DNA from: Reichenbachiella sp.
GTDB lineage: Bacteria; Bacteroidota; Bacteroidia; Cytophagales; Cyclobacteriaceae
Length of the DNA stretch: 64,000 nucleotides
Assembly: GCF_033344935.1 (NCBI RefSeq)
Contig: NZ_JAWPMM010000001.1
Location: forward strand, 2,714,001-2,778,000
Direction: 5' to 3'
How positions within the stretch are numbered: position 1 is the stretch's first letter; each line of letters starts with the position of its first letter. The notes beneath the pieces are model-generated. The model was not told the origin of the DNA. It worked only from the letters and a program-made list of their open reading frames with translations, and made no database searches. Position numbers and translations under genes: made by a program. Below, piece after piece: positions 1 to 64,000 of the stretch.

Positions 1-368
1 TCTCCGTCTACTATTCTGATTTTTGTTCCTATACGATGTGGAAAACTGAAGAAGAGCACGGCGCTTGCAGTAATGTTGCTCAGGATAGACCAACTGGCAA
101 AAAGTGCGATGCCGGCTACAGTGAAAAAAGAGGCGAAATAGATGGCAATACCTTCAAAAGTGATGTTCCAAATGAACCCCAGGAGAATTAAACAAGTTAC
201 TGTAAACGTGCTATTTATAATCTTGGCCGTGTCCGCGGCGCGACCCTTCTTGAATTTGCGACTAGTTGCAAATTTTTCTGTATAGCGCCTCGTAAGAAAC
301 TTGGCAATAGAATAAACAATGAGCAATCCTACAGAAAGTGAACTTTGAATGATAAGCTTATCTTGCAT
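1..368 (-). CDS. MscS-family mechanosensitive channel, N-terminal part (cut by window edge)
   Basis: This minus-strand reading frame starts with ATG at 368 and stays open to base 1, giving 122 codons of the N-terminal half. Two or three hydrophobic segments (about residues 8-20, 52-68 and 73-110) are followed by a stretch like the pore-lining helix and start of the beta domain of MscS channels: ASWSILSNITAS, then FFSFPHRIGTKIRI, matching the family pattern of a Ser/Asn-containing helix leading to a Pro-Phe/His-x-x-Gly motif. MscS channels sit in the inner membrane and release solutes on hypo-osmotic shock. The C-terminal cytoplasmic cage lies outside the window. The gene diverges from the DUF4197 lipoprotein at 494. 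Confidence 0.8.
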   Translation of the reverse strand, partial: MQDKLIIQSSLSVGLLIVYSIAKFLTRRYTEKFATSRKFKKGRAADTAKIINSTFTVTCLILLGFIWNITFEGIAIYFASFFTVAGIALFASWSILSNITASAVLFFSFPHRIGTKIRIVDG

Positions 369-454
369 TGATTAATTGTGATAAATAGTTTTATTGGATC
401 GAAGTTAGAATTTAATTCTTTTATTTTCTCGACTATGATGCAACAAAATCACTC

Positions 455-462
455 TATTTTTG
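455..462 (+). promoter_or_regulatory. Bacteroidota-type -7 box (TATTTTTG)
   Basis: The octamer TATTTTTG fits the Bacteroidota -7 consensus TAnnTTTG and lies 31 bases before the ATG of the DUF4197 lipoprotein gene. No clear -33 TTG is seen at the usual spacing. Confidence 0.4.
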
Positions 463-493
463 ATTAGTATTAGAGAAACATAAATTGATTATT

Positions 494-1312
494 ATGAAAT
501 TTCCGCTATTGGTTGCGATCCTGGCTTTCTTATTTGTTTCATGCGATGAACTCGATGAAATTCTAGACTTAGGTTTATCCGATGAAGAGATTGTTGAAGG
601 TTTGAAAGAGGCTTTGGATACAGGATTGGATAGTGCGGTGACTTCAGGGTCCTCCGTTGATGGTTATTTAAAAAATGAAGCCATTAAAGTCTTGCTACCT
701 GAAGAGGTGACTAAACTGCAGTCAGAGATAGCAAGTGGAAGTGTAGCCGGTGTCATATCTTATCAAGATCTCCTGGATTTATATGTGGCAACAAATGCAA
801 ATATAGATACAGACCCATTCGAAGAACTCGTGGTTGCCATGAATAGAGGAGCAGAGAGAGCCGCCACAAAAGCCACTCCGATTTTTGTGGACGCAATTAC
901 GAGTATGAGTTTTACGGATGCCTTGGGTATTTTGCAGGGTGGAGAAACAGCCGCTACAGATTACTTTAAAACAAATACTAGCAGTGCATTAATCACTGCA
1001 TTCCAACCAGATATTAAAACTGCACTAGGAGAGACTGCTGCTACAGATATCTATGCAGGGGTTGTTGATTTTTTAAGTTGGGAACATACTGAAACTGTTT
1101 TGTTTGTACCTGTAACGGTAAAAGTGAATGACTACATAGGTCAGGATCTCAGTTTACCTGAAACTTTAGACGAATACGCAACTACCAAAGCGGTAGATGG
1201 CCTATTTCATTTAGTAGGTGAGGAAGAAAAGAAGATAAGAAAGAATCCACTCGAATATGCTAGTGACATTATCCAAAAAGTCTTTGGCAGCGATGAGGCT
1301 ACGGGTAATTAA
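494..1312 (+). CDS. DUF4197 family lipoprotein
   Basis: The 272-residue product begins with a lipoprotein signal peptide ending in a lipobox (FLFVSC, Cys about residue 18), so it should be lipidated and exported to the envelope. The mature part matches DUF4197: a first helix LSDEEIVEGLKEALDTGLDSAV, the segment around GYLKNEAIKVLLPEEV, and a paired-helix C-terminal half. The function of DUF4197 is not known. An in-frame TTG at 485 would add three residues, but ATG at 494 gives the more typical signal peptide. Confidence 0.8.
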   Translation: MKFPLLVAILAFLFVSCDELDEILDLGLSDEEIVEGLKEALDTGLDSAVTSGSSVDGYLKNEAIKVLLPEEVTKLQSEIASGSVAGVISYQDLLDLYVATNANIDTDPFEELVVAMNRGAERAATKATPIFVDAITSMSFTDALGILQGGETAATDYFKTNTSSALITAFQPDIKTALGETAATDIYAGVVDFLSWEHTETVLFVPVTVKVNDYIGQDLSLPETLDEYATTKAVDGLFHLVGEEEKKIRKNPLEYASDIIQKVFGSDEATGN

Positions 1313-1337
1313 TCATTCGATTCATTTCCACATTATG

Positions 1338-1345
1338 TACATTTG
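1338..1345 (+). promoter_or_regulatory. Bacteroidota-type -7 box (TACATTTG)
   Basis: TACATTTG matches TAnnTTTG exactly, 22 bases before the ATG at 1368 of the small membrane protein gene. A -33 element is not evident. Confidence 0.4.
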
Positions 1346-1367
1346 TGTTTTGAACTGACGCGACAAA

Positions 1368-1832
1368 ATGATTAAGATCACCAAACTTCTTTATACCCTT
1401 TCCATTTTTGTTTTTCTTGTTACCCTGCTTTATGTATATGCTTTTTTACCAGATCAAATTGGCGTATTCTTCGATACAACTGGTAATGCATCGATATCTA
1501 TGCACCGGGCCGATTTCTTTTACTCAGCCTTAGGGTTGTTTATCCTAACTAACGGATCTATCCTGTTGTATAGGAGGATGAATAGGGGATACCTTAATCT
1601 TGGAAAAACGAGTTTTGAAGATATGACAGCCTCTGAGATTATTTATCACTGGCTCAACGGACTTTCATTTGTTATTAATGTGATTTACATCTTTTCAATC
1701 ATGTTTGTAGGTATGTATCACAATTCAGAACATTTTGATATCACCAACTATGTCGCATTGATTTACATCGGTCCGGTACTTTTAGCTGGCTGGATTTTTT
1801 GGTTTATTTATTTACAATTTTCAAAGAGGTAA
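1368..1832 (+). CDS. small four-helix membrane protein, DUF1648-like
   Basis: The 154-residue product has four predicted membrane helices (about residues 8-27, 50-68, 96-115 and 128-150) and no signal peptide. After the first helix comes LPDQIGVFFDTTGNAS, which resembles the LPxxIPxHfnxxGxxd motif of DUF1648 proteins, a family of small membrane proteins without an assigned activity. The C-terminal helices are followed by a short basic tail. It is preceded by its own -7 box and is not obviously linked to the genes on either side. The family link rests on that one short motif. Confidence 0.6.
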   Translation: MIKITKLLYTLSIFVFLVTLLYVYAFLPDQIGVFFDTTGNASISMHRADFFYSALGLFILTNGSILLYRRMNRGYLNLGKTSFEDMTASEIIYHWLNGLSFVINVIYIFSIMFVGMYHNSEHFDITNYVALIYIGPVLLAGWIFWFIYLQFSKR

Positions 1833-2019
1833 AAAACTTCTGTCTGTCAATTAGTTATGCCGATTGATTTAAATAATCAGTCAAATATTTTCATGATTTT
1901 CAGACCGATGCACGAGTATTTCGAGTTGAAATTTTTACTCCAAATGCTCTATATTCACCTCCGATTTTGGAAAGTGTAAAACCCCCATTTTTAGTTTTTG
2001 ATTAATAATCTTTAGGAAT

Positions 2020-2024
2020 AGGAG
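2020..2024 (+). promoter_or_regulatory. Shine-Dalgarno-like AGGAG before parE
   Basis: AGGAG lies four bases before the ATG at 2029. Most starts in this window have no such purine box, so this one is unusual for a Bacteroidota gene and supports the chosen parE start. Confidence 0.45.
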
Positions 2025-2028
2025 ACGT

Positions 2029-3894
2029 ATGGCTGCTAGTGTAGAATATAATGAAGATAGTATCAAGTCACTCGATTGGCGAGAGCACATCAGGCTGAGG
2101 CCTGGTATGTATATAGGTAAGCTTGGAGACGGATCAGCCGTCGACGATGGAATCTATGTCTTGGTGAAGGAAGTGATTGATAACTGTATTGATGAGCATG
2201 TCATGGGACATGGCAAAACCATTCACGTGAAGGTGGGTGATCATCGTGTAGAGGTCAGAGATTATGGTCGTGGGATTCCTCTTGGTAAAGTGGTTGACTG
2301 CGTTTCAAAGATCAATACTGGTGGAAAATACGATTCTTCAGCCTTTCAAAAGTCAGTAGGATTAAATGGAGTGGGTACCAAGGCAGTAAATGCGCTTTCT
2401 ACTTATTTCAAAGTCCAGTCTTTCCGTGAAGGCGAAACAAAACTGGCAGAGTTCAATACAGGGGAATTGACCAATGATGCCAAAATAGCAAAGACCTCTG
2501 AGCGAAACGGGACATTGATTGCTTTCGAACCAGATAATACCGTTTTTAAAAATTATCATTTCATTCCTGAGTATTTGGATAACCAAATCTGGAACTACGC
2601 CTTTTTGAATGCGGGATTGACTATCAATTTTAACGGGCAGAAATATCATAGTGAGAATGGGCTGTTAGACCTGTTGACAAGAAAGTCAGATGTTGATACT
2701 TTACGCTATCCCATCATTCACCTCAAAGGTGACGATATAGAACTGGCCATCACACACTCTAATCAGTACGGAGAGGAGTATTATTCATTTGTGAATGGGC
2801 AGTATACCACACAGGGTGGTACGCACTTGGCTGCTTTTAGAGAGGCGGTGGTAAAAACCATCAGAGACTTCTATAAAAAAGATTATGATGCTGCAGATAT
2901 ACGAGCAAGTATAGTAGGAGCGATTGCTGTAAGAGTGCAGGAGCCTGTTTTCGAATCTCAAACAAAGACGAAACTGGGTTCTTTGAATGTGGCACACGAT
3001 GGACCAACCATGAGAAGCTTTGTTCTTGATTTTGTGCGTAAAGCATTGGATGATCATTTGCATAAGAATCAGGAGGTTGCTGATGCACTACTCAAGAGAA
3101 TTCTTCAGTCTGAGCGTGAGAGAAAAGAAATTGCTGGCATCAAGAAACTCGCCAATGACAGGGCCAAAAAGGCCAATCTCCACAACAAGAAACTGAGAGA
3201 TTGTCGTTTGCACTTTGATGATAAAAAAGGAGATGAGGATAAAAAGTCCGAAACCATGCTTTTCATCACCGAGGGAGATTCAGCGAGTGGATCCATCACA
3301 AAATCAAGAGATGTTCAAACGCAGGCGGTATTTAGTTTGCGAGGTAAGCCATTTAACTGCTTTGGTCATACCAAGAAAGTGGTTTATGAAAATGAAGAAT
3401 TCAACCTGCTTCAGCATGCACTTAATATTGAAGATGGTATCGAAGGCTTACGTTATAGAAAGATAGTCATTGCCACTGATGCAGATGTAGATGGTATGCA
3501 CATTCGTTTATTGCTGTTGACTTATTTCTTGCAATTCTTTCCTGAATTGGTCAAAAGTGGTCACGTTTTCATTTTAGAGACACCACTATTTAGAGTGCGT
3601 AATAAAAAGGAAACGATTTACTGCTATAGTGATGAAGAACGACAGCGAGCGATTCACAAACTAGGAAGTAAACCTGAAATTACCAGATTTAAAGGGTTAG
3701 GAGAGATTTCGCCAGAAGAGTTTGGAGAATTTATTGGAGAAGATATTAGACTGGAACCAGTCATACTTAGAAAGGATACCAAGATAGAGGATCTATTAAA
3801 ATTCTATATGGGTAAGAACACACCAGATAGACAAAATTTCATAATTGATAAACTAAGAGTTGAAAAAGACTTAGTAGAGGAAGAACTAGTTTAA
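2029..3894 (+). CDS. parE: DNA topoisomerase IV subunit B
   Basis: ParE is the ATPase half of topoisomerase IV, which decatenates daughter chromosomes. The 621-residue product has the GHKL ATP site: E48 and N52 in the EVIDNCIDE helix, D78 in RDYGRGIP, and the ATP lid around [14 protein letters not shown]. The transducer domain follows, then a TOPRIM domain with the catalytic EGDSA (E415) and the metal-binding DADVDG (D484, D486, D488), ending in the GyrB/ParE C-terminal domain. The length fits the short ParE-type subunit without the GyrB insertion. The stop is three bases from the ATG of parC, so the two subunits are certainly co-transcribed. GyrB is the alternative, but the adjacent ParC-type gene argues for ParE. 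Confidence 0.95.
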
Positions 3895-3897
3895 CCA

Positions 3898-6597
3898 ATG
3901 GAAGAAAATAATAATATCAACGGCCAAAATCCATCCAATGAACCTTTGCACGATGTCATTCCAGTTTCTGGGATGTATGAAAATTGGTTCTTGGACTACG
4001 CATCCTACGTTATTCTTGAAAGAGCCGTACCAGCCATCAATGATGGTTTAAAACCAGTACAACGTCGTATCCTTCATGCCATGAAGGAAATGGATGATGG
4101 CAGATACAATAAGGTAGCCAATATCATAGGCAGTACCATGCAATATCACCCGCATGGAGACATGTCCATTGGTGATGCTATGGTGAATATGGGCCAAAAA
4201 GAGTTGCTCATTGACATGCAGGGCAACTGGGGAGATGTACGTACTGGTGACCGCGCGGCAGCATCAAGATATATAGAAGCCAGGCCATCTAAGTTGGCTT
4301 TGGATATTCTATACAACCCCCAAACTACCGAGTGGCAATTGTCCTATGATGGTAGAAAGAAAGAACCTGTCACCCTTCCAGTTAAGTTTCCTCTGTTGCT
4401 TGCTCAAGGGGTAGAAGGTATTGCCGTAGGATTATCTACAAAGATTCTTCCTCACAATTTCTGTGAGCTGATCGATGCGTCTATCAAGCACTTGAAAGGT
4501 AAATCTTTCAAGTTGTACCCGGACTTCCAAACGGGAGGTATGATTGATGTGGAAGAATACAATAAAGGTCATAGGGGAGGGAAAGTGAAGGTTCGTGCCA
4601 AAATCGAAGAGTACGACAAAAAGCAGTTGGTGATCAAAGACATACCATTTGGGACTACTACTACCAGTTTGATTGAATCGATCATCAAAGCCAATGACAA
4701 AGGCAAAATCAAGATCAAGAAGGTCATAGATAATACCGCCAAGGATATTGAGATTTTAGTGCAATTAGCACCTGGTGTATCTCCTGATATTACTATAGAT
4801 GCGCTCTATGCCTTTACTGATTGTCAGGTATCCATTTCACCCAATGCTTGTGTGATTGTGGACGAGAAGCCCATGTTTACGAATGTGCATGAGATTCTCA
4901 AGATGAATACAGATCAAACGGTAGATCTTCTTCGTCAAGAGTTGGAGATTAGGAAAGCTGAGTTGTTAGAGAAAATCTTATTCTCTTCTTTGGAAAAAAT
5001 ATTCATTGAAAACCGTATCTATAGAGATATAGAGGAATGTGAGACATGGGAAGCTGTAATTGAGACGATTGACCAAGGATTGGAGCCTTTTAAACCACAA
5101 TTCTATAGAGAAATCACGCAAGATGATATTGTTCGATTGACGGAAATCAAGATCAAGCGTATATCCAAGTTCGACTCATTCAAGGCGGATGAGATGATGC
5201 GCAAGCTTCAGGAAGAATTGGCTCAAGTAGAGCATCATTTAGCCAATATTATTGATTATGCTATAGCTTACTTCTCCAATCTGCTCAAGAAATATGGAGA
5301 AGGCCGTGAAAGAAGAACAGAAATCTCTTCGATCGAAACTATTGCAGCCACTGCCGTAGCTGCCAATAATGCAAAACTATATGCCAATTATAAAGACGGG
5401 TTTATCGGCTATGGTTTGAAAAAAGATGAATTTATCTCTGATTGCTCTGATTTGGATGATATTATCGTTTTCAGAAAGGATGGACGATGTGTCGTCACGA
5501 AAATACAGGACAAAGTTTTTGTAGGAAAGGACATTATATATGCGGGCGTCTTCAAAAAAGGGGACGAAAGGATGGTTTACAACTTGTGTTACCTGGATGG
5601 CAAATCTGGACGTACGATGATCAAGCGCTTCAATGTAACGTCTGTAACCAGGGACAAGGAGTATAACCTCACTAAGAGCGAAAAAGGCTCTAAGGTTCAC
5701 TATTTCACTGCTAACCCAAATGGAGAGGCAGAAGTAGTCACTGTTTATCTAACAGCGGGCGCTAAAGCACGTAAAAAAGTATTTGACTTTGACTTTGCCG
5801 AAATAGACATCAAAGGTCGTGGAGCTGGTGGTAATATTCTTACCAAGTATCCAGTCAGAAAGATCGAATTGAAGACTGCAGGAAAATCAACCCTCGCAGG
5901 CACTGACATTTGGTATGACGAGACCATAGGAAGACTGAACCGTGATGAGCGAGGAATTCATTTGGGTAATTTCAATGCGGAAGACTATGTGATTGTCTTC
6001 TACAAAGACGGTAGCTATGAGCTCACTTCATTTGAGTTGTCTAATCATTACAACCAAAGTCAAATTTTTAGTATTCACAAATTCGATCCTGATCAAGTAC
6101 TTAGTGTATTACATCAAGATGGAGAGTCTAAGGTAGTGTATGTCAAGCGATTTACTATAGAAACACTTACTGTAGGTAAGGCATTTTCATTTATCAATGA
6201 GTCACCTAATTCTAAGTTGCTGCATATTTCTACAGTAGACGAACCAAAGGTGAAAGTGACTTTTAGAAAGAAAGGAGAACGCGCCAAAAGTGAAAGAGAA
6301 TTTGCATTGGCAGAGCTAATTGATAAAAAAGGATGGAAATCTATCGGTAACAAATTTCCGGTTCAGAACATTTCTAAAGTTGTGGAATTAAGTGCTGAAA
6401 GTGAAGCGAAAGAAGTCGATGAACCTGCAGTTGATCCAGAGCTGCTGGAAGGTCTAAAAGCTGAGGTACAAAAAGAAGTGGAGCAGGAGGAAACTAAGAA
6501 AGAAGGCTTTGATGTAGGGAGTTCAATAGACTTAAGCAGTTCAAAATCTGACGACGAGGACGACGAAGACAAACCACAGCTTGGACTTTTTGAATAA
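3898..6597 (+). CDS. parC: DNA topoisomerase IV subunit A
   Basis: ParC is the DNA breakage-reunion subunit that partners ParE. The 899-residue product has the winged-helix region with the active-site Tyr125 in AASRYIEARPSK and an Arg just before it, the tower and coiled-coil region (about 330-480), and a C-terminal beta-pinwheel (about 510-800). It ends in a low-complexity acidic tail (about residues 830-899) with runs of Asp and Glu. In the quinolone-resistance region the residue equivalent to E. coli GyrA Ser83 is Met89 (HPHGDMSIGD), whereas the gyrA of this window has Ser there. Its last 17 bases overlap the following methyltransferase gene if that starts at TTG 6581. Confidence 0.95.
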   Translation: MEENNNINGQNPSNEPLHDVIPVSGMYENWFLDYASYVILERAVPAINDGLKPVQRRILHAMKEMDDGRYNKVANIIGSTMQYHPHGDMSIGDAMVNMGQKELLIDMQGNWGDVRTGDRAAASRYIEARPSKLALDILYNPQTTEWQLSYDGRKKEPVTLPVKFPLLLAQGVEGIAVGLSTKILPHNFCELIDASIKHLKGKSFKLYPDFQTGGMIDVEEYNKGHRGGKVKVRAKIEEYDKKQLVIKDIPFGTTTTSLIESIIKANDKGKIKIKKVIDNTAKDIEILVQLAPGVSPDITIDALYAFTDCQVSISPNACVIVDEKPMFTNVHEILKMNTDQTVDLLRQELEIRKAELLEKILFSSLEKIFIENRIYRDIEECETWEAVIETIDQGLEPFKPQFYREITQDDIVRLTEIKIKRISKFDSFKADEMMRKLQEELAQVEHHLANIIDYAIAYFSNLLKKYGEGRERRTEISSIETIAATAVAANNAKLYANYKDGFIGYGLKKDEFISDCSDLDDIIVFRKDGRCVVTKIQDKVFVGKDIIYAGVFKKGDERMVYNLCYLDGKSGRTMIKRFNVTSVTRDKEYNLTKSEKGSKVHYFTANPNGEAEVVTVYLTAGAKARKKVFDFDFAEIDIKGRGAGGNILTKYPVRKIELKTAGKSTLAGTDIWYDETIGRLNRDERGIHLGNFNAEDYVIVFYKDGSYELTSFELSNHYNQSQIFSIHKFDPDQVLSVLHQDGESKVVYVKRFTIETLTVGKAFSFINESPNSKLLHISTVDEPKVKVTFRKKGERAKSEREFALAELIDKKGWKSIGNKFPVQNISKVVELSAESEAKEVDEPAVDPELLEGLKAEVQKEVEQEETKKEGFDVGSSIDLSSSKSDDEDDEDKPQLGLFE

Positions 6598-7288
6598 CCG
6601 CGCATATCAGGAGCAATGGCTAGCTTATATGTCTGAATATGTGACAGACAATAAGAAACAGCTTTTTGAAAAAGTACTCAGCACACGTACTCGTTATTTG
6701 ACAGTCGTTCTAGAAGATTTATTCAAGGCGCACAATGCGAGTGCGGTGATGCGTACAGCAGAAGGTCTGGGGATTCAAGACATACATGTAGTGGAACAGC
6801 GAAATGCTTATGATTACAATCCCTATGTGCTAAGGGGAGCAGGAAAGTGGCTTACACTGCATAAATACAATCAAACAGAGCAGAACATGCGAGTCTGTTT
6901 TGATCAATTGAAAAGTCAGGGATATCAAATCCTGGCTACTTCACCGCATGAATATGCGAAAGACTATCGTGAGTTTGACATCAAACAAAAGACAGCGGTA
7001 GTATTTGGTGCAGAAGAAACAGGAATCAGCGATTTTGTAAAAGAGAATGCAGATGGATTTGTGCAAATTCCTATGTACGGCTTTACAGAAAGCTTTAATA
7101 TATCTGTGAGTGCCGCCATCGTTTTAGAGGATTTTTCTAGACAAATTAGGGATGATAGGGAAATTGCTTTATCTCCTGATGAAATATTTGAATTGAAATT
7201 AGAATGGTATCAAAAAATGGTACCTAACGTAGAAGTACACCAGCGAGCATTCGACAAGAAAATAAATGAGGAAGAGAAAAACTTATAA
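6581..7288 (+). CDS. trmH: TrmH-type SPOUT RNA 2'-O-methyltransferase
   Basis: SpoU/TrmH enzymes transfer a methyl group from S-adenosylmethionine to ribose 2'-OH groups; the TrmH type modifies G18 of tRNA. The 235-residue product shows the three SPOUT motifs: HNASAVMRTAEGLG with the catalytic Asn and Arg, AVVFGAEETGISD, and IPMYGFTESFNISVSAA, which forms the knotted SAM site. The start at TTG 6581 (or TTG 6590) keeps the N-terminal helix QEQWLAYMSEYVTDN, which I recall as conserved in relatives; the first in-frame ATG (6629) would cut it. The TTG lies inside the end of parC, suggesting translational coupling. The specific substrate (tRNA Gm18) is inferred from family resemblance only. Confidence 0.85.
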   Translation: MDFLNNRAYQEQWLAYMSEYVTDNKKQLFEKVLSTRTRYLTVVLEDLFKAHNASAVMRTAEGLGIQDIHVVEQRNAYDYNPYVLRGAGKWLTLHKYNQTEQNMRVCFDQLKSQGYQILATSPHEYAKDYREFDIKQKTAVVFGAEETGISDFVKENADGFVQIPMYGFTESFNISVSAAIVLEDFSRQIRDDREIALSPDEIFELKLEWYQKMVPNVEVHQRAFDKKINEEEKNL

Positions 7289-7888
7289 ATGCTGAAACTT
7301 ATTAAATGGCTGGTCATAATTACTCTTTCCTTCATTGTTTTTTGCAATGTTTGGATTGTAGGTTCTACTCATAGTGGAATAATAGAGGACAGTAGGGAAC
7401 TTTTAGGAGCAGAAGTAGGACTAGTATTTGGTACGAGCCAACACCAAGTCAATGGTGAATCAAATCCATTTTTCAAACACAGGGTGCAGTCTGCTAAACA
7501 ATTATTACTTTCAGGAAAAGTAGAACGCTTAATTCTAAGTGGCTCCAAAGATTCTATCTATTATGATGAAGCAGAAGCTATGAAAGCCGCTTTGGTGGAT
7601 CAAGGAATAGCACCAGAAGCACTTATACTGGATAAATATGGTAACCGAACACTAGAATCTGTCGCCAGACTTAGAGATGTATATGGTTATGATCAATGCA
7701 TATTGATTACTCAAGAGTACCATGCTTATAGATGTTTGTTTATTGCCGAAAAAATGGGCTTGCATGCCCAATGTTATATCGCAAAAACACCAGACAAAAA
7801 GGCTCACCTTTGGGCTTTGTTGAGAGAGTTGTTAGCACGGACTAAGGCGGTAATGGATCTATATATACTTTCGGATGTCACGAATTAG
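7289..7888 (+). CDS. SanA-like DUF218 membrane protein
   Basis: The 199-residue product has one N-terminal membrane anchor (about residues 5-25) followed by a DUF218/YdcF-type alpha-beta domain: GLVFGTS, a central LILSGSKDSIYYDEAEAMKAAL segment, LDKYGNRTLESVARL and ILITQEYHAYRCLFIAEKMG. SanA of enteric bacteria is an inner-membrane protein whose loss alters envelope permeability to vancomycin; its chemistry is unknown. The ATG directly follows the TAA of trmH, so it is part of the parE-parC-trmH transcription unit. Confidence 0.8.
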   Translation: MLKLIKWLVIITLSFIVFCNVWIVGSTHSGIIEDSRELLGAEVGLVFGTSQHQVNGESNPFFKHRVQSAKQLLLSGKVERLILSGSKDSIYYDEAEAMKAALVDQGIAPEALILDKYGNRTLESVARLRDVYGYDQCILITQEYHAYRCLFIAEKMGLHAQCYIAKTPDKKAHLWALLRELLARTKAVMDLYILSDVTN

Positions 7889-8011
7889 TCTTTTTATTAA
7901 ATAGGATCACTGTTTTTTTTCTTAGCCCCATATAATAACTTCGCTTCAAACTTGCTGAATTAGGCCTTATGCGCTTAATTTATCTATCTGACTTAAATGA
8001 AGCCTGAATAA

Positions 8012-9256
8012 ATGGAGATTCTTGATACTTATCTTGAAGATAAAAGTACTTATCAATTCGCTGAAGAGCCCTTATCACTGCAGAGTGAGTATTTCAACGT
8101 TAATATTTTAAAAGAAATAGAAAAATTAGGAGGGAAGATTGATATCAATCCTGTACTAGTAGTTTCCGCTCAAGTGCTGAGTTATGCTCAGTTTTCTAAG
8201 TTTTTCAAGTCGCAGAGAAAAATGAGCGAGGAGGATAGAAAGAAATTTGTAGAAAACTATTTTGCTCATTGTGGATTTGGAAAGCTTTCTATGCGTTCTA
8301 TTTCAAACAAAGGTGGACATGCAGAGCTTATATCAGATCATTTTGCGTCGGCGTGGTTTAAGTACTTTGGGGAGCGACCAAAAAATCAACCTGGTGTTGG
8401 GTACTTTGTTTGTGGTTTTTTATGTGGTGCAGTAGAAGCTATCTACGAAGTGCCTTCCGGTACCTTTGATGGGAAGCAAACGATGTGTATATCAAAAGGT
8501 GACAATAAGAGTAGATTTGAAGTATTTAGAGGGCTTAGAAGAACCCTTAATCCATCGCCCTCGGTAGGAAAATCACAGGAAGAGGATGAACCTTTGACAG
8601 ATACAAGTGGAATTAATGATTTCAAGGTTATCGAATTGATCAGAGATTTACACCTGACGGGTCTAGCTACTGATAAAGGGTTGATTGAATATTTTGGTGC
8701 GTCATGGACAAAGATTTACGCCAATTATTATCCGCTGGTCATGATCAAGTTATTGATGCAAGCAGAGAAAAAATTGGGCAAAGGAGGAGTAGGTCATATT
8801 CGAAAAATATTCACAGAAGGGGCAGAAAAGAACGCCTACTTTATTCTAGGCAAAGTGTTAAATTCTGACTTCTGGAAAGAAAAAATTACTGGAATAGTCA
8901 GCACCGATACGAATGGCATGTGGCATGCCTGTTTAGACATCATGAGTGCATTTGGCTGTGGAAAGTGGGAATTGGCTGAAGGCAGTTCGACTGAATATAA
9001 AGTGAATGTGATCAACAACCCAGAAACTAATGCCTTCTTGAAGTTGGTGGGTAACACCAAAGCGCCTTTAGGTTATTATACTGGAGGTTTCTTAACTGGC
9101 CTTGCTCACTATATCCGTACCAATCCAAATACAGATAGCGTAGATGCGTCTTTTGTAGAAGAAATGGCTACTTCAAAAGGAGACATTTCTTACAAGGAAG
9201 AACAATCAAGAATGATGGGGTCGGAAAAGGATACGCTCATGATTCTTGTGCATTAG
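8012..9256 (+). CDS. orphan protein with two V4R-like halves
   Basis: I do not recognise a named family for this 414-residue soluble protein. No signal peptide or membrane helix is seen. Residues about 60-175 resemble a V4R (4-vinyl-reductase) sensor domain: a GYFVCGFLCGAVEAIY helix at 130 followed by a strand with CISKGDNKSRFEV (Cys159, Gly163, Asp164), as in the V4R pattern of C-x-x-x-G-D...F. A linker (about 176-205) leads to a second half (about 245-390) with a similar order of elements, including LGYYTGGFLTGLAHYI, but without the Cys-Gly-Asp signature. V4R domains usually bind small hydrophobic ligands or metals and act as sensors. The gene stands alone between trmH/sanA and a convergent DoxX gene. 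Confidence 0.6.
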   Translation: MEILDTYLEDKSTYQFAEEPLSLQSEYFNVNILKEIEKLGGKIDINPVLVVSAQVLSYAQFSKFFKSQRKMSEEDRKKFVENYFAHCGFGKLSMRSISNKGGHAELISDHFASAWFKYFGERPKNQPGVGYFVCGFLCGAVEAIYEVPSGTFDGKQTMCISKGDNKSRFEVFRGLRRTLNPSPSVGKSQEEDEPLTDTSGINDFKVIELIRDLHLTGLATDKGLIEYFGASWTKIYANYYPLVMIKLLMQAEKKLGKGGVGHIRKIFTEGAEKNAYFILGKVLNSDFWKEKITGIVSTDTNGMWHACLDIMSAFGCGKWELAEGSSTEYKVNVINNPETNAFLKLVGNTKAPLGYYTGGFLTGLAHYIRTNPNTDSVDASFVEEMATSKGDISYKEEQSRMMGSEKDTLMILVH

Positions 9257-9277
9257 AATCACGAGCGCAATTTATTG

Positions 9278-9634
9278 TCAATCAGATAAATGCCCGGACA
9301 TATACCAAGCACCCCCTGCGAGCGCTAAATCTTTGAGTAAACTCGGCATGCTTGAGTCGTTTCCATTAGTAACGGCCACTAGGTGAACGAGAATAGCAAA
9401 AAGTAATAGCATCAGACCCAATAATTGAGTGGCCATTTTAGCTCTTTTGCCGATAATTATGGCTACTGCTGCTGCAATTAGTGCTACTCCAGTTAGGTAG
9501 ACCCATATTACTCCGCCTGGAATAAATGATGGAACCATTCCAGCCATTCCGTTAGCATTCATTAAATGGAAAATTCCAAAAACAGCCATGGGAATTGCAA
9601 ACATGTACTTTCCAGCTACTGGTAGATTGTTCAT
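9278..9634 (-). CDS. DoxX-like small membrane protein
   Basis: This 118-residue protein has four predicted membrane helices and the Gly/Phe/His-rich first helix (GKYMFAIPMAVFGIFHLMN) seen in DoxX-like proteins. Such proteins have been linked to redox or thiosulfate metabolism in some bacteria, but no function can be assigned here. An in-frame ATG at 9691 would add 19 residues that look unlike a membrane protein start, so I chose the internal ATG at 9634. The gene converges on the V4R-like gene with only 21 bases between the stops. Confidence 0.65.
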   Translation of the reverse strand: MNNLPVAGKYMFAIPMAVFGIFHLMNANGMAGMVPSFIPGGVIWVYLTGVALIAAAVAIIIGKRAKMATQLLGLMLLLFAILVHLVAVTNGNDSSMPSLLKDLALAGGAWYMSGHLSD

Positions 9635-9792
9635 AATAACTTTGGTTTTGTTGAATAATAAAATAAATGTATCAACAGATAAATTACTCATTTGACGTCA
9701 AATTAACAACTCGTCGGAAGCAATTGATTTGTAACTTTCCGTAGAATTTAGATTCAAATTATTTATCGGTTACTTTTAAATCATAATTCGTA

Positions 9793-9813
9793 TATATTTG
9801 AGCTATAAGTTTG
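9793..9813 (+). promoter_or_regulatory. two overlapping -7 type boxes before the RND operon
   Basis: TATATTTG (9793-9800) and TAAGTTTG (9806-9813) both match TAnnTTTG and precede the TTG start at 9827. They are the best promoter candidates for the small protein and possibly for the efflux genes behind it. No good -33 TTG is visible for either. Confidence 0.4.
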
Positions 9814-9826
9814 TATACTATATACA

Positions 9827-10168
9827 TTGAAGAGTAAATATTTCCATATCATTCTTTCTCTACTGCTTACTATAGCAGTTACGGATTATATCTGGATCGA
9901 ATTATTTGAAGATCATAAGGTTGTTGCGGAGCTTGAGATTGAAAAGGAAAAGGAAAAAGAACTCGAAGAGGAATTAAGAGAAAAGACAAATTCAGAAACC
10001 AAGCATTCTTTCTTAGATGTCAACTGGTTTTACTCTTCAAATTCAGTCTTAAGTAAAGCCCCTTCAAATAGTAATTTCTTTAAACATGGCAATTCTTTTT
10101 GCCCACTTGTATTTAGTAACCCTCCCAAATTATATATTCTGCACGGCCAGTTACGGCTTCATAGTTAA
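9827..10168 (+). CDS. small membrane-anchored protein of unknown function, TTG start
   Basis: The 113-residue product has an N-terminal hydrophobic helix (about residues 6-24), then a highly charged stretch rich in Glu and Lys (about 36-54) likely to form a helix or coiled coil, then a Ser/Asn/Pro-rich tail with a single Cys. I do not recognise a family. There is no ATG in frame near the start, so translation would begin at TTG 9827, shortly behind two -7 type boxes. It precedes the RND adaptor gene by 226 bases on the same strand and could be the first gene of that operon. Confidence 0.45.
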   Translation: MKSKYFHIILSLLLTIAVTDYIWIELFEDHKVVAELEIEKEKEKELEEELREKTNSETKHSFLDVNWFYSSNSVLSKAPSNSNFFKHGNSFCPLVFSNPPKLYILHGQLRLHS

Positions 10169-10172
10169 TTAA

Positions 10173-10382
10173 TTACAATTCAGATTGATTTGGTTCTATG
10201 CCAGGTCTGAAAACCTCATTTTCTTCCAGCTTTTTGAATGCATCATTTTTTTTCAAAATGTCAGCATTCAATGATCGTAAATAATTAACAAGTGTTTGTG
10301 CCCACCTTGGGTTAGTTGGTGTTGCTCTATGCAATAACCGGTTTTTTCCATCCCAAAGTGTAGGATTCAAGCCAACACACAT
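10173..10382 (-). CDS. possible small protein or gene remnant
   Basis: A 69-codon minus-strand frame fills the gap between the small protein at 9827 and the RND adaptor. Its composition looks protein-like (NPTLWDGKNRLLHR, NPRWAQTLVNYLRSLNAD), but I recognise no family. The frame also stays open upstream of its ATG into the adaptor gene. Its start lies only 12 bases from the divergent adaptor ATG, leaving no room for a separate promoter, so a remnant or chance frame is possible. Confidence 0.2.
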   Translation of the reverse strand: MCVGLNPTLWDGKNRLLHRATPTNPRWAQTLVNYLRSLNADILKKNDAFKKLEENEVFRPGIEPNQSEL

Positions 10383-10394
10383 AAGAATATAAAA

Positions 10395-11483
10395 ATGAAT
10401 AAAATCGATATTTTGATAGCTCTAAGCCTAATCATTGGGTTTTCGAGCTGTGATTCACACAAAGGTCATCATGAGCTGCAAAGCACATTTGAGGTGACAA
10501 GCCCGATTAAAAAGGATACTTCAGTTACAAAACATTACGTAAGTCAAATTCACTCTTCACAGCACATTGAATTGAGAGCCTTGGAAAGGGGCTATTTGGA
10601 AAAGATATATGTAGACGAAGGACAATTCGTAAAGAAAGGACAGTTGATGTTTCAGATTATGCCACGGTTGTATCAAGCAGAATTGCAACGTGCTCAAGCG
10701 GAAGTGCATTATGCTCAGATTGAGTATGAGAATACGAAGCAACTTGCTGATAAAAATGTAGTAGCACCCAACGAACTAGCATTGGCTAGCGCCAAATATG
10801 ACAAGGCAAAGGCAGAGTTGGCATTGGCACAAGTGCACCTGGACTTCACGCAGGTGCGAGCGCCCTTTGATGGCATCATGGATCATCTGCATGTAAGACT
10901 GGGAAGTTTGGTAGAAGAAGGTGAATTGCTCACAACCTTATCAGACAATCATGAAATGTGGGTTTATTTTAATGTGCCTGAGGCTGAGTACCTCGACTAT
11001 AAGGTGGAGCTAAGTCATGATAAAGAGCACCCCTTGAAAGTGAAGTTGATGATGGCTAATAATAAACTGTTTGAAAATGAAGGAGTGGTAAATACGATCG
11101 AAGCTGACTTCAATAATGAAACCGGAAATATTGCATTCCGTGCTACATTTTCAAATCCAAGAGGGTTACTACGACATGGTGAAACAGGCAATGTACTCGT
11201 AGAGGCTAAGCTGAAAGATGCACTGCTGATCCCTCAAAAGACGACTTATGAAATATTGGATAAAAAATATGTATTTGTGATAGACAAAGACCAAATGGTT
11301 AGGTCTCGGCAAATCAAGGTAGGAGCAGAGTTGCCGCACATCTATGAAGTAACCGATGGACTAAAAGAATCTGATAAAATCCTTTTGGAAGGTTTACGAA
11401 AAGTGAGAGAAGGTGATAAGGTCGCTATTGAGTATGTTGATCCCGCCACTGTATTGTCTCAGCTGGATTTATACTCAGAGTAA
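10395..11483 (+). CDS. RND efflux periplasmic adaptor lipoprotein
   Basis: This 362-residue protein is the membrane-fusion (AcrA/HlyD-type) part of a tripartite efflux system, bridging the pump at 11515 and the outer-membrane factor at 14748. A lipobox (IGFSSC, Cys about 19) shows it is a lipoprotein. After a short His-rich N-terminus come the first half of the biotinyl-lipoyl domain (LEKIYVDEGQFVKKGQLMFQI), an alpha-helical hairpin (about 90-145) and the second lipoyl half with the family signature VRAPFDGIMD. The beta-barrel and membrane-proximal domains fill residues about 185-345. No regulator gene is adjacent. Confidence 0.9.
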   Translation: MNKIDILIALSLIIGFSSCDSHKGHHELQSTFEVTSPIKKDTSVTKHYVSQIHSSQHIELRALERGYLEKIYVDEGQFVKKGQLMFQIMPRLYQAELQRAQAEVHYAQIEYENTKQLADKNVVAPNELALASAKYDKAKAELALAQVHLDFTQVRAPFDGIMDHLHVRLGSLVEEGELLTTLSDNHEMWVYFNVPEAEYLDYKVELSHDKEHPLKVKLMMANNKLFENEGVVNTIEADFNNETGNIAFRATFSNPRGLLRHGETGNVLVEAKLKDALLIPQKTTYEILDKKYVFVIDKDQMVRSRQIKVGAELPHIYEVTDGLKESDKILLEGLRKVREGDKVAIEYVDPATVLSQLDLYSE

Positions 11484-11514
11484 TTCCATTCTCCACTAAA
11501 AATATCATATAATC

Positions 11515-14500
11515 ATGTTTTTAAGCAGAATCATACGCAGACCGGTGTTGGCTATCGTCATATCCGTCGTCATTTTGTTTTTGGGTGGGCTGGCCATTAG
11601 GGTATTACCTATTTCTCAGTTTCCATCTATTGCACCTACTACCGTAAATCTTTTTATCGCCTATCCAGGTTCTAGTGCAGAGGTATTGGTGAATTCTACA
11701 CTCATCCCTTTAGAGCAAGCCATAAATGGCGTGCAAGGCATGCGCTACATATCGTCAGATGCAACCAGTGCTGGAGAAGCAACTATCAGAGTGATTTTTG
11801 AGCCGGGCACAGATCCAAATCAGGCGGTGATCAGGGTCAAAACACGGGTAGATCAGGTGATGCCATTATTGCCACCTTTGGTACAACGAGAAGGAGTAAT
11901 TATTTCGCCCATTCAGCCCAGTATGCTCATGTACGTGAACCTATACAGCGAGGATAAAAATGCTGATGAGAAATTTTTGTACAACTATGCGAATGTTAAA
12001 ATGATTCCTGAAATCCAGCGTATCACTGGGATAGCACGTGCTCAAATTTTGGGTAGTAGGCAATTTGCCATGCGAATTTGGTTGAAACCGGATCGAATGC
12101 GAGCCTATAAAATATCCGCCGAAGATGTGATGGACGCCATGCTCGAACAGAGTATAATTGGGAGACCGGGCAGACTCGGCAGAGCAGACGGAAAAGAAGC
12201 CCAATCACTCGAGTATGTCTTGACCTATCAAGGCAGGTATAATAAGCCAGAGCAATATGGAAATATCATTATTCGATCGAATGAAGAAGGTCAAAATATC
12301 CATTTGAAGGATATTGCTACTGTAGAATTAGGTAGTGAATTCTTCGATATTTATTCAAACTTGGATGGACTCCCATCTGCCTCAATTGTATTAAAGCAAA
12401 CCGTAGGAAGTAATGCTTCTCAGGTAATAGATGATGTAAAGGCGAAGTTGGATGAAATGAAAGGGGACTTTCCGCCGGGTATGGATTATAAAATTAGCTA
12501 TGATGTATCCAATTTTTTAGATGCTTCGATCGAACAAGTAGTGCATACGCTTAGGGATGCCTTTATTCTTGTGGCTCTCGTTGTCTTTGTATTCTTAGGT
12601 GACTGGCGGTCTACTTTGATTCCCATTATTGCTGTCCCAGTTTCGCTTATTGGGGCCTTTTTTGTTATGCTGACGTTTGGTTTGTCAATTAATCTCATCA
12701 CACTTTTTGCGCTCGTATTGGCTATTGGAATTGTGGTTGACGATGCGATTGTAGTAGTAGAAGCAGTACATGCGAAGATGCACGAAAAGAATCTGTCACC
12801 CTATTATGCGGTGAAAGAGGTGATGGGGGAGATCAGCGGAGCTATCATCGCTATTACTTTGGTTATGGTATCAGTATTTGTTCCTATAGCCTTTATGCCA
12901 GGGCCTGTTGGTACGTTCTATCGTCAGTTTTCCATTACCATGGCAAGTTCTATCATTTTATCGGCAGTAGTAGCCCTTACTTTGACTCCGGTTTTGTGCG
13001 CCATGTTGTTGAAAAACGCACATGGTAAACCTAAGAAACGCTCTTTGGTAAACAAGCTGTTGGATGGGTTCAATAGTGGATTTGATAAGGTAACCAATAA
13101 GTATGTGAAGTTATTGAAGGTTATTGTAAATCGAAGAATGGTGACCTTTGGCATTTTGGGAGCGTTTTGTGTGGGTATTTATTTTGAAAACCAAATTCTG
13201 CCAACGGGATTTATTCCTAACGAGGACCAGGGAACGATTTATGCCATCATACAGACTCCTCCAGGGGCCACCTTGGAACGCACCAATCAAATTGCCCACG
13301 AACTTCAGCGAATTTCTGAGAAAATTGATGGAATCGAGTCAGTTTCAGCACTAGCTGGTTATGAGATCATGACGGAAGGTCGCGGTTCAAATGCCGGTAC
13401 TTGCTTGATCAATCTTAAAAACTGGGGAGATCGTGAACATTCAGTTCATGAAATTATGGAAGTGTTAGAAGAAGAAACGAGAAACCTCGGAGCGATAATA
13501 GAATTCTTTGAACCGCCTGCCGTGCCTGGTTTTGGAACCTCTGGAGGATTTTCGATGCGAATGTTGGATAAGACCAGCTCCACAGACTATCAAGAATTTG
13601 ATAAAATCAATGGTAGTTTTATGGATGCCTTAAGAGCGCGTGAAGAGATAACAGGTCTGTTCACCTTTTTTGCAGCAAATTATCCTCAATATGAAATAGA
13701 GATTGACAATGAAGCTGCTATGCAAAAAGGAGTCTCTATTGATGCCGCCATGGAAAATCTAAACATTCTCATTGGAAGTACCTATGAGCAAGGTTTCATA
13801 CGGTTTGGCCGATTTTTCAAGGTGTATGTACAAGCTTCTCCAGAGTATCGCCGATATCCATCGGATTTGGATGGATACTTTGTGAAAAATGAGCATGGAG
13901 AAATGGTACCATATTCTTCGTTTATGAAATTGACCAAGCGTCAAGGACCGAATGAAATTACCAGGTTTAACTTGTACAACTCGGCTTCTATAAGAGGCTT
14001 ACCAGCCCCGGGGTTTACAACAGGAGATGCTATTGCAGCAATACGCGAAGTAGCTGCAGTTAATCTACCCCGCGGATACGACATTGCTTTTGAAGATTTG
14101 TCTTATGATGAATCACGCCGGGGAAATGAGGGGGTCTACATATTCATTATCGTCCTCATTTTTGTGTATTTGGTATTGGCGGCGCAGTATGAAAGTTTTC
14201 TACTGCCGTTGGCTGTGATACTCTCATTGCCTGTAGGGGTGTTTGGGTCGTTCTTAATGCTAAAAGCCATGGGACTGGCAAATGATGTATATGCACAGGT
14301 TGGTTTGATTATGTTGGTTGGGTTGCTTGGTAAGAATGCGGTACTAATCGTGGAATTTGCTGTACAGAAGCATCAACAAGGCCTGTCAGTATTCGACGCT
14401 GCCATCGAAGGTGCCAGAGTGCGGTTTAGGCCTATTTTGATGACTTCATTTGCTTTTATCGCCGGTTTAATTCCTTTGGTGATCTCTCATGGAGCTGGTG

Positions 14501-14751
14501 CTGTAGGTAATCAAACGATTGGTTCATCCGCTATGGGTGGTATGTTGATTGGAACTTTCTTCGGAGTGATCATCATACCAGGTCTGTACTATGTATTCGA
14601 CACTTTGGCCGAAGGGCGCAATTTAATCAAAGGCGAAGAGCATGAGCCGCTGACCGAGGAGTATGTCCATACGATGGAAGATCGGGACAAGATGCTCAAG
14701 CAGATACATCAAGAGAAGTTAGGTGCAAACCAAGAAGATAAAAGCAAATGA
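11515..14751 (+). CDS. RND efflux pump, AcrB/HAE1-type permease
   Basis: The 1078-residue inner-membrane pump exports hydrophobic compounds using the proton gradient. It has the usual twelve helices in two repeats with two large periplasmic loops. The proton-relay residues are in place: Asp409-Asp410 in GIVVDDAIVVVE (helix 4) and Lys940 in GLLGKNAVLIVEF (helix 10). The first residues MFLSRIIRRPVLA are typical of the family. A charged C-terminal tail (about 1040-1078) is cytoplasmic. Its TGA overlaps the ATG of the outer-membrane factor (ATGA at 14748), so translation of the two is coupled. The substrate class (drugs or detergents, not metals) is inferred from HAE1-type similarity. Confidence 0.93.
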   Translation: MFLSRIIRRPVLAIVISVVILFLGGLAIRVLPISQFPSIAPTTVNLFIAYPGSSAEVLVNSTLIPLEQAINGVQGMRYISSDATSAGEATIRVIFEPGTDPNQAVIRVKTRVDQVMPLLPPLVQREGVIISPIQPSMLMYVNLYSEDKNADEKFLYNYANVKMIPEIQRITGIARAQILGSRQFAMRIWLKPDRMRAYKISAEDVMDAMLEQSIIGRPGRLGRADGKEAQSLEYVLTYQGRYNKPEQYGNIIIRSNEEGQNIHLKDIATVELGSEFFDIYSNLDGLPSASIVLKQTVGSNASQVIDDVKAKLDEMKGDFPPGMDYKISYDVSNFLDASIEQVVHTLRDAFILVALVVFVFLGDWRSTLIPIIAVPVSLIGAFFVMLTFGLSINLITLFALVLAIGIVVDDAIVVVEAVHAKMHEKNLSPYYAVKEVMGEISGAIIAITLVMVSVFVPIAFMPGPVGTFYRQFSITMASSIILSAVVALTLTPVLCAMLLKNAHGKPKKRSLVNKLLDGFNSGFDKVTNKYVKLLKVIVNRRMVTFGILGAFCVGIYFENQILPTGFIPNEDQGTIYAIIQTPPGATLERTNQIAHELQRISEKIDGIESVSALAGYEIMTEGRGSNAGTCLINLKNWGDREHSVHEIMEVLEEETRNLGAIIEFFEPPAVPGFGTSGGFSMRMLDKTSSTDYQEFDKINGSFMDALRAREEITGLFTFFAANYPQYEIEIDNEAAMQKGVSIDAAMENLNILIGSTYEQGFIRFGRFFKVYVQASPEYRRYPSDLDGYFVKNEHGEMVPYSSFMKLTKRQGPNEITRFNLYNSASIRGLPAPGFTTGDAIAAIREVAAVNLPRGYDIAFEDLSYDESRRGNEGVYIFIIVLIFVYLVLAAQYESFLLPLAVILSLPVGVFGSFLMLKAMGLANDVYAQVGLIMLVGLLGKNAVLIVEFAVQKHQQGLSVFDAAIEGARVRFRPILMTSFAFIAGLIPLVISHGAGAVGNQTIGSSAMGGMLIGTFFGVIIIPGLYYVFDTLAEGRNLIKGEEHEPLTEEYVHTMEDRDKMLKQIHQEKLGANQEDKSK

Positions 14752-16187
14752 GACGCATAGATATAAAAATTGTAAATAGAACGCTGGTGATCGTATTATC
14801 GGTGTTGGCCATTCATGCCTGCGCACCAAAACTCACCGTGATGGATGCTGATCCGAATATACCCGAGCAGTTTGATCAGCCTCAGGATTCGACGAACACA
14901 GCCGATGTGCAGTGGCGAAATTATTTTACTGATCCAAACCTGGTGGCTTTGATCGATACCGCACTGGCCAACAACCAGGAGCTAAATATTTTCATGCAAG
15001 AAATTCAAATTGCGAGAAATGAAGTTCGAGAAAAGAAGGGCGAGCTGCTACCTACGGTAAATGTGGGGGCTGGTGCAGGCATCGATAAAGTGGGCAGATA
15101 TACGAGAAACGGTGCGCTAGAGGCCACTACTGATATTGAGCCTGGCAAGGAGTTTCCTGAGCCTTTGCCTGATTTTGTAGTTGGTGCTGCTACTACGTGG
15201 GAGGTAGATATTTGGCGCAAGTTGCGCAATGCCAAGAAATCGGCTTTCACTAGATATTTAGCGAGTGTTGAGGGTCGAAATTTTATGGTGACCAATTTGA
15301 TAGCTGAGATTTCCAATTCGTACTACGAACTATTGGCACTCGACAATCAATTAGCCTTGGTGCAGCAAAATATCCAGATTCAATCGGATGCCCTTGAGAT
15401 CGTAAGATTACAGAAGCAAGCGTCGCGAGTTACAGAATTGGCCGTACGGAGGTTTGAAGCTCAAGTATTGGATACGAGGAGTCTACAATATGACATCCAA
15501 CAGAAAATCGTAGAAACGGAAAATGAAATCAACTTTTTGCTTGGTCGATATCCACAGCCGATTCCTCGGAATGCTGCCTTGTTTGAAAGTTTCGTACCAG
15601 ATGTAGTGAAGACGGGCGTGCCATCTCAATTGTTGGAAAACAGACCTGATATCAGACAGGCTGGATTAGACCTGGAGGCTGCCAAGCTGGATATCCAAGT
15701 GGCTAAGGCCAGATTTTATCCTTCACTAGGAATCACAGCGGGTGTAGGATACCAAGCGTTCAATCCAAGTCATTTGCTATCTACGCCTGAGTCATTGGCT
15801 TTTTCACTCACGGGTGATTTAATAGCTCCATTGGTTAATCGTAATGCCATCAAGGCCATGTATTATAGTGCCAATTCGGCTCAGATTCAAGCTGTATACA
15901 ACTATGAGCGTACGATTTTAAACGCGTACATAGAAGTAGCTAATCTGATGTCCAAATCTAGCAATCTTCAGAGTAGTTATGATTTGAGGGCACAGCAGGT
16001 AGAGGCATTGAATCAATCTATTGAGATTTCCAATTTCCTCTTTAGGTCAGCACGGGCGGACTATATGGAAGTGTTGCTTACCCAGCGTGAAGCGCTGGAC
16101 TCCCGGTTTGATTTGATAGAAACCAAGATGGAGCAGTTACATACCTGGATCAATATCTACAAGGCACTAGGTGGCGGATGGGAATAA
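14748..16187 (+). CDS. TolC/NodT-type outer-membrane efflux lipoprotein
   Basis: This 479-residue protein is the outer-membrane channel of the tripartite pump. The signal peptide ends in a lipobox-like AIHAC (Cys about 26). Two OEP repeats form the long helical barrel: the first with NQELNIFMQEIQIARNEVREKKGELLP, the second with LLENRPDIRQAGLDLEAAKLDIQVAKARFYPSLGI, the diagnostic RPDI motif of the NodT/OprM group. It overlaps the pump gene by four bases and is followed by a hairpin that probably ends the operon. Confidence 0.92.
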   Translation: MRRIDIKIVNRTLVIVLSVLAIHACAPKLTVMDADPNIPEQFDQPQDSTNTADVQWRNYFTDPNLVALIDTALANNQELNIFMQEIQIARNEVREKKGELLPTVNVGAGAGIDKVGRYTRNGALEATTDIEPGKEFPEPLPDFVVGAATTWEVDIWRKLRNAKKSAFTRYLASVEGRNFMVTNLIAEISNSYYELLALDNQLALVQQNIQIQSDALEIVRLQKQASRVTELAVRRFEAQVLDTRSLQYDIQQKIVETENEINFLLGRYPQPIPRNAALFESFVPDVVKTGVPSQLLENRPDIRQAGLDLEAAKLDIQVAKARFYPSLGITAGVGYQAFNPSHLLSTPESLAFSLTGDLIAPLVNRNAIKAMYYSANSAQIQAVYNYERTILNAYIEVANLMSKSSNLQSSYDLRAQQVEALNQSIEISNFLFRSARADYMEVLLTQREALDSRFDLIETKMEQLHTWINIYKALGGGWE

Positions 16188-16210
16188 GCCATTAGTGCAA
16201 ACCAAAACGA

Positions 16211-16236
16211 AGGGGAGGTGCAGACCTCCTCTTTAA
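16211..16236 (+). terminator. stem-loop behind the RND operon
   Basis: A nine-pair stem (AGGGGAGGT with ACCTCCTCT, one wobble) around a GCAG loop is followed by a short, weak T tract. It lies 24 bases after the outer-membrane factor stop and before the next ATG. Confidence 0.5.
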
Positions 16237-16262
16237 TCATTCAACAATAAAACTTAAATACA

Positions 16263-16928
16263 ATGGGAAAAATAATTCGACAGAAGCTTCCGACTGAATA
16301 TAGTATCGGAATCCTATTATTAATTTTCGTCTTGTCCTTCTTCTTATCTGGCCGTTTGTTTGAGACGCATGCAGAAGGACATGTGCCCAACTTATACATA
16401 GGTATGTTCTTGGTCAGTGTGGTAGTGATTGTAATGGTGTTTATCCTTTGGGAAGAATTGTTCTTTCCGATTAAGATCAACCCTACGAATGAAGAAGTGA
16501 TTTTCAGAAACCATAGAAACAAACTAAAGATTCAAGTATTGATCTACCTGACCATTCCAGTTATTTTGGGGTTCTTGTATGTCAATTACAAGGTGAATCT
16601 ATTTAGTTTCATTCCATATGCGTTGGTGTGTTTGATTGCTCCTGTAGTAGGAAAGCTGGGAACAGGCATTAATAACTACAATGATTTCCTGAGATTAAGC
16701 GAAAGCGAGATTGAATATAAAAACAACGAACTGGAGGGTGTCTTACAAGTGACTGATATTACGGGCTTGGCTTTAATAAAGGATGAAGATGGCATCATCA
16801 GCAAACTGGATGTTACTACTCAGGATCATGCTCAGTTGACTATAGACCTAGATGAAATGGAGCTGGAAGAATTTTATGACGTCATAGAAGAATATTTAGG
16901 TTTGCATTACACAGATCTATTGAAGTAG
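16263..16928 (+). CDS. membrane protein with cytosolic C-terminal domain, unknown
   Basis: I do not recognise this 221-residue protein. Four membrane helices are visible (about residues 14-32, 46-65, 93-110 and 115-132) arranged as two pairs, with a basic loop between them. The C-terminal part (about 145-221) is soluble, strand-rich and acidic, with SESEIEYKNNELEGVL and TTQDHAQLTIDLDEMELEEFYDVIEEYL, and could be a small PH-like fold (a guess). It follows the RND operon behind a probable terminator and converges with the RqcH-type gene, 29 bases away. Confidence 0.6.
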   Translation: MGKIIRQKLPTEYSIGILLLIFVLSFFLSGRLFETHAEGHVPNLYIGMFLVSVVVIVMVFILWEELFFPIKINPTNEEVIFRNHRNKLKIQVLIYLTIPVILGFLYVNYKVNLFSFIPYALVCLIAPVVGKLGTGINNYNDFLRLSESEIEYKNNELEGVLQVTDITGLALIKDEDGIISKLDVTTQDHAQLTIDLDEMELEEFYDVIEEYLGLHYTDLLK

Positions 16929-16957
16929 CAGATCTATAGGATCTAATCTAGAGTACA

Positions 16958-18508
16958 TTATTGGTGGATCTCTCTTTTGGGTTCCACCAATATGACTTCT
17001 TCTTTGGATAGTAAAACCTGTCCAGGTAAGCTGCCTTTAGGCTTTCTTACATATTTCTTTTGCGTATATATGACCGGGCATAGGGTGTCAGATTTGCGTT
17101 TTGAATGCCATGCAGCTATTTGAGCCACTTGCTCTATTATCCCAATAGGTATCTTGATGCCATTTGGATTACGGATGATGACATGAGAACCTGACACATC
17201 TCTGGCATGTAACCAGAGGTCGTCTTTTTTAGCAAATTTTTGTGTAAGCAGGTCATTATTTTTGGCATTCTTCCCTGCAAAAACTTGAAACCCTTCGATC
17301 TCAAATTCTATGAATGGCTTTGGCTCTTTGGTGTTAGATTTTTCACCTGTTTTTTCGAGCGTTTTAAGCTTGTTGATATCATCCATTGAAGAAATTAAAT
17401 CCTTACGCTCGATCAGTTCTTTAAGAATTTTCTTTTTGGATAGGATATTTTTCTTCAAAACCTCCACTTCTTTAGATTGATTTTTGGCTTTTCTGTAGAG
17501 GTGTTCAGCGTTGTGCTGTAGGGACAGTTTTGGTTTTAATTTGATTTTAACCTGCTCATTGGCATAGAAGTCGAACAATTCAATATGGCTTGCTGACGGA
17601 TCCAGTTTAAGATGAAGGTTGGCCATTAGAATATTGGCCAACTCATCATATCCTCGACGATTTTCAATTTCTGTCAATTTGTTTTCGTTCTGGCTGATAT
17701 AAGATTCACATTTCTTTATTTCCTTGTTGACTTGAGTAAGTAGCTTATTTTTAAGTTGAGCGAAGCCTTGATTGGAGAAAAAAGAACGAGCCAGCTGATT
17801 CGAAACTTCAATTGGATTGTTGTACACTTCGTACGCTGTGTCTGGCCTTATTAGTCGTAGTCCAGGAACCTCTTTTAACAGATAGAAATTTGAATCATTA
17901 AGTTCAGATAGCACTGATTCAAGTACATTCATTTTAGTTTCTAAAGGTTGGCCTTCTTCATAAAAACCTTTGACTTTGAGATGATTCTTAATATGCTTGT
18001 CGAAAGTTGGGTAAATCTTGAATAGATCAAAACCGACGTTAATGATAGCCTCTTTGCTTTGATTGATGGGCCTGTCTAAATCATTAAGTTTTAGTTGTTG
18101 ATCTTTTTCAATATTGTTTTTGAAAAGTGATAACAGTTCATTTTTCTGAAACAAAAGAATGTTTGAATGGCGACCGTGCAGTTTGAACAATAGCTCAAAA
18201 TTCTTTTCAAATTGGATGGAAAAGGATCTTTCATTTTCAAATTGTCTTACATTAAGTACATGTTGACCTGACAGTTCGCTAAACAAATCCACCGAATTTT
18301 TCTTAGCTCTGGCAAATGAAGTAGGAAATGAAAGGAGGGACGATTGACCGTCTAAATTGGCTTTAATGAAAAAATTTGATCGGTCATTGATAAAGCATAA
18401 GACCAACTCATTTTTATTTTGTGAAAAAATGGCAGAAATCTTATTTCCTACTAAATGCTTACTCAACTCATTAGAGAGTGCCTTGAGAAAGTAGTAATTG
18501 AATTGCAT
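16958..18508 (-). CDS. rqcH: NFACT-family ribosome quality control protein (RqcH-like)
   Basis: RqcH binds stalled 50S subunits and recruits tRNA-Ala to add a C-terminal alanine tail. The 516-residue product has an NFACT-N domain (about 1-215) with LHGRHSNILLF, a basic helical and coiled-coil middle (about 250-380), and a C-terminal NFACT-R domain with GFQVFAGKNAKNNDLLTQ and DLWLHARDVSGSHVIIRNP, the most diagnostic block. The Asp-Arg pair that B. subtilis RqcH uses for tailing (D97-R98) appears as Glu93-Arg94 (ENERSF), so activity may differ. The ATG at 18508 abuts the TAG of the metallo-hydrolase gene upstream. Confidence 0.85.
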   Translation of the reverse strand: MQFNYYFLKALSNELSKHLVGNKISAIFSQNKNELVLCFINDRSNFFIKANLDGQSSLLSFPTSFARAKKNSVDLFSELSGQHVLNVRQFENERSFSIQFEKNFELLFKLHGRHSNILLFQKNELLSLFKNNIEKDQQLKLNDLDRPINQSKEAIINVGFDLFKIYPTFDKHIKNHLKVKGFYEEGQPLETKMNVLESVLSELNDSNFYLLKEVPGLRLIRPDTAYEVYNNPIEVSNQLARSFFSNQGFAQLKNKLLTQVNKEIKKCESYISQNENKLTEIENRRGYDELANILMANLHLKLDPSASHIELFDFYANEQVKIKLKPKLSLQHNAEHLYRKAKNQSKEVEVLKKNILSKKKILKELIERKDLISSMDDINKLKTLEKTGEKSNTKEPKPFIEFEIEGFQVFAGKNAKNNDLLTQKFAKKDDLWLHARDVSGSHVIIRNPNGIKIPIGIIEQVAQIAAWHSKRKSDTLCPVIYTQKKYVRKPKGSLPGQVLLSKEEVILVEPKREIHQ

Positions 18509-19270
18509 CTATCCGTGTAATATTAGTCCATCATGCGCCAAATGGACATTTTCTGGTAATTCCTTTTGAACCTCTCGATGTGTACCCATATAATGCCCAA
18601 TATGCGTTATATAAGCTCTTTTGGGCTTTATTTCTCCTATAAAATCAATGGCTTCGTCTAGCGTAAGGTGGGAGATATGTGATTTTTTTTGCAAGGCATT
18701 GATTACTAACACGTCGAGCTCCTTGAGCTTTTCCCTTTCTTTGTTGGATACCGTTTTTGCATCAGTGATGTATGCCATGTTATTGATGCGAAATCCATAA
18801 ACAGGGAGTTTGTAATGCATCACCTCAATAGGTATGATTTTTACTCTATTGATTTCGAAGGGTTCATTTTTGATTGGATTCAAAGTAACACTAGCTACTC
18901 CGGGATATTTGGTTTCAGCAAACATATATGCATATTCATGCCTTAACTGATTCAGTACAGATGGCCTTCCATATAGTGGCATGTCCATTTTTTGCTTAAA
19001 GTTGAAGCTGCGGATGTCATCTAATCCAGCTGTATGGTCTTTGTGTTCATGCGTATACAATACAGCGTCTAAATGATCTACTCGATTGACAAGCATTTGC
19101 TGTCTGAAATCAGGGCCAGTGTCTATCAATAGATTCGTGCCATTCTGCTCGATCAAGACCGAAGACCTTAATCGTTGGTCTTGATAATCTACACTTCGAC
19201 ATACTTCACATTTGCACGCAATGACTGGGATGCCTTGCGAAGTACCGGTGCCGAGAAAAGTAAGTTTCAA
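18509..19270 (-). CDS. PhnP-like metallo-beta-lactamase-fold hydrolase, TTG start
   Basis: This 253-residue protein has the PhnP group pattern: MKLTFLGTGTSQGIPVIACKC with the Cys-x-Cys that holds an extra zinc in PhnP, LLIDTGPDF, the metal motif THEHKDHTAGLDDIR, and downstream His residues in MHYKLPVYG and THIGHYMGTH. PhnP is a cyclic-phosphodiesterase; the substrate here is unknown. The start must be TTG 19270: an in-frame TAA lies one codon upstream, and the first residues are needed for the fold. That TTG overlaps the TGA of the small gene upstream. Confidence 0.85.
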   Translation of the reverse strand: MKLTFLGTGTSQGIPVIACKCEVCRSVDYQDQRLRSSVLIEQNGTNLLIDTGPDFRQQMLVNRVDHLDAVLYTHEHKDHTAGLDDIRSFNFKQKMDMPLYGRPSVLNQLRHEYAYMFAETKYPGVASVTLNPIKNEPFEINRVKIIPIEVMHYKLPVYGFRINNMAYITDAKTVSNKEREKLKELDVLVINALQKKSHISHLTLDEAIDFIGEIKPKRAYITHIGHYMGTHREVQKELPENVHLAHDGLILHG

Positions 19271-19539
19271 ATCTTAAGGGCAGTTTGAGATAGCTCTTTC
19301 AATAAAGCTTTGTTTTTATCGTTTAGGTTGCTCGTGTCAAGTTTCACTTCTTTCAAGATTTCCAGCAAACAATTAATCTTTCCATCCAAGGTGTAAAATT
19401 TGTTAACGATAGCGACTTTCGTGTCTTTCAATACACAATAACCAGACTGAAAGTTTCCTTTTTCATAGCGAAGCACATAGTCCGATTCTGAAAAAAGATC
19501 TTCCAGCTTGTTCAGAAAGTGCTTCGAGTATTTAATCAT
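19267..19539 (-). CDS. small conserved Bacteroidota-type protein of unknown function
   Basis: The 90-residue product begins MIKYSKHFLNKLEDLF, continues with YVLRYEKGNFQSGYCVLKDTKVAIVNKFYTLDGKINCLLEIL and has a helical C-terminus. It looks well conserved from memory of similar proteins but has no known function. I chose ATG 19539; an upstream start at 19569 would add ten residues lying inside the receiver gene. It overlaps the receiver gene by eight bases on one side and the hydrolase gene on the other, so it is embedded in an operon running from the receiver to the RqcH-like gene. Confidence 0.7.
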   Translation of the reverse strand: MIKYSKHFLNKLEDLFSESDYVLRYEKGNFQSGYCVLKDTKVAIVNKFYTLDGKINCLLEILKEVKLDTSNLNDKNKALLKELSQTALKI

Positions 19540-19909
19540 CAGACGAAATGTAAGCTTTAACCTTGTCAACCAAGATATCGAAGTTCAGAGGCTTTGGGAT
19601 GTACTCGTTGATTCCGACTTCTTTGAAGTCGTTGATAGAGTAATTTTTGGCATTACCAGTAATGGCCAATATTGGAATTTTAGATTTAATAGGATCTGCC
19701 ATTTTTCTTATGGCCTTGGCACATTCCATACCATCCATTTTAGGCATATTAATATCCATTAAGATCAAGTCATAATCTTCTACATCCAGCTTATCTAAAA
19801 CTTCCTGACCATTTTTTACAGAAGTAATACTGAAGTTTTGAATCTCTAGTATTTTTTTGGTTAAGTTTTGAATGACCGAACTGTCCTCTGCAATAATTAT
19901 TTTTTTCAT
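19532..19909 (-). CDS. single-domain response regulator (CheY-like receiver)
   Basis: This 125-residue protein is a receiver domain only. The acidic pair is Glu8-Asp9, the phosphoacceptor is Asp52 in LILMDINMPKMDG, the switch Thr is Thr84 in AITGN, and the conserved Lys is Lys106 in IPKPL. It has no output domain, so it probably signals by protein contact or passes phosphate on. It lies 67 bases downstream of the hybrid kinase at 24338 on the same strand, which makes that kinase's HPt domain its likely phosphodonor (inference from position). Confidence 0.9.
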   Translation of the reverse strand: MKKIIIAEDSSVIQNLTKKILEIQNFSITSVKNGQEVLDKLDVEDYDLILMDINMPKMDGMECAKAIRKMADPIKSKIPILAITGNAKNYSINDFKEVGINEYIPKPLNFDILVDKVKAYISSDD

Positions 19910-19976
19910 AGAAGGATTATTAAATGACTTGCTTCCTCAAGCACTAAAACAAGGCGTCAAGTTAAAAACAAATCAA

Positions 19977-22900
19977 TCACATTTGAAGTATATTTTTGTA
20001 ATTTTCTTTAAACTCAATAAAACATTCCTGAATCGTGTCCAGTTGCGGTTTTAAATTGGTGGTATCAGCTGTTTTAAGTTGCAATTCCAACTTAATAACA
20101 TGATTGGCCAATTTTTCAATACCAAGTGTACCAGCACTACCTTTTAAGGTATGCAGTTCCTTTCTGATTTCCTCTATCTGATCGTCAGCAAAATGAATCA
20201 TGCAATTCTTAATCAATTCATTTGCTTCTGATTCGAAATCAGATAGCACAGATTCCAAAAGTTCAGATCCACCAAATTTGGATAGTTGCTCTAATGTTTC
20301 TTTGTTGATCAGCAAATCAGTGCCTTCATCTTTTTGTTCTTCGACAGCTACATTAGATGTATCGTACTGAATGTACTCTTTTACCTTTTCAATGATAGTT
20401 ACTGCCCGTATGGGTTTAGCCACATAATCATCCAGACCTTGTGACATAAACTTGTTGCGATCATCCTCCATGGAATAAGCCGTCATAGCGACAATAGGAG
20501 GTAGGTTCTTTATTCCCAATGCTTTGATGTTTTGAGTTGTCTGCACACCATCCATTTTAGGCATTTGAATATCCATAAAGACCAAATCCAATTCGTTGTT
20601 TTTAACAACCTCAATGGCCTCAAGTCCACTAGAAGCTAAATGTACGTGACAGCCGGATTTTTCAAGAATTTGACTAGCCACTGTACGATTTACTTTATTA
20701 TCATCTACTACTAAAATTCTTGGAACAACTGTTGTGAACTCTTTGGTGATTTCCATCGGTTCATCTGCATCAGAAGAGTTATCAGGTTCTTCTCCCTCAG
20801 GAATTTCTCCATCGAAGGTAAACCAAAACGTACTTCCTAAACCAGGGGTAGACACTACGCCAATGTCTCCACCCATCGATCTTACGAGTTCCTTTGAAAT
20901 GGCAAGACCTAGACCAGTACCTCCATAAACCTTAGTACTTGAATTATCGAGTTGATTGAAGTTGATGAACAGGTTCTTAATCTGTTCTTTAGGTATGCCA
21001 ATTCCTTCATCTTTGACTTGTACTTTAAATGTGCATTTGTTGTTTTCTTTTTTCTTGAGCACTAAGCTGATATCAATGATTCCTTTGCCATCAGAAAACT
21101 TAATGGCATTGCTAATGAGGTTGGAAAGTACTTGAAGTAGTCTAGTTTCATCAAGCAGGATGACCGGAGGAACCTTGCTATCTAGATTATAATTCAGATA
21201 GATATTGTTGGCATAGGCTTCTTTAGAAAATAAGTCATATAATCGTTGGAACGTACCAATTAGCTTTAGCGGGCGCTGTTTGAGTTCCATTTTCCCTGCC
21301 TCAATTTTTGATAGGTCTAGGATGTCATTTAGAATATCCATTAATGTCTCAGAGGACTTTTTAATGGTCTTGACGTAGTCTGTTTGCTCCGTATCTAAAT
21401 TAGTACTACCAATGAGATCAATCATACCTATGATTCCATTCATCGGGGTTCTAATTTCGTGACTCATATTGGCCAGGAATCTTTCTTTGATTGCTAAGGA
21501 TTTTTCAGCAAATTCTTTCGCTTTTGATAGTTCTTCGTAGGCCCGCTTGATTTCAGAAATATCACGAGCAACACCTTCAAAGCCTACGGCTTGCTTATTT
21601 CTAAATAGAACCCTCACGTTGCATAAGAAGTCGATTTTTTCTCCTTCTTCTGTATGAAAAGAAGCTTCTATGTTTTGTGATTTATGTTCTTTGAGTAAGG
21701 TCTTTAGAATCGAGTCGGCTGATTCCTCAGAAGTAAAGAAGTGAGTGATGGTTTTACCCAATACCTCCTCGGGGTGAAGCCCGAGAGATTCCGTAGCGGA
21801 TGGGCTTATCATCAATAATTTGCCATTGAGATCACATCTGAAATAAATATCCTGAATGGACTCAAATATTTCTCTAAATTTCGCTTCACTTTCAGAAAGA
21901 GCGAGTTCAGAACTTTTCTTTTCGGTAATATCATGTGAAATGACAGATACTTCTTCAATAGATCCATCCTCTTTCACAATAGGGTTAATGAAAACTTCAG
22001 ACCAATGCGTTTGGTTCTTTCCAAGTTTAACTTCATTTTGAAAGTTCAGTGCAGTTCCCTTAAATGCCTGATTGTATTTCGACTCCCAAAATTTGTTGAC
22101 TGAATCGGACAGCTTTTTTCTTTCCTTTGAAAACTCTTTTCCTATGACTGTAGTTACATCACAACTTTCTTTCATCCAATCTGAATAATTGCTGTTGAAT
22201 GATGTGAGGTTGTAGTCATCATCGACCGACCAAATCTGATGACTACTGCTTTCAAAAATGGCTTTTAGCCTGGCTGCCTGATCAACTATTTTTTCTTCAT
22301 TGATTTTTCTCTCTATCGCGAGCGAAATTTGACTGGCAATAAAATAAAGCAGTTCTAAATCTTTCGCACCAAAATCAGAACGATCATCATATGAATGTGT
22401 ACTAAGCAGTCCAACAGGGGAGTTGCCAACAGTAATTTGCACACCGAGCCATACTTTTGGATATACCCCTTTGAATGACTTTTTATTTTCTTTTACCTGT
22501 TCCTGAATTTGCTCTTCATAAATGATGAGCTGCCTGGAATTGCCAATCATCTGTTCGGCGATCAAATCATTGATTGTTTTTTGATTTTGAAGCTCCATAG
22601 AGTCCTTGAACTCAGAACGAACATAAGGAGATGAGGCATTGGACTTGTCAGTCAGATTCAGTTCAATCGAAAGGTTTTTAATATTTAATAAACCTTGCAG
22701 CTCATCAAATAGTTTGGAATATAGTATTTCCAGTTGCGGTCCTTCAATATTGAAGTCTGCTATTTTATAATATAGACTCTGAGCTTTTTCGGCTCGAATT
22801 CTTTCAGTAATATCATAGAATATCCCCCGAAACTGAGCATTCCCATTAATGTCGAATGAACAGTTTACCCGACCGGAAACGAAGATGTTTTTACCCATAT

Positions 22901-24338
22901 CCGATACGAACACCGTTTCGAACCTGTCGATGGCTTCTCCTTTGATGATTTTATCTAAGTTTTCGACCGTCTGTTGCCAGTTTTTAGGGTGTACAAGATC
23001 TTTGAACCTTATACTTTGAAGTTTATCTCGATAGCCTAATTTTTCAACCCAGGCCTGATTCACAAATTGGAAGACTCCCTCGTGATCAAAAGTCTGAATC
23101 AAATCATAAGAGTTATCAAAAAGCTCTTTGAGTTGATCGTTACTTTTTTCAAGTTGTTTCTTTACTCTGTTTTGAGCGGTGACATTTTCGCCGATCAGAT
23201 TGATCCCTGATACTTCATTGAAGCTGTCTTTGAGAAGGATGACATTAAACCTAACATAAATATCCTGTTTCTCTTTCGTGAAGAATTTGCCAGCAAGAGT
23301 TCCATTGTACTTGCCATCTGTTGCTATTTGACCATATTTTTTCTGATTGATCTTGGTTGAAGCATCAGGAATGAAGATGTCGAATAAATTGGCCCCAACG
23401 ATATCAGATTTTTTCAGTCCAATGGTATCGAGCAATTTGTTGTTGCAAAAGGTGATACTTCCTTCTGTATTTGTCGTCATGGCCACTACCTCAGATTCAT
23501 CGAGTGACTCCTGGATTTTTAATTCGGATTCAGAAATGGCTCTTTCTCTGGTGGCTTCAAGCTCTAGTGTCTTTCGTTCGGTAGTGTCTATGGCTGCAGC
23601 CGCATAGCCAATAAACTTCTTGTTTTTAGAATATCGTGGGGTACCAGATTCTAGCAACCATCTGTATTCCCCACGAGCATCTTTTATTCTAAAAGAATAC
23701 TCGTAATTTTTTTTCTTTGAAACCGAAAAATCTACTGTAGAACTATAGGCAGCTAAGTCATCGGGATGGATTTTCTCATTCCAAGTACTATAGGACTTTT
23801 CATCTTTGCTACCGAGTAGATCAAACCAGCCTTTGCTAAAATAGGTGACACGATTCTTCTCATCGGTAATTTTGATAAAAACAGGAGCACTGTCGGTAAT
23901 CGTATTGGTAGAAGATACCAGGTTCTCTGTGTTTTCTGCTAGGTCAAAATGCACCAGAAACCTTTCGTCTTTTACCTTACTAATAGATGCGATAGTGGCA
24001 AAAGACTGACCATTTCTATCTAAAAATTCAAATTCGAATGTATCTGATTTTCCTCTTCGAGCGCTTTTGAAATTATCTTCCCAGGTTTTACTGCTTTTTT
24101 CTCCACTTACCTGAAAAATGGGCATAAGCTCATCAATCGTTTTGTCAGAAAAATCACTAGCAAATACAAATTTCTCTTCAGCCTTAGGACTGAATTCAAT
24201 AACATTTCCTTCTTCAAAAATGACAAAATAACTAGCGGAAGACTCAAGTAAAAGGTCGTACTTATTGTGCAACTCTTTCAACTCACCCTTGAGCTTTTCT
24301 ACTTCATTCAACAGTTCAGTCCTGCCTTGATTGAGCAT
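19977..24338 (-). CDS. giant hybrid sensor histidine kinase with PAS, GAF, receiver and HPt domains
   Basis: This 1453-residue soluble kinase carries all steps of a phosphorelay. In order I see an N-terminal PAS-like region (about 30-135), three PAS domains (about 140-510), a GAF domain (about 530-672), two PAS domains (about 684-930), HisKA with His960 in NMSHEIRTPMNG, HATPase (about 1035-1172; LISNAIKFSDG, DEGIGIP, GTGLGLAIS), a receiver with Asp1256 in LVFMDIQMPKMDG, and an HPt domain with His1396 in LHTLKGSAGTLG. There is no membrane helix, so it senses cytoplasmic signals such as redox state or small ligands. The downstream receiver at 19532 is a likely target. Confidence 0.92.
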   Translation of the reverse strand: MLNQGRTELLNEVEKLKGELKELHNKYDLLLESSASYFVIFEEGNVIEFSPKAEEKFVFASDFSDKTIDELMPIFQVSGEKSSKTWEDNFKSARRGKSDTFEFEFLDRNGQSFATIASISKVKDERFLVHFDLAENTENLVSSTNTITDSAPVFIKITDEKNRVTYFSKGWFDLLGSKDEKSYSTWNEKIHPDDLAAYSSTVDFSVSKKKNYEYSFRIKDARGEYRWLLESGTPRYSKNKKFIGYAAAAIDTTERKTLELEATRERAISESELKIQESLDESEVVAMTTNTEGSITFCNNKLLDTIGLKKSDIVGANLFDIFIPDASTKINQKKYGQIATDGKYNGTLAGKFFTKEKQDIYVRFNVILLKDSFNEVSGINLIGENVTAQNRVKKQLEKSNDQLKELFDNSYDLIQTFDHEGVFQFVNQAWVEKLGYRDKLQSIRFKDLVHPKNWQQTVENLDKIIKGEAIDRFETVFVSDMGKNIFVSGRVNCSFDINGNAQFRGIFYDITERIRAEKAQSLYYKIADFNIEGPQLEILYSKLFDELQGLLNIKNLSIELNLTDKSNASSPYVRSEFKDSMELQNQKTINDLIAEQMIGNSRQLIIYEEQIQEQVKENKKSFKGVYPKVWLGVQITVGNSPVGLLSTHSYDDRSDFGAKDLELLYFIASQISLAIERKINEEKIVDQAARLKAIFESSSHQIWSVDDDYNLTSFNSNYSDWMKESCDVTTVIGKEFSKERKKLSDSVNKFWESKYNQAFKGTALNFQNEVKLGKNQTHWSEVFINPIVKEDGSIEEVSVISHDITEKKSSELALSESEAKFREIFESIQDIYFRCDLNGKLLMISPSATESLGLHPEEVLGKTITHFFTSEESADSILKTLLKEHKSQNIEASFHTEEGEKIDFLCNVRVLFRNKQAVGFEGVARDISEIKRAYEELSKAKEFAEKSLAIKERFLANMSHEIRTPMNGIIGMIDLIGSTNLDTEQTDYVKTIKKSSETLMDILNDILDLSKIEAGKMELKQRPLKLIGTFQRLYDLFSKEAYANNIYLNYNLDSKVPPVILLDETRLLQVLSNLISNAIKFSDGKGIIDISLVLKKKENNKCTFKVQVKDEGIGIPKEQIKNLFINFNQLDNSSTKVYGGTGLGLAISKELVRSMGGDIGVVSTPGLGSTFWFTFDGEIPEGEEPDNSSDADEPMEITKEFTTVVPRILVVDDNKVNRTVASQILEKSGCHVHLASSGLEAIEVVKNNELDLVFMDIQMPKMDGVQTTQNIKALGIKNLPPIVAMTAYSMEDDRNKFMSQGLDDYVAKPIRAVTIIEKVKEYIQYDTSNVAVEEQKDEGTDLLINKETLEQLSKFGGSELLESVLSDFESEANELIKNCMIHFADDQIEEIRKELHTLKGSAGTLGIEKLANHVIKLELQLKTADTTNLKPQLDTIQECFIEFKENYKNILQM

Positions 24339-24452
24339 TTGGCTTTATTGTTTTGAGAAATTAGTGAATAGGCTAGAACAGTAATTTATCATTTTTAATG
24401 AAAATATGTATGGATATTTTCGATTTAGATTCTCAATATTTCATCTAATTAG

Positions 24453-24962
24453 TTAACCCAATTCAACTAGAATTTTTTTGCCTCTATTTACTACGCCTGG
24501 AGTTGCATATTGAATCAAGTCTTCAATAACGATTTTAAGCTCAATTTTAAGCTCTGGGTAGATTTTGGTAAGATTATGAGCAATGGTCATGGAAAATGCC
24601 TTAACGGCTGTAGTTTCTTTAGCAGAGGTCAAATATTCGAAGCACTTATCCAGTAAGAGGCCTTGAGATTCTTCTGGAATTTCCTGCTTTTGCAAAAGTC
24701 TAACGGTATTCCTTTTGATCGCGACTTTAGGGTCTTCTCTAAGATTTTCAATCATTTGATTGATATATGGTTCAAGCAGTTTTGGATGTCTGTCTACACA
24801 ATGACTTACTGCATGTGCAGCTCTTTGGGATACTTTATACTCCTTATGAAAAAACAACTCCATTAACTTCTCGAACCGTTGAGTGTCTTTGCCAATATAC
24901 CCAGCGATCGACTGAGCGTTCGCTTTGCTATGTGCTTTGGCTATTTCTTTTTGAAGATCCAT
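24453..24962 (-). CDS. HEAT-repeat protein in a two-component operon
   Basis: The 169-residue product is all helical, with HEAT-like helix pairs: FEKLMELFFHKEYKVSQRAAHAVSHCV, LEPYINQMIENL, VAIKRNTVRLLQ and KAFSMTIAHNLTKIYPEL. HEAT repeats are protein-binding scaffolds; no catalytic motif is visible. The start is ATG 24962, two bases after the stop of the kinase gene (a TTG at 24968 would overlap it). It is thus the last gene of the NtrC-NtrY-HEAT operon and may tune that pathway, an inference from context alone. Confidence 0.75.
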   Translation of the reverse strand: MDLQKEIAKAHSKANAQSIAGYIGKDTQRFEKLMELFFHKEYKVSQRAAHAVSHCVDRHPKLLEPYINQMIENLREDPKVAIKRNTVRLLQKQEIPEESQGLLLDKCFEYLTSAKETTAVKAFSMTIAHNLTKIYPELKIELKIVIEDLIQYATPGVVNRGKKILVELG

Positions 24963-24964
24963 AA

Positions 24965-26266
24965 TCAAAATTTGTAGCTTACCGGAAAGAGCAAGACAAT
25001 TTGTGTATACTCACCCGGTTTGGAATCAATTTCGATTCTTCCACGATGCAAATTGAGAATTTGTTGCACGAGGCTTAAACCAATTCCTGAGCCACTATTT
25101 TTGGTAGTAAAAAACGGGATCATAGATTTGGCCAGCGTTTCTTTGTCCATGCCACAGCCGGTATCTTTAAGCCCCAATCTCATCCATGTTCTATCTGTGG
25201 AGTAGGTGATAGTCAGGCTTTTTATTTTTGAATCTTGCATGGATTGTATGCTGTTTGTCAATAGGTTAACCAATATTTGCTCTAGCAAAATTGGATCAGC
25301 AACAATCTCTGAACTTTCATAGGACTCGGTTACTTTTGTTTCTTCGAGCTGGTTTTGAAACAGATGAAGGATGCCTGCAATCGTCTCTTTGATTTTGAAT
25401 GTTTCTAATTTAGGCTCTGGAATTTTAACCAACTTTCTATAATCTTCCATGAAATTTAAGAGTCCTTCTGATCTATCTTTTATGGTTTTAAGACTCAATT
25501 CGATATCTTCCAAACCTGACTGTTTTGTTTTATTTAGGATGAGTAATGTAGTTTCCGATAGCGATGTAATAGGAGTGAGAGAATTGATGATTTCGTGGGC
25601 TAAGATTCTTATCAACTTCTGCCAGGATTCAATTTCTTTACTTTCCAACGAACTGGAGATGTCCTTAAAAGTGAAAATAGTTTGTGGCTTGTCCAGAAGC
25701 TTAAAAACAGATTTATTAACCAGCAATTCTACTTTCTGGCCCTCATCATTTCGTCCCTCAATGATTTGCGAATCGTCGATATCACCCAAGATTGAAACCA
25801 AGCCTTGATTGTTTTCGAATTTGTAATCCGACCTCATTTTTCGAGCCACCTTATTAATTAGGGTAACCTTTCTGTTTTCATCAAAAGACATTAGACCTGT
25901 TTCTATATTGTCTATTAACTCCTGAATAAATAAATATTGAGCTTCGTATTTGGTTTCCTTCTTTTTATAAAGATCCAGTGTGCTTTGAAATCTTTCGTAG
26001 AGTAATCCAAAAGATTCATTATCTGCCTTCGGGAATTTGGCGGTATAGTCTGTGTCTCTTAGTGCTAGAATAAACTTGGCTAATTCATTATTTGTTTTGT
26101 TTACAAAGCGGACCAAATCGATAGTTTGAAAAAGTACAAGAACGCAGAGAAAAATGATTGTATAGATCAGGTCTCCACGATTGTGTAGGTAAACAATCCC
26201 AATGAGATTAATCAGAATCAGAATAATCCTGATAATGATAAATACTGAAAACCTATTGTAAGCCAT
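24965..26266 (-). CDS. NtrY-like membrane sensor histidine kinase
   Basis: The 433-residue kinase has two N-terminal membrane helices (about 7-28 and 33-51) with almost no periplasmic loop, a HAMP/linker helix, a PAS-like domain (about 110-210), HisKA with His224 in ILAHEIINSLTPI, and HATPase (about 320-430) with LVNLLTNSIQSM, DTGCGMD and GSGIGLSLVQQI. The AHEI(I/K)N(S/P)LTPI box is the NtrY/NtrB type that pairs with sigma-54 activators. Its first 14 bases overlap the NtrC-type gene at 26253, so that regulator is its partner. The input is probably membrane-state or cytoplasmic. Confidence 0.9.
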   Translation of the reverse strand: MAYNRFSVFIIIRIILILINLIGIVYLHNRGDLIYTIIFLCVLVLFQTIDLVRFVNKTNNELAKFILALRDTDYTAKFPKADNESFGLLYERFQSTLDLYKKKETKYEAQYLFIQELIDNIETGLMSFDENRKVTLINKVARKMRSDYKFENNQGLVSILGDIDDSQIIEGRNDEGQKVELLVNKSVFKLLDKPQTIFTFKDISSSLESKEIESWQKLIRILAHEIINSLTPITSLSETTLLILNKTKQSGLEDIELSLKTIKDRSEGLLNFMEDYRKLVKIPEPKLETFKIKETIAGILHLFQNQLEETKVTESYESSEIVADPILLEQILVNLLTNSIQSMQDSKIKSLTITYSTDRTWMRLGLKDTGCGMDKETLAKSMIPFFTTKNSGSGIGLSLVQQILNLHRGRIEIDSKPGEYTQIVLLFPVSYKF

Positions 26267-27641
26267 ACTTTTCTAGTCTTCTGTGCAAGGCTAATCTATC
26301 GATGCCCAGTTCTTTTGCCGCATGGGTTACATTTCCATTGTGAAGTGCCATGGCCTTTTGTATGTAGGAGATTTCCATTTGTTTTAGATTCAGAGAGGTC
26401 GATTCGGACAGTTGTTTTTCACCAGTACGTATATTTTGAAAATCAGAAGCCAGCAGTTGATCTGTTTCCGCAAGTATCACTGCCCTTTCGGTGGCATGCT
26501 GAAGTTCTCTAATGTTTCCCGGCCAATTCATCCTTTTTAGTTTTTCAAACTCTTCTTCGGATATCGAAAGGTTGTGTTTGGCATACTTGCTTTTAAAGGA
26601 GGATAAATAGTAGGTGACAAGTAAAGGTATATCTGAAAGTCTGTCTGTCAAGTTGGGCATCATCACTTCTACTGTATTGATACGATATAAAAGATCCTGA
26701 CGGAAACTACCTTGTCCGACCATTTCATACAGTGGCATGTTCGTAGCGCATATCAACCTTACATCAATATCAATTTCTTGGTTCGAGCCCAGGCGGCTAA
26801 ACCTTTTATTTTGCAAAACAGACAATAGTTTGGCCTGAGCTGGTAGTGATAGGTTGCCGATTTCATCAAGGAAAAGTGTACCGCGATGTGCCATCTCCAA
26901 GCGACCTTTTTTTTGTTGTGAAGCGTCGGTAAATGCCCCTTTTTCATGACCAAATAGTTCCGACTCTATCAATGTTTCGCTTAGTGCACCCATGTCAATG
27001 GTGATCATCGGCCGTTCATTTCGACCCGAATTCTGATGAATAAACTTCGCAGCCAACCCTTTACCCGTGCCATTTTCCCCCAGCAAGAGTACATTGGCTT
27101 CTGAGGTAGCTACTTTTTCCATGGTTGCTTTGGCTTTCAAAAACGAAGGCGCACCGCCAATAAAGCCTTCAATTTCTCTAGCCTGTTCTTCTGATTGATA
27201 TTGTCTTGAGTTTTTTAATTCCTCAAGTTGCCTGAGATTTTGAGCTAATTTGTTTGCTGTTTCTACAGTGGTAAGAAATTTTTCGTTTTTCCATGGTTTG
27301 GTTACGAAATCTATGGCACCATTTTTTAGTGCCTTTACTGCCATGTCTATATCTCCATAGGCAGTCATAAAAATCACTTGCGTCTGGGGTTGAGTATCTA
27401 ATATCTGCTGCAAATACTTAAATCCATCTTCACCATCATTTTTCCCTTTTTGAAAATTCATATCTAAAAGCACAATACTGATTTCATGTTTTTTAAACTG
27501 ACTCTGAATTTTGTCTGGATTAAGCTCGACGTAGACCTTCTTGTAGTATTGCTTTAAAAAAAGCTGTGCAGAGGTTAAAATCCCGGCATCGTCGTCTACA
27601 ATAAGTATATTTCCATCTTGGAAAGTGGGCAATGATTCCAT
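26253..27641 (-). CDS. sigma-54-dependent response regulator, NtrC family
   Basis: This 462-residue activator has a receiver (about 10-130, Asp60 in IVLLDMNF), an AAA+ domain (about 160-390) and a Fis-type helix-turn-helix (about 425-462, NVTHAAKELGIDRLALHRRLEKYG). Walker A is GENGTGKG with Lys194 and Walker B is GTLFLDEIG. The sigma-54-contacting loop reads GAFTDA (235-240) rather than the classic GAFTGA. It is the first gene of an operon with its kinase and a HEAT protein. It faces a divergent permease gene that carries a sigma-54 promoter and inverted repeats in the shared 170-base gap, its probable target. Confidence 0.92.
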   Translation of the reverse strand: MESLPTFQDGNILIVDDDAGILTSAQLFLKQYYKKVYVELNPDKIQSQFKKHEISIVLLDMNFQKGKNDGEDGFKYLQQILDTQPQTQVIFMTAYGDIDMAVKALKNGAIDFVTKPWKNEKFLTTVETANKLAQNLRQLEELKNSRQYQSEEQAREIEGFIGGAPSFLKAKATMEKVATSEANVLLLGENGTGKGLAAKFIHQNSGRNERPMITIDMGALSETLIESELFGHEKGAFTDASQQKKGRLEMAHRGTLFLDEIGNLSLPAQAKLLSVLQNKRFSRLGSNQEIDIDVRLICATNMPLYEMVGQGSFRQDLLYRINTVEVMMPNLTDRLSDIPLLVTYYLSSFKSKYAKHNLSISEEEFEKLKRMNWPGNIRELQHATERAVILAETDQLLASDFQNIRTGEKQLSESTSLNLKQMEISYIQKAMALHNGNVTHAAKELGIDRLALHRRLEKYGLQ

Positions 27642-27669
27642 GTTTTCAAAACTAGGGATAAAGGTTCGG

Positions 27670-27700
27670 AATCAAACAATATACTGTTTGATTTCAAACA
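27670..27700 (+). promoter_or_regulatory. clustered inverted repeats, probable activator-binding (enhancer) site
   Basis: AATCAAACA at 27670-27678 and TGTTTGATT at 27685-27693 form a perfect nine-base inverted repeat with a six-base spacer. The second arm also pairs with TCAAACA at 27694-27700. These three half-sites lie about 65-95 bases upstream of the sigma-54 promoter, the usual distance for an NtrC-type binding site. The Fis-type HTH of the adjacent regulator is the likely reader. Confidence 0.65.
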
Positions 27701-27764
27701 GTTGAGTCTCTTTTTGACATGAGTAAAAAATGTACTTATCAGTAAATCAGCGAGTTATAAAATA

Positions 27765-27780
27765 TGGCATCCAGGTTGTA
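27765..27780 (+). promoter_or_regulatory. sigma-54 (-24/-12) promoter of the permease gene
   Basis: TGGCATCCAGGTTGTA matches the TGGCAC-N5-TTGCA pattern with exact spacing between the GG and the downstream TTG; the deviations are T for C at the end of the -24 box and T for C in the -12 box. It ends 31 bases before the ATG at 27812 and shares a gap with a sigma-54 activator gene. Confidence 0.7.
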
Positions 27781-27811
27781 ATTGGAAGGACAACTCTAAA
27801 TACCAATAACC

Positions 27812-30241
27812 ATGTTTAAAAATTACTTCAAAACCATTTACAGAAACATAAAGAGAGAAAAACTCTTCACCTTACTTAACCTGTCAGGACTCGGTTTGGG
27901 TCTAGGCTGTATTCTTGTCATCTTCAAAATCATTTCCTACGAACTAAGTTTTGATAAGCATCATTCCAATTACGATAATATCTATCGTGCAGTGCGAGAA
28001 ACAAGAATCAGTAGTGGAATTCGATATAATGAGGGTGTTCCGCATCCAGTCGGAGAAGGACTTAGAGCGGATTATCCGGATTTGGTGATTGCAAGGACGC
28101 ACTACGAACCCTATCATCAAGTGGCCATTAAAAGAGAAAACGGGGAATACGATCGATATCTTGATGATGAGGGATTAGTCTTTGCTGAATCTTCGGTATT
28201 TCAAATTTTTGATTTTGAGTTTATCGAAGGCAATCCTCTTAATTGCTTAGATGAACCTAATTCGATGGTGATATCCAGGTCTCAAGCGAAAAAATTCTTT
28301 GGTTTGAATGATGATAACATTAATCAGGCTATAGGGAAACAAGTCTTGCTGTCAAACACACAAGACCTGATTGTTAAGGGGCTTGTTGAGGACTACAAAG
28401 AAACTACCAATATTCCCTTCAATGTCTTGATTCACTACGAAAACTTAGATGGGTTAAATCCATACTATCGAAAAGGTAATTGGAACAGTAATAGTTCAGC
28501 TACAAATTGTTACATCATGGTCCCTGACAATTTTAACGTAGAGAATTTTGAAGAAAGTCTGCATGGCTTTGTTGAGAAATACCATGGGGAAGGGGCTTCT
28601 GTCGATTTGAAATACAATATGCAGCCCATGAGTGATATTCACTTTAGTGATAAATATGATAACTATAATGAGCGAACCATTTCGATGGAATTCATTCAAG
28701 CACTTGGTGTTATTGGAATATTTCTGATCCTAACTGCAGCAATCAATTTTATTAACCTGACAACTGCACAATCAATTAAACGGTCTAAGGAAATTGGCAT
28801 AAGAAAAACGCTGGGAGGAAAGTCTTATCAGCTAGCCATTCAGTTCTTGTCTGAGACATTGTTAATCACAATAGTGTCTTCGTTTATAGGTCTGATTTTC
28901 GCCGAAGTACTATTGATTTATTTGGAAGACATTCTTGGGTATAAACTTTGGATCAACCTATTCGAAGAGCCAACCACTTTACTTTTTCTTACCATCAATA
29001 TTCTAATTATTGGTTTGTTGGCGGGAATCTACCCAGCATTGTCTATGTCTAAGCTCAATCCGATTGCAGCGTTGCGAACCAAATTCAACCTCAAAGAGGG
29101 CAGTGGCTTTTTATCGTTCAGAAGAGTTTTAGTCATTGTGCAATTTATCATTACCCAGGTTCTTATTATTGGGACTTTGGTGGTGCAACATCAAATGGAC
29201 TTCTTTTTAAGCAAAGACTTGGGTTTTGAAAAAGACAATATTGTTCTGTCTGATCTTCCCGGTCAAAATGAAGAGGATCTTAATCGATTGAAAACTAACC
29301 TACTAAGCCACCCTGAGATAAAAGGGGTAACGTTTACGCTCAGCGCACCTATGGGTACGTCAAATTCAAACTCTCATATCAATCACCATAGTATTCCAGA
29401 AGGAGAGAATGTGCGCGTCAATTTCAAATTTGGAGACAAAGATTTTCTTGATGTTTATGGGTTAAAACTTATTGCTGGGGAGTGGGTGGATAAAGCAGAT
29501 ACCAGCCGAATATTGGTAAATAGAAAATTGGCTGAAGCATTAGGCTTCGATAATCCGGAAGAAGTAATCGGTGAGAAGATCAGTGGGTGGTATCGTGACA
29601 TGCAGGTAGTCGGTGTTGTAGAGAATTTTCATACTCATTCTTTGCAGTCAGACTTTGTCTATTGCATTTTTATGAATAATCCACGCATGTTTTATGAAAT
29701 GGCTGTGAAGATTACCTCTGCAGGTCAAACCATAGATGAAGTCAACCCCACCTTATCTATCATACAAAAAGAATGGGAGAGTGTCTATAGCAAGGATATC
29801 TATGATTTTACTTTTTTTGATGAGCAGGTCGCTGACTGGTACGAAGAAGAAAAGAATATGGGAAGTATGTTCAAACTCTTTTCGATCATCGTCATTTTTA
29901 TAGGATGCTTGGGATTGTATGGTCTTATTTCATATATAGCAAATAAAAAGACCAAAGAAATTGGAGTCCGGAAAGTTCTTGGAGCAAGCACATTGAATGT
30001 ACTCAATATATTCTCTAGAGAAATGATACTTCTGGTTTTCATTTCCTTTCTCATTGCCGGACCCATTAGCTATGTGGTGATGAGCGATTGGCTGGACAAC
30101 TTTGCCTACAAGATTGAATTGTCTTTTTTCATATTTCTTTTAGCCTTATTGATCAGTTTTGGCATAGCTGTTATTACTGCAGGTTACAAAGCTATATTAG
30201 CCGCTAGGGCTAATCCTGTGTTGTCACTGAGAGATGAATGA
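27812..30241 (+). CDS. FtsX/MacB-type ABC transporter permease
   Basis: The 809-residue inner-membrane protein has the two-unit layout common in Bacteroidota: an N-terminal helix after MFKNYFKTIYRNIKREK, a large periplasmic MacB-PCD domain (about 50-285), three helices of an FtsX core (about 290-410, with INLTTAQSIKRSKEIGIRKTLGG), then a second helix, periplasmic domain and FtsX core (about 690-800, with NKKTKEIGVRKVLGAS). Such permeases need a separate ATPase, which is not in this window. MacB-like systems transmit force to periplasmic substrates such as lipoproteins or peptides. Its promoter is probably sigma-54-dependent and controlled by the divergent NtrC-type gene. Confidence 0.9.
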   Translation: MFKNYFKTIYRNIKREKLFTLLNLSGLGLGLGCILVIFKIISYELSFDKHHSNYDNIYRAVRETRISSGIRYNEGVPHPVGEGLRADYPDLVIARTHYEPYHQVAIKRENGEYDRYLDDEGLVFAESSVFQIFDFEFIEGNPLNCLDEPNSMVISRSQAKKFFGLNDDNINQAIGKQVLLSNTQDLIVKGLVEDYKETTNIPFNVLIHYENLDGLNPYYRKGNWNSNSSATNCYIMVPDNFNVENFEESLHGFVEKYHGEGASVDLKYNMQPMSDIHFSDKYDNYNERTISMEFIQALGVIGIFLILTAAINFINLTTAQSIKRSKEIGIRKTLGGKSYQLAIQFLSETLLITIVSSFIGLIFAEVLLIYLEDILGYKLWINLFEEPTTLLFLTINILIIGLLAGIYPALSMSKLNPIAALRTKFNLKEGSGFLSFRRVLVIVQFIITQVLIIGTLVVQHQMDFFLSKDLGFEKDNIVLSDLPGQNEEDLNRLKTNLLSHPEIKGVTFTLSAPMGTSNSNSHINHHSIPEGENVRVNFKFGDKDFLDVYGLKLIAGEWVDKADTSRILVNRKLAEALGFDNPEEVIGEKISGWYRDMQVVGVVENFHTHSLQSDFVYCIFMNNPRMFYEMAVKITSAGQTIDEVNPTLSIIQKEWESVYSKDIYDFTFFDEQVADWYEEEKNMGSMFKLFSIIVIFIGCLGLYGLISYIANKKTKEIGVRKVLGASTLNVLNIFSREMILLVFISFLIAGPISYVVMSDWLDNFAYKIELSFFIFLLALLISFGIAVITAGYKAILAARANPVLSLRDE

Positions 30242-30269
30242 GCTATACATAATGAGGTAGCTAAAACTC

Positions 30270-30300
30270 AAAGTCGAAGTAGTTTTATTTCGACTTTTTT
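30270..30300 (+). terminator. terminator behind the permease gene
   Basis: AAAGTCGAA (30270-30278) pairs with TTTCGACTTT (30288-30297), followed by more T residues. It lies 29 bases after the permease stop. Confidence 0.75.
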
Positions 30301-30326
30301 GTTATCCATTTTTTTCCTAAGTGTTT

Positions 30327-30355
30327 TTTGTAATTAATTCATTATCTTATCTTAG
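30327..30355 (+). promoter_or_regulatory. possible promoter of the orphan kinase
   Basis: TTTG at 30327-30330 is followed after 17 bases by TATCTTAG (30348-30355), one mismatch from TAnnTTTG. It lies about 50 bases before the ATG at 30407. Confidence 0.35.
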
Positions 30356-30406
30356 TTGAGACTATACCTACCTAATAGACTGAAATAAAGCAGCAGTAAG
30401 AATTGA

Positions 30407-32119
30407 ATGGTAGTACTGAGAAAATTAATGCGGCTCCTTCTCAACGCTGGAGTCTATGGTCATCCAGAAATTATCGAGCGCCGTAGGACTCGACTGGTCA
30501 ATATTTTCAACACGATTGGGGGTTTTATCATCGTTCTTTTTGGAACGATCAATCTGATTGTTGGTTCTTATGTTCATGCCATTAGTATTTTTTCAGGTTT
30601 GGCTTTATTAACTATCCCCGTCTATTTTCTAAATGGTGGTAAGCACAACATTATCGCCAAGTATTATTTGGTGATTGCTAATTGGACATTTGCAAATGTT
30701 ATTGGATACATAACCATATTTAACAACCAAAATCGCGACAATGAATTTTTCTTCATTGGTTTTTCTGCAATTATTGTTGCGCTATTTGATGGTATGGCAA
30801 AGCGCTCTTTGTTTTTTTGTGCGGTTTTGTCAGCTTTAGTGATGAAATATTTGAGGATATCTCAGAGCCATGACGGTGTACTCTTATCCGACCACTTTCT
30901 TGCACTGACGAATTTAACTGTGGCGTTTGCTTGTGTCTATCTATTTACCAATGTATTCAAATTGGATTTGCAAAGAAGTGAGCAGAGAATCCGAATGTTT
31001 AGCAAAAAAATTGAAAAGCAAAACTCACTTGTTCAATTCGAGAGAGACAACTTATTGTATAACAAGCATTTATTGCGAACGACAATCGACAATCTCCCGA
31101 TATTTATTGCGCTAGTAGATAAGACCGGCCATTACATGATTGTCAACAATAGGTTTCAAGATGTAATCCTTAAAGATGTGAGCACAATTGAAGGCAAGCA
31201 CTACACCGAAATTTTAGGCCCTGAAATTTCTAAAATGGCCACTCCGTTGTTCAACAGATGCTTGGAAGGGTATGAGTCAATTGTAGATAGCCCCGTTACT
31301 TTTATGAACGGAGAAAGCATTCATGCTTATGGTAAATACATTCCCTTGAAAAACCAATTTGGAAATGTGTCTAGGATATTGACTTATGTGGCCGATATCA
31401 GTGATGTAAAAGAAACTGAAAACCAACTTATGGATGCGAATGCTTCAAAAGATAAGGTTCTAAGTATATTATCTCATGACTTGCGATCTCCACTCATATC
31501 ATTAGGGGGGTTGTTGGTGTACGCCGATGATATTGAACCTAAAAAATTCAAGGAACTCATGGGCACTGTAAAACAGCAGGTAGATTCTATCAGTTTTACG
31601 TTGGATAATGTACTTACATGGGTTAAATCCCAATTAGGAGCATTCATGGCAAATCCTCAAAAAGTTAATTTGGACAAAGTGGCCGCCAATGTAATTAAGC
31701 TGTACAATGAATCAGTGAAAGGAAAATCAATTGCTGTAGAAAACGATATCTCCAAAGAAATTGAAGTTTTTATTGATCCTGATCATTTGGCTATTGTGAT
31801 TAGAAACTTAGTAAGCAATGCCATTAAGTTTACCCCAGTTAATGGTAAGATCATATTGAAAAGTACAAGAGAATACGATAACGTCAGTTTATCTGTAATC
31901 GATACCGGAATTGGTATGTGTCAGGATACGATTACTTCAGTTCTGGAAGGAATCAATAAGAACAAAGCATCAACCAGATTGGGGACCGAAGGAGAAAAGG
32001 GTACGGGGCTCGGATTAAATTTTTGTCTTGATATACTAAAACTGAATAGTGGCACTATGGAAATCAAAAGTATTCCTGAAAAAGGAACAGATATTACTAT
32101 CTCATTACCTTCTGCTTAA
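30407..32119 (+). CDS. orphan membrane sensor histidine kinase with PAS domain
   Basis: The 570-residue kinase has about six membrane helices (roughly residues 33-190), a coiled linker, a PAS domain (about 224-340, IDNLPIFIALVDKTGHYMIVNN), HisKA with His357 in ILSHDLRSPLISLGG, and HATPase (about 455-570; LVSNAIKFTP, DTGIGM, GTGLGLNFC). No response regulator is adjacent; the nearest are several kilobases away. Its stop overlaps the stop of the convergent TrpF-like gene by four bases. The multi-helix sensor suggests detection of a membrane or envelope signal, but nothing in the sequence names it. Confidence 0.88.
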   Translation: MVVLRKLMRLLLNAGVYGHPEIIERRRTRLVNIFNTIGGFIIVLFGTINLIVGSYVHAISIFSGLALLTIPVYFLNGGKHNIIAKYYLVIANWTFANVIGYITIFNNQNRDNEFFFIGFSAIIVALFDGMAKRSLFFCAVLSALVMKYLRISQSHDGVLLSDHFLALTNLTVAFACVYLFTNVFKLDLQRSEQRIRMFSKKIEKQNSLVQFERDNLLYNKHLLRTTIDNLPIFIALVDKTGHYMIVNNRFQDVILKDVSTIEGKHYTEILGPEISKMATPLFNRCLEGYESIVDSPVTFMNGESIHAYGKYIPLKNQFGNVSRILTYVADISDVKETENQLMDANASKDKVLSILSHDLRSPLISLGGLLVYADDIEPKKFKELMGTVKQQVDSISFTLDNVLTWVKSQLGAFMANPQKVNLDKVAANVIKLYNESVKGKSIAVENDISKEIEVFIDPDHLAIVIRNLVSNAIKFTPVNGKIILKSTREYDNVSLSVIDTGIGMCQDTITSVLEGINKNKASTRLGTEGEKGTGLGLNFCLDILKLNSGTMEIKSIPEKGTDITISLPSA

Positions 32120-32727
32120 TCTTCCACTTCCAAAGCTTCTAATATATCAGCCAAATCATCATACTCTTTGAACCCAGGTTTCTCTTCTTGAGAGCCTTTC
32201 AGTTCAATTCCAGCAAATGGCTGGACCTGAATGATATGGTCCAACTGTGATAACTCAACATCATACCCTTTAATTAATGTAGTTTCACTACCTGTGGCCA
32301 ATGTTTCTTCGATTGCCGGAATAAGCTGTGGTGCATCGCAAGAAACAATGATGTGTGAATATTCATTTCCGATTGCCTGGGCTAATACTTTAATGTCACT
32401 TTCAGAAGCTATTTGAATAGCAAGGATGATTTGAAAACCTTCCTGTTTCAATTCATTTGCATGATCTATATTGTTTACCTGCACGAAGGGAAACTTGTTT
32501 TCTTCTTGAAGCTGTACGATCTGATCGACTGGCATATTACCAAATTCAGCCACAAACGCAGGTCCAGCGACCCAACCCATGATTTCATTGGCTTGTTCTA
32601 TTGATATGTAGTTTTCGGAATTGGGATTAAGATCAAATCCTAATAGGTCCACACCAAAACCTGCACAAAAACGAGCATCACTTAAATTGGTAATACTTCC
32701 GACCTTCACAAACGTTCTTAGATTCAT
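32116..32727 (-). CDS. TrpF-like beta/alpha-barrel protein lacking the catalytic Cys
   Basis: The 203-residue product resembles phosphoribosylanthranilate isomerase at both ends: VKVGSITNLSDARFCAGFGVDLLGFDLNPNSENYIS at the N-terminus and GIELKGSQEEKPGFKEYDDLADIL at the C-terminus, which aligns with the family GxExxxGxKD ending. The active-site motif KICG of TrpF reads KVGS here, so the general-acid/base Cys is missing. The phosphate-binding Gly residues are also poorly kept. No trp genes are nearby. I infer a relative with a different or lost activity, not the tryptophan-pathway enzyme. Confidence 0.7.
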   Translation of the reverse strand: MNLRTFVKVGSITNLSDARFCAGFGVDLLGFDLNPNSENYISIEQANEIMGWVAGPAFVAEFGNMPVDQIVQLQEENKFPFVQVNNIDHANELKQEGFQIILAIQIASESDIKVLAQAIGNEYSHIIVSCDAPQLIPAIEETLATGSETTLIKGYDVELSQLDHIIQVQPFAGIELKGSQEEKPGFKEYDDLADILEALEVED

Positions 32728-32826
32728 ATCAACTGAGGCAATGGCCCGATCAAATTATTTTATATCAGAAAAAATTCTTCCTCCACAAACTTCAGTAAAA
32801 TTGCGTTGATAATCAATGATAAAATA

Positions 32827-33144
32827 ATGGAAGTAAAAGAAACTATAGATAGCCACTTTGAGCAAGAGATTTCAGGTACAGATAAGGCAATTGTAAAGTA
32901 CTATGCTGACTGGTGTGGTTCTTGTAGGCTGTTCAACCCAAAGTACAAAAGGTTGGCTAAAGACGATAGATTTGAAGGTGTAACATTTTTGAATGTAAAT
33001 GCTGAAGAGAATGAGTTGGCAAGAAAAGCAGCTGGTGTTACTAACCTTCCATTTTTTGCTATTTTTAAGGGCGGTGAATTAGTTGACACCATTGCTAGTA
33101 GCAAAGAAGAAGCAGTTGTAGAATTATTAAATAAACTAAACTAG
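32827..33144 (+). CDS. thioredoxin-family protein
   Basis: The 105-residue cytoplasmic protein has the thioredoxin fold with active site ADWCGSCRLF and the cis-Pro loop TNLPFFAIF. The strand FLNVNAEENELARKAAGV and the start KAIVKYY are typical. The classic CGPC is CGSC here, which usually changes redox potential. ATG 32827 is chosen over a TTG at 32806 because it starts at the natural first helix. The gene is followed one base after its stop by a small acidic protein, an arrangement I recall from Bacteroidota peroxide-defence clusters with a peroxiredoxin (not present here). Confidence 0.85.
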   Translation: MEVKETIDSHFEQEISGTDKAIVKYYADWCGSCRLFNPKYKRLAKDDRFEGVTFLNVNAEENELARKAAGVTNLPFFAIFKGGELVDTIASSKEEAVVELLNKLN

Positions 33145-33145
33145 T

Positions 33146-33391
33146 ATGCAAATACCTGTGATAAAAAAGCTGGTGGAAAATCACTCGGTTGAGGAGCTAG
33201 AAGCGGCGGAATATTGCCTCATGGAAGAGAAAGAATTACCATTTGAAGTAGAAGGAAAAGATGATGGCGAGGTACTCACACATTTGATAGCTGCAGGGTG
33301 GATTATAGAGAAAATGGATAAAGATGATATCCCATTTCCCAAAGCACTAAGAGCTTACACTGAAAAGGTTAGAACATCCATATCTAGCTAA
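33146..33391 (+). CDS. small acidic protein after thioredoxin (DUF6952-like)
   Basis: The 81-residue product begins MQIPVIKKLVENHSVEELEAAEYCLMEE and is helical and acidic with one Cys. The opening MxxPVIKxL resembles the small DUF6952 proteins that often follow a thioredoxin gene in Bacteroidota; this is from memory and only moderately sure. The start is one base after the thioredoxin stop, so the two are co-translated. A terminator follows. Confidence 0.65.
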   Translation: MQIPVIKKLVENHSVEELEAAEYCLMEEKELPFEVEGKDDGEVLTHLIAAGWIIEKMDKDDIPFPKALRAYTEKVRTSISS

Positions 33392-33413
33392 AGAATCAAG
33401 ATATTTAATCTAT

Positions 33414-33445
33414 GGCTTCGGATCAATTCGAGGCCTTTTTTGTTT
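33414..33445 (+). terminator. terminator behind the thioredoxin pair
   Basis: GGCTTCG (33414-33420) pairs with CGAGGCC (33429-33435), one wobble, followed by TTTTTTG. Confidence 0.7.
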
Positions 33446-33481
33446 CTACAGGTTATTTCATAATTGAACCTCAATAGCTTA

Positions 33482-33510
33482 TTGATGTTAGGTTGGAAGT
33501 TTTAGTTTTG
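33482..33510 (+). promoter_or_regulatory. Bacteroidota-type promoter of the TPR lipoprotein
   Basis: TTG at 33482-33484, an 18-base spacer, then TAGTTTTG at 33503-33510, an exact TAnnTTTG. This is the best -33/-7 pair in the window; the ATG follows at 33536. Confidence 0.55.
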
Positions 33511-33535
33511 CTATTCGAACTTTGACAGTGACTCT

Positions 33536-34372
33536 ATGCGTATTTTTCAAATTATTATCATTTCTATTGGTGTTGTTTTCGTTGCCTGTAGCCCAATCAA
33601 CAAGAAGAACAGGATTAAGAAGACTTTTGAAGCAGCTACTCAAAAATTGAATGACGCTTATTATGAGGATGCGATTGCCTTATATTCCAAAGTGCTTGAA
33701 ATGGATCATGAAGTAATTGATGCACATTTAAATAGAGGAGTGGCTTATTACGAAACGGGGCATTATGCTTTGGCGCTTGCAGACTACAATGTGGTGCGGC
33801 AAACTCGGCCTGATTTCAACGATGTGTTGTTCAATAGGGCGTATACGTATCTAGCTATGGAGCGATATAGCACGGCGTTAGAAGATCTAAATGTATTAAA
33901 GAAGTTGTACCCTGATACGGCATTGGTATATCAAATAGAAGGATATGTATATGGCCAACAGGAAGACTATGAAAGCGCTAAGGCAAGTTTTGAAATGGCG
34001 ATAGAAAAAGATGCCAATCAATTTGACTCTTGGACTAATCTTGGTGTGATGAACTATCATCTCAAATCTTATTCGTCCGCAGAAGAAGCATTCGATTCAG
34101 CGCTAAAGATTCGCGGGAATGCGCCTGAGGTATTAAACCCGCTGTCGTTAGTGTATTTGGAGCAAGGAAAACTTGACAGAGCAGATTCAACTATTGATAT
34201 AGCCATGGGACTCGTCGCTGATCAACCTTATTTTCTGAATAATAAAGGCTTGATACAAATTCATCTGGGTAATTACACATTAGCCGATTCACTTATCAAA
34301 AGAAGCCTTGAATTAGACTCTACTAATCAATTAGCCAAGGAGAATCTAGCGTTGTTGAAAAGCAAGTACTGA
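33536..34372 (+). CDS. TPR-repeat lipoprotein
   Basis: The 278-residue product has a lipoprotein signal (VVFVAC, Cys about 18) and about six TPR units through the rest of the chain: for example VIDAHLNRGVAYYETGHYALALADYN, DSWTNLGVMNYHLKSYSSAEEAF and PYFLNNKGLIQIHLGNYTLADSL. TPR arrays bind partner proteins; the location is the periplasmic face of an envelope membrane. It stands alone between two terminators with its own promoter, so its partner is not evident. Confidence 0.85.
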   Translation: MRIFQIIIISIGVVFVACSPINKKNRIKKTFEAATQKLNDAYYEDAIALYSKVLEMDHEVIDAHLNRGVAYYETGHYALALADYNVVRQTRPDFNDVLFNRAYTYLAMERYSTALEDLNVLKKLYPDTALVYQIEGYVYGQQEDYESAKASFEMAIEKDANQFDSWTNLGVMNYHLKSYSSAEEAFDSALKIRGNAPEVLNPLSLVYLEQGKLDRADSTIDIAMGLVADQPYFLNNKGLIQIHLGNYTLADSLIKRSLELDSTNQLAKENLALLKSKY

Positions 34373-34381
34373 AAAGTTTAA

Positions 34382-34418
34382 TAAAAAAGCCAATCCGATT
34401 ATATCAGGTTGGCTTTTA
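34382..34418. terminator. bidirectional terminator between convergent genes
   Basis: AAAAAGCCAA near 34383-34393 pairs with TTGGCTTTT near 34409-34417, with A and T tracts on both sides. It serves the TPR gene (plus) and the DUF2911 gene (minus). Confidence 0.75.
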
Positions 34419-34436
34419 ATTCCTTGGAATTTCTTC

Positions 34437-35324
34437 TTACTTCAATGAAGCAATAAGATCCTCATTTCTTTTGATGTATCCAAAGTCACCAGCTTCAAAA
34501 GCTTTGGCTGCTGCCATAGACTCTTTCGCTACTTTGATCGCTTCTTTCTTGTTACCTTGCTTAGCAAGAATTTGTGCTTTCAAGTGAACATTCCAAAATT
34601 GCGTGCTGTTGTCTCCAGTCGCCAAATAAGTATTTACCCACTTCAACGCTTGATCCAAATCTTTGTCAGCAGTATAGTAGTATCTAGCTGCAGTCATTAA
34701 ATTTCTTGGATTTACCACTGTATTTTCTGCAATAGCTTTCATTACAGCTTCATCGAAAGACACTTGTACTGGCACATTTACTGCAGTGTTTTCCCATGCC
34801 AACTGAATGTTAGCATTTTCACTGTTTTCGCTTATGTCAGAAATGTTGAATGTCAGAGTACCCACAGTTTCAGTAAGCTTAGAAGATTTTACTTTAGCTT
34901 TCAATGCCGCTTTGCTGTCGTCATAGGCAGCTACATTTCCTCCCAACGAGATGTCAGAATAAAATACCACTTCCCATTCAGAAGCACCTGGAGTGGCTAA
35001 GAATAAATATTCTCCAGCCGCTAAATCTTGGCCAGCAATTTTCACATCATCACTGAATTTTACGGTAGTTCCAGCATTAGCACCAGCTCTCCATAGTTGG
35101 CCATTTGGAACAAGGACATCTCCGTCACCGAAGATTTTTCTACCTTTCATCTGTGGTCGAGAGTAGTTGATTTCAATCTCGGTAAGACCTACGGTAGCCG
35201 ATACCGAACCTGCAGGACTCGGAGCAGGTGTATTAATTTGAGCAGTTCCGTTGAAAGAGATGGCAAAAAGTGCCGCTACGAAACTGAGTGTGAACAGTTT
35301 GGTTTTGTACATAATTAAGTTCAT
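34437..35324 (-). CDS. exported DUF2911 protein
   Basis: The 295-residue product has an Ala-containing signal peptide ending around NGTAQ, and a DUF2911 domain (about 30-195): TEIEINYSRPQMKGRKIFG, VPNGQLWRAGANAGTTVKFS and GEYLFLATPGASEWEVVFYSD are typical. A helical TPR-like C-terminus (about 200-295) follows. DUF2911 proteins are common exported Bacteroidota proteins of unknown role. An ATG four codons in (35312) is an equally good start. The gene diverges from the DNA glycosylase gene across 55 bases. Confidence 0.8.
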   Translation of the reverse strand: MNLIMYKTKLFTLSFVAALFAISFNGTAQINTPAPSPAGSVSATVGLTEIEINYSRPQMKGRKIFGDGDVLVPNGQLWRAGANAGTTVKFSDDVKIAGQDLAAGEYLFLATPGASEWEVVFYSDISLGGNVAAYDDSKAALKAKVKSSKLTETVGTLTFNISDISENSENANIQLAWENTAVNVPVQVSFDEAVMKAIAENTVVNPRNLMTAARYYYTADKDLDQALKWVNTYLATGDNSTQFWNVHLKAQILAKQGNKKEAIKVAKESMAAAKAFEAGDFGYIKRNEDLIASLK

Positions 35325-35379
35325 TTTGATTGTTAAAATTACGGGGTGTTATACGTTCATCCTGTTTTCAGGTTTGCGA

Positions 35380-35985
35380 ATGAAGAAAGATAGTTTAAAT
35401 ATTTTGCCGAACGGCTTTTACCGAAGGTCAAATGTCCTGGAAGTTGCCAAAGATTTGCTGGGCAAAGTGCTCTGTACAGAAATTGATGGTCAGTTATGCA
35501 AAGGAAAAATAATAGAAGTAGAAGCCTATAGCGGAACTAATGACAAGGCTTGCCACGCAAACAATGGTAGACGCACCGCAAGGACTGAAGTGATGTATGC
35601 AGAAGGAGGCTGTGCTTATGTATATCTGTGTTATGGCATTCATCATTTGTTTAATGTAGTAACCAATGTTGCCGACAAGGCTGATGCTGTTTTAATTAGA
35701 GCTTTAGAGCCATTAGAAGGAATGGAAGTAATGAAAAACAGACTCAATTCTAGCAACAAAAAACTTACAAATGGACCGGGGATATTAGCCAAATCTTTGG
35801 GGATCAAAACTGTACATACCGGTTTGACTCTTGACCAGATACCGATTTGGATTGAAGATGCAGAGACAATTGCAAATGAATTGATCATAGAAACTACCAG
35901 AGTAGGAGTAGAATATGCTGAAGAGGATGCGTTGCTTCCTTGGCGGTTTTATGTTAGAGATAATCCATGGGTGAGTAGGAAATGA
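35380..35985 (+). CDS. 3-methyladenine DNA glycosylase (AAG/MPG family)
   Basis: This 201-residue enzyme excises alkylated purines from DNA. It has the family core IIEVEAYSGTNDKACHANNGRRTARTEVMY, with Glu48 and Tyr50 at the positions of human AAG Glu125 and Tyr127, and the intercalating-loop strand GCAYVYLCYGIHHLFNVV. The C-terminal LTNGPGILAKSLGI and LPWRFYVRDNPWVS blocks complete the family. The frame is open upstream, but ATG 35380 gives the normal length and avoids overlap with the divergent DUF2911 gene. Confidence 0.92.
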   Translation: MKKDSLNILPNGFYRRSNVLEVAKDLLGKVLCTEIDGQLCKGKIIEVEAYSGTNDKACHANNGRRTARTEVMYAEGGCAYVYLCYGIHHLFNVVTNVADKADAVLIRALEPLEGMEVMKNRLNSSNKKLTNGPGILAKSLGIKTVHTGLTLDQIPIWIEDAETIANELIIETTRVGVEYAEEDALLPWRFYVRDNPWVSRK

Positions 35986-36050
35986 GGTTCAATCGCCTTT
36001 TACATGAGCGGTAGCATTTAAATAAGTGGAGTACAACCTCTGGCTGTTAG

Positions 36051-36536
36051 ATGACCAAACTTTATACTATGATCAGATATCTATTAAATCCAATTATTGT
36101 TTTCTCATTGTTTTGCTCTTGTCAATCTAGCCAAGACAAAACTGAGCGAAATATTGAAAAGCCTGACGCTGAAATACTCAAAGAGGTAGACAGAGCGTTT
36201 TCACAACTTTCCTTTGAAAAAGGGATGAACTACGCCTTCGAAACTTACATAGCAGAGAATGGTGCGGTTTTAAGAAATAACTCATTGCCTATCGTAGGAA
36301 AAGATGCTGTTATTGGTGGTCATTTTAGCAGACCTGATTCTGCCTTTCGTCTTACTTGGGAGCCTATGTATGCTGACATTGCTCATTCTGGAGATTTGGG
36401 ATATACTTATGGAACTTATCTTGTTTCGTCTCTAGCTGGAGATTCATTAGGAGCAGGAACATATGTGAGTATATGGAAGAGACAGTCAGACCAATCCTGG
36501 AAGTTTGTGTTTGATGCGGGGAACGAAGGTTTATAG
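36051..36536 (+). CDS. DUF4440 / SnoaL-like lipoprotein
   Basis: The 161-residue product has a lipobox (FSLFCSC, Cys about 24) and an NTF2-like domain: ILKEVDRAFSQLSFEKGMNYAFETYIAENG, VGKDAVIGGHF, DLGYTYGTYLV and TYVSIWKRQSDQSWKFVFDAGN. This is the DUF4440 fold, used as a binding pocket or small enzyme in many proteins. A later ATG (36069) also gives a good signal peptide. Its substrate is unknown and no neighbour hints at it. Confidence 0.8.
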   Translation: MTKLYTMIRYLLNPIIVFSLFCSCQSSQDKTERNIEKPDAEILKEVDRAFSQLSFEKGMNYAFETYIAENGAVLRNNSLPIVGKDAVIGGHFSRPDSAFRLTWEPMYADIAHSGDLGYTYGTYLVSSLAGDSLGAGTYVSIWKRQSDQSWKFVFDAGNEGL

Positions 36537-36566
36537 TATATTTCGTTTTCAAATTTATTTCAGGTG

Positions 36567-37661
36567 ATGTTTATCAAGAGATTTACAACTAAACACATGT
36601 GGCGATTTACGATTATAAGTGCAGTGGTTTGGTTTGTAGTGTTTGCACTGACAGTATCGGAAAGCTTGTTTTATTACCAGCTTCACAATGAACCAGCACC
36701 ATATAAGCGAATAGTAATTAATGACCTATTCATTCTTTTTTGGATTCCATTATCACCAGTATTATTCAAGTTCATTCGCAAATTGTATGTTCGAAAGAAA
36801 AATTGGTTTTTGTACACCTTACAAATGTTTGGATTATGCCTTTTGGCCATTGGTATCATCTTAAGTTTGGAATCAGTGATTCATTACGTGAGTGATTCTA
36901 ATGTAGAAGAACAAAAGAGCTATGCTAACATATTTATTCAGCTCATTACCTTTAGACTGCATTCTAACCTTGTGTTGGGACTTGGGTTCGTAGCTTCTTG
37001 CGTGGCTTATCTGAGTTACTCAGAGTCTCAGATTCTATCTCGTAAACAAGCAGATCTAAATCAAAGTTTAATGGCGGCACAACTTGGGGTATTAAAAGCT
37101 CAGATCAAACCTCATTTTTTATTTAATTCACTTCATGCGATTTCTGGATTAGTCTTAAAAAAAGAAAATGACTTAGCTATTACGGTTATAGCCAAACTCA
37201 GTGATCTCCTTCGAGAAAGCATGGACTTGGATAGTAAAAAATGGATTACTATCAATGATGAGGTTAGTTATACTAAAAGGTACTTAGAAATTTACATGAT
37301 TAGGTTTGGGGAAGACTTAAAGTGTGAATGGGAGATAGCGGATGAAACGAAAAATCTACTTATACCACCGGCCTTGTTGCAGCCAATCGTTGAGAACGCA
37401 CTGATTCACGGAATAGTGCCAAATGGTAACCAAGGAACTATAACTATCCATATCAGCAAGGAACAGGAAAAAGTTCAAATAACTGTACAGGATACGGGGT
37501 TATCGAATGTGGAATCAAAGTCAAGTTTGAAAGAAGGTTTGGGACTCTCAAATACTCGGAAGAGACTTTCATCCTTATTCGAGAAGAATTTTCATTTGAA
37601 TTTTGATTGTAAATCTTCCAAGACAAGCATCACTTTCCCAGCACTAACTACTGAAGAATGA
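36567..37661 (+). CDS. LytS-type sensor histidine kinase
   Basis: This 364-residue kinase belongs to the His_kinase family that pairs with LytTR regulators. Four membrane helices (about 15-32, 48-68, 82-103 and 130-150) lead to a linker, the phosphoacceptor box AQIKPHFLFNSLHA with His183, and a HATPase domain (about 255-360; LLQPIVENALIHGIVP, GLGLSNTRKRL). The start is ATG 36567 (a GTG lies just before it). The TGA overlaps the ATG of the LytTR regulator (ATGA), so they are a coupled pair. Confidence 0.9.
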   Translation: MFIKRFTTKHMWRFTIISAVVWFVVFALTVSESLFYYQLHNEPAPYKRIVINDLFILFWIPLSPVLFKFIRKLYVRKKNWFLYTLQMFGLCLLAIGIILSLESVIHYVSDSNVEEQKSYANIFIQLITFRLHSNLVLGLGFVASCVAYLSYSESQILSRKQADLNQSLMAAQLGVLKAQIKPHFLFNSLHAISGLVLKKENDLAITVIAKLSDLLRESMDLDSKKWITINDEVSYTKRYLEIYMIRFGEDLKCEWEIADETKNLLIPPALLQPIVENALIHGIVPNGNQGTITIHISKEQEKVQITVQDTGLSNVESKSSLKEGLGLSNTRKRLSSLFEKNFHLNFDCKSSKTSITFPALTTEE

Positions 37662-38443
37662 AATTGAAAGTACTCATAGCAGACGATGAGCCACTGGCTA
37701 GAGAAATCATTAGTTCGTATCTCAAGGACTTTGAGGAAGTAGAGACTGTATATGAAGCATCCGATGGCTTAGAGGCAGTAACGCAAATAAACAAACTGCA
37801 GCCAGACTTGTTGTTTTTAGATATTGAAATGCCAAAAATGAATGGTATTGCTGTTCTGGATAGTGAACACTTGCTGCACGAACCAGCAGTCATTTTTACC
37901 ACGGCTTACAATCAGTTTGCGATTAAAGCTTTTGAACTTAATGCTATTGATTACTTGATGAAACCATTTGATAGGGGCAGATTTCATGCATCAATGAATA
38001 AGGCATTAGAAAAAATTAAGCTATCGGAACTTAAAAATTATCAAGAACAGTGGGCGAAAATCAATTTAGATTATCAGAATGCCTTGATTCAAAACCACGA
38101 ATCAGAGTATCCATCCAAACTGGTAGTTAGGGACTCAAAAAAAATAAAGCATATTCTTACCGACGAGATCCGATGTATCGAGGCCGCTGGAGATTACATT
38201 GAGATCATTGATGATCAAGGCAAGTTTTTGCTCTACAAGTCAATATCTGAAATAGAAAAAAAGCTTAACCCTAAAGTGTTTAGACGAATTCATAAATCCT
38301 ACATTATCAATTGTAACCAGATTGTTGAAATCCGTCCTCATACCAATTCGGAATACCATTTTCACCTCACCAATGAGCAAGTCGTGAAGTCCGGTCGAAC
38401 CTATAAGGATCAAATTTCTGATCTCGTTCACGGAAATATTTAA
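37658..38443 (+). CDS. LytTR-family response regulator
   Basis: The 261-residue regulator has a receiver (about 3-120, Asp55 in LLFLDIEMPKMNG, switch TTAY, Lys in LMKPF) and a LytTR DNA-binding domain (about 150-258) with IRCIEAAGDYIEI, FRRIHKSYIINCNQI and VVKSGRTYKD. LytTR proteins bind pairs of short direct repeats. The kinase directly upstream is its partner. A possible target is the propeller gene 76 bases downstream, though no LytTR site is identified. Confidence 0.92.
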   Translation: MKLKVLIADDEPLAREIISSYLKDFEEVETVYEASDGLEAVTQINKLQPDLLFLDIEMPKMNGIAVLDSEHLLHEPAVIFTTAYNQFAIKAFELNAIDYLMKPFDRGRFHASMNKALEKIKLSELKNYQEQWAKINLDYQNALIQNHESEYPSKLVVRDSKKIKHILTDEIRCIEAAGDYIEIIDDQGKFLLYKSISEIEKKLNPKVFRRIHKSYIINCNQIVEIRPHTNSEYHFHLTNEQVVKSGRTYKDQISDLVHGNI

Positions 38444-38558
38444 CAGTACATCGAGTGCTTCTACCAGTTTGACGAGTATTACTTAAAAAGTTAAGGTCAA
38501 TTCACTTTAGCTGTGTTTCTTGTATCAAAATAAAAAAACTCAATATTATTTCAAGGCG

Positions 38559-39524
38559 ATGACTCGAAACACTCAAAAGATAGATATGATTAACAAAGAC
38601 TCTTCGGTTAAATGGTTGAAGACTGGGCTAGCGATACTGCTAGTCTGGCTTCAGCCTTTTTCATCTTCAACGGCTCAAGAGCTATTTATGGAAGGTAAAG
38701 TGTCGACCCCATACAAAGAAAGAGATATGACTATTTCTGTAGACGGAAATCATTTACTTTATTCCATCCATAGCTACAATGATGACGCTCGTATGATTGT
38801 GGAGATGAAGCAGAATGAGGCAAGCTGGAGCGAACCAACTGTGGTGTCTTTTTCCGGAAACTATAAAGATATCGAGCCTATGTTTTCTCCTGATGGTACA
38901 CGTTTATACTTTGCTTCAGATCGTCCGATGCGTGAAGGCGACGAGAGTAAGGACTATAATATATGGTATGTCGATAAGATGAAACAAGGATGGGGGGAGC
39001 CAATGGCATTAGATACAATGATCAACACTGAGGGAGAGGAGTTTTTTCCATCAGTTTCTAATGCAGGAACTCTTTATTTCACGGCCACCAGATCAGATAC
39101 CAAGGGTAAAGAGGATATTTATTATAGCAAATTGACAAACGGTAAATATACGAAGCCAGTCAGCCTGGACTCAGCGATTAATTCGATGACCTATGAATTT
39201 AATTCTTTCATCAATCCAGAGGAAAAGTACTTGATTTTTAGCTCGTACAAGCGTTCAGATGGATTTGGGGGTGGAGACTTGTATATCTCTTACCAAAAGG
39301 AAGGAAAGTGGCAGCCTGCTATTAATCTTGGAGACAAGATCAATTCTTCAAAACTCGATTATTGCCCTTTTGTTTCACGGGATGGCAAGACCTTCTATTT
39401 TACTAGTAGTAGAAAAGAAAATATGAAAGCCAAAACCGTTTCAGAGTTGCGAGAACTTATGAGTCTTCCGCGTAATGGATTTGATGACATCTATTATATA
39501 TCGATGGATCAGTTACCAAAATAG
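38559..39524 (+). CDS. exported PD40 beta-propeller protein
   Basis: The 321-residue product has an N-terminal hydrophobic segment (about residues 19-38) ending at SSSTAQ, a signal peptide, and PD40/TolB-type propeller blades: KDIEPMFSPDGTRLYFASDRP, GEEFFPSVSNAGTLYFTATRSD, NSFINPEEKYLIFSSYKRSD and LDYCPFVSRDGKTFYFTSSRKE. Such propellers often recognise peptidoglycan or protein partners in the envelope. A later ATG (38586) would shorten the leader by nine residues. It follows the LytTR pair on the same strand. Confidence 0.8.
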   Translation: MTRNTQKIDMINKDSSVKWLKTGLAILLVWLQPFSSSTAQELFMEGKVSTPYKERDMTISVDGNHLLYSIHSYNDDARMIVEMKQNEASWSEPTVVSFSGNYKDIEPMFSPDGTRLYFASDRPMREGDESKDYNIWYVDKMKQGWGEPMALDTMINTEGEEFFPSVSNAGTLYFTATRSDTKGKEDIYYSKLTNGKYTKPVSLDSAINSMTYEFNSFINPEEKYLIFSSYKRSDGFGGGDLYISYQKEGKWQPAINLGDKINSSKLDYCPFVSRDGKTFYFTSSRKENMKAKTVSELRELMSLPRNGFDDIYYISMDQLPK

Positions 39525-39542
39525 AATTGGAAGGAATAAAAA

Positions 39543-39582
39543 AAGCCTGTTTGATATTTATCAAACAGGCTTCTGCTTTTGT
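39543..39582. terminator. strong bidirectional terminator
   Basis: A perfect inverted repeat AAGCCTGTTTGATA / TATCAAACAGGCTT (39543-39572) is flanked by an A tract on the left and CTGCTTTT on the right. It lies between the convergent propeller and LPP20-like genes. Confidence 0.85.
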
Positions 39583-39594
39583 GAGGACTGAGCT

Positions 39595-40167
39595 CTAGTT
39601 ATTGCTCATTTTCTCCATCTCTTTCTCGAAAGTCTCTTTGAATTTTTCGTAATCATAATCAATCTTTAATCGATCATCATTCTTGATTCGTTGCTCGATG
39701 GCCTCCTGTACAGCATCAGCTTTCATTTCAACAGCCATATAGCACTTGTACTTTCCAGTTTTACTGTTTTCAGTAAGCTTCTCACAGATTACCTTGACAT
39801 CATTCAACTGCTGATCTACTACTTCTCTATTGAGTGATTCAAATCGCTCTTCAATTTCCTCAACGTTGTTGAATTCTCTAGAATTTGCATAGTTATCTGT
39901 AGTGCTCTTAACGGTCGTTTGTACCTGGCTGGCTAATGCAGCTTTAGCATTACTTGAAGCCTTCTTTCGGGCGATCTCCAGATCACTGCTTTCACCTGTG
40001 GCATAAGCTCTAAAATTCTTTTTATCACTTCGGTAGTCTGGGCCTGAGCAATGTAGAACAATTTCACTTTCTCCTTTGGACTGAGTAGGCTTCGGACTGC
40101 CTTTACATCCTATCATCAAACCTATGGTTCCGATGATTGCTAGGGTGTTGATGTAATTGATTTTCAT
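39595..40167 (-). CDS. LPP20-like lipoprotein
   Basis: The 190-residue product has a lipobox (GLMIGC, Cys about 21). The mature part has the LPP20-type arrangement of a strand then a long helix: FRAYATGESSDLEIARKKASSNAKAALASQVQTTV, then a central helix and KYKCYMAVEMKADAVQEAIEQRI. LPP20 domains form envelope lipoproteins that often occur with LpoB-like and COG3014 proteins. It lies 15 bases behind a larger LPP20-like gene and is co-transcribed with it. Confidence 0.7.
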   Translation of the reverse strand: MKINYINTLAIIGTIGLMIGCKGSPKPTQSKGESEIVLHCSGPDYRSDKKNFRAYATGESSDLEIARKKASSNAKAALASQVQTTVKSTTDNYANSREFNNVEEIEERFESLNREVVDQQLNDVKVICEKLTENSKTGKYKCYMAVEMKADAVQEAIEQRIKNDDRLKIDYDYEKFKETFEKEMEKMSNN

Positions 40168-40182
40168 AGTTATTTGTTTTAA

Positions 40183-41526
40183 TTAGTCTATTTTTATTCT
40201 GTTTATTTCTGGTAAAATTTCGTATCTGAGTGCTGTTTCCATCAAGGACAGTGCTTCTTCCTTAGCTTTCATTTGCGACCCAGACTTTACCCCTTTAAGG
40301 TCTGATCTAGTTGTTTGATAAACTACTTTTTCTGAAGAGAGCTGTATGACTTTTATAGAAAAGTTGAGTGTCTCGCGATACAAGTTGTATCGAGGATCAT
40401 TTGTACTCTCTAGCCAGCGACCATCAATTTCTATAGCGAATGCCGCTTTGGATTCCTCAGAGACTTTGTTCACTAAATAGCTTGTGAGTATTGACTGAGC
40501 TGATTTAATAATCAAATCCTGATCTTTGCCACCTGTATTTGTTCTAAACACTGCAGTTTGTGGCTCAATCTTTACATTGATTCGGTCGGTAGGAGCGTCT
40601 TGCTTTTGTGAAAACATGGCGCCAATAATGTTTTCAGTACTTTTCTTTCCAAATATCTTACCTAGATCTAATTCAATTTCGATCGACTGTGTGCTATTTG
40701 TGGGCACATTGACTATAGGTAATTGTACCATGCCTGCATCATTACTCTTGGCAGATTGGAAGGTCTCCAGCGATTCTCCATATTTCCCAATAAGCAATGG
40801 TAAATCTTTGGCTGGAATGTCTTTGTATCTAGCGGTGAAAGTAGGTAACTCACCATTTCCTAAAGGCATGAAAATGATAGGATCATTCGAAGCCCGGAAA
40901 GATAAATTAGCAAATGTTTCGGCAATTGAATGGTAATTGTGATTCGCTAGATCAATTCTGCCATGCTCGTGGATAAATGCTGATAAGTCCTCATTCAAGT
41001 GCGGAGTGATCGCGTCAAATGATTGTCGATAAAGTTGTAGCGCAGTGCCTATTTCACCTTTTTTTCTTTCCTCATGCGCTTTTTCTAATAAAGAGATCGA
41101 AAGCTTTTTAGCCTTATCCAATTTCTCCTTTTTAATTCGTTTATAATCCGCGATGTTCAATTGATAATACACCCAATATTCGCCTTTCTTGGTATACGTG
41201 TCGACTAATTCGTAGCCTTCTAAATCGTCTTCAATTTTAGTTTTTGTCCACGATTCATAAGTGTCTTTGAGTATATCATTCTCTTCCAACTGATGAAAGA
41301 CTGAAGTAGAACTCAGCTCTACAGAAATTTCAGAAATGATATCGGCTAGCGCTTTATTCTTAGCTACTTGATTAAAATCTCTTTCTGCTACTGAAACTCT
41401 GGCTATTCCAATATAGTGGGTGTCAGATATTGGTCTTTTTTTAATCCAACTAGGAATTCTAGCGGTGGCACAGCCGGAGGTATTTATAATAAGAAGGAAG
41501 AACAATAGTTGGGAAAGGTGACGCAT
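40183..41526 (-). CDS. large LPP20-like lipoprotein
   Basis: The 447-residue product has a lipobox (NTSGC, Cys about 19) and begins like an LPP20 protein: PSWIKKRPISDTHYIGIARVSVAERDFNQVAKNKALADIISEIS, the short strand and helix that process repeated Ala/Lys residues in this family. A coiled helix (about 140-175) with TPR-like features follows, then strand-rich regions with FTARYKDIPAKDLPLLI, and a C-terminal domain (about 320-447). It is the first gene of a two-gene unit with the smaller lipoprotein. The middle and C-terminal domains are unassigned. Confidence 0.65.
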   Translation of the reverse strand: MRHLSQLLFFLLIINTSGCATARIPSWIKKRPISDTHYIGIARVSVAERDFNQVAKNKALADIISEISVELSSTSVFHQLEENDILKDTYESWTKTKIEDDLEGYELVDTYTKKGEYWVYYQLNIADYKRIKKEKLDKAKKLSISLLEKAHEERKKGEIGTALQLYRQSFDAITPHLNEDLSAFIHEHGRIDLANHNYHSIAETFANLSFRASNDPIIFMPLGNGELPTFTARYKDIPAKDLPLLIGKYGESLETFQSAKSNDAGMVQLPIVNVPTNSTQSIEIELDLGKIFGKKSTENIIGAMFSQKQDAPTDRINVKIEPQTAVFRTNTGGKDQDLIIKSAQSILTSYLVNKVSEESKAAFAIEIDGRWLESTNDPRYNLYRETLNFSIKVIQLSSEKVVYQTTRSDLKGVKSGSQMKAKEEALSLMETALRYEILPEINRIKID

Positions 41527-41579
41527 AGGGACTGTATTTGAGTTTATCTTAAAATTAGTCGTTTTCTTCTGAGTGTTAA

Positions 41580-41587
41580 CAAATTTA
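41580..41587 (-). promoter_or_regulatory. Bacteroidota-type -7 box (TAAATTTG, minus strand)
   Basis: On the minus strand TAAATTTG matches TAnnTTTG, 53 bases before the ATG of the large LPP20-like gene. No -33 TTG is evident. Confidence 0.4.
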
Positions 41588-41739
41588 TTGCCAAGATAAT
41601 TGAAGAAAGAAAAAAAATGATTTTAAGTCTCTTAAAAAGGCTGTTTAGACTAGTAGAGAGTCAATTATTAATTATTTCTTTTATGATTAAAACTTTTTCA
41701 CAATCATTTACATCTTAGTTGTGAAAGAAAAAACTCATT

Positions 41740-43473
41740 ATGACTATGAAAGTAATTAATATTCTGGCGCTGGCTATACTCATGTGTTCCACAAGCATGG
41801 CGCAATCGGTAAGACTTGGAGATGTATATCCAAAAGAAGTGAAAATACAAGGCTTCAGCACTTCTCAAAATGGAGATGTAAATATTGAAGGGTTAGGTGC
41901 AGTATTTGAAGACGACTGGAAACTACTGATATACTATGGATGGATTATAGATGCTGACTCTCGTGAAGTTGTATGGCATTTATTCGATTTTATGAAGGAT
42001 GAGGATATCGATGGTGAAGACGGACCATTCAAATTCAACGACAAGGTTTCATTAAAGAAAGGAAATTATGAGCTCTACTTTGCTGGAATGTATTCTAATA
42101 GAAATTGGAATAGAGGAAGAGATAAAGATTGGTATTTTGATGGATTTGGCGACACCATGGATTGGTTGTTCGGTTCAAGAAGAAGAGAGAGTTACCGAAG
42201 AAGTGCACAAGATGATTTATTTATCAAAGTAGATGGACCGGGTGTAAAGGCAGCTGACGCGAGAAGTTTCTTGGATAAGAAAACAGGAGATGCTGTTGTT
42301 TCAATTACCAAATCCAGAAATGACGAAAGATTTAGCGAAGGATTTACCTTGACAGGATCCACGGAATTAAAGGTGTATGCTATTGGAGAAGGTAGCGATG
42401 GTGAAATGTTTGATTATGCATGGATTACCAATGCCAATACTCGTGAAAGAGTATTCGAAATGGATTACCGAGATGCTAAATATGCGGGTGGAGCAAGGAA
42501 GAATTTGCAAGTCAATGAAAAAATCACGCTGCCCAAAGGAAGTTACTTGGTTAATTATTCTACGGACGATTCCCATTCGTTTGAAAGATGGAATGCCCTT
42601 CCTCCAGATGATATTCAGTTCTGGGGGATAACAGTTTGGGCAGAAGGTAGCGACAAAAATAATGTGGTAGCCTACCAAGAACCTAAAACGGTAAAGCCGC
42701 TCGTTTCATTAACGAAGGCTAGAGATGATGAAATGATAGCCAAGGGCATTAGTATTAAAAAAGCCATGGACGTAAGAATCTACTGTCTCGGGGAGATTAC
42801 TGGCGGTGATGATATGGCAGATTTTGGTTGGATAGTAGATGCTACAACAAGAGAGCGAGTTTGGAGAATGAAGCCCTACAAGGCAAGGCATGGCGGCGGT
42901 GCTGATAAGAATAGATATGTAGAAGAGGTCATCACACTTGAACCAGGCGATTATATTGTTTACTATGCAACAGATGATTCACATGCCTATGGAGATTGGA
43001 ATTCTAGTCAACCATACGAGCCAGAAATGTGGGGAATCACCATTTGGGCTACCAATGAAGCTGATATGAAAAATGTAACCCCGTTTCACCCAGAGGAATA
43101 TAGAAATAAGAATGAATTAGTAGTCATCAACATGGTAGGAGATCGGGCATTAGTAAAAAAAACCTTTTCTGTTAATGAAGACACCAGAGTAAGAGTACTT
43201 GGCTTAGGCGAAGGTAGTGGTGGAGAAATGTACGACTACGGTTTTATCAAAAATATGGATACCGGAAAAATCGTTTGGGAAATGGACTACCGAAATTCTG
43301 AGCATGGCGGTGGTGCAAGAAAAAACAGAGAATTTAATGAAACAGTGATGCTAGAAAAAGGGACTTATCGGGTATACTACGAAACCGATGGTTCGCATTC
43401 CTATCGACGATGGAATGATGATCCTCCGAGCAATCAAGAAATGTGGGGAATTACAGTTCTCAAAGTTGACTAA
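41740..43473 (+). CDS. exported protein of four related repeats, unknown family
   Basis: The 577-residue product has a signal peptide (cleavage near SMAQS) and then four copies of a domain of about 115-140 residues: residues about 22-186 (the most divergent), 187-321, 322-461 and 462-577. The shared pattern is an opening strand, GEGxxGEMxDYGWI, TRExVWEM, a Gly-Gly-Gly-rich turn such as YRDAKYAGGARKN, a Lys-Gly-Tyr strand and YYxTDDSHSYxxWN followed by MWGITVW. Acidic and aromatic residues recur at fixed positions. No T9SS tail or anchor is present. I do not recognise the family; the regular fold suggests carbohydrate or protein binding outside the cell. Confidence 0.65.
   Translation: MTMKVINILALAILMCSTSMAQSVRLGDVYPKEVKIQGFSTSQNGDVNIEGLGAVFEDDWKLLIYYGWIIDADSREVVWHLFDFMKDEDIDGEDGPFKFNDKVSLKKGNYELYFAGMYSNRNWNRGRDKDWYFDGFGDTMDWLFGSRRRESYRRSAQDDLFIKVDGPGVKAADARSFLDKKTGDAVVSITKSRNDERFSEGFTLTGSTELKVYAIGEGSDGEMFDYAWITNANTRERVFEMDYRDAKYAGGARKNLQVNEKITLPKGSYLVNYSTDDSHSFERWNALPPDDIQFWGITVWAEGSDKNNVVAYQEPKTVKPLVSLTKARDDEMIAKGISIKKAMDVRIYCLGEITGGDDMADFGWIVDATTRERVWRMKPYKARHGGGADKNRYVEEVITLEPGDYIVYYATDDSHAYGDWNSSQPYEPEMWGITIWATNEADMKNVTPFHPEEYRNKNELVVINMVGDRALVKKTFSVNEDTRVRVLGLGEGSGGEMYDYGFIKNMDTGKIVWEMDYRNSEHGGGARKNREFNETVMLEKGTYRVYYETDGSHSYRRWNDDPPSNQEMWGITVLKVD
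42298..43470 (+). repeat. three closely similar coding repeats in the exported protein
   Basis: Repeats start at 42298, 42703 and 43123. Each encodes a related domain with the landmarks GEG/GEI...GWI or GFI, GGGA(R/D)KNR and DDSH or DGSH...WN...MWGIT. The first domain of the gene is a more distant copy. Confidence 0.75.
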
Positions 43474-43506
43474 AAATAATTTCACCAAGCTGTGTAATAC
43501 AAATTA

Positions 43507-43537
43507 AAAAAGAGGCTCTAACGGGTCTCTTTTTTTG
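43507..43537 (+). terminator. terminator behind the four-repeat gene
   Basis: AGAGGCTC pairs with GGGTCTCT (two wobbles) around a TAAC loop, followed by a run of T. Confidence 0.7.
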
Positions 43538-43638
43538 TCCACACTTTTCCTCGATTCAAACTGCACTTTGAGCGATTCGTCACTTTTATTTTACTGTTCA
43601 TAGTCGTGAGCGTAGGTTCGTAAAAAAAATACTTACCT

Positions 43639-44121
43639 ATGAACAAACTCTTAATATTGTGTTGCTTGCTGTTAAGTGCTAGTATCTGCGAAGTGCTTGG
43701 TCAACAACATGTGATTGCCAGCGCGGGCAGTCATTCAGCTTCGGACCATGCACAAATTTCCTGGACCCTCGGGCAAGTCGTGAGCGGTAGCTCTTCTACC
43801 AATTCGAATCTTATCACCTCTGGGTTTCATCACGGAGGGGAAATTGTATCTGTAGTCGCCAGCCATTCGCCCTTAGGTCTTCAGGTGCGAATCTATCCCA
43901 ATCCTACTAGTGATTTATTATCCATCCAGCCTCCATCTGGTTCATATCAGGGTAGCTATCAGCTCATTGCGCCACAGGGCCATTTAGTAATGGACGAGCG
44001 TGAGGTAAACTTTGCTATGGAGCGAACCATCGAAATGGGTCATTTGCCAGAAGGAATGTATTTGCTCAGAATCAGTATAGACCATCAGCCGATTCAGCAA
44101 CTTAAAATAATCAAACAATAA
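43639..44121 (+). CDS. mini T9SS cargo protein (type A sorting domain)
   Basis: The 160-residue product has a signal peptide (to about residue 22), a short mature region of about 60 residues (QQHVIASAGSHSASDHAQISWTLGQVVSGSS and GFHHGGEIVSV), and a C-terminal sorting domain (about 85-160) with VRIYPNPTSDLLSIQPP and a final LRISIDHQPIQQLKIIKQ, the type A T9SS pattern. The passenger is so short that it may be little more than a surface tag or a subunit. It lies 31 bases before the ATG of the head-repeat protein, in the same direction, and the two may be an operon. Confidence 0.8.
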   Translation: MNKLLILCCLLLSASICEVLGQQHVIASAGSHSASDHAQISWTLGQVVSGSSSTNSNLITSGFHHGGEIVSVVASHSPLGLQVRIYPNPTSDLLSIQPPSGSYQGSYQLIAPQGHLVMDEREVNFAMERTIEMGHLPEGMYLLRISIDHQPIQQLKIIKQ

Positions 44122-44152
44122 GATATCATAATTGAATAATAAAGATAAAATC

Positions 44153-46615
44153 ATGAAAAGAATAGCATCATTTCTAATCATACTTGTCATAGCTCAGACC
44201 TGTTTTGCCCAGGCCGAAAGCCCTCTGCCGGGTGGTTTTCAATACCAAGCAATAATCAGGGACAATGACGGAAATACAGTAACGGATGAAAGCCTTACAC
44301 TTCGGTTTACTATCCTTCAAGGAAGTGCATCCGGTACTACATCTTATGCCGAAACTCATACAGTAAAGACCAACGAATTTGGGTTAATTTCGGTAACCAT
44401 AGGCAATGGTGAAGCTGTCACAGGGCTTTTTTCTAAAGTGAATTGGGCATTGGGCTCATTTTTCTTAAAGACAGAAGTAGACCTTGGTAGTGGTTTTGAT
44501 GACTTCGGAACTAACCAATTACTTGCTGTTCCTTATGCCCTTTATGGTGAAGATGCCGACGCCGATGCTTCTAATGAAATACAGGATATTTCTTTGGAGG
44601 GAAGCAGTCTGTCTATCAGTTCCGGTAGTACGGTCAATTTAAGTGATGCTTCAGTTTTTAAGACATCTAATAATATTATACATTCAGGAGATGAGGATGA
44701 TGATTTTGTATTTGGATCAAGTCAATTGGTTAATGATAAAGCAACCAATGATGATAACGCAAGAATGTTTTTTGATAAAAGTAAAGGCGCTTTTCGAGCA
44801 GGTGAAACAAATGCAGGTCAGTGGGATGACGATAATGTAGGTAATTATTCAATAGCAATGGGCACTGGTGATGAAGCCAGTGGATATGGTGCTGTAGCAA
44901 TCGGAACCAATAATTCTGCAACGGCAAGTGGAGCCATTGCCATTGGTACGGATGCAACTGCTTCTCAAGAGTATGCAATCGCTATTGGTCAATACAATTT
45001 GGCCAATGGCCTCAACTCAACAGCTCTAGGTATCAACACTACTGCATCCGGTTCGAATGCTACCACCATGGGCAACCACACAGTAGCACGGGGAGAATCC
45101 GAATTGGCCATTGGTAGCTATAATACAGACTACACGCCTGTTGGAGACGACACTGACCGTGCCTTTGTGATTGGCAATGGAACCAGCGACGGGTCAGAAT
45201 CAGATGCATTCACAGTTTACAAAAATGGAAATGCCTTGCTGGATGGTAATTTATCCCTAAACGATCCAACAACAGATGAACACGCTGCGACTAAGAAATA
45301 TGTGGATGATAATGATGAGGTAGGAGCCTTCACCAACACCTCAAATGTAATTTCAGCAGGAGACGCAGACGACGATTTCGTATTTGGAGCAAGCGACTTA
45401 TACACCGATGGGACTCGCATGTTCTTTGACAAAAGTGGCGGGGCATTTCGTGCTGGTGTTACTACAGCCGACGAGTGGATAGAAGGTTCTGTTCCGCAAT
45501 GGTCTTTTGCCTCTGGATACAAGACGACAGCGTCGGGGATTGGTTCTGTGGCCATGGGTCACTCTACATCAGCTACAGATTTGGCTGCTACTGCTGTAGG
45601 TAGACTCAGTGTGGCTGCTGGACGAAATTCATTTGCCGCTGGCATAGGAACAAATGCAGGCTCGTATGCTGAAACTGCGATAGGATCATATAATACCACC
45701 TATACGGTAGTAAACTCACAAAACTTCAATGCAGCAGATCGATTGTTCGTCATTGGTAATGGCTCATCAAGTACAGCTTCTGATGCGATGATTGTTTATA
45801 AAACGGGTGACGCAATCATTAATGGCAATTTATCAATCGACGAGCCAACCGTAGATGAACATGCAGCCACTAAGTTGTATGTTGATAGCTCAATTGATGG
45901 TATAAATACATTCGATGCTGTAGGAAATATAGATTTAGAAGTCCTTGTCCAAGGAGAAACCACAGATATAGATTTTGCATTTGCAAGCGTAAGTGGGTCG
46001 GGTGCCGAATCCAGAGTCGGACAGTCATTTAAGCCTGCAACTTCGGGCAAAATAACGAGAGTAGTTTTTAAAGTTGTGTTTTCGAGCACTTCAGGAAATG
46101 AGTTTGTTTTGTATAATGGGGCTGGTTTTGGAGGAAGTGAGTTGGCACGTGTTCCATTTACTCCAGGGGGCACTTCCGTTCAAACCGTTGATATTTCATT
46201 TTCTTCGGATATAGACCTTGTGGCTGGCCAATCCTATACTGTGGCAGTTGAGGGAAATTCAATACAAGGGATATTAACCAATGGAAACCCATATAGAGAC
46301 GGTACGGCCTACTGGGGCTCTTCTAATGGAGGTGGAACATGGGATATGAATGAATTGACAACTTACATGCTAGATAGAATAACACCTCAAACTGCAATTT
46401 TAGCAAATGAAAATTCTGTTGGAGTTTGGACAGATACTCCAGATGCCAGTGCCGCATTGGAAGTAAACTCTACGACTGGCGGACTTCTCATGCCGAGAAT
46501 GACCACAACAGAAAGAGATGAAATATCTTCTCCTGCAGATGGACTCATGATATACAACACAACAACAAGTAAATTTCAGGGAAGAGCAGGTGGAGCTTGG
46601 GTTGACTTACATTGA
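44153..46615 (+). CDS. exported head-repeat protein with tail-fibre-like linkers
   Basis: The 820-residue product has a signal peptide (MKRIASFLIILVIAQTCFAQ). An N-terminal domain common in Bacteroidota (FQYQAIIRDNDGN, LLAVPYALYG) is followed by two tandem modules (about residues 169-392 and 393-582). Each has a FFDKS(K/G)GAFRAG box, a run of 14-residue YadA-head repeats, D-R-x-FVIGNG, and an EHAATKxYVD segment like that in phage tail fibres. Then comes a Gly-rich domain (about 590-770) and the ending GLLMPRMTTTERD...GGAWVDLH. There is no YadA barrel anchor and no T9SS tail. The start is ATG 44153; an in-frame TTG at 44132 would extend the leader. Confidence 0.75.
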   Translation: MKRIASFLIILVIAQTCFAQAESPLPGGFQYQAIIRDNDGNTVTDESLTLRFTILQGSASGTTSYAETHTVKTNEFGLISVTIGNGEAVTGLFSKVNWALGSFFLKTEVDLGSGFDDFGTNQLLAVPYALYGEDADADASNEIQDISLEGSSLSISSGSTVNLSDASVFKTSNNIIHSGDEDDDFVFGSSQLVNDKATNDDNARMFFDKSKGAFRAGETNAGQWDDDNVGNYSIAMGTGDEASGYGAVAIGTNNSATASGAIAIGTDATASQEYAIAIGQYNLANGLNSTALGINTTASGSNATTMGNHTVARGESELAIGSYNTDYTPVGDDTDRAFVIGNGTSDGSESDAFTVYKNGNALLDGNLSLNDPTTDEHAATKKYVDDNDEVGAFTNTSNVISAGDADDDFVFGASDLYTDGTRMFFDKSGGAFRAGVTTADEWIEGSVPQWSFASGYKTTASGIGSVAMGHSTSATDLAATAVGRLSVAAGRNSFAAGIGTNAGSYAETAIGSYNTTYTVVNSQNFNAADRLFVIGNGSSSTASDAMIVYKTGDAIINGNLSIDEPTVDEHAATKLYVDSSIDGINTFDAVGNIDLEVLVQGETTDIDFAFASVSGSGAESRVGQSFKPATSGKITRVVFKVVFSSTSGNEFVLYNGAGFGGSELARVPFTPGGTSVQTVDISFSSDIDLVAGQSYTVAVEGNSIQGILTNGNPYRDGTAYWGSSNGGGTWDMNELTTYMLDRITPQTAILANENSVGVWTDTPDASAALEVNSTTGGLLMPRMTTTERDEISSPADGLMIYNTTTSKFQGRAGGAWVDLH
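44843..45136 (+). repeat. seven 42-base YadA-head repeats
   Basis: Seven in-frame 14-residue units with the pattern xxSxAxGxxxxAxG (for example YGAVAIGTNNSATA and SGAIAIGTDATASQ) run without interruption over 294 bases. Confidence 0.85.
45497..45706 (+). repeat. five 42-base YadA-head repeats
   Basis: Five units of the same 14-residue type (for example IGSVAMGHSTSATD and LAATAVGRLSVAAG) span 210 bases in the second module. Confidence 0.85.
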
Positions 46616-46637
46616 TGATTTTTTCCCATAGCTGGTT

Positions 46638-46668
46638 AAACCGGTCATCTTAGGATGACTGGTTTTTT
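46638..46668 (+). terminator. terminator behind the head-repeat gene
   Basis: AAACCGGTCATC pairs with GATGACTGGTTT (one wobble) around TTAG, followed by TTTT. It lies 23 bases after the stop. Confidence 0.85.
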
Positions 46669-46719
46669 CTTTGTCTATTAAGGTTTAGTTTGCACTCTTT
46701 TAAATCATGGTTTACTTCA

Positions 46720-49700
46720 ATGCCTAGACTCAACGGATATCTCATCCTCTTTTTTGTACTGCTCATTGCATCCAATCGTATTCACGCCCAACAGTTGTCG
46801 ACCATAGCAGGTGCAAACCCGCCAATGAAAAAATATGGTGCCGACGATTTTGGAGGTAATTCACAAATCTGGAACGTCATTCAAAGCAATCAAGGCTTAA
46901 TATATGTAGCATCATTTGGAGGGATATTAGAATTTGATGGTGAAACATGGAAAGTGATTGATCCATCATTAATCCAAAGTTTCAAAGATGATGGCAAGGG
47001 TAGGATCTATGCCGCAGGCTATGAGTGTATGGGGTACTTAGAAGAAGCAAGTGATGGCGCAGTGAAGTACATTTCATTGCTTGAAAAATTAGCTGAAGAA
47101 GTTGATGTGGTTTTGATTCGAGACATTCATGTGATAGAGCATCAGGTTTTCTTCATCGCCCATGAGTACGTCTATATTTATGACGCCGAGAACGATTCGT
47201 TTGCCACCATTTCATCTGAAAATCAAATGTATCCCAGTTTTGTATTTGACGACAGGCTGCTCATCATGGTAGATCAGAAAGGGCTATTCGAAGTAAAAGA
47301 AGATAGTTTGATCATGATACCTGGGGGAGCCTACTGGGCAGACATGACTATTGACAACATAGTGCCATTAGAGGAAAATAAATTTCTAACCTTATCATCC
47401 AAGTTCGGTGCACATGTTTATTCGAATCAAATGCCTCAACCATCCAATCTTTTCAACAACCCTTACTATCTAAACAATCAGCTCTTCGGAGCCGCCAGAT
47501 TTAGCAACGGTTATTATGGATTTTGCTTTCTGACTGGAGGATTCGTGCTTACTGATGCTCAGATGAATCCTCTATTGCTTTTGGATAAAGCTACGGGAAT
47601 CAACAATCAAGTACACAGCGTGTATCAAGACAAAGAAAACAACTTATGGATATCTACCAATGATGGCCTGATTTACTTGAATGTGACTTCTCCGATCAGT
47701 AAGGTGAGTGAACCCAACGGGCTCGAAGGTTCTGTCAATCAAACCATCATTCATCACCAAGAACAATATGTGATAAGCTATGCCGGCACTTTTTACAGAG
47801 GATTACCTAACCAAATAAATATTTTGGATCCTCAAGAACGTTTCTTCAAAAAAGTCGAAAATTCTGAAATTGGGGGATTGTCTCTAATTAGCTCAGAAGA
47901 CTGGCTCTTTTCTGCTCATACCAGAAAGAAGGGAGTGATTAGTGATCATCAGTTTATTTCGATCCTGGAAAATAATAATACCTATCATGCCTCAGCGGTA
48001 TATTCTAAAGATGACCAAATAATTATTACCACAAAGGAAAATGGCAATGAACTAGAGGTACTGAAAATGCAAAATGGTAAGTGGAAACATCATAAGTCCA
48101 TTGTAGACGACCGACTGCCAAAAGATATCATTCACACCATAGTTTATGACGAAAAACACAAATGCTACTGGGCTGCATCGACTTATAGCACAGTACTAAA
48201 ATTTAAACTGAACAATTCATTCGATGCCATATCGGAAATCCTTATTTTGAATGATGACCATGGATTGCCTTCGGGTTCTCAAAACAAAGTATTTTTATTC
48301 GAAAACCGTGTGTATATCGCCACTTCTAACGGACCAATGTACTATGCTGCAGATGATCAAATGCTAAAGAAGGACACCAGATTTGGCGAGTATTTTGATA
48401 AGAGAGGCATATATTCTTTGGCTAAGGAAAATGATCATAGCTATTGGTATTTGACTACCAGTCAGGAAATAGGTCATCTTTCTCTAAATACTCAAACCAA
48501 TGAAATAGTCACTGACACTACATTTTTTGCAACTTTGAATCCAGGTTCACTCACGCACTATTTCGAACTCTTAAATGATAGTACCTTGGCCATTGGTTCT
48601 TTGGATGGCTTCTATGTTGTACAAACCAACAAAACCGATTCTCATCATTTCAATTTTGAGCCCATCATCCGATCAGTTTCTATCTTGAAAAACGACACAG
48701 TGATATATCATGGATCAAAGAATTCGAAAATTCCCTATAGTTTGGATCATGAATACAACTCTCTAAACTTTGAATATGCGGCTCCCTTTTTCAAAGGGAT
48801 TTCCAAGGTCATGTATCGGACTAAACTGGCGGGTTTTGATGATAATTGGTCGGAATGGACAGAGAAAACGGAGCAAGACATTACCAACATACCATTCGGA
48901 GAATACTCATTTTCTGTTCAGGCTCGTAATGTATTTGGCGAAACTAGTTCGGTCACCACGTTTGAGTTTGAAATAAAACCACCTTCCTATTTGGCGTGGT
49001 GGGCGTTTATGTCGTACTTATTAATTCTAGTTTTCATCATTTATATCATTGTGAAATTGAATGCCGGTAGACTGATACGCAAGAACCTTGAACTCGAAGA
49101 AACCATTAAAGAAAGAGTGATAGAAATCGAAGAGCAAAAAGATATAATCGCAAAATCACTGGTCGAAAAGGAGTCCTTGCTCAAAGAAATTCATCATCGA
49201 GTAAAAAATAATTTGCAGATCATCGCAAGCTTGCTGTATTTGCAATCAGGTAAATTCGAGAATGAGGACTTCAAGCGGGTGCTTGAAGAAGGACAAGGTA
49301 GGGTCAGGTCCATGGCGCTTATTCATCAGAAACTTTATGAAAATGATGATTTGAAAAGTATTCCTTTTGATGAGTACCTGACCGAGTTGGTTGGAGAAAT
49401 TCGATCCTCATTTGGGATGAGCAATGTAACGTTGAATATCAATGCACACAATATTTATTTCGATGTAGATACTGCTGTTCCTCTAGGTCTAATCGTGAAT
49501 GAATTAGCGACCAATGCTTTTAAATACGCTTTCGGTACTACCAGCAATGGGTCATTTAGCATTTCATTGACAGAAGAGAGAGGAGCCTACCATTTAAATG
49601 TAAATGACAATGGTCTGGGACTACCCGAAGAGATCGATATCAAAAAAACCAAGTCTTTAGGACTGAGGTTGGTCAGAATGTTGAGTCAACAACTAGAAGG

Positions 49701-49758
49701 AGATTTTAGTTTTGAAAATAAGAATGGCACCCGATTTCAATTAACTTTTGCAGCATGA
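46720..49758 (+). CDS. propeller/Y_Y_Y sensor histidine kinase, HisKA_2 type
   Basis: The 1012-residue sensor has a signal peptide (to about LIASNRIHAQ), a large periplasmic region of propeller blades (about 40-640; e.g. NNLWISTNDGLIYLN), a Y_Y_Y domain (about 660-750; YNSLNFEYAAPFFKG, YRTKLAGFDDNWSEW), one membrane helix (about 762-785), a coiled linker, and a HisKA_2-type kinase with EIHHRVKNNLQIIASLL (first His of the HH pair at 825) and a HATPase region (about 900-1010). The ATG at 46720 gives a normal signal peptide; a TTG at 46690 is less likely. It overlaps the LytTR regulator gene by four bases. Confidence 0.9.
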   Translation: MPRLNGYLILFFVLLIASNRIHAQQLSTIAGANPPMKKYGADDFGGNSQIWNVIQSNQGLIYVASFGGILEFDGETWKVIDPSLIQSFKDDGKGRIYAAGYECMGYLEEASDGAVKYISLLEKLAEEVDVVLIRDIHVIEHQVFFIAHEYVYIYDAENDSFATISSENQMYPSFVFDDRLLIMVDQKGLFEVKEDSLIMIPGGAYWADMTIDNIVPLEENKFLTLSSKFGAHVYSNQMPQPSNLFNNPYYLNNQLFGAARFSNGYYGFCFLTGGFVLTDAQMNPLLLLDKATGINNQVHSVYQDKENNLWISTNDGLIYLNVTSPISKVSEPNGLEGSVNQTIIHHQEQYVISYAGTFYRGLPNQINILDPQERFFKKVENSEIGGLSLISSEDWLFSAHTRKKGVISDHQFISILENNNTYHASAVYSKDDQIIITTKENGNELEVLKMQNGKWKHHKSIVDDRLPKDIIHTIVYDEKHKCYWAASTYSTVLKFKLNNSFDAISEILILNDDHGLPSGSQNKVFLFENRVYIATSNGPMYYAADDQMLKKDTRFGEYFDKRGIYSLAKENDHSYWYLTTSQEIGHLSLNTQTNEIVTDTTFFATLNPGSLTHYFELLNDSTLAIGSLDGFYVVQTNKTDSHHFNFEPIIRSVSILKNDTVIYHGSKNSKIPYSLDHEYNSLNFEYAAPFFKGISKVMYRTKLAGFDDNWSEWTEKTEQDITNIPFGEYSFSVQARNVFGETSSVTTFEFEIKPPSYLAWWAFMSYLLILVFIIYIIVKLNAGRLIRKNLELEETIKERVIEIEEQKDIIAKSLVEKESLLKEIHHRVKNNLQIIASLLYLQSGKFENEDFKRVLEEGQGRVRSMALIHQKLYENDDLKSIPFDEYLTELVGEIRSSFGMSNVTLNINAHNIYFDVDTAVPLGLIVNELATNAFKYAFGTTSNGSFSISLTEERGAYHLNVNDNGLGLPEEIDIKKTKSLGLRLVRMLSQQLEGDFSFENKNGTRFQLTFAA

Positions 49759-50495
49759 CACCACTGAAAATAATGATCGTCGAAGACGAAATGATCACAG
49801 CAGAGTCGATCAAAGACATGCTAGAAGAATTGGGCTACGAGGTAGTAGGCATTTGTATGCGAGCCGAAACAGCGCTTGATGCTATACTCAGTGAAGAGCC
49901 AGATTTTGCTTTGCTCGATGTCAACCTCAAAGGAGACAAAACGGGTATCTGGCTCGCTAACCAATTAAAGGAACTTCATAATATACCTTATGTTTTCCTT
50001 ACTGCTTATGGCGATAAAGCTACGGTCGAACAAGCTACCGAAAGCAACCCCTATGGCTATCTCCTCAAACCTATTGATAAGCATCACCTATATGCATCTA
50101 TAGAAGTGGCAGTGAAGAAGTTTGCTGAAATAAATAACGCTAAGACTTCTAATGATTTTGAAGAAATTATTCTAAAAGATTCTCTGTTTATTAAAGATGA
50201 ATACCTTTTGGTAAAAGTAAGATTTGAGGATATTTATTTGGCTAAAGCGAACGGAAACTATATCGAGGTTCATACCAAAGAAAAAAAACATTTGATTAAA
50301 GGAACTTTGGCTTCGTTCATAGATGTATTACCGAAAAATACTTTTTTTCAGGCTCATCGATCCTATTTGATAAATATGGATTGTATAGATGCTATAGGAG
50401 GCAACTATCTAAAAATAGGCAAAGTAGATGTTCCCATCACTACACCCAAGAAAGATGAATTACTTAAGTGCCTTAATTTGTATAAGAAAATATAA
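49755..50495 (+). CDS. LytTR-family response regulator
   Basis: The 246-residue regulator has a receiver (about 5-120; Asp55 in FALLDVNLKGDKTG, Lys in LLKPIDK) of the sub-type paired with HisKA_2 kinases, and a LytTR domain (about 145-243; YLAKANGNYIEVHTK, FFQAHRSYLINMDCI). Overlap with the sensor gene (ATGA at 49755) shows that the pair is co-translated. The target genes are unknown. Confidence 0.92.
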   Translation: MTPLKIMIVEDEMITAESIKDMLEELGYEVVGICMRAETALDAILSEEPDFALLDVNLKGDKTGIWLANQLKELHNIPYVFLTAYGDKATVEQATESNPYGYLLKPIDKHHLYASIEVAVKKFAEINNAKTSNDFEEIILKDSLFIKDEYLLVKVRFEDIYLAKANGNYIEVHTKEKKHLIKGTLASFIDVLPKNTFFQAHRSYLINMDCIDAIGGNYLKIGKVDVPITTPKKDELLKCLNLYKKI

Positions 50496-50579
50496 TTGAG
50501 TCATAATATTTGATGTGACCATTTTTTTTGTGCCAAAAAGAGGCATTTAATATTTTCTTACATATCAAACTATTTCACG

Positions 50580-50587
50580 TAATTTTG
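50580..50587 (+). promoter_or_regulatory. Bacteroidota-type -7 box before mnmA
   Basis: TAATTTTG matches TAnnTTTG, 53 bases before the mnmA ATG. It is followed by a weak inverted repeat CCAGG...CCTGG near 50609-50626 in the leader. Confidence 0.5.
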
Positions 50588-50640
50588 CGCTTATAATAAA
50601 TGTCAACACCAGGCTGTGAACCTGGCAATAAAACATAACA

Positions 50641-51759
50641 ATGAGTACAAAAGGACGAGTGCTTGTAGCGATGAGCGGAGGAATAGATAGCTCTGTAGCT
50701 GCAGTGATGCTATATGAACAAGGATATGAAGTTATCGGAATGACAATGAAAACCTGGGATTACAACTCTTCAGGTAGTAGTAAAAAAGAAACGGGCTGTT
50801 GCAGTCTGGACTCCATCAATGACGCGAGGAACATTGCTGTCAATCTAGGATTCCCCCATTACATATTAGATATTAGAGAGGAATTTGGTGATTATGTGAT
50901 TAACCATTTCACTGATGAATATTTAGCCGGACGAACACCCAATCCATGCGTTTTGTGTAATACCCATATCAAATGGGATGCGCTGCTAAGAAGGGCTGAT
51001 AAACTCGGTTGCGACTTTATAGCAACTGGACACTATGCCAACGTCCGTGAAGAAAATGGACGGTACGTGATTAGTAAAGGGGTGGACGAAATGAAAGATC
51101 AGTCCTATGCCCTTTGGGGAGTTTCTCAACAAAGCTTGAGCCGAACACTTTTGCCTTTGGGACACTTGAAAAAATCAGAAATCCGTGAGATGGCTCGAGA
51201 GCGAGGATTTACGGATCTTCTAAACAAATCGGAATCTTATGAAATCTGCTTTGTTCCTGATAATGATTACAGAGGTTTCTTGAAAAGAAGGGTAGAAGGG
51301 TTAGAAGAAAAAGTAGCTGGTGGTGAATTTGTACTAGAAGATGGGACAGTTGTTGGGACACACGAAGGCTATCCATTTTATACTGTAGGCCAACGAAAAG
51401 GCTTGGGTATAGCTTTAGGTTTTCCAGCCTATGTGGTAGAAATTAATAAAGAAAAGAATCAGGTAGTTCTGGGGACTTTTGATGAATTGTCAAGAGATGG
51501 TATGTATGTGAATCAATTGATCCTTGGTAAATACAGTAGTCTGGACGAGCGTATGGACACCGTTACCAAAGTTCGATATAATGATTCCGGCAATCCAGCC
51601 GTTATAGAGCAAGTGGGAGATACTATGAAAGTGTTTTTTGGAAATGGAGTTTCTGCTATTGCCCCAGGCCAGGCGGCTGTTTTCTATGAAGGAAACGATG
51701 TAATTGGCGGCGGATGGATCAGCAAGAGCTTTAACCAAATCAATCAGCGTGCGGTATAG
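50641..51759 (+). CDS. mnmA: tRNA-uridine 2-sulfurtransferase
   Basis: MnmA thiolates U34 of Glu, Gln and Lys tRNAs using ATP and a sulfur relay. The 372-residue enzyme has the PP-loop SGGIDSS, the catalytic NPCVLCN with Cys103, the second catalytic Cys203 in SYEICF, and the ATGHYAN and SLSRTLLPLGHL motifs. The C-terminal beta-barrel ends around NDVIGGGWI. It is preceded by its own -7 box. The next gene starts inside its last 11 bases. Confidence 0.95.
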   Translation: MSTKGRVLVAMSGGIDSSVAAVMLYEQGYEVIGMTMKTWDYNSSGSSKKETGCCSLDSINDARNIAVNLGFPHYILDIREEFGDYVINHFTDEYLAGRTPNPCVLCNTHIKWDALLRRADKLGCDFIATGHYANVREENGRYVISKGVDEMKDQSYALWGVSQQSLSRTLLPLGHLKKSEIREMARERGFTDLLNKSESYEICFVPDNDYRGFLKRRVEGLEEKVAGGEFVLEDGTVVGTHEGYPFYTVGQRKGLGIALGFPAYVVEINKEKNQVVLGTFDELSRDGMYVNQLILGKYSSLDERMDTVTKVRYNDSGNPAVIEQVGDTMKVFFGNGVSAIAPGQAAVFYEGNDVIGGGWISKSFNQINQRAV

Positions 51760-52432
51760 TTTGTTTCTTTTTTTTGCATCGTTTTTAATCAGCTGCTCCG
51801 AGTCTGAGGTGGCATGGGATACCGATAGACTGGGGTTGCATTATTTTCCCTTAGAAGTTGGAGATTACAGAATTTATGATGTAGAAGAGAGTATTTACTC
51901 TGTCTTGGGAGTTACAACGGAAAACTATGAACTCAAAGAATATGTGGCCGACTCTGGTTTAAATGCTAGCAATAATTTGCAATACATCATTCATCGTTCT
52001 ACGAGATTAAATGATGCAGAACAATGGCAATTAGATTCTATTTGGACAGCTCAAAAGTCCACCAGTATTGCAGTACTTACTGAAAACAATGTACCTTTTG
52101 TGAAAATGAGTTTTCCGATCGAACATCAGATTGAATGGAATGGTAACAGTTTGAATAGCTTGACTGATGAGACCTATTGGTACAATACTCAATTGCCAGA
52201 TACTACATTGTTAGATTCTTTGTATCAAGACATTGTGCAAGTGGTTCAAAATGATAGAGGAGAAGATTTTTTAGGATTAGAGAATCGTTCTGAAATTTTT
52301 GCACCAAATGTAGGGTTGATTATCAAAGAAAGCGTTATTCTTAAATATTGTCAGGTAGAGTGCAGTACAGAGAAAGAAATTCAGTCAGGAAGAGCGCTGA
52401 CAATGACACTGAAATCGTATGGGAAAGAATAA
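51749..52432 (+). CDS. lipoprotein of unknown function, GTG start
   Basis: The 227-residue product has a short lipoprotein signal (FFASFLISC, Cys about 16) and a strand-rich mature domain beginning LHYFPLEVGDYRIYDVEE, with DSIWTAQKS, WNGNSL and two Cys residues near the end. I do not recognise a family. The start is GTG 51749, which overlaps the end of mnmA and gives the cleanest signal peptide; an upstream TTG would place a hydrophilic leader before it. Its end overlaps the subtilase gene by 14 bases. Confidence 0.7.
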   Translation: MRYSLFLFFASFLISCSESEVAWDTDRLGLHYFPLEVGDYRIYDVEESIYSVLGVTTENYELKEYVADSGLNASNNLQYIIHRSTRLNDAEQWQLDSIWTAQKSTSIAVLTENNVPFVKMSFPIEHQIEWNGNSLNSLTDETYWYNTQLPDTTLLDSLYQDIVQVVQNDRGEDFLGLENRSEIFAPNVGLIIKESVILKYCQVECSTEKEIQSGRALTMTLKSYGKE

Positions 52433-54059
52433 AGTATTTTTAATTTATTTAGTGCTTTGTGTTTCAACACAAATGGCTGTAGCTCAGTCTGATAGATACG
52501 TCGTTTATTTTACGGACAAAGCGAATTCCAGCTATAGCATTGATAACCCAGCGGCCTATTTGTCTGCAAAGGCAATTGAAAGAAGAGAGGATCAATCCAT
52601 AGCTATCAGTTCTGAGGACTTGCCTGTAAATAGCAGTTATATAAATGCCGTTAAAAATACAGGAGCAGAAACTTATTTCACCTCGAGATGGATGAATGCG
52701 GTGCTGGTTGAGGCCACTACAGAAGAAATAGAAGCCATAGAGGCACTAGATCAGGTGCTTAAAACAGAATATGCAGCGCCGGGTCAGAAATTAAATGGCA
52801 CGCCAGATCCTGTGAATAACATCAGATTAGATGAGGAACCATCAAATGTAGCCAACATAAATTCAGACAAACAAATATCCATGTTGGGAGCTAACCTGAT
52901 GCATGATGATGGCATGACTGGAAAGGATGTTTGGATTGCAGTTTTCGATGATGGATTCTTGGATGCCAATAAATCAAGTGTATTTGCTCATACGTTTGAG
53001 AATCAAAAGTTGAATGATGTTTTTGATTTCACTACAGGAGGTCAGGATGTCTTTCAATACGATGATCATGGTACGGGGACCTGGAGTTGTCTAGGTGCAA
53101 GCTGGAGTTCCACATTTGTAGGAACTGGATACGATGCAAACATCAGTTTATATATTACAGAAGATGTTAGTTCTGAGTATAGGATAGAAGAGTACAACTG
53201 GTTGTTTGCAGCAGAAAGAGCAGATAGCGCAGGGGTTGATATCATTACCTCTTCCTTAGGATATAGTGATTTTGATGACGCCTCGATGGACTATACGGTT
53301 GAGGATTTAGATGGTAATACATCAGTCATTTCCAAGGCAGCTGCAATGGCCATCGAGCGTGGTATATTAGTAGTGACTAGTGCAGGAAATTCTGGCAACA
53401 GTTCTACATGGCCTTATATTTCAATGCCAGCAGATGTTGAAAATATCATCTCTGTAGGTGCGCTGGATGAAGAGTATAATCTCGTTTCGTTTAGTTCAGT
53501 TGGGCCAACGGCTGATAATCGAATTAAACCAGAAGTAGTGGCGATGGGATACCAAACGACCGTTCTTGGTGGGGGCAATACTATGGTGAAGAAGAATGGG
53601 ACAAGCTTTGCAGCTCCGCTGATTGCTGGTTTTGCTGCGGGGTTATGGCAGAAATTCCCAACATTGACTAATTTGGAATTAAGAGATTTGATCTTAACCG
53701 CTTCAGATAATTTTGCTTCGCCTGATAACAAAGTGGGATATGGTTTACCTAATTATAATAGTGCGATAGGAGAAGAGCCCCTTGCTGTCACAAAGTATAG
53801 TGAGGACGCGTTGACCGTTTATCCTAACCCTGCTACAGGAGATCATATCAATATAAGAATTGAAAAGGGTAGTGTCCCTATGCCTTTGAAGCTTAAGCTT
53901 TATTCCCAATCTGGAAAGTTGCTAAATGAGAAAACCATAAAAAGAACGAGAAAAGGACAGATCACAGAATTGAATTTTAATCAAAGTGGGCAAGGCATTT
54001 ATTTTCTTCAAATAGAAAGTGAGTCCTATTTCAAAAATGTTAAAATATTGCGCTACTGA
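52419..54059 (+). CDS. secreted subtilisin-like (S8) protease with T9SS tail
   Basis: The 546-residue product has a signal peptide (cleavage after MAVAQ), an inhibitor-like propeptide (about 25-140), and an S8 catalytic domain with Asp177 (AVFDDGF), His217 (DDHGTGT) and Ser396 (GTSFAAPLIAG). The oxyanion Asn is in TSAGNSGNSS. The C-terminus (about 470-546) is a type A T9SS sorting domain: LTVYPNPATGDHINI to a final FKNVKILRY. It should be secreted to or across the outer surface. It overlaps the lipoprotein gene and is followed by a TonB receptor gene, likely one operon with mnmA. Confidence 0.93.
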   Translation: MGKNKVFLIYLVLCVSTQMAVAQSDRYVVYFTDKANSSYSIDNPAAYLSAKAIERREDQSIAISSEDLPVNSSYINAVKNTGAETYFTSRWMNAVLVEATTEEIEAIEALDQVLKTEYAAPGQKLNGTPDPVNNIRLDEEPSNVANINSDKQISMLGANLMHDDGMTGKDVWIAVFDDGFLDANKSSVFAHTFENQKLNDVFDFTTGGQDVFQYDDHGTGTWSCLGASWSSTFVGTGYDANISLYITEDVSSEYRIEEYNWLFAAERADSAGVDIITSSLGYSDFDDASMDYTVEDLDGNTSVISKAAAMAIERGILVVTSAGNSGNSSTWPYISMPADVENIISVGALDEEYNLVSFSSVGPTADNRIKPEVVAMGYQTTVLGGGNTMVKKNGTSFAAPLIAGFAAGLWQKFPTLTNLELRDLILTASDNFASPDNKVGYGLPNYNSAIGEEPLAVTKYSEDALTVYPNPATGDHINIRIEKGSVPMPLKLKLYSQSGKLLNEKTIKRTRKGQITELNFNQSGQGIYFLQIESESYFKNVKILRY

Positions 54060-54106
54060 TTCTTAGGGCGATGTATATATTGCATCCAATTTGCAGCAAA
54101 CCATAC

Positions 54107-56476
54107 ATGGCCAACTATTTGAAACATATCTTCTTACCATTTTTAGTTATTTCAATCTTAAACTGTGAAGGATTATTTGCTCAAAAAACCACATTTATTC
54201 AAGGGCAAGTAGCAGACTCGCTTGATCAACCGATCAGTGACGTTTTTATCTTATTACTTCCAGATTCCACATCCTCTCTTACAAATGCAAAAGGAGAGTT
54301 CAAAGTGAAGTATTCTGGTGCAGACTCAGCCCAACTTGTTCTTTCTCATCTACAATATCAGACTAAGATTATAGCGCTAGCCAATGAGAAGTTTTTAAAG
54401 GTCAAGATGACAGAAAATACTCAGTTGCTGTCTGGCGTAGATATCAGCGATAGAAGGTTTGATGAAGCTCAAGAAATTGGAAATATAGAGATTAGTGCCA
54501 AAAATGCATACACATTACCTTCAGCAACAGGTGACTTCAGCAAGATATTGGCCACTTTGCCTGGCGTAACTAGTAATAACGAATTGGCTTCGGTATATTC
54601 AGTTAGAGGTGGGAATTATGATGAGAATTTAATCTATGTAAATGGTATTAAGATCTATCGCCCATTTTTAGTGAGTGCGGGTAGACAGGAAGGACTTGGT
54701 TTTATCAATACGGATATGGTTGGTATCGTACAGTTTTCTGCTGGGGGGTGGCAATCAAAATATGGAGATAAACTGTCTTCTGTGCTCAACGTTCAATACG
54801 AAGAACCTAAAACTAATGAAGCCACAATCAATTTAAGTCTGCTAGGAGGCAGTTTACACTATGGCGGCATCAATAAAAAAGGAGATTTGAATTACTCCTT
54901 TGGAGTGAGGCACAAGAATAGTAAGTATCTCTTAGGAACGCTGGAGACTAATGGCAACTACTTACCTAAATTCACTGATTTTCAGGGGTTTATTAATAAG
55001 CAATTTGGATCAAAGACAAAACTTGGTCTTTTGGTTTCTTCTGCTCATAATAACTATTTGACCCTTCCAGAATCACAAGAAACGGAATTTGGGACCATAC
55101 AGGCTTCTTTCAGAATGTCAACCGCCTTCGAAGGACGCGAACAGTTGGATTATCATACAAATCAGGTGGGAATAGTTTTATCACATGCTTTTACAGAAGA
55201 TATTATTTCTCGATTAACAGTGTCTGGAGTGCATTCTAGCGAAAGAGAAAATTATGAAGTTGAAGGCGCTTATCTTCTTTGTGATGTTAACAGAGAGCCC
55301 GGTTCTAATAGATTTAATGAATGTATCTCAATCAGAGGAATAGGAAGCAATTATTCATACGGTAGGAATAAATTGGAAGCCAAAATTCTGACCGTCGATC
55401 AAAAGAATGAAATCTATTTAGATAATGATGTGCTGGCCTTCGGCATGTCCTGGGATTATGAAAACTTAGATGATAAGCTGCAGGAATTTGCATTTACCGA
55501 TTCGGCCGATTTTGCTAATGTCACCTACTCAGCGAATAATTCCATTGATCTCCAGTCTCATAAAATCGCTGGGTTCGCTCAGTACACACTAAACTCCGCA
55601 AATGCAGTTCACACGTTGAATTTTGGAACTCGGATTAACTACTGGACCTATAGCGAGCAGCTATTAGTCAGCCCCAGATTGCAATATGCTTACAAGTTGG
55701 GCGCTCATCAAAGGTCCACGTTGAGACTTTCTACAGGGCTTTACCAGCAACATCCCTTTTACAGAGAATTGAGAAATCGTGAAGGAGATATTAATCCTAA
55801 TGTAAAAGCGCAATCATCTCTACATATTGTAGGAGGCATGGATCACCATTTCCTGGCCTGGGGCAGGCCGTTTAAGTTTACTACGGATTTGTACTACAAG
55901 TATTTGTGGGATGTGAATCCGTATGATGTAGACAATATTAAAATTAGATACTTTGCAACCAATCAGGCCACTGCCTATGCCTATGGGGCCGACTTCAGAG
56001 TCAACGGAGAGTTTATCGAAGGAACAGAGTCATGGTTTAGTTTGGGACTGCTTAAAACCATGGAGGATTTACAAGAAGGGGGAGGTTATATTAGACGTCC
56101 GAGTGATCAATTGGTCAATTTGGGAATTTTCTTTCAGGATCATTTACCCAATGATCCAAGTATGAAAGTAAGTGTTAACATGCTTTTTGGAAGTGGACTG
56201 CCATTTGGCCCACCTAGAAATGATACTTACAGAAATAGTTTTAGTGGCGACGAGTATTACAGGTTAGATCTGGGTTTTTCAAAAAGTTTTGAATTTGAAA
56301 ATGATAAAACCTTGAGCCCGAACTCCTTATGGATAGGCTTAGAGGTGTTAAATGCCTTGGGAGCAGAAAATACAATATCTTACACATGGATTCAGGACGT
56401 CGTTGGAAATCAGTTTGCCGTACCCAATGCATTATCGGCAAGATTTTTGAATGTCCGGGTCATAGCTAAATTTTAA
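54107..56476 (+). CDS. TonB-dependent outer-membrane receptor
   Basis: The 789-residue receptor has a signal peptide (to about LFAQK), a carboxypeptidase-regulatory-like domain (about 26-110; FIQGQVADSLDQPISDVFI), a plug domain (about 130-230; FSKILATLPGVTSNN, YSVRGGNYDENLIYVNGI), and a long beta barrel ending in ARFLNVRVIAKF with the terminal Phe. No SusD partner is adjacent, so a glycan-uptake SusCD role is unlikely. A start at ATG 54071 would lengthen the leader by 12 residues. The 47-base gap from the protease gene suggests co-transcription. Confidence 0.88.
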   Translation: MANYLKHIFLPFLVISILNCEGLFAQKTTFIQGQVADSLDQPISDVFILLLPDSTSSLTNAKGEFKVKYSGADSAQLVLSHLQYQTKIIALANEKFLKVKMTENTQLLSGVDISDRRFDEAQEIGNIEISAKNAYTLPSATGDFSKILATLPGVTSNNELASVYSVRGGNYDENLIYVNGIKIYRPFLVSAGRQEGLGFINTDMVGIVQFSAGGWQSKYGDKLSSVLNVQYEEPKTNEATINLSLLGGSLHYGGINKKGDLNYSFGVRHKNSKYLLGTLETNGNYLPKFTDFQGFINKQFGSKTKLGLLVSSAHNNYLTLPESQETEFGTIQASFRMSTAFEGREQLDYHTNQVGIVLSHAFTEDIISRLTVSGVHSSERENYEVEGAYLLCDVNREPGSNRFNECISIRGIGSNYSYGRNKLEAKILTVDQKNEIYLDNDVLAFGMSWDYENLDDKLQEFAFTDSADFANVTYSANNSIDLQSHKIAGFAQYTLNSANAVHTLNFGTRINYWTYSEQLLVSPRLQYAYKLGAHQRSTLRLSTGLYQQHPFYRELRNREGDINPNVKAQSSLHIVGGMDHHFLAWGRPFKFTTDLYYKYLWDVNPYDVDNIKIRYFATNQATAYAYGADFRVNGEFIEGTESWFSLGLLKTMEDLQEGGGYIRRPSDQLVNLGIFFQDHLPNDPSMKVSVNMLFGSGLPFGPPRNDTYRNSFSGDEYYRLDLGFSKSFEFENDKTLSPNSLWIGLEVLNALGAENTISYTWIQDVVGNQFAVPNALSARFLNVRVIAKF

Positions 56477-56591
56477 ATTTTCAAACCATTTAGAAAACCA
56501 TTGGTGAATAGGAAATATCTGAATAATTTCATGGGATATTTTCGTGTGGCAAATTCATTGGTGCATTTTCTAAAAAACAAATCATAACAAG

Positions 56592-57167
56592 ATGAAAAGA
56601 CTGACTCTAATTTTAACTGCTGTAGTATTAATGACCTCATGTTCAAGAACTGTAACACGAGTGAGTCCAGATCAACAAATTGACCTTAGTGGTAGATGGA
56701 ATGATACGGATTCTAAGTTGGTAGCTGAAGAAATGATTAGAGATGTTCTAAGTAGGGCATGGATTTCTGATTTTAAAAGCAAAAATGATGATCGACCGGT
56801 TGTTATTGTCGGTATGATAGCCAACAAGAGCTCAGAGCATATTGAGGCAGAAACATTCATTAAAGATGTGGAAAGAGAGTTTATCAACTCCGGCACGGTA
56901 AGAGTGGTGCAAAACTCTGTGTTTAGAGAAAAACTGAGAGAGGAAAGAGCACAACAAGGAGACTTTGCTTCTGTAGAAACGCAAGCCAAATGGGGTAAAG
57001 AACTTGGTGCAGACTTTATGATGTTTGGGGTAATCACCTCTGTAACAGATGCTTATAAAAAGGAAAAAGTGGTAAACTACAAAGTAAACCTTGAATTGGC
57101 CAGCATCGAGTCTAGCGAAAAAGTTTGGATTGGAGATAAGGAGATTAAGAAATTCATCAAGAACTAA
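56592..57167 (+). CDS. LpoB-like lipoprotein
   Basis: The 191-residue product has a lipobox (LMTSC, Cys about 17) and an LpoB-type alpha-beta domain: SGRWNDTDSKLVAEEMIRDVL, RPVVIVGMIANKSSEHIEAE, FINSGTVRVVQNSVFREKLREER and ELGADFMMFGVIT. E. coli LpoB is an outer-membrane lipoprotein that activates the peptidoglycan synthase PBP1b; here the role is inferred from the fold alone. The next gene, a COG3014-like lipoprotein, is 34 bases downstream and is the usual neighbour of this type. Confidence 0.82.
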   Translation: MKRLTLILTAVVLMTSCSRTVTRVSPDQQIDLSGRWNDTDSKLVAEEMIRDVLSRAWISDFKSKNDDRPVVIVGMIANKSSEHIEAETFIKDVEREFINSGTVRVVQNSVFREKLREERAQQGDFASVETQAKWGKELGADFMMFGVITSVTDAYKKEKVVNYKVNLELASIESSEKVWIGDKEIKKFIKN

Positions 57168-57201
57168 GTCCAACATTCCTTAAACTTCTCTAAAGTTGAT
57201 A

Positions 57202-58605
57202 ATGAGGCGATTTTATCAAGTACTACCGCTTTGCTTTTTGCTGAGCTGCGCGACCTACTATCAAATGAACTTGGTTTTTAATCAAGAATTTGAAAGTGGT
57301 GATATGGAGGCAGCGGAAAAAACGCTAGAGGCAAACCCTAAGGCGGCAAGCAGTAAGGAGAAGTTTCTTTATTTTCTAAATAGAGGTACGATAGCAGCCA
57401 TGCTGAATAAGCCAGAAGAGAGTAACATCTACTTTGAAAAAGCATTTATTTATGGCGAAGATTATCGTACCAATTATTTCAATGAAGCTGGCGCCTACGT
57501 TATCAACCCGACAGTTATAGAATACAAAGGCGAAGACCATGAGCATTTGTTGTTGTTGTATTACAAAGCGCTTAATTATATCAAACTGGGAGATCGGGAG
57601 TCTGCCTTGGTGGAATGTCGAAGATTAAATAATCGCCTACTAAAGCTGAATGACAAGTACAAAAGCGATTCGAAATATAAGCGTGATGCTTTCATTCATA
57701 ACCTAATGGGGCTGATTTATGATGCGGATCGGGATTATAACAATGCCTTCATTGCATACAGAAATTCCTATAACATTTACAAAGAAGATTACATAAGAAT
57801 GTTCGGTGTTCAACCGCCCAGTCAGTTGAAGCAAGACCTCATGCGAACCGCTTATTTAATGGGATTCCAGACAGAGTTAGCGCAATACGAAAGGGAATTC
57901 CAAACCAGGTACGAACCTGACAATCAAGAAGGGGGAGATTTGATATTTCTCTGGAACAATGGACTCGGACCGGTTAAAGATGAGTTTTCAATCAACTTTA
58001 CGGTGGTACATGGTGAAGCGGGGATGATCACATTTGTAAATGAAGAACGAGGTTATAACTTTTCATTCCCAATTGAGCAAAAAGAGGACGATGAAGAAGG
58101 GGCAGATCTATCTGATTTGGAGTTTTATCGGGTAGCCATTCCTAAGTACAATGAGAGACCTCCAATTTTCAAACAAGGTACTTTAACTGTTGATGGAAGA
58201 ACTTACAGTCTTGAAGCAGCAGAGGATATCAACAAGATTGCTTTTTATTCACTAGACCAAAGAATGGGGCTAGAGTTGAGTAAATCCTTGCTACGACTGG
58301 CGTTGAAAAAGCTTGCCGAAAAAGAATTGAGAGAAGAAAGCGAAGGCTGGGGTGCCGTATTAGGCGCTTTCAATGCCTATACGGAAAAAGCAGATACTCG
58401 AAACTGGCAAACCATTCCTCATACGATTTACTATACTCGAGCACATTTGCCTGTAGGAGTGAGCCAAGCCACACTGAATGTAAACAGCGGAAGAGAAATA
58501 GCTCAATCGCATGAGTTCACCTTTCACATTCAGAATGGCCAAACTATTTTCCATTCTTTCTATTCATTAGAGAGCGTTCCTCAAAGGCGCCTGAATCAGT
58601 ATTAA
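57202..58605 (+). CDS. COG3014-like lipoprotein with TPR helices
   Basis: The 467-residue product has a lipobox (FLLSC, Cys about 16) and helical TPR-like units (about 25-220; KEKFLYFLNRGTIAAMLNKPEESNIYFEKAF, ALNYIKLGDRESALVECRRLN, HNLMGLIYDADRDYNNAFIAYRNSYNIY). The C-terminal region (about 240-467) is strand-rich with FLWNNGLGPVKDEFSINF, as in COG3014 proteins. These occur with LpoB and LPP20 proteins and may help place peptidoglycan-synthesis activators (inference). ATG 57202 is chosen; a TTG six bases earlier is the alternative. Its end overlaps the convergent Spx/ArsC-like gene. Confidence 0.75.
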   Translation: MRRFYQVLPLCFLLSCATYYQMNLVFNQEFESGDMEAAEKTLEANPKAASSKEKFLYFLNRGTIAAMLNKPEESNIYFEKAFIYGEDYRTNYFNEAGAYVINPTVIEYKGEDHEHLLLLYYKALNYIKLGDRESALVECRRLNNRLLKLNDKYKSDSKYKRDAFIHNLMGLIYDADRDYNNAFIAYRNSYNIYKEDYIRMFGVQPPSQLKQDLMRTAYLMGFQTELAQYEREFQTRYEPDNQEGGDLIFLWNNGLGPVKDEFSINFTVVHGEAGMITFVNEERGYNFSFPIEQKEDDEEGADLSDLEFYRVAIPKYNERPPIFKQGTLTVDGRTYSLEAAEDINKIAFYSLDQRMGLELSKSLLRLALKKLAEKELREESEGWGAVLGAFNAYTEKADTRNWQTIPHTIYYTRAHLPVGVSQATLNVNSGREIAQSHEFTFHIQNGQTIFHSFYSLESVPQRRLNQY

Positions 58606-58955
58606 CTAATTTTCTGCTTTACGGCTTCAACTATTTTCTTTGAGTTTCCGATAAATATTTCATCGTTAATAATAAAAACTGGTCGCTTGAGGAAAGTGTA
58701 TTCTTCGATGATTAGGCGTTTGTAATCGGCCTCAGTCAAGTTTTGGTTAGCTAAACCCATTGATTTGTATTTCATCGCTCTGCGACTAAATAAGGATTCA
58801 TAGCTACCACTTAACGCTTTCATTTCATCTACTTGATCAGCAGTCATGGCTTGTGTTTTGATATCCTGCATTTCAAAATTGGATGGTGTGATGTCAAGTT
58901 CCTTAATAATTCTGATGCAGGTGCTGCAGGTAGCCAAATAGTATATTTTTCTCAT
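58602..58955 (-). CDS. Spx/ArsC-family protein
   Basis: The 117-residue product has the thioredoxin-like fold with a Cys-x-x-Cys at 10-13 (YYLATCSTCIRI), the placement seen in Spx and YffB-type proteins. The C-terminal half with LFSRRAMKYKSMGL and LIIEEYTFLKRPVFIINDEIFIGN is typical of ArsC-family proteins. True arsenate reductases of the family use a single catalytic Cys, so an arsenic function is not supported. Its stop overlaps the last bases of the convergent gene. Confidence 0.8.
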   Translation of the reverse strand: MRKIYYLATCSTCIRIIKELDITPSNFEMQDIKTQAMTADQVDEMKALSGSYESLFSRRAMKYKSMGLANQNLTEADYKRLIIEEYTFLKRPVFIINDEIFIGNSKKIVEAVKQKIS

Positions 58956-59096
58956 GTATTAGACAATATATTTTTGATGCTAAGATAATTACAATTGACA
59001 ATCCACTGGATTAATCCTTGTTTTACTTGACATATTGAGCCAATGGGTATTTATTCGTGGTTAGTTTAACTGTTAACTATTAATTATTAGATAAAA

Positions 59097-59600
59097 ATGA
59101 AAAGTGTGAAGTTGAAAAATAGCCTATTGGTATTTGGTTTGTTAATCGCCTGTTTAGTGGTTTGTCCTAAGACAATGGCGCAGGATACAGAAGTAACAAA
59201 TGAAGAATTAACTCAATACGCGCAAGTAACGGCGAAAATTGATTCCTTAAAAGGAGACATGAAAGCCAAAATTAGCGAGGCTGTAAAAAGCAACGAATTG
59301 ATGGAAGGCGGTAAGTTATATAACCAGCTCAACAAAGCTAAAGGTGATGAAGCTAAATTGGCTGAAATTGGTGCATCAGAAGAACAATTAGCTGCTTATG
59401 CTCAAATTCAAGAGGATATCACTGCATTTAAAGCAGAATTCAAAACGCAATATACTGCGGTGGTGAAAGATGAAATCGGCGCAGGCACGTACAACAAAGT
59501 TAAGAAAGCATTGAAGGCTGATGCAGCTGTAAAATCTCAATATGATGAAATTGTAGCATCATTAACTACCGAATCTGAGGAAACAGAAGGAGAAGAATAA
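59097..59600 (+). CDS. exported DUF4168-like helical protein, duplicated
   Basis: The 167-residue product has a signal peptide (cleavage near KTMAQ) and is almost entirely helical. It has two related halves, starting at ELTQYAQVTAKIDSLKGDM and QLAAYAQIQEDITAFKAEF, each followed by a Tyr-Asn segment (KLYNQLNKAKGD and GTYNKVKKALKAD). This matches DUF4168, a periplasmic helical family of unknown role. The end is acidic. A terminator follows. Confidence 0.75.
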   Translation: MKSVKLKNSLLVFGLLIACLVVCPKTMAQDTEVTNEELTQYAQVTAKIDSLKGDMKAKISEAVKSNELMEGGKLYNQLNKAKGDEAKLAEIGASEEQLAAYAQIQEDITAFKAEFKTQYTAVVKDEIGAGTYNKVKKALKADAAVKSQYDEIVASLTTESEETEGEE

Positions 59601-59622
59601 AAATATATATATTCTATATAAG

Positions 59623-59651
59623 AGGCGAGCTCATTGAGTTCGCCTTTTTTG
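59623..59651 (+). terminator. terminator behind the DUF4168-like gene
   Basis: AGGCGA pairs with TCGCCT, with further pairing CTC/GAG inside, followed by TTTTT. Confidence 0.75.
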
Positions 59652-59713
59652 TTTAGGAGTTTTTCTAATTCGACAATACGTGGTAAATTTCTAGAGTAAC
59701 AAAATGCTTGGGA

Positions 59714-60325
59714 ATGTTTACTGAATATGAAATTGAGACTCTTATAGAAAACGAGGTCATCCAAAAGGCCACGTTTGAGCTAAAGAAAGAGTTTATTAAA
59801 AATGAAGCACCTTATCTCGAAATCACCGATCAAGATTTTTTCTCTCTAATTGTCATGGCTCCTACAGTGGGAGTGGCCCTGGCCAATGGCAGCGTTAGTT
59901 TGTGGGAAGAAATGGCTCTCAATAAAAAGGCAAGAAAGCTATCAAAAGGAGGTTATTTTATGAAAAAGGACCCGGTTGTTTTTGGACTCAAGTATTTGAT
60001 TAAGCAATACGACAACTGGGAAGGTGAGTTTCTTAAAATCATTAGGCTCACCATGGAACAAGCGTTTGATGTCAGTAACCTGGAGAAAGATTTTGATTCT
60101 AACAAAACGGTAACTGAATCAGAGTACAGAGATGAAGTCTTGAAAGCACCGTATATTTTTATTCGGTTTCTTTCCTCATTTTTTCTGGACGATGATGAAG
60201 ACATCATCAGCCCGAGAAAAATTTCTAAAGTTGATTTCGGTCGAGTACAGTCTATTGGAGAGAAATTGGGCTTGCATAAAATTCCTCTGTTTCATTACTT
60301 CTGTAGTACGTTTATTGTGAAATAA
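59714..60325 (+). CDS. hypothetical soluble protein
   Basis: I do not recognise this 203-residue protein. It has no signal peptide. It is mainly helical with short hydrophobic stretches (LIVMAPTVGVALANGSVSLWEEMAL) and an acidic segment SFFLDDDEDIISP. No known motif is visible. ATG 59714 is the more likely start than a TTG at 59708. It stands alone between a terminator and the FKBP gene. Confidence 0.6.
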   Translation: MFTEYEIETLIENEVIQKATFELKKEFIKNEAPYLEITDQDFFSLIVMAPTVGVALANGSVSLWEEMALNKKARKLSKGGYFMKKDPVVFGLKYLIKQYDNWEGEFLKIIRLTMEQAFDVSNLEKDFDSNKTVTESEYRDEVLKAPYIFIRFLSSFFLDDDEDIISPRKISKVDFGRVQSIGEKLGLHKIPLFHYFCSTFIVK

Positions 60326-60400
60326 ATGAAAGGAAGATATTACCAAAATTTATTTCCTTTCTCGTCGTTATTTCATCAATTTGTGTAAAATTTCTAAATC

Positions 60401-61396
60401 TTGATTTTTAAATTAAAATTCCCTCAAATTTTATTGGGGCTGGTCGCTCTTTATTCACTCTCGCAATGTGGTGATAGTTCAGATTCTACTGATTTGGGTC
60501 AGGCTGCCTTAGACCAAGCTGCGATCGAAGCGTACATAGCCGACAATGATTCTAACGCTGTAGCTCATGAATCAGGAATATACTATTCTATATTGGATAC
60601 AGTTCCAACGGGTGCAGCAGCAAATGGGGCGATTTTGAGTGTCTATTATTCTGCCAAAGTAATGAATGGCAATGCTTATGATATTAATAGCCGATCAGAT
60701 GGCGATGATTCTGTGAAGCTTAAACAAGGAGTAGACGCAGTGTTCCCAGTTGGATTAGATATTGGACTAGGTCTAATGAGAGAAGGTGAAACCTTCCGTT
60801 TTTATATACCATCCACTTTAGGCTATCAGGACTATTCTTTTAGTTCTTTAATTCCAGAAAATTCCATTTTAGAAATCGAAATAGAGGTAGCGGCAGTTCA
60901 AAATGAAGGAGATATTATTGCAGCGGAACTGGCAGCTATCGATGCATACATTATTAGTGAGAACTTAAACGATACCATTGCTCATCCTAAGGATTCTGTT
61001 GAATATCTCGCTGCTCAGCAGATTTATTATAAGCGGTTGTCTCAAGGAACAGAAAACGATACGTTGAGAAACAACGATATTTCAACCATCAGTTATGTCG
61101 GAAGAACTTTGGCTGGAGAGGAATTCGATCGAAGATCAAATGCTGCGCCACTGACTTATACATTTGGAACCAACACGATCATTGCGGGGCTGGACGAAGG
61201 CATATCTGAAATGGAAAGGGGAGAAAGCGCACTAATTATCTTACCTTCGCACAAGGCATACGGAGAGAGTGTTTTTGTGGTCCCTTCGTATAGAAAACAA
61301 GATTTTGTAGACTTAGAAATTATTCCTTTGTATGCTGCTAAAGTAGCACCATATGAAATTGTGTTATTTGAAACCAGCCTATTAAATAATCCTTAA
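60401..61396 (+). CDS. lipoprotein with two FKBP-type prolyl isomerase domains, TTG start
   Basis: The 331-residue product has a lipobox (YSLSQC, Cys about 23) and two FKBP domains (about 45-170 and 195-315). The first has GAILSVYYSAKVMNG, VFPVGLDIGLGLMREGETFRFYIPS and LGYQ; the second has ISTISYVGRTLAGEEFDRRS, TIIAGLDEGISEMERGESALIILPSHKAYGE. FKBP proteins catalyse cis-trans proline isomerisation and act as periplasmic folding helpers. The only plausible start is TTG 60401, since an in-frame TAA lies one codon upstream of it. The barrel gene follows 18 bases later. Confidence 0.88.
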   Translation: MIFKLKFPQILLGLVALYSLSQCGDSSDSTDLGQAALDQAAIEAYIADNDSNAVAHESGIYYSILDTVPTGAAANGAILSVYYSAKVMNGNAYDINSRSDGDDSVKLKQGVDAVFPVGLDIGLGLMREGETFRFYIPSTLGYQDYSFSSLIPENSILEIEIEVAAVQNEGDIIAAELAAIDAYIISENLNDTIAHPKDSVEYLAAQQIYYKRLSQGTENDTLRNNDISTISYVGRTLAGEEFDRRSNAAPLTYTFGTNTIIAGLDEGISEMERGESALIILPSHKAYGESVFVVPSYRKQDFVDLEIIPLYAAKVAPYEIVLFETSLLNNP

Positions 61397-61414
61397 CAAA
61401 CGATCAACAGGTAA

Positions 61415-62491
61415 TTGAAATTTAGACTGCTATTATATCTGGTAATATGTTCTGTCACCGTACAGGCGCAGGAGTATCCAATAGATCCTGATGATATTTA
61501 TAGGTCACCCGTTAGAGCCGTTCTCAATCAATTTTCTATAACGGTCACCACAGGATATAACTCTACCAAGTACAGCCATGATCTAAGTGGTTTTTGGTAT
61601 TTACAATCGGCAACAGAGCAGTTTATTTCACCCAACACTGGCGAGCCTTTGGGAACAGAGTTCGACGTCTACAACAATTGGTTTAATAACCCGGCATTAT
61701 CGCAGGCTGTGGTGCTTATTGATACTTTTGACGTGCCTTATCCACCTATTGCCAATCCGGTCAACAATCCGTTGCTACTTAGGGATTTACAAGCCTACAA
61801 TGCAGATTCGCTGGGTTTGGGGTTTGAAGGTAAAAGTTGGGGTATTCCAATCAATCTTGGTGTAAGGTACAATTACAAGGAGTTTAGAGTAGGACTTGGG
61901 TTAGGTTTAGAGTTTCACACGGTCAAATCTTTGAGTCCAACCGTTGATGGTTTAAACATCAGAAATTACGAGCCCGATTTTAAGAAGGCGGTGTTTTTCA
62001 GTTATTACTTAAACCTTGGTTATAGATTCTATGATTTCTGGGATTGGTCATTTGCGGGTGAAATTGAAATAGGAAAGCAGAACATGGGTAAGAAGTTCAA
62101 TAAAGGTTTAATGAATCAAGGGGTGTTTTTCAACTTAGGCGTTTCCATAGAGAAAAATTTATCAGAATACTTCAGGGTCGTCATTAAGCCATCTTATGAC
62201 TTTAAAAATTACACCATGAGCGTGCCTGAAACTGGATTGAGTGTACAGCATAAAAACCCTACATTCAAAGTTAATTTTGGTGTGAGTATCACTATTCCTG
62301 AGATCAGAAGGTCTCCGATGAAAAGTGATCATGTCCAGCTCAAACACTTGTATACAGACCCTCAAACTGGACGTGTAGAAGAGGTGAGGGGACAGCCTAT
62401 TTGGAAAAAGCAAAACCCAAAAGTTGGAGAAAATCATCGGAAACTATGGCGGTATAGATTCAAAAATAGGAAGAAATTAAACCCGTATTGA
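61415..62491 (+). CDS. predicted outer-membrane beta-barrel protein, TTG start
   Basis: The 358-residue product has a signal peptide (to about VTVQAQ) and alternating strands typical of an outer-membrane barrel: FSITVTTGYNSTKYSHDL, GIPINLGVRYNYKEFRVGLGLGLEFH, FFSYYLNLGYRFYD and VIKPSYDFKNYTMSV. It ends in a long basic tail (KKQNPKVGENHRKLWRYRFKNRKK), which is unusual for a barrel. The start is TTG 61415, directly after an in-frame TAA. It follows the FKBP lipoprotein by 18 bases, so that isomerase may help fold it (inference). Confidence 0.7.
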   Translation: MKFRLLLYLVICSVTVQAQEYPIDPDDIYRSPVRAVLNQFSITVTTGYNSTKYSHDLSGFWYLQSATEQFISPNTGEPLGTEFDVYNNWFNNPALSQAVVLIDTFDVPYPPIANPVNNPLLLRDLQAYNADSLGLGFEGKSWGIPINLGVRYNYKEFRVGLGLGLEFHTVKSLSPTVDGLNIRNYEPDFKKAVFFSYYLNLGYRFYDFWDWSFAGEIEIGKQNMGKKFNKGLMNQGVFFNLGVSIEKNLSEYFRVVIKPSYDFKNYTMSVPETGLSVQHKNPTFKVNFGVSITIPEIRRSPMKSDHVQLKHLYTDPQTGRVEEVRGQPIWKKQNPKVGENHRKLWRYRFKNRKKLNPY

Positions 62492-62612
62492 TCGATGGTT
62501 TAGTCATGGATTTTTTCCTCTCTTTTTGACCTAAAAAATAGTTTAATTCTTTCGCTGATATTGTTGGTTCAGATAGTGAATTTTAGGTAATATTTTAGTT
62601 AAATTGCGCACT

Positions 62613-62620
62613 TAATTTTG
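62613..62620 (+). promoter_or_regulatory. Bacteroidota-type -7 box before gyrA
   Basis: TAATTTTG matches TAnnTTTG, 21 bases before the gyrA ATG. No clear -33 TTG at the normal spacing. Confidence 0.5.
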
Positions 62621-62641
62621 CTTGTCATTATTTAAAATTTT

Positions 62642-64000
62642 ATGGCTGAAGACAACGAAAACCTACCTTTAGGCGATCAGAATATAATACCTATCAATAT
62701 TGAAGATGAAATGCGTGGCGCATACATTGATTATTCAATGTCAGTCATCATTTCGAGAGCATTACCAGACGTACGAGACGGATTAAAACCTGTGCACAGA
62801 AGAGTGCTTTATGGTATGCTGGATTTAGGTGTTTTACACAACAGAGCTTATAAGAAGTCTGCAAGAATTGTCGGGGAAGTGCTCGGTAAGTATCACCCAC
62901 ATGGTGACTCTTCAGTTTATGACACCATGGTGCGTATGGCTCAGGAATGGTCCTTGCGATATCCATTGGTGGATGGTCAAGGTAACTTTGGTTCTGTTGA
63001 TGGTGATTCACCAGCAGCCATGCGTTATACGGAGGCCAGGTTGAAAAGAATGGCAGAAGAGCTTCTGCACGACATTAACAAGGAGACCGTTGATTTTCAG
63101 CCCAACTTTGATGACTCCCTGAAAGAACCTCAGGTGTTGCCTGGTAAGTTCCCTAACCTATTGGTCAATGGTACGTCTGGTATCGCCGTTGGTATGGCGA
63201 CCAATATGGCTCCGCACAACTTGACAGAAGTGGTCAACGGAACCATCGCCTACATCGACAACAATGATATCGAGATTCCGGAGTTGATGCAGCACATTAC
63301 GGCTCCTGATTTCCCGACTGGAGCTACAATTTACGGCTATCAGGGCGTTCGTTCAGCTTATGAGACAGGTAGAGGTCGAGTAGTGCTAAGAGCAAAGGCC
63401 GAATTTGAAACGCTAAAATCTGGTAAAGAGCAGATCATTATATCTGAAATTCCATATCAGGTAAACAAAGCCAGCATGATCGAAAAGACGGCTGCTTTGA
63501 TTAACGATAAGAAATTAGAAGGTATATCAGACATCAGAGATGAGTCGGATAGAGACGGAATGCGTATTGTGTATGACATCAAAAAAGATGCGATACCAAA
63601 CATCGTTCTAAACAACCTTTATAAATACACCCAACTTCAATCTTCTTTCGGGGTAAATAATGTGGCGCTGGTGAAAGGTCGACCACAAACTTTGAACCTC
63701 AAAGATTTGATCAAGTACTTCGTAGAACACAGACACGAAGTAGTGATCAGAAGAACTCAATATGAGTTGACTGAAGCGGAGAAAAGAGCCCATATTCTAG
63801 AAGGCTATTTGATTGCCCTGGATAATCTTGATGAGGTGATCAATCTTATTAGAGCATCCAGAGATCCTGAAATCGCTAAAGCTGGTTTGATGGAGAAGTT
63901 TGGTTTGAGCGAGATTCAAGCCAAGGCAATTCTTGAAATGAGGCTTCAGAGACTTACAGGTCTTGAAAGAGAAAAAATCCAGAAGGAATACGATGAGATC
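62642..64000 (+). CDS. gyrA: DNA gyrase subunit A, N-terminal part (cut by window edge)
   Basis: Gyrase A is the cleavage subunit that introduces negative supercoils with GyrB. The 453 codons present cover the winged-helix and tower regions: [33 protein letters not shown], the quinolone region [17 protein letters not shown] with Ser90, and catalytic Tyr129 in [17 protein letters not shown]. The gene runs off the window, so the C-terminal pinwheel is missing. It has its own promoter and is far from parE-parC. Confidence 0.95.

Follow-up and report, generated by a model that had tools for sequence, protein, structure and literature searches.

What controls the transcription of an FtsX/MacB-type permease that stands divergently to an NtrC-type regulator was analysed in a stretch of 64,000 nucleotides (the window) of Reichenbachiella sp., from a genome that is a single contig of 4.88 Mb. 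A sensor histidine kinase and a response regulator on the minus strand are followed, across an ATG-to-ATG gap of 170 bases (27642–27811), by the permease on the plus strand (Table 1). A preliminary description had read this gap as a sigma-54 control region with upstream sites for the adjacent regulator, serving the permease, and comparison with related loci supported this reading. The gap most likely serves a sigma-54 two-component switch as its control region, at an estimated probability of about 0.86; the switch would drive the permease via the adjacent NtrC-type regulator. The circuit also includes the co-encoded histidine kinase, which had been omitted.

Table 1. Genes, putative operators and promoter elements of the locus, in window positions
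Feature	Position	Strand	Basis
Sensor histidine kinase, 433 aa	24965..26266	-	HATPase_c (Pfam), hydropathy, motifs
NtrC-type response regulator, 462 aa	26253..27641	-	Pfam Response_reg, Sigma54_activat, HTH_8
Operator site 1 (distal), GGTTCGgaatCAAACA	27663..27678	+	11/12 matches to TGTYYR-N4-YRRACA; same place in R. faecimaris
Operator site 2 (proximal), TGTTTGatttCAAACA, perfect palindrome	27685..27700	+	12/12 matches to TGTYYR-N4-YRRACA
-24 element TGGCAT	27765..27770	+	Sequence read; kept in R. faecimaris
-12 element TTGTA	27776..27780	+	Sequence read; kept in R. faecimaris
Predicted transcript start	27788..27793	+	About 12 bases after the -12 G, from the -24/-12 spacing
FtsX/MacB-type permease, 809 aa	27812..30241	+	Pfam FtsX and MacB_PCD, two stretches each

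The kinase was matched by Pfam HATPase_c, with HisKA absent among its listed Pfam matches, and carries the H-box HEIIN at residue 224. Hydropathy placed two N-terminal transmembrane segments at residues 7–25 and 34–52, with a very short loop between them, and almost no periplasmic part is predicted; because of these two predicted segments and the very short outer loop, the kinase probably senses inside the membrane or via a partner. Kinase and regulator genes share a 14-base overlap. The regulator combines REC, AAA+ sigma-54 activation and Fis-type HTH domains in a single protein, all over the Pfam cut-offs, confirming the description of the divergent gene as a sigma-54 activator with a Fis HTH. 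Its REC domain has an LLDM motif starting at residue 58 (Asp at about residue 60), its HTH helix is IDRLALHRRLEKYG, and its sigma-54 contact loop, at residue 235, is GAFTDA, a variant of the strict GAFTGA form. GAFTDA, GSFTDA or GAYTDA was found in 80 of the 81 regulators of the family (the window's included), and surveys demanding GAFTGA would miss such a family; GAFTDA is one of the variants that would keep activity, according to the portion of PMC4641369 available. The genome gave one match for rpoN and nine for sigma-54 activators, five of them strong (the window's included) and four weak. Three further features of the window were recorded around these genes: a 171-aa protein (24453–24968, minus strand) directly after the kinase with a 4-base overlap and a weak Adaptin_N match below the cut-off, a 1453-aa hybrid kinase with several PAS domains, a receiver and Hpt (19977–24338, minus strand) downstream of the kinase-regulator pair, and a complete RND efflux operon of HlyD-type adaptor, AcrB-type pump and TolC-type channel (10395–16187, plus strand).

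For comparison, 80 named loci were fetched, the best of 179 relatives of the regulator found, plus 29 from other genomes of the same family; counts over 81 loci comprise the 80 named loci and the window's own copy, and since the compared loci are related, these counts are not independent events. The nearest named relative in the regulator search was Reichenbachiella faecimaris, whose regulator (79% identical) was the sole close ortholog found and whose permease ortholog lies in the same place (85% identical). The R. faecimaris gap aligned throughout, with both operators, TGGCAT and TTGTA kept, and with differences at 3 of the 5 bases separating the -24 and -12 elements, at the palindrome centre and in much of the spacer. 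Across eight same-genus genomes, the window's own included (presence thresholds E<=1e-160 for the regulator and E<=1e-150 for the permease), both genes were present in two and neither in five, and one had only a 45% partial permease. A divergent permease of the window permease's family was present in 65 of the 80 named loci; among the 15 loci without one, 6 had the full 6 kb upstream and 9 had 134–3628 bases.

The promoter match TGGCATCCAGGTTGTA at 27765–27780, with the exact spacing TGGCAT-N5-TTG, was read directly from the sequence, as the preliminary description had it, and is not significant alone: TGGCACN5TTGCW with two mismatches gave 29 matches in the window vs a mean of 28.5 in shuffles, which is chance level. 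In the genome, the looser TGGCAYN5TTGNH gave 24 forward and 38 reverse matches vs 22 and 13 for the reversed pattern. While TGG and TTG stand at exact spacing, the -12 dinucleotide is GT instead of the strict sigma-54 GC, and position 6 is T instead of C. A sigma-54-like site scoring at least 0.9 and facing the divergent gene was found in 57 of the 81 regulator loci, the other 24 having no promoter site at this threshold (a few contigs end nearby), and exact TGGCAY-N5-TTG occurred toward the divergent gene in 55, and on the other strand in 7, of the 80 loci with 200 or more bases of upstream DNA. TGGCA was present at -24 in 57/57 of these family sites, which were selected for TGGCA, and TTG in 55/57 of the same selected sites, with a following base that is mostly G and is T in the window. 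The -12 dinucleotide was GG in 43, GT in 6, GA in 5 and GC in 3 of the 57, strict GC thus being rare. The family -12 element is mostly TTGGC, not TTGCA/T (base 15 G in 43/57, base 16 C in 40/57), possibly a lineage-specific form of the sigma-54 promoter.

Upstream of this site, the half-sites noted in the preliminary description were present (TCAAACA at 27672–27678, TGTTTGA at 27685–27691 and TCAAACA at 27694–27700, 65–93 bases upstream of TGG), giving a perfect 18-bp palindrome, CTGTTTGATTTCAAACAG, at 27684–27701 and a spaced repeat, TCAAACA-N6-TGTTTGA, spanning 27672–27691. Their arrangement as two overlapping inverted repeats was rejected, since the positions across relatives fit two tandem 16-bp palindromes, starting 102 and 80 bases upstream of TGG; the outermost half-site is then the right arm of the distal operator, whose degenerate left arm, GGTTCG, is identical in R. 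faecimaris. The two palindromes, 22 bp apart, have the form expected of paired upstream activator sites. The exact 18-bp palindrome occurs once in the 4.88-Mb genome, the next best site having 2 mismatches, and CTGTTTGA-NN-TCAAACAG with up to 3 mismatches was found at 53 places (one exact, one with 2 mismatches) vs 29 for a reversed-pattern control. A genome search for the same half-sites near other sigma-54 promoters, as had been proposed, found the whole operator pair (up to 3 mismatches) in the window and nowhere else (control 0), and a related type of site ahead of sigma-54-like promoters at four other permeases.

The pairing recurred across the family. Pairs of 16-bp sites 20–22 bp apart with a summed score of at least 20/24 were found in 40 of the 57 loci with a promoter site, where dinucleotide-shuffled versions of the same DNA would give 0.12; at a summed score of at least 21/24 the count was 37 of 57, vs 0.00 expected. 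Offsets from TGG, taken from 42 pairs with a spacing of 18–24 allowed, clustered at -89/-69 (13), -88/-68 (9), -102/-80 (4) and -103/-81 (3). The motif TGTYYR-N4-YRRACA was written after viewing the palindromes of some loci, to which its fit is partly by construction, and pairing and fixed offset are more independent evidence than the fit. Roseivirga loci have 17-bp operator variants, about TGTATYRAAAACAAACR, at the same two places; these fail the 16-bp test and were counted among the 17 of 57 scoring below 20. Taken alone, the -24/-12 site is at chance level, but the comparison supports it, through both its conservation in R. faecimaris and the paired palindromes of the family.

Alternatively, the palindromes could serve mainly for autoregulation of the regulator, the permease being transcribed from a housekeeping promoter and the -24/-12 match being coincidental. 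Such a reading would fit the chance-level score of the match and the short distance of the operator sites from the regulator's ATG (only 22–59 bases), but it would not account for operator offsets that are fixed relative to TGG in many loci (-102/-80, -89/-69), or for TGGCAT and TTGTA blocks kept in R. faecimaris while the spacer changes. A generic sigma-70 scan of 27600–27850, with a model that does not represent Bacteroidota promoters, was also not above shuffles (2 found vs a mean of 1.4), and we consider this alternative improbable. Under the sigma-54 reading, binding of the regulator probably affects its own promoter as well, because the sites lie this close upstream of its start codon.

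Assignment of the sites to the adjacent regulator was examined through its recognition helix, which is DRLALHR in both Reichenbachiella and DRLALYR in the nine Roseivirga-group loci, the remaining regulators having mostly TRSSLYR, TRASLYR, TRAALYR or TRTALYR. At the second base of the right half-site, regulators with TRSSL/TRAAL helices had G in 65 of 66 arms, and the 10 DRLAL loci with a promoter had A in 20/20 arms, a count read by eye in which one site of L049 was re-registered by one base and an eleventh DRLAL locus (L053), with no site at the promoter threshold, was left uncounted. With the tally filter (score of at least 28), which removed 7 of these 10 loci as well as part of the TRTAL loci, A stood in 6/6 of the DRLAL arms left. 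TRTAL regulators were mixed (6 A and 4 G among those passing the filter), which blurs the correlation, and a rule that Asp in the helix specifies A in the half-site was rejected, since TRTAL regulators have A or G. Among 9 listed of 26 TRSSL rows, L079 shows the single A found with a TRSSL helix, its site pair differing from that of the other scan. Rows of the helix/operator tally share kinship, and the Fisher value overstates the case; in a tree of 82 regulators the D-type helix needs two changes, with the placement of the window regulator unsure owing to long branches, and a single origin of this helix could still apply. On this evidence the operator bases track the recognition helix and so link the window regulator to the gap sites. 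Outside Pseudomonadota, where sigma-54 regulation is less explored according to the portion of PMC12316311 available, such co-variation makes it possible to match activators with their targets.

The same comparison bears on whether the palindromes belong to another activator, for example the paralog at G000:C1:1099427, with the adjacent regulator acting elsewhere. The window sites have A where TRSSL/TRAAL operators have G and the paralog's helix is TRASL, the window regulator has its helix and its operator in common with its R. faecimaris ortholog, and the operator pair, unique in the genome, adjoins the window regulator. The five strong sigma-54 activators of the genome and the sites of the same general form at other permeases would speak for another activator, but we consider this assignment very unlikely. 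That the palindrome, with its 8-bp arms, acts in RNA as a terminator or hairpin of the regulator transcript is hardly credible: a terminator-like match was found on the minus strand at 27702–27683 (1 vs a shuffle mean of 0.1), but the palindrome lies upstream of the regulator's start codon, the T-run is broken, and the arms are kept as half-sites at a fixed promoter distance in many loci with varied sequence.

NtrC is phosphorylated, binds tandem sites cooperatively, loops to the promoter and drives ATP-dependent opening of the sigma-54 closed complex. In the sigma-54 switch proposed here, the membrane-embedded kinase would phosphorylate the receiver aspartate of the regulator, whose dimers would bind, on nearly the same helix face, the two tandem palindromes, centred about 120 and 98 bases before the predicted start. 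Bound dimers would assemble and loop to RNA polymerase-sigma-54 at the -24/-12 site, where the GAFTDA loops would remodel sigma-54, and the permease would be transcribed from about 27790.

The permease contains two MacB_PCD/FtsX repeats and no ATPase domain (Pfam). An ABC ATPase search, with the ATPase from a relative's operon as query, gave 20 genome matches at E<=1e-20, none of them within the window, in agreement with the preliminary description, and the permease probably works with an ATPase encoded elsewhere. With domains that are FtsX and MacB_PCD only, it is not a MacB-type ATPase-permease fusion; its score against the ADOP model (TIGR03434), with nearly the full length aligned, was 242.5 bits vs a cut-off of 622.3; and the lack of an ATPase match in the window sets it apart from BceAB-type modules, which have an adjacent ABC ATPase gene. 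Full-length copies of the permease number 36 in the genome, counting the window's own, which amounts to a large expansion of the FtsX/MacB type. An envelope-stress or efflux role is a guess from the resemblance to MacB.

A candidate source of the missing ATPase is an unlinked HlyD-ABC ATPase-TolC operon at C1:4301148-4304727 (4.30 Mb), which has TGGCACTCTTCTTGGC upstream and operator-like sites at -102 and -80 (11/12 and 10/12) in which the deciding base is G. Among the ATPases of the genome, the one in this operon is most similar (74%) to that of the relative's operon in L099, and no regulator or permease was seen in 12 kb around it. The preliminary description had also proposed a self-contained circuit, which is doubtful: there is no local ATPase, and the best candidate has its own sigma-54-like promoter and another type of site.

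Other permeases of the genome were searched for the same arrangement. Sigma-54-like sites were seen 38–47 bases before the ATG of four of them (L161:6409, L160:6768, L159:8683 and L162 from 7140), and a TGTYYR-N4-YRRACA-like palindrome lies upstream of each of these sites. Requiring a sigma-54-like site of at least 0.9 and a palindrome of at least 10/12 at the right distance, 5 of the 36 permeases qualified (the window's, L141, L142, L146 and L148) vs 0 of 119 control genes drawn from the stretches fetched by then. The thresholds were set post hoc, once the first cases had been seen, these cases also prompted the fetching of some stretches, and for two of the 36 the upstream stretch was counted from where the match begins, one or two codons within the gene. 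Among the four other qualifying permeases, TGG is replaced by CGG in two and TTG by TAG in a third; the palindromes by which the four qualified all carry G as the deciding base, where the window has A, and L146 (the same as L159) also has a weaker 9/12 match with CAAACA at -63. Exact TGTYCR-N4-YGRACA was found at 2 places in the genome vs 4 in the control, so the motif is not enriched alone; one place is before the L142 permease and the other (1450237) at the start of an unrelated ORF, with no sigma-54 site seen in 150 bases on either side. The paralogous regulator at C1:1099427 (helix TRASL) is the natural candidate for driving the four other permeases and the HlyD-ATPase-TolC operon; the transporter expected beside it was not seen in 18 kb around. 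A tentative and rather doubtful extension is a distributed MacAB-TolC-like exporter, in which the one sigma-54-driven operon at 4.30 Mb would energise several permeases that are encoded at separate sites, each under a sigma-54 promoter of its own, and the window regulator and its operator would have diverged together (DRLAL helix, CAAACA arms), placing one permease on a private signal insulated from the paralog that drives the rest. Permeases of the FtsX/MacB type that lack a nearby ATPase can occur in large numbers, and a conserved promoter-operator-regulator unit readable from sequence offers a way to learn when some of these genes are expressed.

Among known systems, NtrC/AtoC/ZraR-type activators share with this locus the REC, AAA+ and Fis HTH domains, the adjacent kinase, the paired upstream palindromes and the -24/-12 promoter, whereas the window has GAFTDA for GAFTGA and an orphan permease as target. 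The 25 listed of 85 NCBIfam models matching the regulator were all below their cut-offs (PEP_resp_reg 386 of 502.6, AtoC 342 of 714, ZraR 295 of 760). In Bacteroidota and Ignavibacteriota, kinase-regulator loci that face a divergent HlyD-ATPase-permease operon (for example L077, L099, L092 and L124) have the same regulator family, promoter form and paired operators, but their first divergent genes include HlyD and the ATPase (Pfam matched HlyD in L099 and L124 and the ATPase in L099, the other ATPases being assigned by motif), whereas in the window, L047, L048, L051 and L053 the divergent stretch begins with the permease and showed no ATPase. BceRS-BceAB of Firmicutes resembles the window in having a kinase with two transmembrane segments and almost no outer domain beside an FtsX-family permease; it differs in that it is not known to have a sigma-54 or NtrC-type regulator, in its permease architecture, and in the adjacent ATPase gene that the window lacks.

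The closest published account retrieved is a computational study (PMC12316311, PLoS One 2025) which, in the portion available, reports COG0577 permeases as enriched among predicted sigma-54 targets in Bacteroidia, among other classes, and counts the FtsX-like permease family as sigma-54-regulated, writing of a regulatory axis that had not been recognised before. In a search covering mostly open-access literature, this was the one paper found on sigma-54 and FtsX-like permeases in Bacteroidota, and the paired operator architecture was not found among the papers listed; neither "palindrom" nor "upstream activat" occurs in the main text of PMC12316311, as available. That FtsX-like permeases of Bacteroidia are under sigma-54 control was already predicted there, to judge from that portion, and the locus shares with those permeases a sigma-54 promoter before an FtsX/MacB-type permease in Bacteroidota. 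That study, in the same portion, gives enrichment at the level of classes, whereas the window is an instance resolved down to its own promoter, activator, operators and orthologs.
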